Positions 1 to 64,000 of a stretch of 64,000 nucleotides of DNA are shown piece after piece (the first letter of the stretch is position 1; every line of letters begins with the position of its first letter). This stretch comes from Cloeon dipterum. Lineage: Eukaryota > Arthropoda > Insecta > Ephemeroptera > Baetidae. The notes below the pieces were generated by a model. The model was given only the letters and a program-made list of their open reading frames with translations, was not told the DNA's origin and did no database searches. Made by a program: the position numbers and the translations under genes. The stretch covers positions 25,534,501-25,598,500 of the forward strand of contig NC_088787.1 in the NCBI RefSeq assembly GCF_949628265.1, given 5' to 3'.

Positions 1-1512
1 TGGACAAAATTCAGCAAGGATTGCAAGAAAATTTAGCACAAAACAAACAGCCAGCACCAGTGGGCTCGGCGCTAACGAGTATAGGCATTTTGCGCTACAG
101 AGATGCAGGTGAACAAAAATTTTCATATTGGGGTTATACAACCAGCATGGTATGCATGCGCAGCACAAAGCCTATGTGGTTCATGTACAAGTTTTTAATT
201 TCTCTTTAATTGACAACGAGGATGAAGCCTGGTTTTAATTATATTCAACATACAAGTTTTTAGTTTGAGCAATATGTGCAAAGGGAAACCCTAAGCACCT
301 TTTTAATTAGGGCAAACTGTGAGGCCGCAGACTGAGCACTTTAATTATATGAAAATTACGAAAATTATAATAAAATAGTTTTTCAATCCTGTTCAAATAT
401 TGGGTGGAATTAATCGTAAACATTTTTTCAGCCCTGCTAGATGCTCTTTCTGAATGGATGGTGGCGCACAGTGAGCAGTGCCGGCCGCAAGACCTGGTCT
501 CTTTCCTGCTCACCCTGGCGTATACAGGTTACGAGCCCTCAAACCTTGACGCCGCACTGGAGGTGGTTTCAAAGAGACTGTCCATCATGAAGGATGCGCC
601 ATCAGCCACTTCGTGGCTGGAAACTGTGTGGGCGCTCACAGTGCTTGGCCGGTTGCAGGGAGCGCAGGCCGCCTCTGTGCTCAACGCAAACTTCCTTGAG
701 CAGCTCAGAGCGAGCTCTGCTCTTGGACCGTCAGCTTGCCTCAAGCTTCTTAATATTGACGCCTCAGCTGGACTGGAAATCAAAGACTTCAAGGGACCTA
801 GACTCGAGATGCAAATCCATAACCTTCTCACCAAACCAAAGAGAAAAGAAATTCTTGTGAGTAAACCTACATCTTGGAAGACTTAACATTTTTCCGCTTC
901 ATGTTCTTTGTCAATTTTATCTTATTGCAATTATATTATAATAATGTCTAACAGCACTAAATATTTTTAACAATTGTATCCTGTTGCTTTTTTTAATTGA
1001 AAAATTATTGATTTGCTATTTTTTAATACATAAACGGCTTTTATTTGTTGTAGGTGCGAAGTGTTTTGGACGCTCTGCAAAATTTATTCCCAAGCCCAGG
1101 CTTCTTGAACACGCAAATCGATTCTGGAATGGGTTTTCTAGTGGATGTTGAATGCCACGTGGACGCCAAAGGTAACGCTCTAGCGCTGGACAAACCTGCT
1201 CCAGCCAAAACGAAATCTTCTAGGTAACTAATTTCCTTATTAACACGTTAATCCATTACAATTTTCAATTTCGCAACCAGGATAGCAATTATGGTCTGGG
1301 AGTACGCGGATTTGTGTCGAAGAGTCAGTGAGCCGACAGGTCCAAACAAGCTGGCCGTGCGTCTTCTGCAAGCCCAGGGCGCGCGAGTGCTACAGGTTCC
1401 TCATTCAGAGTTCAGTCCAAATGAAAAACTCGTTCAAAGAGTGCAATATCTTGAAAAGAAAATTAAATCCCTGGCTAAAGAAAAGGTTGCTGTTAAGGAG
1501 AAGAAAAAATGA
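1..1512 (+). CDS. FASTK-family protein with RAP domain, FASTKD4/TBRG4-like (5' partial)
   Basis: Four exons are visible: 1-108 (gene begins upstream of the window), 432-856, 1054-1223 and 1281-1512, ending in TGA. Splice phases join cleanly (RYRDA at the first junction; codon AG/G at the last). The 3' exon carries a RAP domain: the run begins IAIMVWEYADLC and continues with a conserved LLQAQGARVLQVPHSEF core, the typical C-terminal module of FASTK proteins. The preceding helical region (ALLDALSEWM, LETVWALTVLGRLQ) fits the FAST_1/FAST_2 repeats. FASTK proteins are mitochondrial and control mRNA stability and processing; FASTKD4 stabilises a subset of mitochondrial transcripts. The assignment to FASTKD4 rather than another paralogue rests on the overall look of the GFLVDVE and RAP segments and is less certain than the family. 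The N-terminus and any mitochondrial targeting peptide lie outside the window. A canonical AATAAA lies 62 bases after the stop. Confidence 0.78.
186..262. repeat. Relic of foldback MITE with 12-bp direct-repeat flanks
   Basis: Direct repeats TACAAGTTTTTA at 186-197 and 251-262 bracket about 53 bases containing GAGGATGAAGCCTGGTTTTAA and ending TTCAACA. That segment matches the terminal arm of the foldback element at 11741-12029. It lies in the FASTKD4-like intron 1. I read it as a heavily deleted copy flanked by its target-site duplication. Confidence 0.6.
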
Positions 1513-1573
1513 CATAGGGCCAAAAGTGAGACTTCTAAATCCAAGTCTAAAGAATGATTGTAGGATTTCAATG

Positions 1574-1579
1574 AATAAA
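1574..1579 (+). terminator. Polyadenylation signal AATAAA of the FASTKD4-like gene
   Basis: AATAAA lies 62 bases downstream of the TGA at 1510-1512, in A/T-rich sequence. It faces the minus-strand AATAAA at 1674-1679, so the two transcripts end tail-to-tail within about 150 bases. Confidence 0.6.
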
Positions 1580-1654
1580 TTGTTAACCGTAACTGTTAAA
1601 TACGTAAATCTGGAGGTTTTTAATGCAGAAAAACACAGGTTAAATTCATTGTAA

Positions 1655-1807
1655 ACATAACAGTTTATTATTTGAAAAGTTAAAAATGAGATCTTACAAC
1701 ATCAGTCTTCTTCGTTACGGTTCAGTCTTGAATTCGATGGATGACCAACCACTGGAGGTGTCACTGGAAGGTCACACCTCAGGGTGGTGTTCATCATTGT
1801 TGATACC
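1655..1807 (-). other. Candidate terminal (alternative last) exon with minus-strand poly(A) signal
   Basis: On the minus strand a good acceptor (TTTTCAATTCTCAG) ends at 1808, and an AATAAA (plus-strand TTTATT at 1674-1679) follows about 130 bases downstream. Joined to the phase-1 donor at 4925 of the RGG gene it would replace the 20-residue tail by a short GYQQ ending, with a TGA at 1794-1796. A different frame through the exon stays open for about 35 codons, so it could instead be the last exon of an unseen minus-strand gene or a 3'UTR exon. No transcript evidence is available here. Confidence 0.35.
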
Positions 1808-3710
1808 CTGAGAATTGAAAATACTTGTATTAGAACATTAAAAATCGATCTTAATCCACTACATGCTTTCATTTGCGACCAAAGGTGGCACTTTCTTTAT
1901 TAATCAAAAAATCGATTTGATACATTTTCAATCGCATTTGGCTGCCTAAGTCAGCAATTGCAAAGACGCTTTTTCAAGGCAAAGAGTCTGGCCAACGGCT
2001 CGTTTCCCTGTATTCGCATGCATTCAGTATTAATTCCTTTCTCGTTTTAGTCGTCCGGTTTTGATTTGATTTCATAGCAGTCGCAGTCATTTGCGCTTTA
2101 GAGCATATATTTCACCGAACTTCTTCCTTTTGCGGCGCACGCAATTCACTTTCAGTTGCCTTTCGTGGAAAGTCAGTTCTCATAATGGTGAACAACTTTA
2201 CTTTGTCGGTTCACTTTACTGTCCATTTTCTTCGTCGTTTCTCGCAAAGACTTTTCTGGTCCAAAAACATTCATGTGTCGGCGTGAGTTTGCCTATTGCG
2301 CCAAGACTCTTTGCATCTATATTTTTTGCTATGCTATTGCGTTATTCAACATTGTTTCTCATAAATTTATATTCATCCTCCGCGGGATTCGATCACCGCT
2401 CATTTTTTCATGTGTGTTTGCTATTTATTGGTGCTTGCATACTTACACAAGTGATGAAATTCTGCCACATTTGATTTGTGGCCCATTCCTTTCGCAATTT
2501 TTCGCAATTTAGTTGCGCTTGCAACTGGGTGTCGCTCCACACGTGATATACGTGGGAATAGGGCGAGTTGTCCTTTGCTTTGCATTGGAAAGATTATTCA
2601 TTTCAACAACAACAATATATACCAAAATTCCACAGGGAAAATTAATTATTGGAAAAGTACTCCACCAAAATGATTTCAAAGTTAATAAAAAATCCTTGCG
2701 ACAGAAGCGAATGGAGAATTTCCTTTGTTTCTGCTGCAGAAAACTTTGCAGGCTGTCCAAGTGGATGGAATGACTAGCGAGATAAAGTGCTACATCAAGG
2801 AAAATTTGACTAATGTGATCCAAAACTACTGGCGACTTCGCTAAGAATCGTGTTAATCTGCATTTTTAACTTCTATGGTTTAATGTGATTATTTTTATTC
2901 CTCAATCACCTTATCTATGTAGCCATTAAATTGAAGTCGCCAGCGAAAATATTTAGTCCTATATAAAGAGGAATTTACTATGCATGAGATTTTTGTTTTC
3001 CAGAACTTAGTAAATTTAATGGTTTTTACCTGATAACTGATACCTGATTGTAAAGTTGACGCAATTTGTGTCAGCTCGCCGCATATTGTTTTCTTCGATT
3101 TTTCAAACGATTGTGGCTCAAGGAGTGTGGTTCATTTTTTTATCACGAATTCATGTTTATTTTATAAACAGTTTAATTATCTTATTTAAATGCCAAATAA
3201 TTTTTTGCACCTTCCACGACTGTGCAAAAAGCTGTTCCCTCCCATAAAAATAAAGGAAAGGGATCAACAAAAATCAAATTACAAAAAGATGTAGGAATTT
3301 TTGTCAGTTTAATAACTGTACACTTGAAATCATGGATAACTTTTTTTCGTTAGACGTAGTTAGCAAGAGTTAGGTGTTTCTGCTTTAAAGACAAGACTCT
3401 GACGGTTTATTTTTTTCTGATCTAAAGATGCAACACGAGATGCAATTTTTTATTTCACTTTGCTTTGACTACACACGATCATAATAATTTTCAACCAACT
3501 CAACATTGCGAAGAGTGGAATTAAAAATAAAGCTAAGATTATTATTACACATAAGCTTGTTCCTTAAGAATAGAGAGATGGATTTACTACTAAAATGTCG
3601 CGTTCTCGCGGTTGTGATATATCATCATCAGGTTTTTAAATTAAAATAAAAAGATGGTTTTAGTGACTTGTGCACTAAATCGAGACTTAAGGTCGAGTTC
3701 AGAGTCTCTC
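1808..3710. other. Non-coding stretch, 3' flank or last intron of the RGG gene
   Basis: About 1.9 kb of A/T-rich sequence without a convincing exon on either strand. Short open frames around 2091-2770 lack splice context or recognisable domains. It is most simply the 3'UTR or terminal intron of the minus-strand RGG gene. Confidence 0.4.
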
Positions 3711-6700
3711 TCAATATCTGCGATCCATGTCATAGTCGCGGCCTTGGCTGTAACCACCTCCTGCGCTCCCTCCTGCCACACAAACAGAATTTTCTTCGTC
3801 ACCCGATCCCAAAATGCAAGAACAAACAGTCACCATTCCCTTGACCCTCTCTGGATCTATATGCCTTTTTCAATCGCTCTCACCACTTTCAGTAAATAGC
3901 TAAATTTGATGCTAGCTTTTGAGCTCAGGACCAATTTTGCTGTTAAAAATAATTCAAATTTTGAAAATATTTTGTCTTCAATTTTGATTTAGAAATGCGA
4001 ATTTTTTTTCAAATCTTGAAGCCCCAATTGGCAGAAAAAACTTAAAGAGAAACATTAGGATCTAGTCCCCAGTGTTTAAACCTAATCAGAGGTGATATTG
4101 GGGCACTAAGTGATTGTATGCCTTAGATGCCCTCAGGTAATTGGTTTCATTTGGTTCGTTGCTTTTCTCCGCTTTTTCTCACTCAAAATTCGGCGGAATC
4201 ATCCGAATTCTTCTAGTCCTCTCGTTTGAAAATCGTGAATTGCTGTTACGTGAGTATTTCGTTAATTTGTACTTCTTGCATATGATTTGATAATATAGAT
4301 GTCAAATTGTCTCACGATTCACGGTTTTGATAATTGAACAAGAAGCTAGAAATCTGTGTTACACTAAATATACATTTTATGATATTCAAGACAAGTCTTC
4401 TTGCCTACTCGGAGCTAAATGATTTGTAATAAGTTTAAAACCTATCTAAACTTCTTCCATGCGTAAACTTTCGTAGTTTTGAATCCACTTGTTTCGCAAA
4501 ATTAAAATCTCCTATTTACCCTTCACGATTCAAGTGATATAAACACCAAATTACTGATAGATCTTGCTTGTCTCAAATATCAAGCTGCTTTCTAGATCAT
4601 CTTGTCCAACTGCACGTTGCCCTCAGCAAAGTGAGTATGTATTACGATCGGTTGATAATGGGGCATGAACGTGAATAAAATAGAAATTTGAATTAGCTTG
4701 CTTATGTTTATCTTTTTTCTGCCATTGCACATGTTTAAAATTTATTTTGAATTCATTCAATGACGTATAAGTAGAACACAAAATTTATGCAGTAAAACAT
4801 GTTTCAACTCCAGACATTATTTTTCAAGCTAATTAGTGGCGGGGCATATAGATCCAAGGCGTTTCTCCCAATTTGTGACTAAATGGAAAAATGCAGCTGA
4901 TCCAAAATTCGGCCTAGTACTTACCATAAGCGGGGGCTGGTGCGTTGTAATTTCGCCCGTTGTAGGCACCGGCCGACTGAGCGTAGCCTCCAGAGGAAGC
5001 GCCACCGTAGCCGGAACCGCTGTTGTACGGGTCAGAGCCCCACCGTTGGTCTGTTTGCTGGGCTGTAACATTTTTAGGTGTTCAAAGAAAATGTAGGTGT
5101 AATATTATCCGCTGTCCAAAAGTAAAATATTATATTTTTTATACTAAGTCCAGGAAAATTTTGTAGCCTTAACCCAGCTGTGCTTCCTGTAGGAATATTT
5201 ATTTTAAACTACTTGAATCATTAAATTCGCCAGCAATAGCAAAGAGCCATAAAATATTAATGAAAAATAAAATATCACATTGCTACAGCTCACCTGGCAT
5301 TTGATAAGAAGAATAAGGGTCAGCAGCTCCGTATGCAGGAGCGCTCTGGGCTGGTGCCATATAATCAGCCTGGGGCATTTCATTCTGTGAATAGCTGTAG
5401 TCAACCGTGTTGCCATTACTGTAGCTTCCACCAGATTGGCTCTGGTAGTTGTCGTAGCCGCCCTGCTGACCCTGTCTGTAATACCTGAGAACAGAAAACA
5501 ATCATATTGATTCTAGGAACCAGGGCAAGTTCTAGAACGTTAACTCAAGAGGACAAATAAAAAGTTATACATGAGGTTTGTGCCCATTTAAGGAATATTC
5601 TAAGACATCATGAACATCATGGAACTTTTTTAAATCATTACAATGGTACTTTGAGAAATATTTTTTAACTTTCACTGTTTGACTGCCCCAGTTAGTTGAA
5701 CCACCTAAATATCTTAATATTTTCACGAGCGACACAAAATTAAGATATAAATGTTATATATACTAAAATTGAATACAAATTATTGAAACAATATAACTAA
5801 AAAATTCTCAATGACAAATTGGTAAAGCTAAATTTAGTGGTCGCCTTTTTCCAAAATTTCTCAATTTAGCAGCTTAGAGACCAAAGTGCTGGTTTCATAC
5901 CCTGACTGGTAGGGATCCTGCTGTTGGTCTTCAAATCTGCCCCTCTTGGGTGCAGATCCAGGCTGAGACATGCCCATTGGGGGCCTCTTCAGCCCCTCAC
6001 CCTGTTGTTGATATCCTCCTCGATAGTCGTTCTGCTGCTGCCTGTACGGCGCTTGGTCTCCTGACGAAGAGTTGCGCTGCTGGAATCCCATTCCGGATCC
6101 TCTGCCTCGTGGAGCTCCACGATCTCCACCACGACCACGGTCAAATCCACCGCGACCTCTTGGCTGGAACAACAGGAAAAATTTAAAAAACACTCATCTT
6201 TTTTGTTGCTGGAAGAACCCTAATTCACAGGCTTTAACTTTTGAAGATTTTGAGAGTTTAAAGGTTTAACAACTATTAAATAATTAGTGGTTGCGACATC
6301 TTGAATCACTATTCAAATGGATTTATGTATTTTTGGACAGTTGTTATAAAATTATATCACCTTATCAGGCATTATCTCAATGAACATTGTCTTATCATAA
6401 TAGCATTAAATTTATTGTTAGAGAAGCCACATGAGCGGGTTTCTGTTTCTCAAAGGATACATTAGAGGCAAGTTTCTAAAATATTATCATTCATTAACTT
6501 GGCATTTATCCGTTGCACCTTCTGAACACAGGAGACAGCTCGGCCACATGGTTTTTCAGTAAAAAAACGTTGCACCACTTTAAAAACACATTGGTTTGTC
6601 TTGTAAATTTGCCATATCACAATAATTATACCAGTTCATGTATCGGTTAATACCAAAACAAGTCTGTATGCTTTCAAGAACCGTCAACATGCTGAAAATT

Positions 6701-8040
6701 GCAATCTATGTCTTCAAGAGAATGAGTTTTTCAATGGAATAATAGTTTAAAATCTATGTCAATACATCCAGCTTGCCTTTGCAGTTATCATTTAGATATA
6801 TCCGGATATATCTCTAACTAGAACTGGTCATTGATTCTAACATGCCAAAATATGGATTTAAAGATGTTGTTGGCGCTTTGTGGACCAGCAATTGGATGGT
6901 TAATTCAAGGTGCACAAGCGAAAATGTTACTCTCGACCTCAAATGATTTTTTAATTTTCAATCAACTCATTGAGGTGTTATCAATTAATTATACAACTCT
7001 TTTTATATTTAGGTTAATTTCAGCGATTTTTCGTTAGAGATTTTTATGCTTTTTATAAGTCGCTGCATTAGATGTCGTTTTTAAACTTAACGCAATTAGT
7101 TGATCACCAAGTTTTACCATGAATTTCAGCTTTATCTCATCTTGCTGACAGGTAGGTTTCTGCATTATGAATTTTAAATGTAAGTCATGCAATGATAAGA
7201 AATAAAAAACCAACCTGGTATCCACCCATTCCACCTCTGGGAGGCGCTGACCGCGAGTCGAAGCCACCGCCAGGAGCTCCTCGACCCCTGGGCACAAAGT
7301 CGCCTCGGCCTCTCATCTCACCGCCACGGCCACCTCTGGGGATGAAGGCGCCCTCTGGTCTGCCTCGGGGGATGAAGCCATCGATACGGCCTCTCATGCC
7401 GCCACCACGGCCTCCACGGTCCATGCCTCGCATTCCGCGACCTGGCCCTCCTCGCCCCCTCATGCCTCCTCCCATCATGCCGCGCGGCGGGTAGCTGCCT
7501 CGCGTGGGTATCCCTCTAGGGGCTCCCATTCCTCCACGTCCTCCGGTCGTGGGGATAGCTTCACCCTGCTGGGGGCTCGTCTGCTGCGGCTCCGCGGGCG
7601 CTCCCTCTGGCCTGGGAGCACCTCCGCCTCTGTTTGGAGGTCCACCGCGACCTCGCATACCACCACCACGCATCCCTCTGTTGAATTGAAAAGACATACT
7701 ATGTCTATTGTGTAATAATATCAGTTAAGTGTTCATACACATAATGCCGTGAAATTAATTGCATGTGAGTACTATGTTCATTTCTACAAATTGGCAAGTC
7801 TTTGAAGCTTTTGAACTATATATTTATAAAAAGTTTTGCATTTTCTTACAAACTGAAAATTTTGTCCGTACATATCTATTATACACTTCAAAACTTTAAG
7901 CAAATATTGCAGAAATTTAAATCAGTTTCAATTTTAATTTACCTCATAGCTCCTCTGTCACCCATTCCTCGACCCCTTCCAGGGCCCCCACGACCGATCA
8001 TGCCTCTTCCACGCCCAATTGGTCCACCTCGTTCGCCCAT
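3711..8040 (-). CDS. RGG-box / YGQ-rich low-complexity protein, probable RNA-binding, 404 aa
   Basis: Six minus-strand exons join in phase: 8040-7943, 7677-7215, 6163-5901, 5484-5294, 5062-4925 and 3772-3711 (TGA at 3711-3713), 1215 nt in total. The protein starts MGERGGPIGRGRG. The first ~275 residues are almost entirely RGG, RGRG and GMRG repeats with one acidic/Q stretch (APAEPQQTSPQQGEA). The second part becomes Y/Q/S/G-rich (GYDNYQSQSGGSYSN, YGGASSGGYAQSAGAYNG) and ends YSQGRDYDMDRRY. A KRGRFEDQQQ segment near the switch could be a short nuclear-localisation signal. No RRM, KH or zinc finger is visible, so I do not assign a name. Composition resembles FET or hnRNP tails, which bind RNA and drive condensate formation; function is inferred from that alone. 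The ATG lies one base inside an exon whose acceptor is at 8042-8043, so a 5'UTR exon should lie upstream towards 8.3 kb. Confidence 0.75.
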
Positions 8041-8041
8041 C

Positions 8042-8809
8042 CTGTAATATTCGGTAAAAGAAGATAAAAAATAGCGATATTTTGCAATTTTAACACACAA
8101 GTTTAAAATGCGGCTCTGTTCTGAATGTTATGTAGTACATACAAGCCGAAGCATCTATTCTATTTTATTCAATAGAATATTTTCATTTAGCACATAGTCA
8201 CATATATCATCGTTTAAATAAAGTTGCCTACCTTTAAAGTAGATTATGCCTTAAACCGTATTGATAAAGTTAAAATCACTACACACGAGAGCGGTGTTTT
8301 TGTTTTAAAAATGGTGGCCAACAGATAGGGGGCAAGGTGAGGGAGTGACGCTGCCGGTTTCGGAAATACTACGCTAGTGGTTGTGGCTACTAAGCTGCTA
8401 CTAAGTTCCCATCTGTTTCAAAATTAAATGAACATAAATTTGGCTACTTGGTTCTTTAAACAGCACAATAAATTTTAATGAATTTTTTACTGTGAATGTA
8501 ATTAATTATAGAGTGAATGATTCTAAATTTTTTGTAAAACGACGACATCAGCATGATTTTCCCGCTGTTGCCTTTCAAAAATTAAATCAGGATGTACAGA
8601 AGTATTTCCAGATTGGACAATACTTCTTCTGCTATGTGCTTACTGATAAATTTTGACTCAAAAATCAATTATAATTTTTATGATCTGAGATCTTATAACT
8701 CAGAGCTAGTTTATTTAAATTATATACAGGAATAATAATTTTCATAATGTCCATTTTGAAGCCTCTTTGTTGATCCAGAGCACCTACCTGTCACTTGTCA
8801 GTGAATCGA
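8042..8809. promoter_or_regulatory. Shared upstream region of the RGG gene (-) and polo (+)
   Basis: Head-to-head spacer of about 1 kb in all (to 9056). The block around 8290-8400 is more G/C-rich than its surroundings and could hold the 5'UTR exon and promoter of the minus-strand RGG gene. No coding exon is visible. Confidence 0.4.
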
Positions 8810-8936
8810 CCAATGGCAAGCAACCTGCTAGACATTCAAGCTCGTTTTTCATTGGCCTTCAGTATAGCCGGTATCACTGTTGATTGGCCAGCTTCACTGT
8901 GGTCTCCAAGCAACGCCTGTAACGGACAAATTTAAA
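8810..8936 (+). promoter_or_regulatory. Candidate G2/M promoter of polo: three CCAAT boxes, MYB site, CHR-like element
   Basis: CCAAT at 8810-8814 and inverted ATTGG at 8851-8855 and 8883-8887 are spaced 41 and 32 bases. TAACGG at 8920-8925 is followed five bases later by TTTAAA at 8931-8936. Paired NF-Y CCAAT boxes about 31-33 bases apart with a nearby CHR, and MYB-MuvB sites, are characteristic of G2/M-expressed genes such as polo. The functional reading is inference. Confidence 0.45.
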
Positions 8937-9056
8937 AACATAGTTTAGCTGCTCGTTGCTCGTTCATCTACCGCCGTTTGTTGCATGCAATACTGTATTC
9001 TCGTGCGTCGATGGATAATAATTTTTTGAACACTTTGAGAAGGAATTAGCGCAAAT

Positions 9057-12000
9057 ATGACTTCCAAGCAGCCTGAGGTGTGCGATGTTCCAGATATCAT
9101 CGTCGATCCCAGCACAACACCCAACGTGACTTACAAAAGGGGCCGTTTTTTCGGCAAAGTAAGTTTCGACCGTTATATTTTTCTTCATCGCGTGCAAATT
9201 GTGGAATTCTGACATAAGAATTTCATAGATGCCTTCCCTAACCTCGAGATTCCTTGTTTTAGGGTGGATTCGCCAAATGCTATGAAATAACAGACATTCG
9301 CACCAATGAAGTTTACGCGGGCAAGGTTATCCCCAAGAAATTGCTGCTCAAGCACAATGCTCGCGAGAAAGTTGTCCAGGAAATCAACATCCACAAGAGT
9401 CTCAAGCACCCAAATGTCGTGGGCTTCAGTGGTTTCTTCGAAAACAGCGGCAACGTCTACATTATTCTGGAGCTCTGCAAAAGACGAGTAATATTATGCT
9501 CACACTAATTAATTCATGCTAGATACATACATACATATATATTATGTAGCGTTACAACAACGTGGTCCTGCTTTTTGTTGGAAGCCAACAATTGTCGGCG
9601 GTTTGAATTATTGTAATTTTGCATTCTTGTTTAACAGCAGAAAGATGATTTTAAAATAAGAATCTCCCAAACATATTTGTTAGGAGTCATTGTAGATACC
9701 TTCTTCCTAAGACAGGATACTCACAACTAATGCAATTATTATTTCGTTACAGGCACTAAAAAGTGCTTAAATTTACTAATCTATACAGGTAACACGTCAA
9801 TAAAAGTACACACATTATACTACTTAAAATTTATTCCGATCTATGTAATCAATTCTCTGAGATACCAGAAGAATATTTTTATGCGTTTAGATAAAATCAA
9901 ATTCAAATTTATTAAATTGCTATTCTTGAATGTATCATATCTATCTTGATGACCTTTTGTTATTGAAATAAGTTTAATGTAGAGCAAGTTGCATTCATTA
10001 AAATCCCCAAGAACACGTGTTATATTATATACAATTTCAACTGTTACAGCCACTAATACAGCTTTTCTTATTTCAAGGATGTTCACTCAGTCAATTTTTT
10101 TCCTTCCAGTCCATGATGGAGCTACAGCGGAGACGCAAGAAGCTGACTGAGCCTGAGGCCAGATTTTACTTGCACCAGGTGCTGCTTGGCGTGCACTATC
10201 TTCACGAGCGCAACATCATACACAGAGACTTGAAACTAGGAAACCTGTTTCTCAATGACAATCTGCAGGTCAAGCTTGGAGATTTTGGACTTGCTACCGT
10301 TGTTGAGTTCAAAGGAGAAAGAAAGAAGTTAGCACATGTAGTATGATTACAAGTTCTTATTCAAACCCTTTGTTTTTGCTTCAGGACGTTGTGCGGCACT
10401 CCCAATTACATTGCTCCTGAGGTGTTGAACAAAGTGGGCCATAGCTTTGAGGTTGATGTCTGGTCAATTGGCTGCATCCTGTACACTCTGCTGGTCGGCC
10501 GGCCTCCTTTTGAGACCACATCTCTCAAGGAGACATACCAGCGCATCAGAAACTGCGAATACAGTCTGAGCAAGGCAGCTCTCTCGCCAGAGGCAGTCAA
10601 CCTGATCCGCCGCATGCTGCAGTCAGAGCCAAAGGCCAGGCCCACAGTTAAACAGCTGCTCGACGACCCATTCTTTACCTCTGGTAATTGTTTCTATTTA
10701 TGCATTTATTGTAATATTCCAGGGTGCGACATATTCCTGAATTATTGTGAGAAGTGCACTAGCTTGAAAGTTCTGGGGAATTTTTTGCCGGTTATGTGCT
10801 GATTTCTTTTATCCCAACTTTCAGTTCTCTTGACATTGCAAAAGTCTCACCAAAAAAATTAAGAGCAACTCTATTAAATTAGCTTATTTAAAATTTGACA
10901 AAAAGTGCGCAGCTCAGCAGGCAACAATACTTAATAATCCTTTCTAGGGTTGCAATACAATGGGGAAACATATTACAACCCAGCTGAATGATGCATCTTA
11001 CACTGATCCCTGCTTGTGGTCGGTTTGAACTAGTTTGATTAAGGGTAAAGCCACTCTTATGCAACCATTTTGTCACTTGTACTTGTGCATGCTCTGCGAC
11101 ATCAAATGTTTTCCCCTGACATTGAAAGGTAGTTAATAGGGGATAAAAAAATCAAACAAATCTTGTTAGATCTTGATAATTCAAAATTTATATAATCGGC
11201 AGCTGCTGCTCAAAATAACCACTGCATTTTTCCATGATTGTGTATTTTGATACCTTGATAATGTTAATTGGTATGGAAATTATTTGTTACAACATCTGTT
11301 TTATCTTTTCAGGCTACATGCCAAAGGAGCTGCCAACCACCTGCCTCTCTGTGGAGCCTCGCTTTGACCCAGCCATTCTTGCCAAGCACAACCAGAGTGC
11401 TGTGTCTATAAAGCACCCCGCCAGCTACGCTCCAGCGGTTGGAACTGCGAGCAGACGGCCACTCACCCAGGTCAACCAAATCGACCATCGCGGTGACCAC
11501 ATCGAGGCCCAATCGCAGCCAGTTGGTCCCACTGTGATGGAGAACAGCTTCAAGCACATGCTCATGATCAAAGACCAGCTCACCAACTTGCTGGACAAAC
11601 CCAATTTGGTGAAGCCCAACAATTCATTCCTTGGTATGAATTAATTTTTCAGATTTGAAATGACTGAAATTAGTATGGACTACATTCACTTTACACTTTG
11701 TTTAAAGACAAAATAGGAACAAATCAAAGTATTTCACATATAAATTTTGAAGTAGGCGGCCACTTGAGGTTGTTTTCATGTTGAGAAAAAATTAAACCAG
11801 GCTTCATCCTCGTTATTTCAATTTCGTCATTTAAATACTCTACCAGTTTGGACGTCATCAAGTACGTCCTATTCAAGAGGCAGCTGAGGCTTGCTTTTTA
11901 TTTGGTTTTTTGAGTAAGTCTCAACTGCCTCATGAATAGGACGTACTTGATGACGTCAAAGCTGTTCGAGAATTTAAACGATGAAATTGAAATAACGAGT

Positions 12001-13159
12001 ATGAAGCCTGGTTTAATTTTTTCTCAACATATTTCACATAGCTTAAAACCAATTGGCATCATAGCTATTTTATTTTAAAATATTAAACTATTGCTGTTGT
12101 TTTTATATATCTTTCATTGAATAGTTTATGCCACTTCCTTGGAGCAAAATATTACAATTATTGATCTCATACTTTTTCATATTGCTCTTGATTAATCGCG
12201 AATTCAGAATCAATTTTGCTCTCATTTTTATCATTTAGAAAAACGAAATTGCGTCAGCTTTTATAGGCCCACTTGTCTTGAAATTGTTTTCATTGGAAAT
12301 TGAATCTATCCATGAAGAATGTTTATGTTAATTTTTGTATTAATTGCAGGAGAAGCTGAGGATCCTGCCGCCCAAGCTCTGTTCTGGATCTCCACCTGGG
12401 TGGACTACACAGACAAGTACGGCTTTGGCTATCAGCTTTGCGACGACAGCGTGGCTGTTGCGTACAACGACGGCACCAAGCTGATCTTGCTGGCAAATGA
12501 GACTGACCTTCAATACATTGAGCGAGACGGACAGGAGCACTACCACAAGATGTTGTCCTACCCAACCAGTCTGTCCAAGAAGATGAAGCTGCTTGACTAT
12601 TTCCGCCGCTACATGGTTGAGCATTTGGTCAAGGCTGGTGGCCGCCGGTTGTCCAAGGAATCTGACTCAATGGCCAGGATGCCCTACCTCTGCCACTGGT
12701 TCCGCTCGAGAAACTGCGTCATCATGTTCTTAACCAATGGAACTCTGCAGGTTGGTTTCTTCATCTCTTCTGTTCTATAATTAGTCTTGAAGAAAATTTT
12801 ATGTTGTATTGTTGAGTAAAATCATATTATAATAAAATTGCATGTGCGTGGATTGAATTGAGATGTAATAATTTAAGCACTAATATACTTGTCAAATTTT
12901 CATTACTGAAGTTAGGATTGAGAAAGCACTAAATTTTTAATTTTGATCCTTTCAGATCAACTTCTCAAACCACAACAAACTGATCATCTGTCCGTTGATG
13001 GAGGCTGTGACGCACATCACGTGTGACAATGTTCCCCACACATACCGCTTCTCCACCATTGAGCGCGAAGGTTGCTCCAGCGTGCTGCACAAAGGCCTAG
13101 AAACTGCCCTGGTGAAGGTCAAGGCTATGATCGCCACGACACAACCAACCAACGCTTGA
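9057..13159 (+). CDS. polo: Polo-like kinase 1 (serine/threonine kinase polo), 589 aa
   Basis: Seven exons join in frame to 1770 nt: 9057-9158, 9263-9487, 10110-10327, 10385-10683, 11313-11633, 12350-12750 and 12956-13159. The kinase domain shows the PLK-type glycine loop GKGGFAKC (residues 33-40), ATP-binding Lys55 in [15 protein letters not shown] with catalytic Asp149, DFG at 167-169 and the activation-loop Thr183 in [14 protein letters not shown] (equivalent to human T210). A linker follows with RRPLTQ, resembling the PLK destruction box. The C-terminal polo-box domain is complete: WISTWVDY at the start of PB1 (phosphopeptide-site Trp) and NHNKLI in PB2 (the His/Lys pincer). Length is close to human PLK1 (603 aa). 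It drives mitotic entry, centrosome maturation, spindle assembly and cytokinesis. No key residue is missing. Intron 5 contains a foldback MITE. Confidence 0.97.
11741..12029. mobile_element. Foldback/MITE element with ~110-bp inverted arms and 11-bp direct repeats
   Basis: Two inverted arms, about 11778-11890 and 11917-12030, are roughly 90% identical by eye and share the block GACGTCATCAAGTACGTCCT with its complement. The loop is about 26 bases. Flanking direct repeats TATTTCACATA at 11730-11740 and 12030-12040 look like the target-site duplication; about 38 extra bases separate the left repeat from the left arm. No open reading frame is present, so it is non-autonomous. It sits in polo intron 5 (11634-12349). 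Confidence 0.8.
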
Positions 13160-14110
13160 TTTTAAATTGCTGATTCTTGTATTTTTATCGATGGTCATGA
13201 TAACGCATAATTTTTTTAACTACTTCATAAACGAAACAAACAATGTGTTTTGACAAAAGATATTGCTTGCCTTTGATACATATTATATGAATCCGTAGTT
13301 GATACAATTATCTTAACATTTGTAGGGTAAATACTGCCTAGATTTTAACTTTTGTAAATATTTCACTCAAAAAGTATCAGCATTTTACACACTGGATGTA
13401 CTCTCAATAAAACGCTGCCAATTTGCAAGAGTCTAAAATTGAAAAATGGCTTTATTTAAACAACTAGTGCAATAGAGATATTTTTTCTTGAAGTATTGAT
13501 AAGAGACTAGTTAAGTTATTGAAAAGAAACTAATGAAATGACATCTATAAACTCTACCTTTCACGTGTGACTTTTTTTTGAAGATTTTTGGTTTTATCCG
13601 TTGTTAACATTTCATTCCTTGTGCATTATTCTTGAAGCTCACATGCAAAAAAAATTAAATATAATTATTATATTTTAGCCCTAATTAAAATTTCCTTACG
13701 AGGGGAAAGCATCAAAGCTGGAGCTCTGTTTGTATTATTTATTTTGATACACTTGGCATTCATTGCTAGTTTAAACTAGAATTTATGGAACTTATCAACG
13801 GTTCTTGACTGATAAACCCAATGAGCTCTTTTTCAATAGAAAAAACGAATAATTCTGATTTTGGCCTGGCATATTTCGCGCCATTGTATTCTCAAAATTT
13901 AAAGTCCTTTGTTCCGAGTATTGTGTACAGGGCATGCGTCAGCGAATACAAATTCATCCAGCCAATCGGCTTTGGACAACTCAAGCGGTGCGCGCTGCGA
14001 TTGGTAGATCGCCCTCGGCCAGCCACGTTCCGCCCGGTGTCGCTCTTCGTGTCAGTTCTTCAGCCCAACACCACTTTCGTGGACATTTTTCGACTTACCG
14101 GCCCTTCGCG
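13160..14110 (+). other. polo 3' flank and PDIA3 upstream region
   Basis: The first part is the polo 3'UTR, with AATAAA at 13406-13411. From about 13900 the sequence becomes more G/C-rich and holds CCAAT at about 13962 and an inverted ATTGG at about 14000, consistent with a promoter and 5'UTR for the ER chaperone gene that starts at 14111. I do not see a full ER-stress element (CCAAT-N9-CCACG). Confidence 0.45.
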
Positions 14111-17100
14111 ATGGTGTGGAAGACCGCTCTGCTGCTCGCTTGCGCCTGGACAGTGTGCCAGGCCGGCGAAAAGGATGTCCTCGAGCTCACGGACGACGAC
14201 TTCTCCACCAGAATCGCTGAACATGAAGTCGCCGTTGTCATGTTCTACGCACCCTGGTATGCGATACATATACGACCCTCATTATTTAGATTTTATCTGA
14301 TAAATATCTCTGGGGTTTTGAAGTTTAAACGCTGTTACCCTAAATAGATTTAGTTTTTTTTTGACATTTTATGCGACAGGGTCGTTATTTTAACTCCTGA
14401 ATTCCTTATCAAAAATGAGACACCTACTGCAGCTCAGGATGCGGGCTGTGTATGTACATACATATTACAGATTTTTACCTGATGTTACATAAATATGTAT
14501 CTCGTCTCTTGAATAACATATATGTAGGTATTTTTCATATTTCCTCTTTCGTATGAGAACAATAAATAAACTAGGAAATTTGATACAATATGGCAAAGAT
14601 TTGAAAAAGTTATAATGTATTGCATGAGCCCACATAGCCGCAGGAAGTTTGAATCCCAGTTTGTGCTAGATCTCGTCCCTCGCACCGGATATTCATTTTC
14701 CTATATCGGTGCAGTGTGTTGTGGCTCCGTGTAATTAACTCCCGGAATTTTCCGCAGGTGCGGCCATTGCAAGAGGATGAAGCCTGAGTACGAAAAGGCG
14801 GCGCCGACGTTGCGTGCAAACGACCCGCCCGTGACCCTGGCCAAGGTGGACTGCACAGAGGCCGGCAAAGAAACTTGCAGCAAGCACGGCGTCACTGGTT
14901 ACCCCACCATCAAGATCTTCCGCAACGGAGAGGTGTCGCAAGACTACAGCGGGCCCCGAGAGGCCGACGGCATCGTTAAGTACATGAAGTCGCAGGTGGG
15001 CCCCAGCTCGAAGGAGCTCGCCAACGTCGCCGATTTCGATAAGTTCACCAGCAAGGAGGAAGTGGTCGTGGTCGGCTTCTTCAAGGAGGACTCTGACCTG
15101 AAGAAGGCCTTCCTCAAGCTGGCCGACGTCCTAAGGGAGAAGGTCACCTTTGGCAACTCCGCTGACGAGGCTGTCCTGAAAAAGGCTGACGTCAAGTATG
15201 TTGAAATGCAAGATGTATTTGTTATTGAGGTCTGATTTTATTTTCTCCCGCAGCGATGGCATTGTTTTGTTCCGTCCTAAGCACCTGGCTAACAAGTTCG
15301 AGCCCGCAACCGTCAAGTACGATGGAGCAGCCAATAAAGACGCCATTGAGAAGTGGATAAACAAAAACTAGTGAGTAATGCAACCTTGGGTAATGCTGAT
15401 ACTACTTACAAATTACATTTTTTTAGTGAAATAATACGCTGCTATAATTGCGTTTTGTTTTTAAATATATTGAAAGCATTTGGTTCTAGTGTTGTTTATT
15501 ATTAAGGGCAGGCTGAACTACTCAACAATTTTTAATAAATGCCATTTTTAAAATTTAAAAACAACATTTTAAAATACGGGGATGCAAATCACGAGCAGCC
15601 TATAATGTATTTTGAATGCTGAAAGATGTAATTTTTCTGAAAAACTAATCAGTCCATGTCTGCCAAAAATTGATACAATTTAGAATTTCACTTAAAACTC
15701 TTGCAGTCATGGCCTGTGCGGCCACAGAACTCCTAACAGAGCCGACGAGTTTTCGATGCCCCTTGTGTTGGCCTATTTTGATATCGATTACAAACTCAAC
15801 CCCAAAGGTTAGGCCCGTTTGGCGTGAATGCATGACTAACAGTTGTTTGTTTTGTTTGTGTTTGCTCCCTTTAGCCATGGTCTGGTTGGACACAGAACCA
15901 GAGACACCTCCAAGGACTTTGAGAACCCACTTATTGTCGCTTACTATGCTGTTGACTACACTAAGAACCCCAAAGGTATGGCGTTTTTGTTTGTTTGGTT
16001 GAACTTACCCCCTCACTGCACCTTTTTTGCTCTCACCCTTGTATAAGAGATGGGAAAAGTAACTGTGTTAAGTATTATTAAATCCAACTGGCCGAAACTT
16101 TGACTTGACAGCTGCTGTTGTTGAAAAATTTGAGAAGTATTTTTCTCTGAAAGCTAATCAAAGTGTTCATTCGCAATGTTTTCTTTTAATTTTAAGTCTT
16201 AGCTTGTTATAAGTCAACATCAGGTCAATACTACTACGAAAACTCTTTCTACAGGCACAAACTACTGGAGAAACCGCATCCTGAAGGTGGCCAAGGATCA
16301 CACAGATTTCAACTTTGCAATCAGCGCTAAGGATGATTTCCAGCATGAGCTGAACGAGTTTGGAATCGACTTTGTGGCTGGAGACAAGCCTCTGGTGTTC
16401 GCTCGCGACGCTAAGAACCGCAAGTTTGCCATGAAGGACGAGTTCTCGTGAGTTATTAAACCCACACAACTATTGATGAAATTTAAATTTTATATTTTAT
16501 GCAGCATCGAGAATTTTGAAACTTTCATTAAGGACCTGAAGGCTGACAAGCTGGACCCGTACCTCAAGTCTGAGCCCATCCCTGACGACAACGAGGGCCC
16601 TGTCGTGGTGGCCGTGGCCAAGAACTTTGATGAGGTGGTTACCAAGGTGGACAAGGACGTTTTGATTGAGTTCTACGCTCCCTGGTGCGGACACTGCAAG
16701 AAACTGGCCCCTACCTTTGACGAGCTTGGAGAGAAGGCAATTACATTATTTCCTTTGCTTGAGAATCGTCAATTTTTTTTATTTATTATTATTATTATTA
16801 TTAATTTATTAAGCATGCAGTAATTTGGCTAAATTTGTCCACTTCTTTGTAATTTTATCCTTGGACGCTTTGAAAACGCCTGATATTTATTTGATCCAAT
16901 TTAAATTTTACTAATCAAACAACCCAAAAGTATTATGCATCATGGAAATTCTATAATTATTTTTATGTTTTTTTTTTATTGGCCCACAGATGAAGGGTGA
17001 GGACGTGTCTATCGTGAAGATGGACGCCACCGCCAACGACGTGCCATCAACATATGACGTCCGCGGCTTCCCTACCCTGTACTGGGTGCCCAAAAACAAC

Positions 17101-17295
17101 AAGGACAGCCCTGTCAGATACGAGGTACTTACTCCATCCTGAAATAAAATTACAAGTTCCTTAAACGATGACTGCTTTCTTTTGCAGAGCGGACGTGAGG
17201 TGAACGACTTTGTTGAGTATATCGCCAAGCATGCCACCAACGAGCTCAAGGGCTACGATCGCAAGGGCAAGGAAAAGAAGAAGGAGGAGTTGTAA
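14111..17295 (+). CDS. PDIA3: Protein disulfide isomerase A3 (ERp57/ERp60), 489 aa
   Basis: Exons: 14111-14256, 14758-15195, 15254-15370, then 15707-15807 or 15875-15975, 16255-16447, 16505-16736, 16990-17124 and 17188-17295. With one alternative exon the CDS is 1470 nt. The start codon opens a signal peptide ([19 protein letters not shown]). Two thioredoxin domains carry CGHC active sites ([11 protein letters not shown] near residue 49 and [12 protein letters not shown] near residue 370), separated by b and b' domains, and the chain ends KKKEEL, a KDEL-type ER-retention signal. It catalyses disulfide formation and exchange in secretory glycoproteins with calnexin/calreticulin. Human PDIA3 has 505 aa. 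Two oddities: the b' exon is present in two tandem versions, and the intron after 16736 appears to use a GC donor. AATAAA at 17692-17697 is a likely poly(A) signal. Confidence 0.95.
15707..15807 (+). other. PDIA3: PDIA3 alternative exon 4a
   Basis: A 101-nt exon with a good TCTTGCAG acceptor and CCCAAAG/GTTAGG donor. It begins the b' domain with (Y)[11 protein letters not shown] and ends DYKLNPK(G). Its phases match exons 3 and 5 exactly. It retains the cysteine of LCGHRT found in vertebrate PDIA3. Exon 4b, 67 bases downstream, is an equivalent-length homologue. Confidence 0.85.
15875..15975 (+). other. PDIA3: PDIA3 alternative exon 4b
   Basis: A 101-nt homologue of exon 4a with acceptor CCCTTTAG and donor AAAG/GTATGG. 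It encodes (Y)[15 protein letters not shown] and ends DYTKNPK(G). It shares 17 of 33 full codons' residues with 4a and has Val in place of the LCGHRT cysteine. As 101 is not a multiple of three, using both or neither exon would shift the frame, so use should be mutually exclusive. Confidence 0.85.
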
Positions 17296-18031
17296 AGCGG
17301 CCGCTAAGTGCCGAGAAAGACTCAAACTAATTGTTTTGTCCGCTCTGCATGATGAGATGAATACTGTCTTCTAACGACTCCTGCGAAAATTGTTGATTGT
17401 GTGCTGTTTGAATGATGGTTGAAGATACATTTGCGTTGTTCCATTCGAATTTCTTTAAAATCGCCTCGAGGAATTGCTCCATTCCAGTTTCTATTTATTT
17501 CCGCCAGACTAAGCCACTGCGCTTGGTGCTCTTTTGAAATTTCAAATATGCATTTTCTGTACGTCCTCGGATCCGGTGTGATTGTTACTTCTGTTTTTCT
17601 TTTATTGTCTGGCCGTGACTTTGACAAAGATCTGGTTGTGGGGATAATCATAAATAGCAATTGATTTTGATTAAAACTAGAGGTTTTTGATAATAAAATG
17701 AGAAAATCGTAATGTCTATCAGCGCAATCCAGAATTAAAAGTCTTTTGATAGAGTATTAAACTAGCGATGCTTTTATTTATCACCCCCACGCCTGTGTTG
17801 GAAATACACATGAAAAGAAGCCTGCCACAACAATTACCATCTGACATGTTAGTTACGCAGCAAATGAATCAGCCAAGCGGAACAGAAGGAATCATGGAAA
17901 CTACCCCTAATTCATAGCAACCCCAGCATAAAGGGGAGACGAGCCGTCGTTTGTTTGGCACCATTCGGCAGTCCAGCGTGATTCCCCCTTGCCAGTCATT
18001 TACCGTGGTTAGACTTTTTGCATTTGGCACG
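17296..18031 (+). other. PDIA3 3'UTR and CCDC112-like upstream region
   Basis: The PDIA3 3'UTR runs to the poly(A) signal at 17692-17697. After it about 330 bases lead to the next start; CCCCAGCATAAAGGGGAG near 17920 lies in the likely promoter. No coding exon is visible. Confidence 0.45.
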
Positions 18032-20016
18032 ATGACAAGCAGCAAAAAGGATGCCGGGTGCCGAAATGCTAAGGAGAAGCTAGCCAAGCTGAGGACCGAG
18101 GAGTCGGTGATCATGAGGAGCTGCAGGTCTTCGATAAACGCGATCAGAATGTGCGACCAGCGATTGGCCAACGATATCAACATCGTCACGAGAGAGCTCG
18201 AGGAGACTAGGTAAATTACATAATTATTCCAATTTTTTTGAACATAGGAGGGTACTATTATTCAATATTTTATCCTCTTGTATAGAAAGCATGAAAAGAT
18301 GAAAATCAACCAGGATATTTCCGACATATTTGAAGAGCTGGTTGCAGTGCAAAACGTAATAAAAAAGGACGAAAGCTTACTTGATTTCAGTAAGTTTTTA
18401 GGGAAAAAAATTAGCACGCTCAATGCATAATTAACAATGCAAAATTTTTCAGATCCTAAATCTTGTAAAGAGAAGCTAATGCAGCTACAGAGTAGAATTC
18501 TTCAAACACGAGACTACCTGGAGAAGGAGTATTAAATCGATTTTAATTGTATTTCGTGTTTAAATCGCCAGTTCAATTATGCAGGATTTTCATTCTGAAG
18601 AATGAAGAGAAAACGTTATACGACGAGGTCTGTTTGGCGCAGCAGCGAATAGAAGACTACTCAAAATACGATTTATTACCCACAAGTCATTACAAATTTG
18701 TGAACGCCAAAGTCACTAAGCAGATCAAAAATTTCAACACCACTAAAGATGAGGTTTGCAAATTTTGATCGTTATTATTTTTTTTTTCGAATTATTCTGA
18801 TACAATGTCTGTCCTTCAATTAGGATATTCAAAATTATGAGAAATTTGTGGAAATTCATGGACACTGCGGAGGCTGGGACGAGCAGGACCATTTGCTGTT
18901 CCTCAGGGCAAGAAAAAAGTTGACAAAGCAAAAGGACCACGAGAAACTTTATTCAATGCTGACGGCTCAGTTGCCTGGTAAACTCGGTCTTTTCCAAAAA
19001 TAATAAATAAAATAAATTTGCTTCTGCAGATTTGACGTCGAAGAAAATCATGCAGCATGTGCAATGGTTCGAAGAATACGAGACATTAAGAGAGAAAAAC
19101 AAGCTTGCGATTCAAAGGTGGAAAGAGTCCAAGTTGAAAGAAAAGGAAAGGCGACGATCAAGCGAGAGGAAGGGTTCAATTGGCTCGTTGGACACTAATG
19201 TCGAAAACGAGCTGAGGAAACAGGAAATCGCTTCGTGGAAGGTGATACTCCCGTGCTCATAAGGAATATGAAAATAATTGATAGGAAATTACAGAAGAAA
19301 AAAGAGCAAGAGAAGGAGGAACAGGAGAAGAGGCTGCAAGAAAAGAAGGAAGCCGAGCGGCTGCAGGAAAAATTGAAGAGGAACAAACACGTGAGTTTCA
19401 CTGCTCTAAATTACAAAATTTGATTTATTTTAAAAGCAGGAAAAGGCGAGAGAAAAGATCGAGATTATGAAGCAGGAGAGGCAGAGGTGCGAGGAAAGCG
19501 CCAAAGCAGAGCAGAAACTGTTGGAGGCAGAGATCAGGAGGGAAAGGGCGGAAGAAGCTAGAAAAATGATAAGAACCTACAGGTTAAGGAGTTTTCGTAT
19601 TTAATATTAAAAAACAATAAAATAATTTATCTGAAGCAAGAGATTTTGAAACTTGTTTTCATAATTTTCCCTTTATATACGTCATCCCAATCTACAGGAA
19701 AATGGACGAGATGCACATTGAAAAGCTCAAGTTGCTGCGACTGACAAGACAAGACAAACGTGAGCCGTTGCAGTTGCCAGCACCCCGCCTGTCCGCACCG
19801 CGCAACCCCGACCGACTGCTGCAGATGACGCAAGTGTGGCGAGCCAAGTGCAAAATCGACGAGATGGAAAGCAGGGGCAAATTTCCTCAACCAACTCTGC
19901 ACGTCCGCAACATTCCACATTTGTAATAATCCACAATTTAACCTCTTCTCGAATAGTAATAATATATAATTTCTAGGAAAGTTCCAGAGTGGAGGAGAGG
20001 AATGAGTGTAACGTAG
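18032..20016 (+). CDS. CCDC112: Coiled-coil domain-containing protein 112-like, 465 aa
   Basis: Ten exons join to 1398 nt: 18032-18210, 18286-18389, 18453-18528, 18585-18753, 18824-18977, 19030-19241, 19295-19390, 19440-19582, 19698-19922 and 19977-20016. The N-terminal half is helical with coiled-coil segments. A conserved HGHCGGWDEQDHLLFLR motif (around residues 188-204) is the hallmark that suggests CCDC112. It is followed by a long Lys/Glu/Arg/Gln-rich coiled coil (KKKEQEKEEQEKRLQEKK) and a short C-terminal tail ending VPEWRRGMSVT. CCDC112 is a poorly studied centriolar-satellite/cilium-associated protein of about 450 aa; that role is from the family, not this sequence. The start is the only ATG in the open frame of exon 1. 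The 3' end abuts convergent NCLN. Confidence 0.8.
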
Positions 20017-20444
20017 TTGTGAGTTTACCAATTTTTTTGGCTTTTATTTGATACGGCGCGTAAATCGCACAAAGCAGTTGATGGGCCTACAACATAGGGA
20101 TCTGCTTCTTTGTAGAAAATTTGCCAGGAAGGCACTCGATCTAAAACTTCGTTTCCTCAACACAATAACAATCAAACAAAACTCAACAAACGCTAGTTTG
20201 ATTTTCCTCTATATTTGAAAGAGATAAAACAATTAAATAACTGAGCACAGCGTGAATATGAAAAGAGACAGGAGTCGGTTTCTTGACTGGCGAAAGGCTT
20301 TGATGAATGCAATCACAAAATGGCACTAAACTTTGCTTGCAAGTCTCGCGAATGGAAAGTTTGTAGCATGTAATCATAAAATTTGGAAAGATTAGGAGGG
20401 AACGTGACAGGTGGGAAGAGGCAACCGACGGCCGACTTATCTGT
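20017..20444. other. Convergent 3' ends of the CCDC112-like gene (+) and NCLN (-)
   Basis: Only 428 bases separate the two stop codons. A minus-strand AATAAA (plus TTTATT at 20043-20048) lies just 27 bases beyond the CCDC112-like stop, so the NCLN transcript probably spans the whole spacer and the two 3'UTRs overlap. No AATAAA for the plus gene is evident here. Confidence 0.5.
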
Positions 20445-23400
20445 TCACTGGACTTTGCTTTTTGCAGGAACGGACACGCGCGCCACCAGACCGTAGAAAA
20501 GGGAGAAGTTCTGCAAAGAGAGAAAAATGATAAGGAAAAGTGAAACATTTCACGTTTATTCAGCACTGACCTGTATACAAAGATAACTGAGGCCGAGGTA
20601 GGCGACAATGGCGAACGTGAGGAATAAGTCAAACACGGCCGGCTTGACACTGTAAACATTCACAGTGGCTTTGGTCACGTCATAAAAAGAAAAGTCTGGA
20701 TCTCTCTTGTCCGGGACCAAATGCGAAACTTTCACGTCCTTTAAGTATCTGAAAAAAAAACAATATAAGATGAGGAGAAGAGGCAGAATTTGATCCGCAC
20801 CTTGACAATACACCCTGCAAACTGGTGACTAGAGAATTTTGTTTGGTGGCTAGAACTTGAGCAGCTCTCGGCTGAGCAACAAGGAAGTCCATTACTCCTT
20901 CAATTGCAGTCTCATCAACTTTCTGCAATGATTTTTGAAAGACATATGAATTAATACTGATTAACTTGAAACAGAGCTTGTGGAATGAAGATCTTCAAAG
21001 TAATCGACAAGAGAATATTAGTAATAGTTTGTTATTAATAAAAAAACTCGCACTTCTACACACATACAAAAATATCACTTCATTTGTTAACATTTTTTTT
21101 GGTGAAATTTATTTTTTTAAGTTAAATCATGAAATTGTTCAACGTTGAACTTCTTATGGGATTATCCAAAATTAAAAGAAATTATTAAAGATCTAGAGCA
21201 ACCATTCAGGCAATGAAATATTTTTTAAAAACGAGGAACAAACGTTATTGCTACCAGTACCTGACTACCCTGACTAAGTTTTAATTTACTTACATTTGAA
21301 CACATGTCAGGGCAGTTAAAGTTCAAGTAAGTGCTATAAAACTTTAATGCGTCTACTCAGCTTTTTTATTAAATATCTCTAAGCTTAATATCACTAGTTG
21401 GGAGGCTACGCCAACTAATTAAAAATGAAGAATTATGTTTGACTTACCAGATTTTCCGTAAAAACGTCCTCAGCAGAGAGGTTGTAGATGTACCTAGCGA
21501 GCGCTTCTGACAAAATGCTCGCCTTTTGAGCGATGCTCTCGGTGTCAATGGTATTGTCCAAAATAGTGGCGCGTGAGTAGTCTTGATGGCTCTGTAAGAA
21601 AATATTTTACAAGTTGGTTGAATAGAAAACAGAGTTCCGATCACGAGGTCACTTGTCACTCACTTTCAGCGCAGACACAGTGAAGCCAGCCATTCTCTTC
21701 ATGCTGAGCCGCTCATGCTCCCAGAACATGCGCTTGTCTGCCAGGTTGATCTTCTTGTGCATCAACTCAACCTTGACCTCAGGGTTCAGCTCTTTGGCCG
21801 CCTGCGTCAGCTCTTGGAAGAAGTTGGACGTGGCCGTGCCTTCCTTGGGTGGCTTCGAGTAGTGCACGTAAATGTCTTTTCCAGAGGACAACGCATCCAG
21901 GCAAATCACAAAATGAGCATTCTGCAAGATTAAATTCTTGTAATGAGTGCAACAATTATAAATTAAAAATACTATATAGTTCACACAAGTTAACCTCTTT
22001 ACTGACAGTCGTAAAAAACCAGAATCTAATTTTGAATATTTTTAAATGATTGGTTTATTTCAAGGTTATTTTTTTCTAAAACAAAGGAGGCTGCAGCTAA
22101 TACTGTGGTATGAATTCTGTCTTGGAGGTTAAGTACTGCTGATGAGGCCTGACAATGAGGGGCCCAAACATTCGCTAAACAATACAAGTGTACTGTTTTC
22201 CTTTCACAATTTCAGTATTAACTATACATTTGGAATTAATCTGAAAAGCTGAGCCAGCCATTCAAGGGTTTTAAGTTTCAGATTTTATTTCTTTTCACCA
22301 GATTTAAACAGGTTAAATATTTAACAAATTAAAAATATACTAAAATTATCAGTGTTTTTAATATTAAATCAAATAAAACTGTGTAGTTCATATTATTCTC
22401 GGCAAGAGTGTATTAAGTTAAATATATAACCAATCAAGAATGATTTACCTGCAGTGGTGAGCCGTCAATGCTGTCAATATGGTCCTCCAACCACTTCTTG
22501 GTGCCCTGGTAGTTGAGTTTGCCAGCACCAGACAACAGGAACATGAGGTTGAACTTTGCGTGCGTCCTCTGTGAGCTGTACAGTTGTGAGAAAATCCTGG
22601 CCAGCTCAATCAAGACGGCAACCCCTGATCCGTTTGAGTCAGCGCCAAAAGCCAAATCCTGAAGAAATTAAAACAAATGAGTCATAAAAATGACCATCGT
22701 TGATATATTCTCACAGGCGCTACGCCGAAGCTGTCATAGTGGGCAACAATGGCCACCGTCGGCAGTTTGTCTTCCATGCCGTGTCCTCCAAGCTTGCCCT
22801 GGATGTTAGCCACAGACACGTCAGTGCGCGTGTGCGACTGGTGAGTGTTTACCACGATCTGGTAGCCGTTTGCAGACACAGAATGCATCAGAGCTGCAAA
22901 ATTGTTTTGATTAAAATTCTTCAAATTGATTTTATTCCAATGAGTTGGAGTTTATTGGATAAAATATCCATTAGACTTACAACTGGAGAAATAAAAAAAA
23001 ATGAAAATAGCATTGCAAATTGAATCACAAATTTTTAGATGGTTGCAATTAAAAAATTGTTTACCCACTGTCTCTTAAAATGATTCCCCAGTGTTTGAAG
23101 CGAGTGAGTGGCTATTTGTTTTTAACCAATCGTGGAGGACTTTAGTCTGGAAATGGCAAAAGCCAAACTGAACAACTCAACAGCACATCATGTCACGCTT
23201 TTAAAATCCCAAACTCACTTTCCAAAGCAGACCCTCGAGCTGGCTGTGGTGTGGTAGGGATAGTAGTGCTCAGGTCGGTGAGCACATCGTCGATGGAGGG
23301 GTTCCAGTGGGTGAAGTAAACTGGGATGGACACCTCCCGCTCCATCATCAGGTCTTCCAGCTCAAGAATATTCTGCAAACCAGCGAAATCAGTTATTTTC

Positions 23401-24219
23401 ATTTCTTACAGTTGTACTGTGTTTGTTTACCTGTCTGTCCTCAATGGAGAGAGCAGTCAGGTCAGAGGGCAGCACGACCACTAGGGCACCGGCCTTCTCA
23501 GAAATTTCCTTGAACCGCTCAATGCTCAGATCTTGAATCTTAGATATCACGCAGTGGCGAGAGCTGGTCCAGGTGCTCAGGGCTTTGGCCTCCATGTTGA
23601 TAGGAGCGCTTCGGCAACCTAAACGAGGCATTTTTTAATATCGAAATAGTGTTTTAGGTTTTAACTTTGAGTCTGTGTCCTGATAAAATATTTATGAAAC
23701 TTAAATCAGCTAGGTTCTGGGTGAAAAACAAAACAAATAATATTTTTGGTCTATGTGTGTTTCTCCAAACTTGTTTTCAATAAGATTAAAAATTCAAATG
23801 CATAATTTGATATATATCACGACTGAGGTAGGTATTAACTTTCCCAATTTAGCTCATAAATGGTGTAATAATCCAATTACTAAACACTTGAAAGGCATCC
23901 TTTATGTATTACTTCTTCCAACAAGTGCGGAGAGTGAAAAAATGGAATTTCATGCCGGACGAAGGGCTTCCGGGCTCCTCACACAATTGAAAAACGGGCC
24001 ACCCTGACTATTTATAGGTTAAATATAATGCATGTTTATTTTACCATATTGAACGCCGTGGAGGTCAAATTGCTGCATTCGGTAAACGGGAAACTCGTGC
24101 GAGGCGGCCACAGGATTAGCCGGCGAAATGATGATGAAGATGGGCAGCGCGATGACCAAGTAGTAGGGCAGGTAGCCGCGGAACAGCTCCGCTATACTCT
24201 CCACCTCGTCGAACCACAT
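20445..24219 (-). CDS. NCLN: Nicalin (BOS complex subunit NCLN), 557 aa
   Basis: Ten minus-strand exons total 1674 nt: 24219-24045, 23618-23431, 23372-23219, 22893-22715, 22658-22449, 21921-21664, 21591-21448, 20922-20801, 20748-20571 and 20510-20445. The N-terminal segment YYLVIALPIFIIIS is a signal-anchor. A nicastrin/M28-peptidase-like luminal domain follows (VAIVAHYDSFGVAP, FGADSNGSGVAVLIEL, LMFLLSGAGKLNYQG, FVICLDALSSG). A second membrane span lies near the C-terminus (AVFDLFLTFAIVAYLG). Human NCLN has 563 aa, so this model looks complete. Nicalin sits in the ER membrane with NOMO and TMEM147 as part of the multipass translocon and also affects receptor assembly. The metallopeptidase fold is thought to be catalytically inactive in the family. 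The gene is head-to-head with the channel-like gene and tail-to-tail with the CCDC112-like gene. Confidence 0.95.
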
Positions 24220-24947
24220 TTTCCAGTTATCTCGGTCGGGAACAGCCCTCCTGGATTTCCTGTCGAAACTCCGTCGCTCGTGTTATTGTGAGAAGACGAA
24301 AGCGGAGGACCGAGTACCGAATGGAGAAGGAGAACTCGAAAATAAATTGGCTGACTGAGGTACACGCCCACCAAAGGACTTCTAATTCGTCGATTGCTGG
24401 CGAGAGGCGCTTTCATCGCCGTGCTTTGAGAAAGCGCGCGGGGGGAAAACTGGTGTAGTGGTATGTTGGTTAACCCGGTTAAACCAATCAATAATATGAA
24501 TAATATACATAATTATTTTGCAAAATCAATAAAATTATTTGAAAATGAAATTAAGAACAGGAAAAATGATAATGGTGAATAGAAATGATGAAATGATTTT
24601 AAAATATTTATGTGTACTGAAAAGTGGTAAAATTTAAATTGAATGAAAGGAAAAAAATAAAAATTTCATATATCATTTTGCGTCATATTAAAAGTATTAT
24701 TTTGTAGATTGTAGATCTATTGATTTTATTTCCTTCTTTACAGGCCAGATCCACATTATGAACACGATCTCGCATTGCAATAAATGGGATAGATAGACAA
24801 AAGGAAGTATAGAGGCTCATTTATCTTTAGACGCCCACGAATGCCCGGCATAAATGCAGCAATACATCATGGCAGCAGGATGTAAAATTTGATAGAGCAA
24901 AACTTATTGTAGGCAAGAAAAGGAATGAACAAAAGCATTGCACTGAG
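24220..24947. promoter_or_regulatory. Head-to-head spacer between NCLN (-) and the FAMeT-channel gene (+)
   Basis: The 24220-24450 part is G/C-richer and likely holds the NCLN promoter and 5'UTR. The remainder is A/T-rich. A 99-codon minus-strand open frame here has no recognisable similarity and I do not call it a gene. Confidence 0.4.
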
Positions 24948-27900
24948 ATGACTTCCCCCTTATGCATTACTTTGGCAGTTATCATAATAATAGTGATCTC
25001 TTCTGAGGTAAAAACGGTAAAAACAATCTTCTTGCCTGCCCCAAGTAAAGCAAGTAAGTGAATACATTAAATAATTCTATAAAATAAAATCAATCTCAAC
25101 TGTAAAAGCGGAGAGCCATAGGAATCCCTTCACGAACAATGCCACTTCTACCCGAACTGTATCCGCCTGCAGCCTGCAATTCACTTTGAGCTACGGCTAC
25201 AATCGCTTCCATCAGTGGAGCACGTTTGCAAAGAGCAGCAAGGCCACAGACGGTAGCATCTCAAGCTGGACCCTCAAGTTCAAAGTCAGGGCGGCTAGCG
25301 ATGCTCACATTTTGCTCACAACAGATAGAAACACTACATTGAGTATGCCAGTTTATGAGGTAAATCAACTTTTTAGTGAATTTTAAAATAGAATTAGGCT
25401 CATATAATAGACAAAAAAAATTTAAAAAGATTTTGTGTAACTAACTGCTTAAAATTGGCCAGGACCCTAGAACGAGCTTTGATTTCTGATAATTTTCTCA
25501 ATCGTGACATACATTTTATACTTTTCAACAAGTAAGTGCTATATATCTGAGTTGATGATGTTTGTAGTTTCAAAATATAAATTAGGATAGTATATTGACT
25601 GATTCTTGTCATATTTATGTGAGCTAAATTTAGATCATCTATAGCCATTCCAATAATCAATAATCTTGTTTAATCATTTTTAGCTCATCGTTAAAAAAGT
25701 TTCTACCCACACTCGTTCAATTTATTTACGCAGATCGTGTTAGGGGCAGGACGCAACTCGTTTTCAGACCTCCGGAGGATGCAGAGAACGGGCACCAGGT
25801 CAACATTGCCGACAGCCGACATTCTGTCCCCGTTGGAGTTGCGGGGATTTTGGATCCGCTTGTCTTCCGACGGCTTCATTGGGGTCGGCAAGGAAGGAGA
25901 CGATGTTCCCTTCCTTGCGTGGCGCGACCCTGAGCCCCTGAAAATCCAGTATTTCTCGTTTTGCACGTGGAACGGAGTCTTCGGCAGATGGGAGTTCAAC
26001 TGCCCGGAAAATGAGAACTCACAATCAGTCGTTTGCCCTGTTCAACCTACTGTCACAGAAGGTTAATAAAATGAAATTTCAAATTGTGGTAGTAGCCACA
26101 CGCTACTTAAAATTCAACTTAAAAATGTGATGAAATTTTTGAAATTATTTTACAAAAAAAAACTTTAAAAAAATGGAATTTATTCGTTTAAAAAGCTTTT
26201 TAATTTGCAACTATCTGCATTGAATACTAACAAGCTCTAAATTTTTGCGTTTTATTAACAGTGGAAGAAGAAAATGATAACATTTTATCAGACGAATCGA
26301 GACTGCGGAAGCACCTTTTCACCAATTACGATCATTACTCGATTCCAAGCGCCAATAATACTGATGTCATCGATGTGAAAGTAATTTTTTTACCTCAACA
26401 GGCTCACCTGGTACGGCTTTATGAAAATTCCGAATAATATGCAATAATAACGTGTTGTTTTCAGTTCGAGCCAAAATATAGGTTAACGGTTGTTGGAACT
26501 CTCTCACTGGTAATGCGATAAACATTTCTCTGAACGACGACTGTTATGTGTTATGTGAATTTTCAACCCTCAGGTTTGGACAGATCAGAAGCTCAATTGG
26601 GACCCTGAACAATACGGTGGAATCAAAAGCATTGTCGCGCCAGCAGGAAAAGTCTGGGTTCCGGAATTGATCCTATACGAGTATGAAATTAATGTTATTG
26701 GTTATTAATTCATATTTCTGACTTTCTGGGTGGGAAATTTTAAACAAAACTTTATCCTTCACGGCAAAACACTCTGTCAGCAAGGGCGCCATCATTGTTG
26801 ATCTTTTTCCGACCTATTCATATAGTTTTGTTCTTCGTGCAATATATTTTGCACTTTTGGCCCTGCATTGTGCTTGATCAGATGTTATTGTTACAGGCAC
26901 TGGATTTGTGGAAATTTTGTCACTGTCTTTCTCTTCACGCATTTTTTCGTACCGATTTTCAACAGTTTACCTACTAAGTTGCGTAAATTGAAAAAAGGGC
27001 ATTCAAATCAGATTGTGTCAATTTGAAACTTCCATCCAATTTGACGTATTTTAAAATGTTTAGTTGAGTAGTAATAATAAATCTGCATATTTTAGTGCTG
27101 CAAATGGAAGGGGCGACGAGCTGTCTAGCTCGTTGAACAAAATGTTCATCGACCACAACGGAACTGTTCAGTGGACGCACGTGTCACGCATGGAGGTCCT
27201 TTGCCCGTTGGATCTGCAATTTTGGCCTTTCGACACTCAAAACTGTCACTTTGTGCTCGGAGTGTGGGGTCTGTCGGACAGGGTCAGCATCTGGCCCCTG
27301 GAAACGGAATACGATCAGGTGGCTCTCGTACCAGATTTGCATTACAAGTGGATGACTTTGACCTTTTGCAGTCAGTAGCAGTTGAGCAACATGGTACCGA
27401 GTGGGACATCGTCAGTTTCCAAATGCATTCAGATATCGGTCTCCTTAACCATCCGTACTTTGAGGACAAATACTATAATTACGACGACGCCAACTCTGAT
27501 GATTCTACTCCAACAACCAACCCAGCCATCGAGTTTTGGCTGACTTTGCGCAGACACAATGGACTTTACACGTGGACCTTGTTCGCCCCTTTGGATGGTA
27601 TCATCTTTAAACCATTTCACCACCGAGAATAGTTCAATATTTTTAAATCTGGATATTCCATTGTTAGCTTTTCGTTTCAGTGGTGCATTTATTCATGTGT
27701 GCCTCATTTTGGGTCGAGACGCACCGACTGATAATCTGCCTCATGAATTTGCTCATCACAGTAGCTTTTATGATGAATATTTTCAAGATATTTCCCGGAG
27801 CAACGCAGAAAACGCCGGGGATCAGTATGGAAAATTACAGCAAATAAAACTTGATGTGTCCAGCAATATTTTTCAGTAACTGTTTACGCTGACACCATGA

Positions 27901-28285
27901 TAATTGCTACGTTCACCATCCTGATTACGATTGCGGTGACCTTGATGCGGTCTAACACGTTTAAAGTCGCTCCACCAGTGCAGATATTAAAAGTGATCAG
28001 TATTCCAGGAGAAATTTTGAAGAGCATCTCCAAGGTAAATTTCGGGTGAAAGGATCATAAAAAATACTGTGAGTAACCTAATAGCAGGGAGTACTGCGTC
28101 GGAGGCCTATTTTCGTCGGAAGTGTCGGAACCAATCATAGTTTGCTGGACAACGATGCCCAACAAGAAAGCAATCATGAGAGTCCAGAGTCGCCACAGAG
28201 CCAATGGAACCGAGTGGCAGATGCCATTGACGTTTTTGCCTTTGTTGTAATTTCACTAATATGTGCTTTTGCAATTAGATATTGA
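24948..28285 (+). CDS. Cys-loop ligand-gated ion channel-like protein with N-terminal FAMeT domain, ~617 aa
   Basis: Eleven exons: 24948-25007, ~25114-25359, 25734-26061, 26262-26380, 26465-26509, 26574-26680, 27096-27318, 27372-27597, 27681-27824, 27877-28034 and 28088-28285. Exon 1 encodes a signal peptide (MTSPLCITLAVIIIIVISSE). Exons 2-3 encode a Methyltransf_FA (FAMeT, PF12248-type) domain: FTLKF-like strand, ILSPLELRGFWIRLSSDGFI, GVGKEGDD, FLAWRDPEPL. Exons 4-11 form a nicotinic-receptor-like chain: ligand-binding domain with WTDQKLNWDP, canonical 13-residue Cys-loop between Cys338 and Cys352, then four membrane spans (TM1 around TWTLFAPLDVVHLFM, TM2 RLIICLMNLLITVAFM, TM3 TMIIATFTILITIAVTL, TM4 DVFAFVVISLICAFAI). 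No vicinal loop-C cysteines are seen, and TM2 lacks the usual GEK start. The 53-nt intron at 27319-27371 is required to keep frame. The exon-2 acceptor is the least certain boundary. A gene split is unlikely because the exon 3/4 phase is continuous. AATAAA at 28363-28368. Confidence 0.85.
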
Positions 28286-28407
28286 TGGCAATATTAGATA
28301 AACCTCAAACATGTACTACACATATTCCCTTAACATATTGAACTGAAGATTTGTCTTGTGCAAATAAAAACTGGAATTGATTCAATAGACTATGGCTTTC
28401 TCTTTAA

Positions 28408-31400
28408 TTAAAAATAAAGGCTCACAATTTTCGTCCAAACGCCAGGTTTCTTCATGCAGTCTTCGTGACGGAGAGTCTGCAGAATCTTGAAACACAAAGC
28501 ACTCACTGTCGAGGGAAGCTTTTCAGACTGAATAACTCTGTAGAGCCACTCCACTATCTATTTCAAACATACAAATTCAAAAATTTATAGTGATTAGTTT
28601 TTAATGTACAAGTATTTAGTTCCCCTCTGGTTTATTTATTTAATTTCAAAGATTAAAGTTCAGTAGTTCAATCAATCAAAAATATTAATTGAGAAAAATT
28701 CTTCAGAGGGTTACATTATTAAACCAGATCGGTGATTTTTTTGCAACCTGTGTGGGCTATGAGCTCACCAAGTCCCAATCCCTTGCACCAAAGTGTTTAA
28801 TTGAAACACCAGACATTTGTCCCTTGAGCCGTTAGAAAGGTGCGAAAACCAGCAAGAGGCGAGTCAGCGCAAAAAATACAAATAGAATATAAAACTACTT
28901 ATATGCTCACCTGAAGGCAAAGTCCTGTAAAGTTTGGATCCTGCACGAAGGCAAGAGTTGCTTGGGGCAAAAGGTCAAGCCTCGTTTCCCTGAATTGTAC
29001 GACGTCACCATAAGCAACATGGCCAGACAGGGTGAGCACTGCGACACTCCAAACGTCAAACAGGTACAAGCTGCGGTCATTCTTCTGGGACATCAATGAG
29101 GCCTGAGTCTGGTTCATCAGTTGGAGCAGCCAATCTCTTGTAACCTCAGCAATCTTCCTGTTGTGTACCAGTGCAGGCATCAGGCGTTGAAACAGGAATC
29201 TGTGCTCACTGTGAAGGGTAAAATATTGTAGCTGCCTTTGGCCTTGGAAAATTATTAGAGGCAGAGGAAGTGTTTATAGAGCGCGTTTGGTCTTGTTTCA
29301 TCCCCTCTATTTAATATTCCCATTGCCATTAATCACATCATGGCCAAATCAAAGTATGCTGTATAATAATTTAATTGATTAATATATATTATATATAATC
29401 AAATGAACAATTGAGCATTGATACTTAATACTTTATTCATTCAATCTAGCAATGCCAGCCTGCATATTTATTGTTGTCTTTAAAGTTAAAAAAAAATTAA
29501 GAAAACCCTTTTCCTTATTTATCGCTCTTTCCATTAGCAGGGAAGCCATTAATAAATATAACTGAGAGTATTACAAGCTAATACTCATAGTTGGCAAATT
29601 GATTTCCTAAAAAATATTACTCTGGCCTGCTGGCGCATGCTTCAATGCAATCGTTGACCCAGTTAAGCGCGGTCTCCTCGGAATTCGCAGCAATCCAGGT
29701 CCTGATGGCAATGGCATTTTCCCTTGCGTTGCTGTTTTGCATGCTCGTTGGCTTAGTCATTTCATTCAAAAATTTCGCATGCATCTGACTGACGCACTCA
29801 TTGTATGGTACGAAAACCTGTTAAAATTGGCTCAGTGAAGTTATTAAGAATATAACATAATTAAAAATAAACCGACTTTATCATGCTTCCAGCTAAGCTC
29901 ACTCATGAGATCCTCCAAGGTGAGGGCCAGCAGCTTCTGATTGATTTCTTTCACGTCATCATTCATAAGCGTGCACTTGATGTGACGAAAGATTTTGTGC
30001 AATGTTTCAAGTTGAGCTTCATTTGCTGTTGGAAATTGTTAAGAAAGCCTGAAGATGGTTTCAGAATTGCGAGGTTACCTAGTCCAAATTCAATTGCTGA
30101 CCGCAGGTGGGCCTCAACAAAATTCCCCAATAAGTTTGGCTCAACAGTCTTGCCTAGCGTTACCAAAATTGAGAAGAGGTCGACTGTTTCTTCAATCTGT
30201 GCAAAAGTTTTCATTTTATTAAATACAATTTTGATAAGAGGTAACCACAAAAATGTCAAATAAAGTTAAAAATTAAGAAAAATACCCGATCTTGCGGTGC
30301 TGAAAGAATAATTGTACTTTTTGATGCACCTTTCTTCAAAATTATAACAACTAAATGTGTGTATTGCTGCACATACCTCTAGGTTCATAGCAGCTGCCTG
30401 TTTCAGCAGAGTCTCAGTGACTTCCAGGGCAGATGGTGACACGTGGGCCTGACTTGCCGCAACCTTCAAACTAGACACAAGCAGTTTGGCTCTTTGGTCG
30501 ACCAATTTCAACAGAAAAGCCCAATTGCATGGTGGATATTGCTTCGGCATCGGTTCGGCCAGCACTTGGAGGATGTTGGTCACAACCTGCTCTTCTGGCG
30601 CGGCTTTCCGCAAACAACTCAGCAACCCCAGGAAGACGCTGTAGACGTTGAGGCGCGGAAGGTCTGGCTCAGCTTTTCCGGGCATGTGTTGCAGAGCACC
30701 ACGCAGTGATGTTATCTCGTCGCGCAACAATTTTGCCACCAAGTGAGTTGAGTTGGGAAGTACAGCCAGCACTTGGGGCCAGCAAACGCCTAAACACGCA
30801 ACGTTAACTTTTATTTAAAGATTCAGCATAAGGTTTACGCCTCACCTGGAATAAAATTCAACACATCTTCTGGCTTCTTCGACGAGTCTGCCGAGCTTTT
30901 GTTGAATTCTGGTGGGTAAGGCAGGTTTTTCTTGAAAGCGGCAGGCACCACTGCAAGGTACAGCTCTTCCAGGGTGAATTTAGACAACGCCCTTTTAAAA
31001 TAGCGACGTTTAGGAGTTAAAACAGTATTGCAGAAATACGCACTTGAAAGCGGCTGCGGAAACTTCAGTGCTGAGCCCGCAGGCTGAGTAGTACCAAAGC
31101 CTTGTTTGGACGTCTGTGCACAACTTTGACTGCTCTGCATGACTGGACGGAAGCTCACTCATCAAACCCAAGACAGCACACAAACTGGAAGAAAAATAAA
31201 TTTTAATCAAATTAGTCAAGACTCCCAATGGTATCCAAAATAGTTTCATGAATAAAATGTAATGATGTGATAATTCCAGGGTAATAATGGCTGATGAAGA
31301 TCCCTTTTAGTACATGTATAGTCAAATGGTTCGGTCTTTCTGAAGAATCAAATTCGAAAAAAACTCCTGCCCACTTTTTAACGACTGGTTTTCGCATGTC

Positions 31401-33924
31401 TGGAGCGAGTCTAGGCGCCAAAACTTTCCAAGTGGAGGCGATGTCGATTACAGTGGCACCGCAGAGAGCGCTGATGGCTTCCAGCGCCAAAGAACAAGCT
31501 GTGGCGCCAGAGTCCCCAGTGCATCGGTTCAAAATTCCAGACAGAGTGCCGACCAAGTCTTTACCGTGCTGGCTAGGCCTGTGAAATAAATTTTTAATCA
31601 AACCTATTCACAGACTGACAAACAAAAATTACCTAATCAGGCAAATTTCCTTGATCGTGTGGGCTCTGGTGATGTCCCAATGATTTTGCAGTTCAGGCTT
31701 TCCCACAGATTCTATCAGAATCAACTTGTGCAGGTAGGGAAAGATACGCGGCTCCAGTTTCCACATGATCAGGTACAGATTGAGAACTAACGGCATCAGG
31801 GAAGTTTCTGATTTCAGACTCTCTAGCGTGTTGATTATTAGAGAAACATTTTCCTGTAAAATAAACCAATTTATAGATGACGTAAAATAATAGCGGTGCC
31901 GCACCGCGGCTCCGCCATTTGTGCATGATTGTTGCATTCTTTATTTTATTTGTTCCGTTTGCGCAAAAGGAGAGTAAATTTTTGATATTAATGAAACTTC
32001 ATTTAGTTGAAGCCAAATTTTAAGCGATATATTTAGATCAATAAATAAATGTCTGGAAGTTGCAATAAGATACTTAAACACCAGGATATTTCAAAATTAT
32101 CACTATCAATATTAATAAATTAAGCAAAGGCCTGATTTTTAATCACGAAAATATTTCATAAAACGATTTTCCATATTTTTTACCTTTTGTTTCCCAAGGC
32201 GAGGCAGGGCTTTCAGCAACGCCAGCTGGCTCTCAGGTCTTTTCTCCTGGCTCAGTCGGGTCAAGATCCAGGTGAGTACTGATGCAACAAGTTCCACCTT
32301 GCTTCTCGCAAGCTCGACCAAGATTTCCAGGCATACCGGCAGCGCAGGAGTCGAATTTTCAGCCGCGATCAAAAAAGCACCAAGTACAAAAGATTGGTCT
32401 AACTGGAATTTGAGCGGAGCCTTCTTCACCACGTTCAACCATTGCAACAGACTCTCCATATTCCAGTCTGCTCCTAGAATGTACGCTTGAACAGCAAGGT
32501 GGCCTAAGTGGAACGCATGCGAGCTCATGGGGGCAGGTTCAGCCTTGACCTTGACCGATTTGAGGTTTTCTAGAATGGCGTTCACTGTGTGCAGGGGCTC
32601 AGTGATCAGCAGGGAAGGACAGGCCATCAATGGAAGGACTGAAGCTGTGAAAACTTGACCAGCAAAGGCACAGCACTTGTTTTTTTCAATGATGATTTGG
32701 CATTTTGACAGCAAGGGTTGTAGGTAGTTTGGTGGAGCAATGGCGATGGCGTGAGACAATACAATCACGAGACAAGAGCCAAGAAAGACACTGCAATTTT
32801 CCAGGAGAGGAGTGAGAGCCACCAGAGCTGGCTGCGGGTTTCTCCCCTCTGACGTCATATTGAAAGCTATGCTGGCCATGGCGATGGCTAAATAATCAGA
32901 GGAGAGTCCATTCAAAGTTGACATGACTGCCGCTTGGAAGAATAAAGTTTGGTTAGTGAGTGACTGGACCTGGAATGAAAAATATGGTCAAGAGAAAAAT
33001 CTCCTGTATCGCATTATTATTTAAATACCTGCAGCCAAGGCAGACACTCCGAGAGCAGTGTTTTGTCCTCCAGACCTAGCAATATGTTCCAAAGTGGTTG
33101 GAGGTAGGCAGGCGGATTGTCAGCCGTGGCGATCGGGTCACACATCATGCAAAGGACAACAGGTCTTAGCAAATCCGCGCCGTAGAATCGGACCCTACAA
33201 GAAATACCGATTTTCATTATGACTTGAAGTGATTACATGCTTCTTTGGCATACTCTTTGTCTTGGTGATTGCAAATACTGGATATCTGATTAACGATCTC
33301 ATCACTGCAATTTGGATATCTCTTGAGGATCGTCAACAAAGGGTGCTGAGGGGAGTGCAAATTGAAAGGGTTCTTGTACGCAGGCCCAATCTGCAGGCGG
33401 AGCTTCAGGTCCAGGACCATCAGCTCTCCGACAGCACTGATAATACTGCCATGCACTCTGTTAATTGAAAACTATGATTAATAACGTCAACAAAATCAAG
33501 TTCCCACTCACTTCACGCTGGGTAATAAAGCTGTCAATGTTGACAGTGCCTTCGGCACAGGCAACCGTCCAGCCTGGACCAATTTGACAATACCCTGGCT
33601 GGCTGAATAGCTTGTAACGTAGTTGTCATCCTTGCATTTTTCTCTTAGAACCTGGAGCTCTGGAGGCTGAAAGGTTTGTGCTGTTAGAAATCATGTCAAA
33701 AGAACAAAACCCTGAGAGGAGACCTCTTGGTGTATTGCTGACTGTGATTGCGCTTCTTTTATTACTAAGGCACCGCTTACAGTTTTTCCAATACTCTGTA
33801 AAATTTTAAATCGATTACGGTGACTCTCTAAAAAATTAATTATGTACATATATGTACCAATAATAATTGTTTTTATTGGTATTTCACCAATTTTACTTAC
33901 ATAAATAAGTGAAGAGGAATGCAT
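28408..33924 (-). CDS. FOCAD: Focadhesin, ~1147 aa
   Basis: Sixteen minus-strand exons total 3444 nt: 33924-33901, 33795-33724, 33666-33512, 33457-33254, 33194-33029, 32969-32184, 31853-31633, 31578-31375, 31184-31044, 30991-30846, 30789-30377, 30196-30079, 30025-29877, 29817-29621, 29208-28911 and 28557-28408. The protein is all helical ARM/HEAT-like repeats with FOCAD landmarks: HPLLTILKRYPNCSDEI near the N-terminus, PALPVCLEILVEL, LSQEKRPESQLALLKALPRL, RPSQHGKDLVGTLSGIL, YPPCNWAFLLKLV and a C-terminal WTKIVSLYF. Human FOCAD is about 1800 aa, so this form is markedly shorter, mainly in the central region. It is a cytoplasmic/focal-adhesion scaffold, reported to stabilise the SKI mRNA-decay complex. 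The first coding exon is only eight codons, and introns of 57 and 59 nt are needed. Donors at 33723 (GTCTCC) and 29876 (GTCGGT) are weak, so those junctions are less certain. Confidence 0.9.
28742..28868 (-). repeat. SINE-like dispersed repeat, short copy (FOCAD last intron)
   Basis: On the minus strand it reads from GCGCTGACTCGCC through TGTCTGGTGTTTCAATTAAA and GAGCTCATAGCCCA to an A-run (GCAAAAAAATC). The same ordered blocks occur at 38650-38880. The A-rich 3' end in the same orientation suggests a retroposed element. This copy lacks about 90 internal bases of the other. Confidence 0.6.
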
Positions 33925-34387
33925 TTTGTCCAAGAGTAAAAATCTGACTTCAACACATAATAAAGGCAGTCGAAAATTTATTTCTGGGCCTGGACGTACC
34001 GTTTTATCAAAAAATACAATGAATCAGTTGTTGCTCTTTTCGATGATGAAATTCAAGGCACTTCGTAAGATGGTTCGGTGTGTCTTATTTCGTGCCGTTC
34101 GTAAATTCTATGTTTGTTATAAATTATTAACGCCGGCAAAGTATCGTAGTCAGCTGTTTTTGCGCTACCTCTCCTCTGCTTCTCACTACCAAGCACCCCT
34201 CCCCGCACGGCTAATTACGGACCTGCCCGATCAATGTTCGGATAATAGCCGAAGTTACAGTCGTTCCCATTCTTCCAGTTCGTTCCTCTATAACGTTGTC
34301 GCCCCACTGATTTGTTACTGCGGAAAAGCTTGCAATTTTGGAGTGTCGAGCTTTGCTTGAGATTCGGGTCGCTCACCTCAATCTACG
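33925..34387. promoter_or_regulatory. Head-to-head intergenic region of FOCAD (-) and SERF (+)
   Basis: The two start codons are 463 bases apart on opposite strands, so the region must contain both promoters and 5'UTRs and may act bidirectionally. No TATA box is obvious next to either start. A 144-codon open frame on the plus strand has no recognisable domain and no ATG at its beginning. Confidence 0.5.
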
Positions 34388-35352
34388 ATGACTCGTAAGT
34401 TAAAATCAACGATCGGCTTTACGTTCTGAAGGAATAAATTGGAAAAGTAATCATTAAAACGAGAAACTAGGGCCTTCTGTCGCAATGATGACACCCACGA
34501 TATAAACTGAAAGCACTGTGGTGTGACGCACTTTCGCAATATGTGCTTAATTTTTATTTGCAGTGAAAGTATTATGATCATGCGGACCCTATATAATAGC
34601 CTAGCTTCTTGATTTTCATATCGATTTTTTTGTAGGAGGAAATCAGCGAGAGCTTGCCAGAGCGAAGAACCAGAAAAAGCTTCAAGATCAACAACGCAAG
34701 AAGGGCTCCAATGATAAGGACTCAAACAAGGGACTTACGCTCGAGCAGCGCAAGCAAAGGTATAATGCATATTTATGTGAAAACCTTGAAGCCATTATGG
34801 GTTATTATTAGATAAGTTTAGTATCTCTTACGTAACTTAAACATTTCATTTTAAGTATGATGTTTTGAAAAAATAAATTGCGGTGAATTGCAGTTCTATA
34901 TAAAAGCATAATTAATGTTTGGACCTACAGAAAAACCCAAACTAATGTACAATTAGTGCTCGGATATTGTTATGCATTTTTTCTGACTCTATATTTTTTA
35001 ACTGCATAACTTAGTTTTTCGGCACGGTTGTGTTGGTTTGCTTATAATGTATATTATTGCAAATATTTAAAATTTTAATGGTTGTGGAATTTATAACTCG
35101 CGGTCACTGTATTTATAGTATTACAACTCATCTACAGTTTGTGTATGCTAATGCTATTTATTGACTTTAAATTAAAACTTAATGCTGACAAATTTGGACA
35201 TTTTTGTTATGCAACAAATTATCGATCATCCTTTGGCGATTAGAAGTTTAGATTAAGTGGTAACAAAAGCAATCTTCTGTTTAAGAGATGCTGACCTGAT
35301 GAGAGAAAAGCAACAAAAGGCATTAGACAAGCCCGCAGGCAGTGCCAGCTAA
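34388..35352 (+). CDS. SERF: Small EDRK-rich factor (SERF/4F5 family), 65 aa
   Basis: Three exons total 198 nt: 34388-34394 (seven coding bases), 34636-34759 and 35286-35352 (TAA). The protein opens MTRGNQRELARAKNQKK, the diagnostic SERF/4F5 N-terminus, continues with a Lys/Asp-rich stretch and ends ALDKPAGSAS after the RKQRDADLM segment typical of the family. SERF proteins are tiny, highly charged, disordered, nucleic-acid-binding factors that modify amyloid aggregation; human SERF2 has 59 aa. The first intron splits codon three, which explains why a simple open-reading-frame scan misses the gene. Intron 2 is 526 bases with nothing recognisable inside. Confidence 0.9.
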
Positions 35353-38103
35353 AAGCTTCCAGCGTAACCCTTTCGCCCTTCTTTCAACGTTTCCATAAAT
35401 TTGTATATTTTTTCAATTGGCATTTCAACTTAGCCATTGACCACTTTTTCAGTATGATGTGACGTTTAAGGTTATTTGTTTCTTCTGCCTTGGTTGATTG
35501 TTAACATGTCTGGTGGCACAATTAATAATTACCATGAAATGGCCGCGGTACGTTTGGTTTGCAAATAAATTTTAAACTCTTGATATAATAGGTATTTTAT
35601 TTTAAATGAAACTCATTTACAATTTGCTTTTAAATTTTATTGCACCACTCCCATGATGAACAAGATTCAATTCAGTTTTTGCTCTAGCATTATGCTAAAC
35701 TTTTGGTCTTCCATGCGGACGAACTGGTAAAATCAAATTGGTAACGCTTAATTTCCAAATCTTTATAACGTTGTGTGTGGCTTCAATATTGCTCAGAGAG
35801 GAATTTTAGCAAATATCACATGGACTATGCTACAATTATTCTTCAATGATTAGCTAAAAATTTGCTTGGGGAGCATTTCCAAACAGACACAATCGATTTG
35901 GCCGTTGATGCATGTTTGCGGCACATCTGCAGCAGTTAGTTAGTACTTCCATTTTGAATACAGATAATTTCATGAAAAATATTATGAATTGTTTTATGTT
36001 AAATTCCATCTTTCCAAAGCTAATATTTTTCAGAAGTGGTTACATAGAAATTAACATTACGGCAAATCGGGTCTGAATCGATTGAAAGAGCTGATTTTCG
36101 TTGTCTGATAGATTGGAGGGACTGCCCAAGGTTGGTGAACAGAACAAATCTGCGGTCGTATACATTTTTCGTAAGGCAGTGCCTTGGCACTCGAGTTTTC
36201 TAGCATCCTATGATTTCTCATAAACAGGGACAGCGAAATATAATTTTATCATTACCAGAGTATGCGAAGCGCGAATGGAGAGTCGCAAATACATTGAATT
36301 GTTAAGAGAACATCAAAGAGTAGTAGTATAGTAATAAAGTGGATCAACAACTGACTAACAAACTAACTCTTGGCTAACTAGTGTACCGGGCCTCTGACCA
36401 AATCGCTCGTTTGTCCGAGCCAACCAAACAGTGAGGTCAGAAATCGCAGGGAAGCAGAAGCCCGACTGGGAACCTTATGCTAATTATTATTTCCTTTCGT
36501 CATATATAGTGATATACATGCGATTTTCACATTTAAACCCACACATGAATTGCTAGACAACGAATACACGTGACGCTTATTGCATGATTTTGAATGCTAA
36601 AATCAAATCTGTGTGGATGTGAGCATTAACTCTCTGTTAAAGATTATTACTTAGCACTCACAATGATTAATATGATTACTTTTAAAACACCCATGAGCAA
36701 GTTATTTTCAAAATATGTGCGTGCGCGAGAAAGTTTTATAAATTGTAAAATAAAGTAGAACGGGAATCTTGAGTAAAAATGCAACATAATTAGTCGTAAT
36801 AACAGAGACTGGAATGGGCGCGTGTTAGTTATTTTTTCCATCTTTTTGTGTTTGTATAGGATCAAAAAGAGAAAACAAGGAGGGCAGCATCTTGTGCGCA
36901 GGGAACTGAATTTCGAGATCCATATTCATCAGAAAGATCAAAAGTTTTAGGACTCTCTTTTCTATAAAAAGTAGTGGCACAAAACTGGCGCGAGAAACAT
37001 AAAATAAATTACAAAAAAGCCTTTCTTTATAAATTATCGTAAACATATAGTAGCTCTCTTTCACTTTTACATCAATCAGTCATTTCACAATTCCGTTCGA
37101 GAAACAACAAACCTTTGGTTGAGGTGGCAAAACCAGTATTAGTACAACATTCGAGCGTGAAAAGAAACACAACAGTAGGAAGCGCACATGCGTTATTGAT
37201 AAAAACTCTTCTATTATTGTTTTCTGTGTGTGGACATCAAGAGTTGGTGCAATGAAATCCCCCTGTTTCATCGATCTGTATCCATCGGGGACTTCTAAAA
37301 TTGGGCCCGCTTTAAAAGGAAATTTGAAAGGGAATAGCAAAACTCAATGTTAAAAAACTGTTCCCTTACTCTCGGCAGATTTGTGTTTTATGAAGCCAGA
37401 TCTTGGAACTTGTCAGACAAATATATAGGCAAAATGAAGTTTCAGAATTGATTGGAACGAATAGAATTCACTTCATTCCCTATCGAGTATATATTTTGAC
37501 TTCAAGTACCCGAGATATCCTTTGTAAATTTTGCAGCAGCAGGAATGTGAAAAATTTTGCTTCAAGCTTCTAACATCAAGTCTGCGAAACACAAGATTTC
37601 TTTTAGTTTATAATTAAAACGTAATGCGTGCCATTTTTCACATTCAACTACACGACAGCATAAATGTTAAGACCCAGAAAGCAAATTCTAAATTTTCAAT
37701 CCCTAGGAACCTTTGAAAAAGATGCTGGCTTTTTGGTTCAGTAGGCGAAGAATCTGCTAGATTCAGCCAGCTCAACTCTCAAATTCTGACACATGATAAG
37801 ATCACAAAGCGCGATTAAATATACATTAACCGATTTGGACTCGCAAAACAATAACGAAACTAACCCCGGTACAGGTGAAAACCAGGTAGTAATTTTTCCC
37901 ACGGGAAGACACTACAAATTTAGCAAAGTGCGACTTAAACCTTTTCCAACACTCTTATCAACCTATTTCGATTATGAAAGGGAGAAAAATAAATGTTTAA
38001 AACTTTAAAAGATGCAAACTAACAGCCGCGGATTAAAGCGAAGACTGGCTGAATCAGGGCAAAGAATGTCTCGCCATTGGCTGAGAAGCGGAAAGGCCGG
38101 GCG
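35353..38103. other. Intergenic region between SERF (+) and the epimerase gene (-)
   Basis: About 2.75 kb, A/T-rich until 38.0 kb. I see no exon with splice and homology support. An ATG at 35506 opens 14 codons (MSGGTINNYHEMAA) followed by a GTACGT donor and could be an orphan first exon, but no continuing exon was found. Confidence 0.4.
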
Positions 38104-38397
38104 TTAGAGGTTGAGGGAGCATATGCTGCAGTTGGCCGGCTGGTTGCAAGGCTCGTCCTTGGAGTGGAGGGCGGCCGCGGCTGCTCCTTCAAGAAGGAAC
38201 CGCCTGGGCGTTGGTGCGCCAGGCACAAACATTTCCGAGTAGATCGAATTGAGCGCCAGCCAGCCGTAGCCGGGGGCGGCGGCCGCGGTGGCCGGGGGCT
38301 CTGGCGGCGCGGCGGCGGCGGCCGCCAGCGGCTGGACCCGCACCCCTCGAGGGGCTGGGCCAGCGGCCGGCATACCACCGCGTCGCGGCCCCTCTGC
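38104..38397 (-). other. In-frame open extension after the epimerase stop (possible readthrough)
   Basis: The epimerase TGA (38398-38400) is followed in the same frame by about 97 sense codons to the next stop at about 38104-38106. The peptide is Ala/Pro-rich with a more ordinary segment (GYGWLALNSIYSEMFVPG) and a Cys-containing end (CNQPANCSICSLNL). The DNA is very G/C-rich, and open frames occur on the other strand and in other frames too, so chance is a serious alternative. An internal ATG lies at 38373. Confidence 0.35.
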
Positions 38398-41300
38398 TCA
38401 CATCACCTGCAGGATCTGGCTGGCCTCGAAGGCCGTCCCTGGCAGCAGGATCACCGGGCTGCTCACGTGGCCTGACTCGACGCAAATCATGTTTGGGTAC
38501 TCGTCGTCGCCAAAGTCAGGCGTCTCCTTCGCCTTCTCAATCCACGGGTTCCACACAACTGAAAAATATTTAACTTAATAACTTAACGCATCAAACAGGA
38601 GGCTTTGCTTAGGTTAATGACAAAATCGATTTAATTCAAAGTTTTTTTTAGAACTTCTGCACAGCACTTCCATGGGCTATGAGCTCACTGGGTCCCAGGC
38701 CCCAATAACACCGCTGAGCGGATAACAAGGTGCCTGAGTGGCCGCAAAGGAGCTTGGGCCCAATGTGGCCATCTTTTCGCCTCCCCGCACCGAGGTCTTT
38801 AATTGAAACGCCAGACATTTTTCCATAAAGCAGCTGGAAAGGTGCGCAAACCAGCAAGTGGCGAGTCGGCGCCGGTGCTCCTCCCAGCCCTTTGAGCAAT
38901 TTGAGCATTTCGAGTCACTAAACTAACCACTTTTTGCCATCTCCGACATTGGGTAGCCAGTATTAGATCTCCGAACTGCTCAATCGAAAAATTTAGATAA
39001 AAAAGTAACTTAATAATAGTTTTTAAGAGCAGAAAGTGATGATCGAGAAACACACGCAGTTAATTTTATTCAATTTTTAAGTTATCTGATGACTAAGCTC
39101 TACGCGGATGTACTCAAGATGTGGATAGCTATTTGTGAAATATTGAAAGGAAAATTAACAATAAAATGTAAATGAAACGCTCGCCCTCCTGAATAAATCC
39201 TGAGTTTCCTTGAGAGTCAGCCAAAAATTTTAATTTCACATTAACGGTGTCTTGAGATTTGGGCTTAATACAGGAAAAAACTTGAGGTCCATTAAAACTG
39301 TACAGGCTAAAATTTCAGAACTTTAACAAAGCGCGAGTCTTTGAAACCTCGGAGTCACGAAAAATGCAACAAATTGAAAGTGTCGTACCTGTGTCTGGGA
39401 AATTGTATTTCTGTATCCGCATTTTGCGTCCTGAGACAACATTGGTGATAATGTGCTCCTGCGGAGTGTTCTGATAGATGCGGTCTGTCCATTCACCAAT
39501 CGTGACAACATCCCGGGCTTCTTGAAACATTGCCCCGTCTCTTGTCTGCAATAATCAAATCAGAAAAAAGAAACAAAAATGGTCCTCATCTTCTGTACCT
39601 TGTCGATGAATGTGCAACCGTGGAGACCAGTTATCTGACACCGTCGGACGTCTGGAACCTTGAAATATGTGTGCAACAACAAATTGAAACTGAAGGTCAG
39701 GTCCTTGCTAGGGTTGTAGATTCCAATGTTAAAGTGCAGCTCTTTCTCTCGCAGGATCAGGCGGTAAGTCAACCGGAATCTAAAAATAGAGGAAAAGGAC
39801 AATTTTATCAAATCAGCTTCAAGACGCATATAGCTAGAACGGCAAAATGTAGAGTTTTCAGAATATGCGTGCATATTCACCGCAATTTGACCCTTCGCGC
39901 GCTATAAGGATGCTCAGGAACGAGATTATTGGCACATCCAGGTGTGCAGATCAAACCAATACAGTGCCCGTTAGGCGTCAGAAAAGTGGTCACAAATGGG
40001 AATATAATGATATCGACCGCTTGAAGGCTACCCTGACGCCAGGGTTCGATTTTTACCTCTGCTGGCCAGGCATATTCCACAGGTTAAAATCAACCGATCA
40101 CGCGACTTCGATTTTCTCACTATTATTCACCTGAACCCGAAAATATTTTTGGACTATGATATTCTTGTTTATTCTGCCTTGTCATAAATACATAAAATAA
40201 TAGGACTATCCATATCTCGAAAACTAAGCAAAGCACCGTCTTTAAATTTTCTAAGCATGTTACACATACTTCGAGGAACATTTCATCCCATACTAAGAAA
40301 AATCTGAAAAGTGCAATATAATGATATGGTTTTCAAAATTGAATAATAAATTAATAATAAATCAAAAAGTTGTAGGCTATCTAAATGGGAATTTTTCAGC
40401 ACAAAATTTAACATTTTGTTCTAGTTTCGTAGTTTCATTGGAACTCGAGACATTCTCAATTTTGTGAACACTGTAAATCCTGTTTCTCCAGTTTTCATCA
40501 TAAAAACTGCATAAAATTTTTCCGGCAATTTTTTTCAACGCCCTAACAACATATTAAAAATCAGGATGGTGCTTGAATAAAAATTTATAAATTGCAGACC
40601 AAATCAAATAATCTCGTGGAACCACCCGCAGACGAGACGAATTTTTCTTTTAAATGGTTGAAGTTGCACATAACAAGTCAACCGATCGAATAAATAAAAT
40701 ATTAAATTATAAAAAAAATAATTAAAAAAGCGTTTCGTTCTGAATCGCTTCTTATTCCTACACTAAGGGGTTGGCTAAGGAATTTCAATGAGTGGTGAGG
40801 TCTGAGGTAGCAATAGCAAAATTCTCAACACTTACGGGTACGACCACATTGAACGAGTAAACTCGTTGTCCATCAAGGAGAAAATGGCCTCGACGTCGCC
40901 GCTGGGCATTCGCTCTGGATTCTTCTCCAGGTGCCAACGGGTGATGCGGGCAAAGCCGTGCTGCGGCCCATAGTTCCATTCTCCGAATTGGGCTGTTGGA
41001 AAGGAATAGTGCGCGGTAAGAAATAACGATCGACCGTCAGGCTCAACAGCTGGCTACACTTACGGAAGACGAAAGGAATGCCACCCCTGATGGCCTTTTT
41101 GCCGTCAAACACGGCTTGCTTGCTGCGAACAACACAACAGGGGGATAAGTAATTAATGATCGAGACGATGCAGCGAAGGGGGTGCGAGCAAGGGGAGCCA
41201 GATGAGAATGAGACGGTTTTTTGCCACACCGACTACCATCAATTCATGTGTTCCGCTTAGGCAGCGGATGAGAGAGGAAAGAGCTTCGTTTCATCTGCTG

Positions 41301-43543
41301 AAACACTGTAAGCGAGCATCTGCCACGGAAAAATACTTCGAGAGCCTTTTTTAAATTCAAATTCGATTTTTTTCTCCAGTGTTGATTTAAAAATTTCTAA
41401 AAATTATCATGGAAAGTAATTAATTATTTAAATTTAATTTTAACAGGCATTTTTAGAGTGAATTCTGGATCGGTTATAGGCAGACGACATTAAGGTGTTT
41501 TTTAATGTCCCATTTATATCACTAATTGTTATTAGGTAAGTAGTGGTTCCAATTAATCTTTTTAATCAATACTGGAATCGTTGAACAATACTGCCCGCTC
41601 TGACATAAAATATATGAATTTCACCTCTTCGTTTCAGCGGGCTATAAAAAGAGGTCAGCGCGAATGTATTGGCTTCTCTCCCTTTGAGCGAGCAATCTTT
41701 TCGATCGTCGCGGTCTCCGCGCTCGGCATTGGCGGTGGACACAGACAGACAGACACGGATTGTGTAATGGGCATCAATCATGACGTTTGAGCGCTTTTTG
41801 CCTCCGTGTAAACCGCACACATTTCGGTCTGGGGCAACCATGGCAACTCGACCGCTTTTTTGCCCGCAAAAGCGCCTGTTTCCTGTCTCTCTTTTTCTTT
41901 CGCGTCCGCGCCTAGCGAATTCGCAGGCCGAGAGTTGAACAAACCGAGCCCCTGGTAAAAAAAGCGTAGCCAGACTTTGCTTCGTGGAATTCGGGTCCGG
42001 ATTTCATCAGCACGCGCCGATAGACTGGACGCGCAATAATCGATTGAGGGTGAAGATGAACAGCACGCAGTTTGTGATAATGATAAATGATATTCCTGCA
42101 AAACTTTACTTTACTTTCCAGTTAGTAAAATCATTTTTCTTGACATCGATAATGTAGGCGATCGTCAAATCAAAAGTGGAATTTTCCAAGCTCGGTACAA
42201 AAATCCAATTCTGACACAATACAACTAAAACAATCGCAAAAAAGTGAACTTACAGCCAGCAGGTTCCGAATAGCATTCGCTATCAATTCAAGTGTGCACG
42301 AGCCCACACGCTTTTCTGGCCAGATTTAATAAAAGGAAAAATAAATACTTAACACAGTTAGCTACGTTTCAGCCAATATGCCAAAAATTTAAATAAACGA
42401 TTAACTGTCATAAATTATTGATGCTTAAAATTATTTTGGTTTTGGTTGCAAGAAATTTTTTCAGTTTTTCAGATCCAATTTAAAAAAATCTTATTTCGAC
42501 GACGGGCAGCCGATTCAAGAAAAATATGTTGAGATGAATTCAAAGGAATGATTTTTATCATCCTTCACAGTCTACATTTTTATCGCTAGAAATGAGTGTG
42601 CTTTTAGCTGTGCCTAAATGTAGCGTGTCATTCTCTCGTCAGCATGACTTGACGTTTGAGAGAAAATGGAAGCTGAAAGTAATGAATTTGTCAGCACTTA
42701 GAAAACTTGCTTTCAAATATGCAACTGATTTATATCATCGCACCGCACCACTGCAATTTTTTATTATAAAAATTGTATGACAAATCTGCACATTACTTTA
42801 GCTAAATATGTTAAGGTGATTTCTCTCTGAAGCTTTTATCTTGTTGATTTAGGATTTAAATTGTTGACTTTCCTCAAAGTCAACGGGTTAATGAATTTAA
42901 AATATTCACTGCATCACTGCGGAAAGTCCGATTAATTCATTAATTGAGATTAAAAAAAACTGACAGCCAAAGCTAGTGGATCGGGCAGAATTTAGCACGC
43001 TCTCTCCGGCCGCGGGGCCGTCGGAAAGGACAAAATGAGTGAAATGAGTCAGACGACGAGAACGAAAAAGCAGCCGAAAGACGACGAGCTTTGGTTGGCT
43101 CGCCAGACACGGGGCAAAAAACGCGCGTCTCGGTGGAGACGGGCCGCGCAAGGGCCGGCGCGGGCCGCCGGGGGCCGGCTCACCTGACGAACAGCTGCTC
43201 CTGGTTGTTGACGCGCCACGAGACGACGGTGGCACCTGCAAAATGCAAATCGCTAGGTCAAAATCGGCACGCGCTGTCAAAACACAAAAAACGCGAGCAG
43301 CGTTTTTATCGAAGTCGCGCAGCGGCGCCACGGCCGACGGGGCATGACTGGCGGCCCGTCGCGCTCGTTTCGCGGCCTGACGCGCGCCCCCGGCCCCCAA
43401 CGGCCGCAGCTCGGGGCCCCGACAACGCCGGGGTCCCCTGCCGCCCCACGCAACCCCCGCAGCCCGGGCTCACCGTGCAGGTTGATGGTGCAGGTGGTGT
43501 TATTACCGCGGTCGAGCACCACAACACTCGTCGCCGCTGCCAT
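38398..43543 (-). CDS. Glucose-6-phosphate 1-epimerase-like (aldose 1-epimerase superfamily), 278 aa
   Basis: Seven minus-strand exons total 837 nt: 43543-43474, 43235-43184, 41122-41064, 40992-40836, 39779-39599, 39545-39389 and 38558-38398. It starts MAAATSVVVLDRGNNTTC. Family hallmarks follow in order: ATVVSWRVNNQEQLFV, KAIRGGIPFVFPQFG, GPQHGFARITRW, LLHTYFKV, GLHGCTFIDK, VVWNPW and NMICVESG with the candidate catalytic Glu; His residues in HGFAR and HTYF are the expected sugar-binding/catalytic histidines. The enzyme interconverts alpha and beta anomers of glucose 6-phosphate in the cytosol. Length is close to the family's 280-300 aa. Intron 2 (41123-43183) is about 2 kb; intron 6 carries a SINE-like repeat. 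The frame stays open beyond the stop. Confidence 0.92.
38650..38880 (-). repeat. SINE-like dispersed repeat, long copy (epimerase last intron)
   Basis: The minus strand reads GCGCCGACTCGCCACTTGC..., TGTCTGGCGTTTCAATTAAAG, then an internal G/C-rich block absent from the copy at 28742-28868, then GGGACCCAGTGAGCTCATAG and ends in an A-run (TTCTAAAAAAAAC). The shared block order, the A-rich tail and the intronic location support a retroposon family. I find no clear tRNA box A/B pair. Confidence 0.6.
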
Positions 43544-44252
43544 GTTTGAACTGCAAGCCGCCCATTCCTGCTGTTTTTTTGGTAGGTCCACGCCAGCCAC
43601 CGCCGTTTTACGACCGCAGCTGCGTTCACATCTCGCTTGAAACGTCATGCCCAAGCGGGAGATCTCGCAGACTCTGATTCTGATTATTAGTTTTGAAGTT
43701 TAAACAAAGAACCACAAGTAGTGTAAAATTAAAACCTAGATTGCACGAGGGCGAAAAATATAGAAAATTATATTATTTTAAATAACTTGTTTTATTGAAG
43801 CTAGCAAAAAATCATATCTATTTTACCCGTTCAAATGGCAATTTATGGAATCATGCCTACTGTTTCCTTATAGATATGGAAACGGAAATTTATTATTCGC
43901 TAGTAAAGAAATGAAAATAAAATTCGCAGAGATTCGAGAATAACGCATTATCATGTAATATAATTCCTAGATTGAACGGATTGAACACACTACGAATTTT
44001 GTTCAATTTGTTTTAATTTTTTAATAAATTAACCAATGAAATTAAAAAATAACTGTGTTTGATCTAGTTAGCAATCATAATTTAATGCTATTGCAGGCGG
44101 CGATCACATACAATTGCTTTGACATGTTAAACACAAATACCGATATCTAGGAATTTGTTAGAAATTTTGACATAGAATCAATCGTAAATATTTGTTAAAC
44201 AATGTTAATAATTCAATCAAGAATTTGGGGAAAAATGTCACTGGGCTTCAGA

Positions 44253-44301
44253 AGGTGCAGTAAGGGTGCACTGCTTGTCGCACACCTTTGTACTGCCACC
44301 T
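44253..44301 (+). repeat. Imperfect hairpin (49 nt)
   Basis: AGGTGCAGTA at 44253-44262 pairs with TACTGCCACCT at 44291-44301, with further pairing of AGGGTGC with GCACACCT towards the loop. It is short for a microRNA precursor. A second hairpin follows 37 bases downstream. Confidence 0.4.
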
Positions 44302-44337
44302 GGCGATACAGGTTAAATGCAAAATAGTTATTTGGAC

Positions 44338-44365
44338 AGTAGTGGCGAGAAGGCGCCACACTATT
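44338..44365 (+). repeat. Second short hairpin (28 nt)
   Basis: AGTAGTGGCG at 44338-44347 is nearly complementary to GCGCCACACTATT at 44353-44365. Its closeness to the preceding hairpin suggests a degraded foldback element as much as a structured RNA. Confidence 0.3.
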
Positions 44366-45878
44366 ATGGTACAACCCTATTTATAGCTACTTAAATTGTA
44401 TTGAATTAAAAAGTGGCCCTATGATACGGTAATTTGATAAATGAAGCAAATTCTTTAAATACAATTAAAAAATATTTTTGGTTTATCGGAAAATGTATAG
44501 AGTAAATAATTAAAAAAAAATTAACCACAAAAGCTATAGTTTGATTTGCAGGACTCTGTTTTAAAGTCTAACTCTGGCTGATAAATTATCTATAGCATCA
44601 AAAAAGCCGAAAATGTAAAAGTAAAAAACCTCCAGATTTTAAATTATTCCTTCAGAAACACCTGTATAAAAGAATATTTTGGGAAATTAAAAAAATTACG
44701 GAATGGCTCTAATCTGCTCGGTTATTGACTAAGGATGGATATTTTTTTTTTAAAGTATCAATTAAATTCTAGGACAAAGGATTTATTTTTCCAGAACTCA
44801 TATGATCCTGATTTGATTGAAAAATAATCAATGTATTGCATACCCACATTTAATTGTAAACGTGAGCAGTGTTTTATTTAAATTAAATATTTAAGCCTGC
44901 AAATACCAAGATTCTTCTATGGTAATCAAAGGCGCGCACAAAATTTTTTTCATTTCATCGTCTACTGGTGATTCAAATTTTTTAAGCTTTTAACTCACTT
45001 TTCGTAGTAATATTTGGAAGTTGAAAATTGGGAAAATTAAAGATTTTTTATGTTGAACGGCGTTTTATATATATATTTTTAAATTTTTAGTTGCAGTAGA
45101 GATTTTAAGACTTGTTCTCTACAATTTTTATCAAAAGATTAAATAAAAAATATTCATTTCGTTGGTCTGCTGTTGAATTGATAACATACACGTTTGGTAA
45201 TGATAATAGCCATTTTATAAGACGAAAACATGTAGGCTAGTTGGAAAATGTCGATTTTTTTAATACTCTTTTTTTTAATACGGGATCTTTAATATGTAGA
45301 CGTGGATTTTTCAATCGACAAACGTTTTAATTCAATCTGTTTCATGCTACTTTTCCACGCTGATGATTGTGACTAATTGTAAGAGCACCGCGCGTTGAAT
45401 TCCGTGCGTTGAGTAAAATTCTCATACTGGAGCTGCGAGCAGAACGAGGAACGAAGCGTGAGCAGCTCGACACGGGGATGGCCGGTTGTAGACTAAAGGC
45501 GCGATTAGCCGAGCTTAAGTTGAATTAGACGCGATTTCGGTGACACAGAACGCATTTGAGGCAGCCGAAACCCCAACGCCCTGACGGTGTTAGCCGTTGT
45601 CAGTGTCCAGATACCACGAGTCGGGTTTATTTTTTGGACGTGTGCGCGTTCCGCGTCCGGACGGTCCGGCGGCCCGAGTGGAACGCGGACCGGACGCGGA
45701 CCGCAACGACGCCGTCGCCACTGTCGCAGCAGCAGCAGCAGGCGGAGGAGAAGCGAGCGAGACGAGAAGACGGCGGCGGCGACGGCCGAGTGTGTTGCCA
45801 GTGCCGGGACGCAGGAGGGGCCTTTGTTTTGACGCTCGGCTGTTGTTTGTGTCCGCTGGCTCAGCTGCATGTCCCAAA

Positions 45879-60979
<15,101 letters not shown>

Positions 60980-63248
60980 GTAATTTTGATTCCTATATCA
61001 TGAATCCTTACTTCCCAATCCCATCATTCTGTAGCCTTAGATGCGGATAATTTACTAGTTAGCTTTTCCTCGGCAGTCGTTAGATAAATTTCGTAGCCCA
61101 AAATGTGATATAGAAATTCGTCTGACTTAATCGTTAGTTTTAAACAAAATATGACATTCCTTTAAAAAAGAAATTAATGTGATTTCGGGACATAGGGAAA
61201 AAATGGCCAAGGTACTCTTCCATTATTTTTAATATAAATAATGCTACTTTAAAAATTGCCGATTGAGCTGAACTAGCATCTTATATTTGTTATTATATAG
61301 TAAAGTGAATAATTTTATGTGCACGGTAATGGTTTGCTAAATGAAAATAGGGAAACCTGTCTTTTCAATGTTACTCGTCTTTTACAAACGAGGTTGTTAT
61401 GTTGTATATTTTCACATAGAAACGAACAAGTACCATTAAATGCGATTTCGTTACTTGTAATGTGCTAAAAATTGTTTCAAATCCAGGTTTGAAGTGTAGG
61501 GTACCTACATTCCGTCAAACAATAACCATTCTTCAACACACAAATTCACACAACAGACAAATCACATTGTTTGACGAGCTATTTTTACATTAAAATTAAA
61601 TATTTTTCATGCCACAGAGAAATGTCGTTCTCAAACTGATAATGCTTAAAAAAGCTTTTTTAAAACTCCCTGCATTTTAATTAATGTCCGGCAAAAAATT
61701 ATAAAAAACTGATAGGAAATGAAAAAATAAAAATTATCCAGAAGGATATACCCTACGCGAATTGAATAACGATGGATGGCTGATGGTGAAATCTTATAGA
61801 AAAATATTATAAAACTATCTAGTATGTTTGTAAAAAGAACGAAAACGAGACAATTTTTATCTTCAAAATTTTGCTGACAATGAAACACCAAATATCTTTC
61901 CGAAATTACAGTTTTTTTCATCAGACGTGTAGACTTTCATTAATTTTAAGAAAATAACCGATGAAAATAAGGTGACCTATTGAGCCAAACCTTATTATGG
62001 GATCTTAAAGGGATTTCCATGTTATTTTTTATCCAATATTTGTTAAGCTTGGTATGCAGACTCTCCTTGACGAAACAAACCGATTGATTTGTTAATTCTG
62101 ACTATGATATTTAAAAAAAAAAATGTAAATCCGGGAAAAAACCTGTCTTCTCAACGGTGTGATTAAAAAAGGGAAGTGATTTTTAAGAGGCAAGGTATAA
62201 TTTGGCCAATAGGCAAAAATTATAAAGTTTTTTTTTAATTAAATATTTCACTTTAGCGGCTATTTATTGCATAACTGAACAAAGTATGTATGAAAAATAT
62301 AGAAAATTTTATAAGTTTTTATAAAATAATATTTTTAACTTTCTGGTTTTCCAGAAAGTAAAAAAAAGACTGACCCATCAATGAGAATGTATAATTATAC
62401 CAAACGTCATGGCGAATGAGCGAAAATTTGGAGTTGGATTTTTAAATCAATATTTTTTAAGCATTTTACAAAACTCTGCCAAAGTCCATCACTTGAAAGC
62501 AAATTCTTGGTAGAAAAATTCATGTTTAAGTTTAAATCACAAAGGTGTACACGTTTGATGCAAAACAAATAAATATTAGGGGCGAAAGGACCGCGGGGTT
62601 TCTTTGCAGTATAACCATTTGTAAATTTTTTCTCTAAAATAGCTGAGCAGTTATTTGCGAGATTGGAGGTCGATTGGACGCGATTTTTCAGCGTTGAAAT
62701 TTTTAGGTGGCAGTCATATTTGCTTAAAGTACTTGTTAATAGATGGTGAAATTCCAAATTTGAAGCTCGGGAATGGGGGCGTTCCCTATTTTTTCGGTAT
62801 CTCAAAAATACCCAAAAAAGGAATTCTGTTAATGAACTCTAAACTGCAACTCTTGACTGCGTTGAGGCATCACGTTGAAATTTTCACTGCCCAACCTAGT
62901 TTTTAATCCTGAACAACTTTTGCATTTACAAAAAATTCGCAGGTCGAAGGTCAAGGTCACCTTTTGCGACCTTTTTTTGAAAATTCAAAATTAAGGGATG
63001 ATAGCCCCCTACGATTTTTTTGGGGTTAAGGGCTGAAATGTAGCCCGTGAAATTATGCACAAGTACACCAAGTTTCATAGGTGCAATCGCGATACTTTTG
63101 CTGCAATTTGAATTTGAAGTTTGAAAACCTGCTCGAGGCCGCTTGACCGCGCATGCACTCAGAGCGGCGAGTTCGCCTCTCGTTCTTCAAGTTGAATTTT
63201 TTCGCATTTCACTTGCTTAGAAACACCAAGAGGGCCTAGGGTAGACCA
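60980..63248. other. Intronic/unknown sequence after the last visible FRMD-like exon
   Basis: About 2.3 kb of A/T-rich sequence, presumably FRMD-like intron 10. No exon is evident. From about 62,930 the sequence changes character (AGGTCGAAGGTCAAGGTCACC, then TCATAGGTGCAATCGCGATAC), resembling the internal part of a mobile element that continues into the inverted repeat at the window end. Confidence 0.4.
62338..62359 (+). repeat. Perfect 9-bp stem hairpin
   Basis: ACTTTCTGG at 62338-62346, a TTTT loop and CCAGAAAGT at 62351-62359 form a perfect small hairpin in A/T-rich non-coding sequence. No function is evident. Confidence 0.5.
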
Positions 63249-64000
63249 AGGAAGGTCGAAATCGACCTTCAGGGTCTGTCCCTGACGTGACCCTGAGATA
63301 CAAAATTTCGAAAATTTCCAATTTCATCGAACTTGGTGTCTTTTCATAGGTTTTCACTACTGTACAGCTCAAATATAGAGCCAAAATTGCCGAATTACAA
63401 TCCTGAAACCGGTTCTTGAAGTAATTGTGGTAGCCATTCATCCAGACGTGATGTGCAAAATGGTCAAATTTTGAAATCTTTAATTTATGATATGATTCTT
63501 CTGTTTTGTACACACAAAGTTCATATTGAGTGTTAAAAATTAACGATTGTTTTTTAAAAAAAGTTAAAAAAATTTATTTAGAGCAAATAACAATTAAATT
63601 ACATGTTTAATTTTTTTTATAAAAAGAAAGGAAACAAAAATATTTGGTTTTTAAAAGTAGCTTATTTGCCAGTGCATTTAATAACATTTTTTCATAAGTA
63701 TTAAGCATAAGATCCTTTATTATCAACACATATTATGAACTTCATGTGTGCAAAATAGATAGAATTAAGAATTTAAAATTTTGACCATTTTGCACATCAC
63801 GTCTGGATGAATGGCTACCACAATTACTTCAAGAACCGGTTTCAGGATTGTAATTCGGCAATTTTGGCTCTATATTTGAGCTGTACAGTGGTGAAAACCT
63901 ATGAAAAGACACCAAGTTCGATGAAATTGGAAATTTTCGAAATTTTGTATCTCAGGGTCACGTCAGGGACAGACCCTGAAGGTCGATTTCGACCTTCCTT
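63249..64000. mobile_element. Large inverted repeat, arms of at least 228 bp (cut by window end)
   Basis: The left arm (about 63249-63476) and right arm (about 63774-64000) are near-identical reverse complements; I saw only a single substitution and a single-base length difference. Shared landmarks include GAAGGTCGAAATCGACCTTC, CATCCAGACGTGATGTGC and CCGGTTCTTGAAGTAATTG with their complements. The loop of about 300 bases is A/T-rich without an open frame. The right arm runs to the last base, so the full size is unknown. It is most likely a non-autonomous foldback-type transposon. Confidence 0.8.

Follow-up and report, generated by a model that had tools for sequence, protein, structure and literature searches.

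The gene of the ER oxidoreductase PDIA3 (ERp57) in the mayfly Cloeon dipterum carries two adjacent homologous exons, here called 4A and 4B. We think it quite probable, judging from the genomic sequence, that they form a tandem duplicated and mutually exclusive pair in the only PDIA3 gene found, giving two forms of the enzyme which would both dock calnexin and calreticulin and would differ in the surface of the b' domain and in one cysteine. The window, i.e. the whole stretch of DNA that was analysed, covers 64,000 nucleotides (NCBI RefSeq assembly GCF_949628265.1, contig NC_088787.1, positions 25,534,501 to 25,598,500 of the forward strand), and all coordinates below refer to it.

The PDIA3/ERp57 gene is complete in the window and lies on the + strand, with its coding exons at 14111-17295 arranged as follows.

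14111..14256, +, PDIA3 coding exon 1: start ATG, apparent signal peptide and start of domain a (Pfam Thioredoxin)
14758..15195, +, PDIA3 coding exon 2: remainder of domain a (CGHC) and part of b
15254..15370, +, PDIA3 coding exon 3: end of the b domain, with the equivalent of human Lys214; ends in phase 2 (TA)
15371..15706, +, intron 3: 336 nt, 5' of exon 4A
15707..15807, +, alternative exon 4A: 101 nt, 34-residue peptide, equivalent of human Cys244 present
15808..15874, +, 4A-4B intron: 67 nt, with a CTAAC branch-point-like site and a pyrimidine-rich acceptor (13/16), by consensus match only
15875..15975, +, alternative exon 4B: 101 nt, 34-residue peptide
15976..16254, +, intron 3' of exon 4B: 279 nt
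16255..16447, +, constant coding exon 5: b' domain, with the equivalent of human Arg282
16505..16736, +, PDIA3 coding exon 6: apparent GC donor
16990..17124, +, PDIA3 coding exon 7
17188..17295, +, PDIA3 coding exon 8: C-terminal KEEL

Exons 6-8 (16505..17295) together encode the end of b', domain a' with its CGHC site and the C-terminal KEEL, and the protein as a whole has the domain order a-b-b'-a', in which two CGHC thioredoxin domains flank b and b'. The KEEL terminus resembles KDEL and may act as an ER retention signal. Pfam Thioredoxin (in two stretches) and Thioredoxin_6 were matched by both the 4A and the 4B forms. When the 4B-form protein was compared with PDB, the four best rows were all human PDIA3 (488-493 bits, nearly full length) and the next was PDI, at 264. 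Compared as protein entries, human ERp57/PDIA3 (3F8U, 2H8L, 6ENY, 7QNG) shares with the protein encoded here the domain order, the CGHC sites and the equivalents of Lys214, Lys274 and Arg282. The intron borders of the gene are AG/GT, except for the apparent GC donor 3' of exon 6, which reads GAGAAG/gcaatt at 16734-16742. With the region of 4B and exon 5 as query, a search of the genome (190 Mb, 10 contigs) gave three matches, all of them within this gene, and among the best candidates scored in that search there was no second PDIA3 locus or retrocopy. Other b' domains of the genome appear as PF13848 matches on contigs 3 and 5; in the loci compared for these, the peptides of the two exons described below, 4A and 4B, had no significant match (best E 0.48).

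The sequence-only reading had described two adjacent 101-nt exons with matching phases, and their borders and phase were confirmed at 15707-15807 and 15875-15975, each exon starting in phase 2 after exon 3 and being flanked by AG and GT. The 17 of 33 shared residues counted earlier were found again and are the same as an identity of 18/34 once the residue formed at the exon 3 junction is included. At the nucleotide level 63 of the 101 positions are identical, and by codon positions 1, 2 and 3 the identities are 25/35, 25/34 and 15/34 with the two shared junction-codon bases counted. Rough values from 34 codons are dS 1.24, dN 0.40 and dN/dS about 0.3. In view of this dS and of the divergence at third positions, the duplication looks old rather than doubled by the assembly. 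With 0.59 for 4A and 0.53 for 4B, the GC3 is lower than in the constant exons (0.75), which is a point against the main reading.

The similarity is well above the background of the window. On its two strands 423 frames, 4A and 4B included, are bordered by AG...GT, free of stops, 86-116 nt long and of the phase required; among them 4A reaches 0.588 of the self-score of 4B, and the next best reaches 0.070. A like search in the introns flanking exons 2, 3, 5, 6 and 7 is a weak control with few candidates, namely eight (seven for exon 3 and one for exon 5), and their best scores are below zero. No third copy of the exon was found in intron 3, in the intron after 4B or in the genome search. Published criteria for the prediction of mutually exclusive exons, as given in passages of PMC3228551, are similar length, borders and frame, and homology, with a cut-off of 15% on the score of that study. 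The pair agrees with them in length, frame, splice sites and homology, where our similarity score of 0.588 is a different score from theirs. In the same passages, 90 of 16,180 exons (0.56%) on the Drosophila X that are not mutually exclusive also satisfy the criteria (PMC3228551).

The argument for exclusivity comes from the reading frame. Spliced in silico, the gene yields a protein of 489 aa with 4A only and again of 489 aa with 4B only. When 4A and 4B are joined together, the frame shifts and translation ends after 310 aa, at a stop in exon 5 that still has three junctions downstream of it; when neither is used and exon 3 joins exon 5, the junction codon TA-G becomes TAG and translation stops after 233 aa. 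The claim made before, that only one of the two can be used per mRNA, holds for productive mRNAs in this in-silico splicing, and because both double inclusion and no inclusion break the frame, a productive full-length mRNA has exactly one of 4A and 4B, whatever the splicing mechanism. Each exon alone would lead to a complete a-b-b'-a' enzyme. The double-inclusion and double-skip mRNAs, with their early stops, should by the general rule enter nonsense-mediated decay, and the exclusivity of the productive mRNA would be secured mainly by frame. In human, according to passages of PMC5740500, exon lengths that are not a multiple of three occur in 377 (60%) of the mutually exclusive exon clusters, and in 83 of these 377 (22%) there are reads that connect the two exons, so some double inclusion would not be unusual here.

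The same frame logic can be turned into another explanation, by which 4A serves mainly as a poison switch: the frameshifted 4A+4B mRNA would lower the dosage of PDIA3 and the 4A-only mRNA would be minor. Consistent with it, 4A+4B is out of frame with the exon 5 stop placed before three further junctions, and the 67-nt intron should be spliceable given that introns of 57-63 nt are present elsewhere in the gene. However, a pure poison exon needs no similarity at the protein level, and 4A retains the pattern of the family as well as the docking lysine, for which reason we rate this explanation as very unlikely.

Whether 4A is a coding exon at all bears on a further alternative, that it is a decayed or decaying copy of 4B, skipped in every transcript. 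The 4A form does score lower with the PF13848 profile, by about 6 bits (104.9 bits versus 111.1 bits for the 4B form), and the b' region compared with PDIA4 (3ec3) also gives 85.6 bits with 4B and 81.7 bits with 4A; since both favour 4B, 4A is the less canonical copy and 4B the more canonical one. The ERp60 sequences of other insects presumably resemble 4B. Against decay stand the lack of any stop in 4A, its intact AG/GT borders and the low dN/dS. Among 20,000 random versions with 38 substitutions, an identity of 18/34 is kept in 0.18%, and this together with no stop in 0.055%. The likeness of 4A to human ERp57 equals that of 4B: for the b' region compared with five human ERp57 rows the range is 117.7-119.5 bits if it contains 4A and 116-117.9 bits if it contains 4B, and in an ungapped comparison of 34 residues, from which human Gly257 is omitted as in the printed alignment, the BLOSUM scores are 77 for 4A and 73 for 4B, with 13 and 14 identities, respectively. 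When 4B is made to decay neutrally without stops, 38 substitutions bring the score to 6.4 on average, with 77 attained in 0 of 20,000 trials, and with 19 substitutions 77 is attained in 0.025%. If identities are counted instead, 13 is attained in 0.015% of trials with 38 substitutions and, less favourably to 4A, in 2.3% with 19 substitutions. Moreover, three residues matching human ERp57 are present in 4A and absent from 4B (Cys244, Asp253 and Asp266), and those found only in 4B are Asp250, Tyr265, Val267 and Lys271. By these measures 4A does not look decayed, both copies appear to be under coding constraint, and a dead 4A strikes us as improbable. At the level of genomic sequence, the earlier proposal that the start of b' is encoded by mutually exclusive exons has good support in the anatomy, in the frame logic and in the coding constraint.

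What the exchange would change in the protein can be read from the alignment with human ERp57, whose residue numbers are taken here from the full-length chain 7qng_B. Ten of the 34 residues are identical in human, 4A and 4B, being the equivalents of Gly242, His246, Thr248, Leu260, Ala263, Tyr264, Asp268, Tyr269, Asn272 and Lys274. The two exons diverge most in the stretch that corresponds to human 249-258, where they share one residue of nine, and also at 270-271, with KL in 4A and TK in 4B. In the first nine residues the sole difference is at 244, where 4A has the Cys of human ERp57 and 4B has Val, which bears out the remark in the sequence-only reading that one form loses a cysteine. The 249-258 segment would fall in the first helix of b', if one goes by the thioredoxin-like fold given for this domain in passages of PMC7687155.

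As regards docking, passages of PMC7687155 report that ERp57 carrying K214A, K274A or R282A is impaired when monoglucosylated RNase B has to be folded, and that with R282A the binding to calnexin and calreticulin is abolished. The b' domain of human ERp57 is without the hydrophobic client pocket of the PDI kind and docks calnexin/calreticulin instead, as stated in passages of PMC7763558. In the alignment the equivalents of Lys214, Lys274 and Arg282 are K, K and R in both forms; 4A and 4B each end, as far as complete codons go, with the one for the Lys274 equivalent, and the equivalents of Lys214 and Arg282 lie in constant exons. Because these residues are the same in the two forms, both are predicted to dock calnexin and calreticulin. 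That the exon choice would abolish the calnexin dock was considered and is not favoured, as the Lys274 equivalent is kept in both. The two client specificities suggested by the sequence-only reading are possible, but the docking step itself should not be switched. Where the forms do differ, in the surface that b' presents around its start (human 249-258 and 270-271) and in the one cysteine, the exchange may tune the contact with partners or clients rather than turn the lectin dock on or off. As to the docking partners, two contigs of this genome carry calreticulin-family matches; the match on contig 3 has an MDG tip, and none was seen in the pieces of the match on contig 4, a gene which we would guess to be calnexin.

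How the choice between the exons is made is a separate question. It could be actively enforced, by a structure of the pre-mRNA or by a branch point near the 4A donor, in a tissue- or stress-specific manner; such enforcement would refine the tandem-pair explanation and is compatible with it, and we take it to be possible though rather doubtful. For a branch point speaks the CTAAC motif of the 67-nt intron, whose branch-like A, by consensus match only, is at intron position 32, i.e. 32 nt from the 4A donor and under the limit of about 50 nt between branch point and donor that passages of PMC7969005 discuss for vertebrates. Yet branch-like A's, also by consensus match, are found at 29 and 40 nt in the 57- and 58-nt introns of PDIA3, which together with one of 63 nt, without a plausible site, are presumed constitutive. 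The short intron is therefore no distinctive sign of steric exclusion, for all three introns are shorter than 67 nt and their existence means that short length alone cannot forbid 4A-4B splicing. The splice sites of 4A are within the range of the eight introns of the gene, with two donor mismatches (range 2-3) and 11/16 pyrimidines (range 10-13).

For an RNA structure one may point to a pairing of 12/13 between early intron 3 and the acceptor region of 4A, but an equally good pairing near the 4A acceptor arose in 14 of 200 shuffles. Long duplexes among introns 3, 4 and 5 and both exons were inside the range of the shuffles as well (six comparisons, ranks 7 to 76 of 100). Pairings of the docking/selector type, for which the sequence-only reading had proposed a search, thus show no excess over shuffles in this crude test of a single genome. 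In the simplest view, frame and decay would secure the outcome and ordinary regulators would bias the exon choice.

Tandem homologous exons are known from other genes. The alternative exons 9 and 10 of collagen prolyl 4-hydroxylase alpha, which we take to be homologous exons for the substrate-binding part of an ER enzyme, differ from the present pair in gene and domain. OGDH 4a/4b (passages of PMC7969005), cacophony (passages of PMC9741552), U2AF1, Dscam and Mhc have, like the pair here, adjacent homologous exons of which a productive mRNA carries one, so that one segment of the protein is swapped; in cacophony, by the same passages of PMC9741552, the swapped segment also lies at a partner-binding site, as in PDIA3. 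Unlike these known tandem pairs, the present one is in an ER oxidoreductase and its exclusivity is known from the reading frame alone. Human PDIA3 has rMATS 'MXE' events in passages of PMC11346782, with the same gene and label, but there the label is a software category applied to human transcripts, and those passages do not mention homologous tandem exons for the events. Among the matches listed, taken as titles, starts of abstracts and passages of PMC11346782 and PMC3827500, there was no report of a tandem exon pair in PDIA3/ERp60; Hatje and Kollmar 2013 may include this pair in their Drosophila catalogue. The word 'disulfide' is absent from the main texts of PMC3303723, PMC3228551, PMC5740500, PMC9741552, PMC9013439 and PMC3923563, and 'PDIA' from those of PMC9741552 and PMC5740500.

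The usual view of ERp57 is of one enzyme, which calnexin and calreticulin bring to its clients. If the tandem pair is used as proposed, two forms differing only within 34 residues beside a constant docking site would make a natural experiment on the rest of the b' surface. A stronger version can be put forward tentatively, as a speculation more apt to fail than to hold: the pair may be an old and conserved splice switch of PDIA3, regulated by tissue or by ER stress, between two calnexin/calreticulin-docked ERp57 forms that differ in their b' surface and in having or lacking the cysteine. One lineage would then have two splice forms of its glycoprotein-folding oxidoreductase, and others a single one. 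With regard to stress, the element pattern CCAAT-N9-CCACG (at most one mismatch) has two matches in the window, at 37286 and 48703, which is not above chance.

Relatives were searched for in public contigs, with none found in the genome contigs and one locus in the viral contigs, matching residues 115-141 of the query only. Scans of the window with Rfam at the gathering threshold and for tRNA gave no match. As for the neighbours of PDIA3, a polo-like kinase gene, with matches to protein kinase and to POLO_box, has exons just upstream of it on the same strand, at 10002-12780. Arginine-glycine-rich (RGG) open frames are found on the - strand at 5861-7724, for which the name of RNA-binding protein is a guess, and a FAST kinase-like domain is matched on the + strand at 374-886 with 44 bits. 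Downstream, a Methyltransf_FA (farnesoic acid O-methyltransferase) domain is matched at 25695-26066 with 92 bits, and FERM central-domain matches occur in two + strand frames at 58139-59362.
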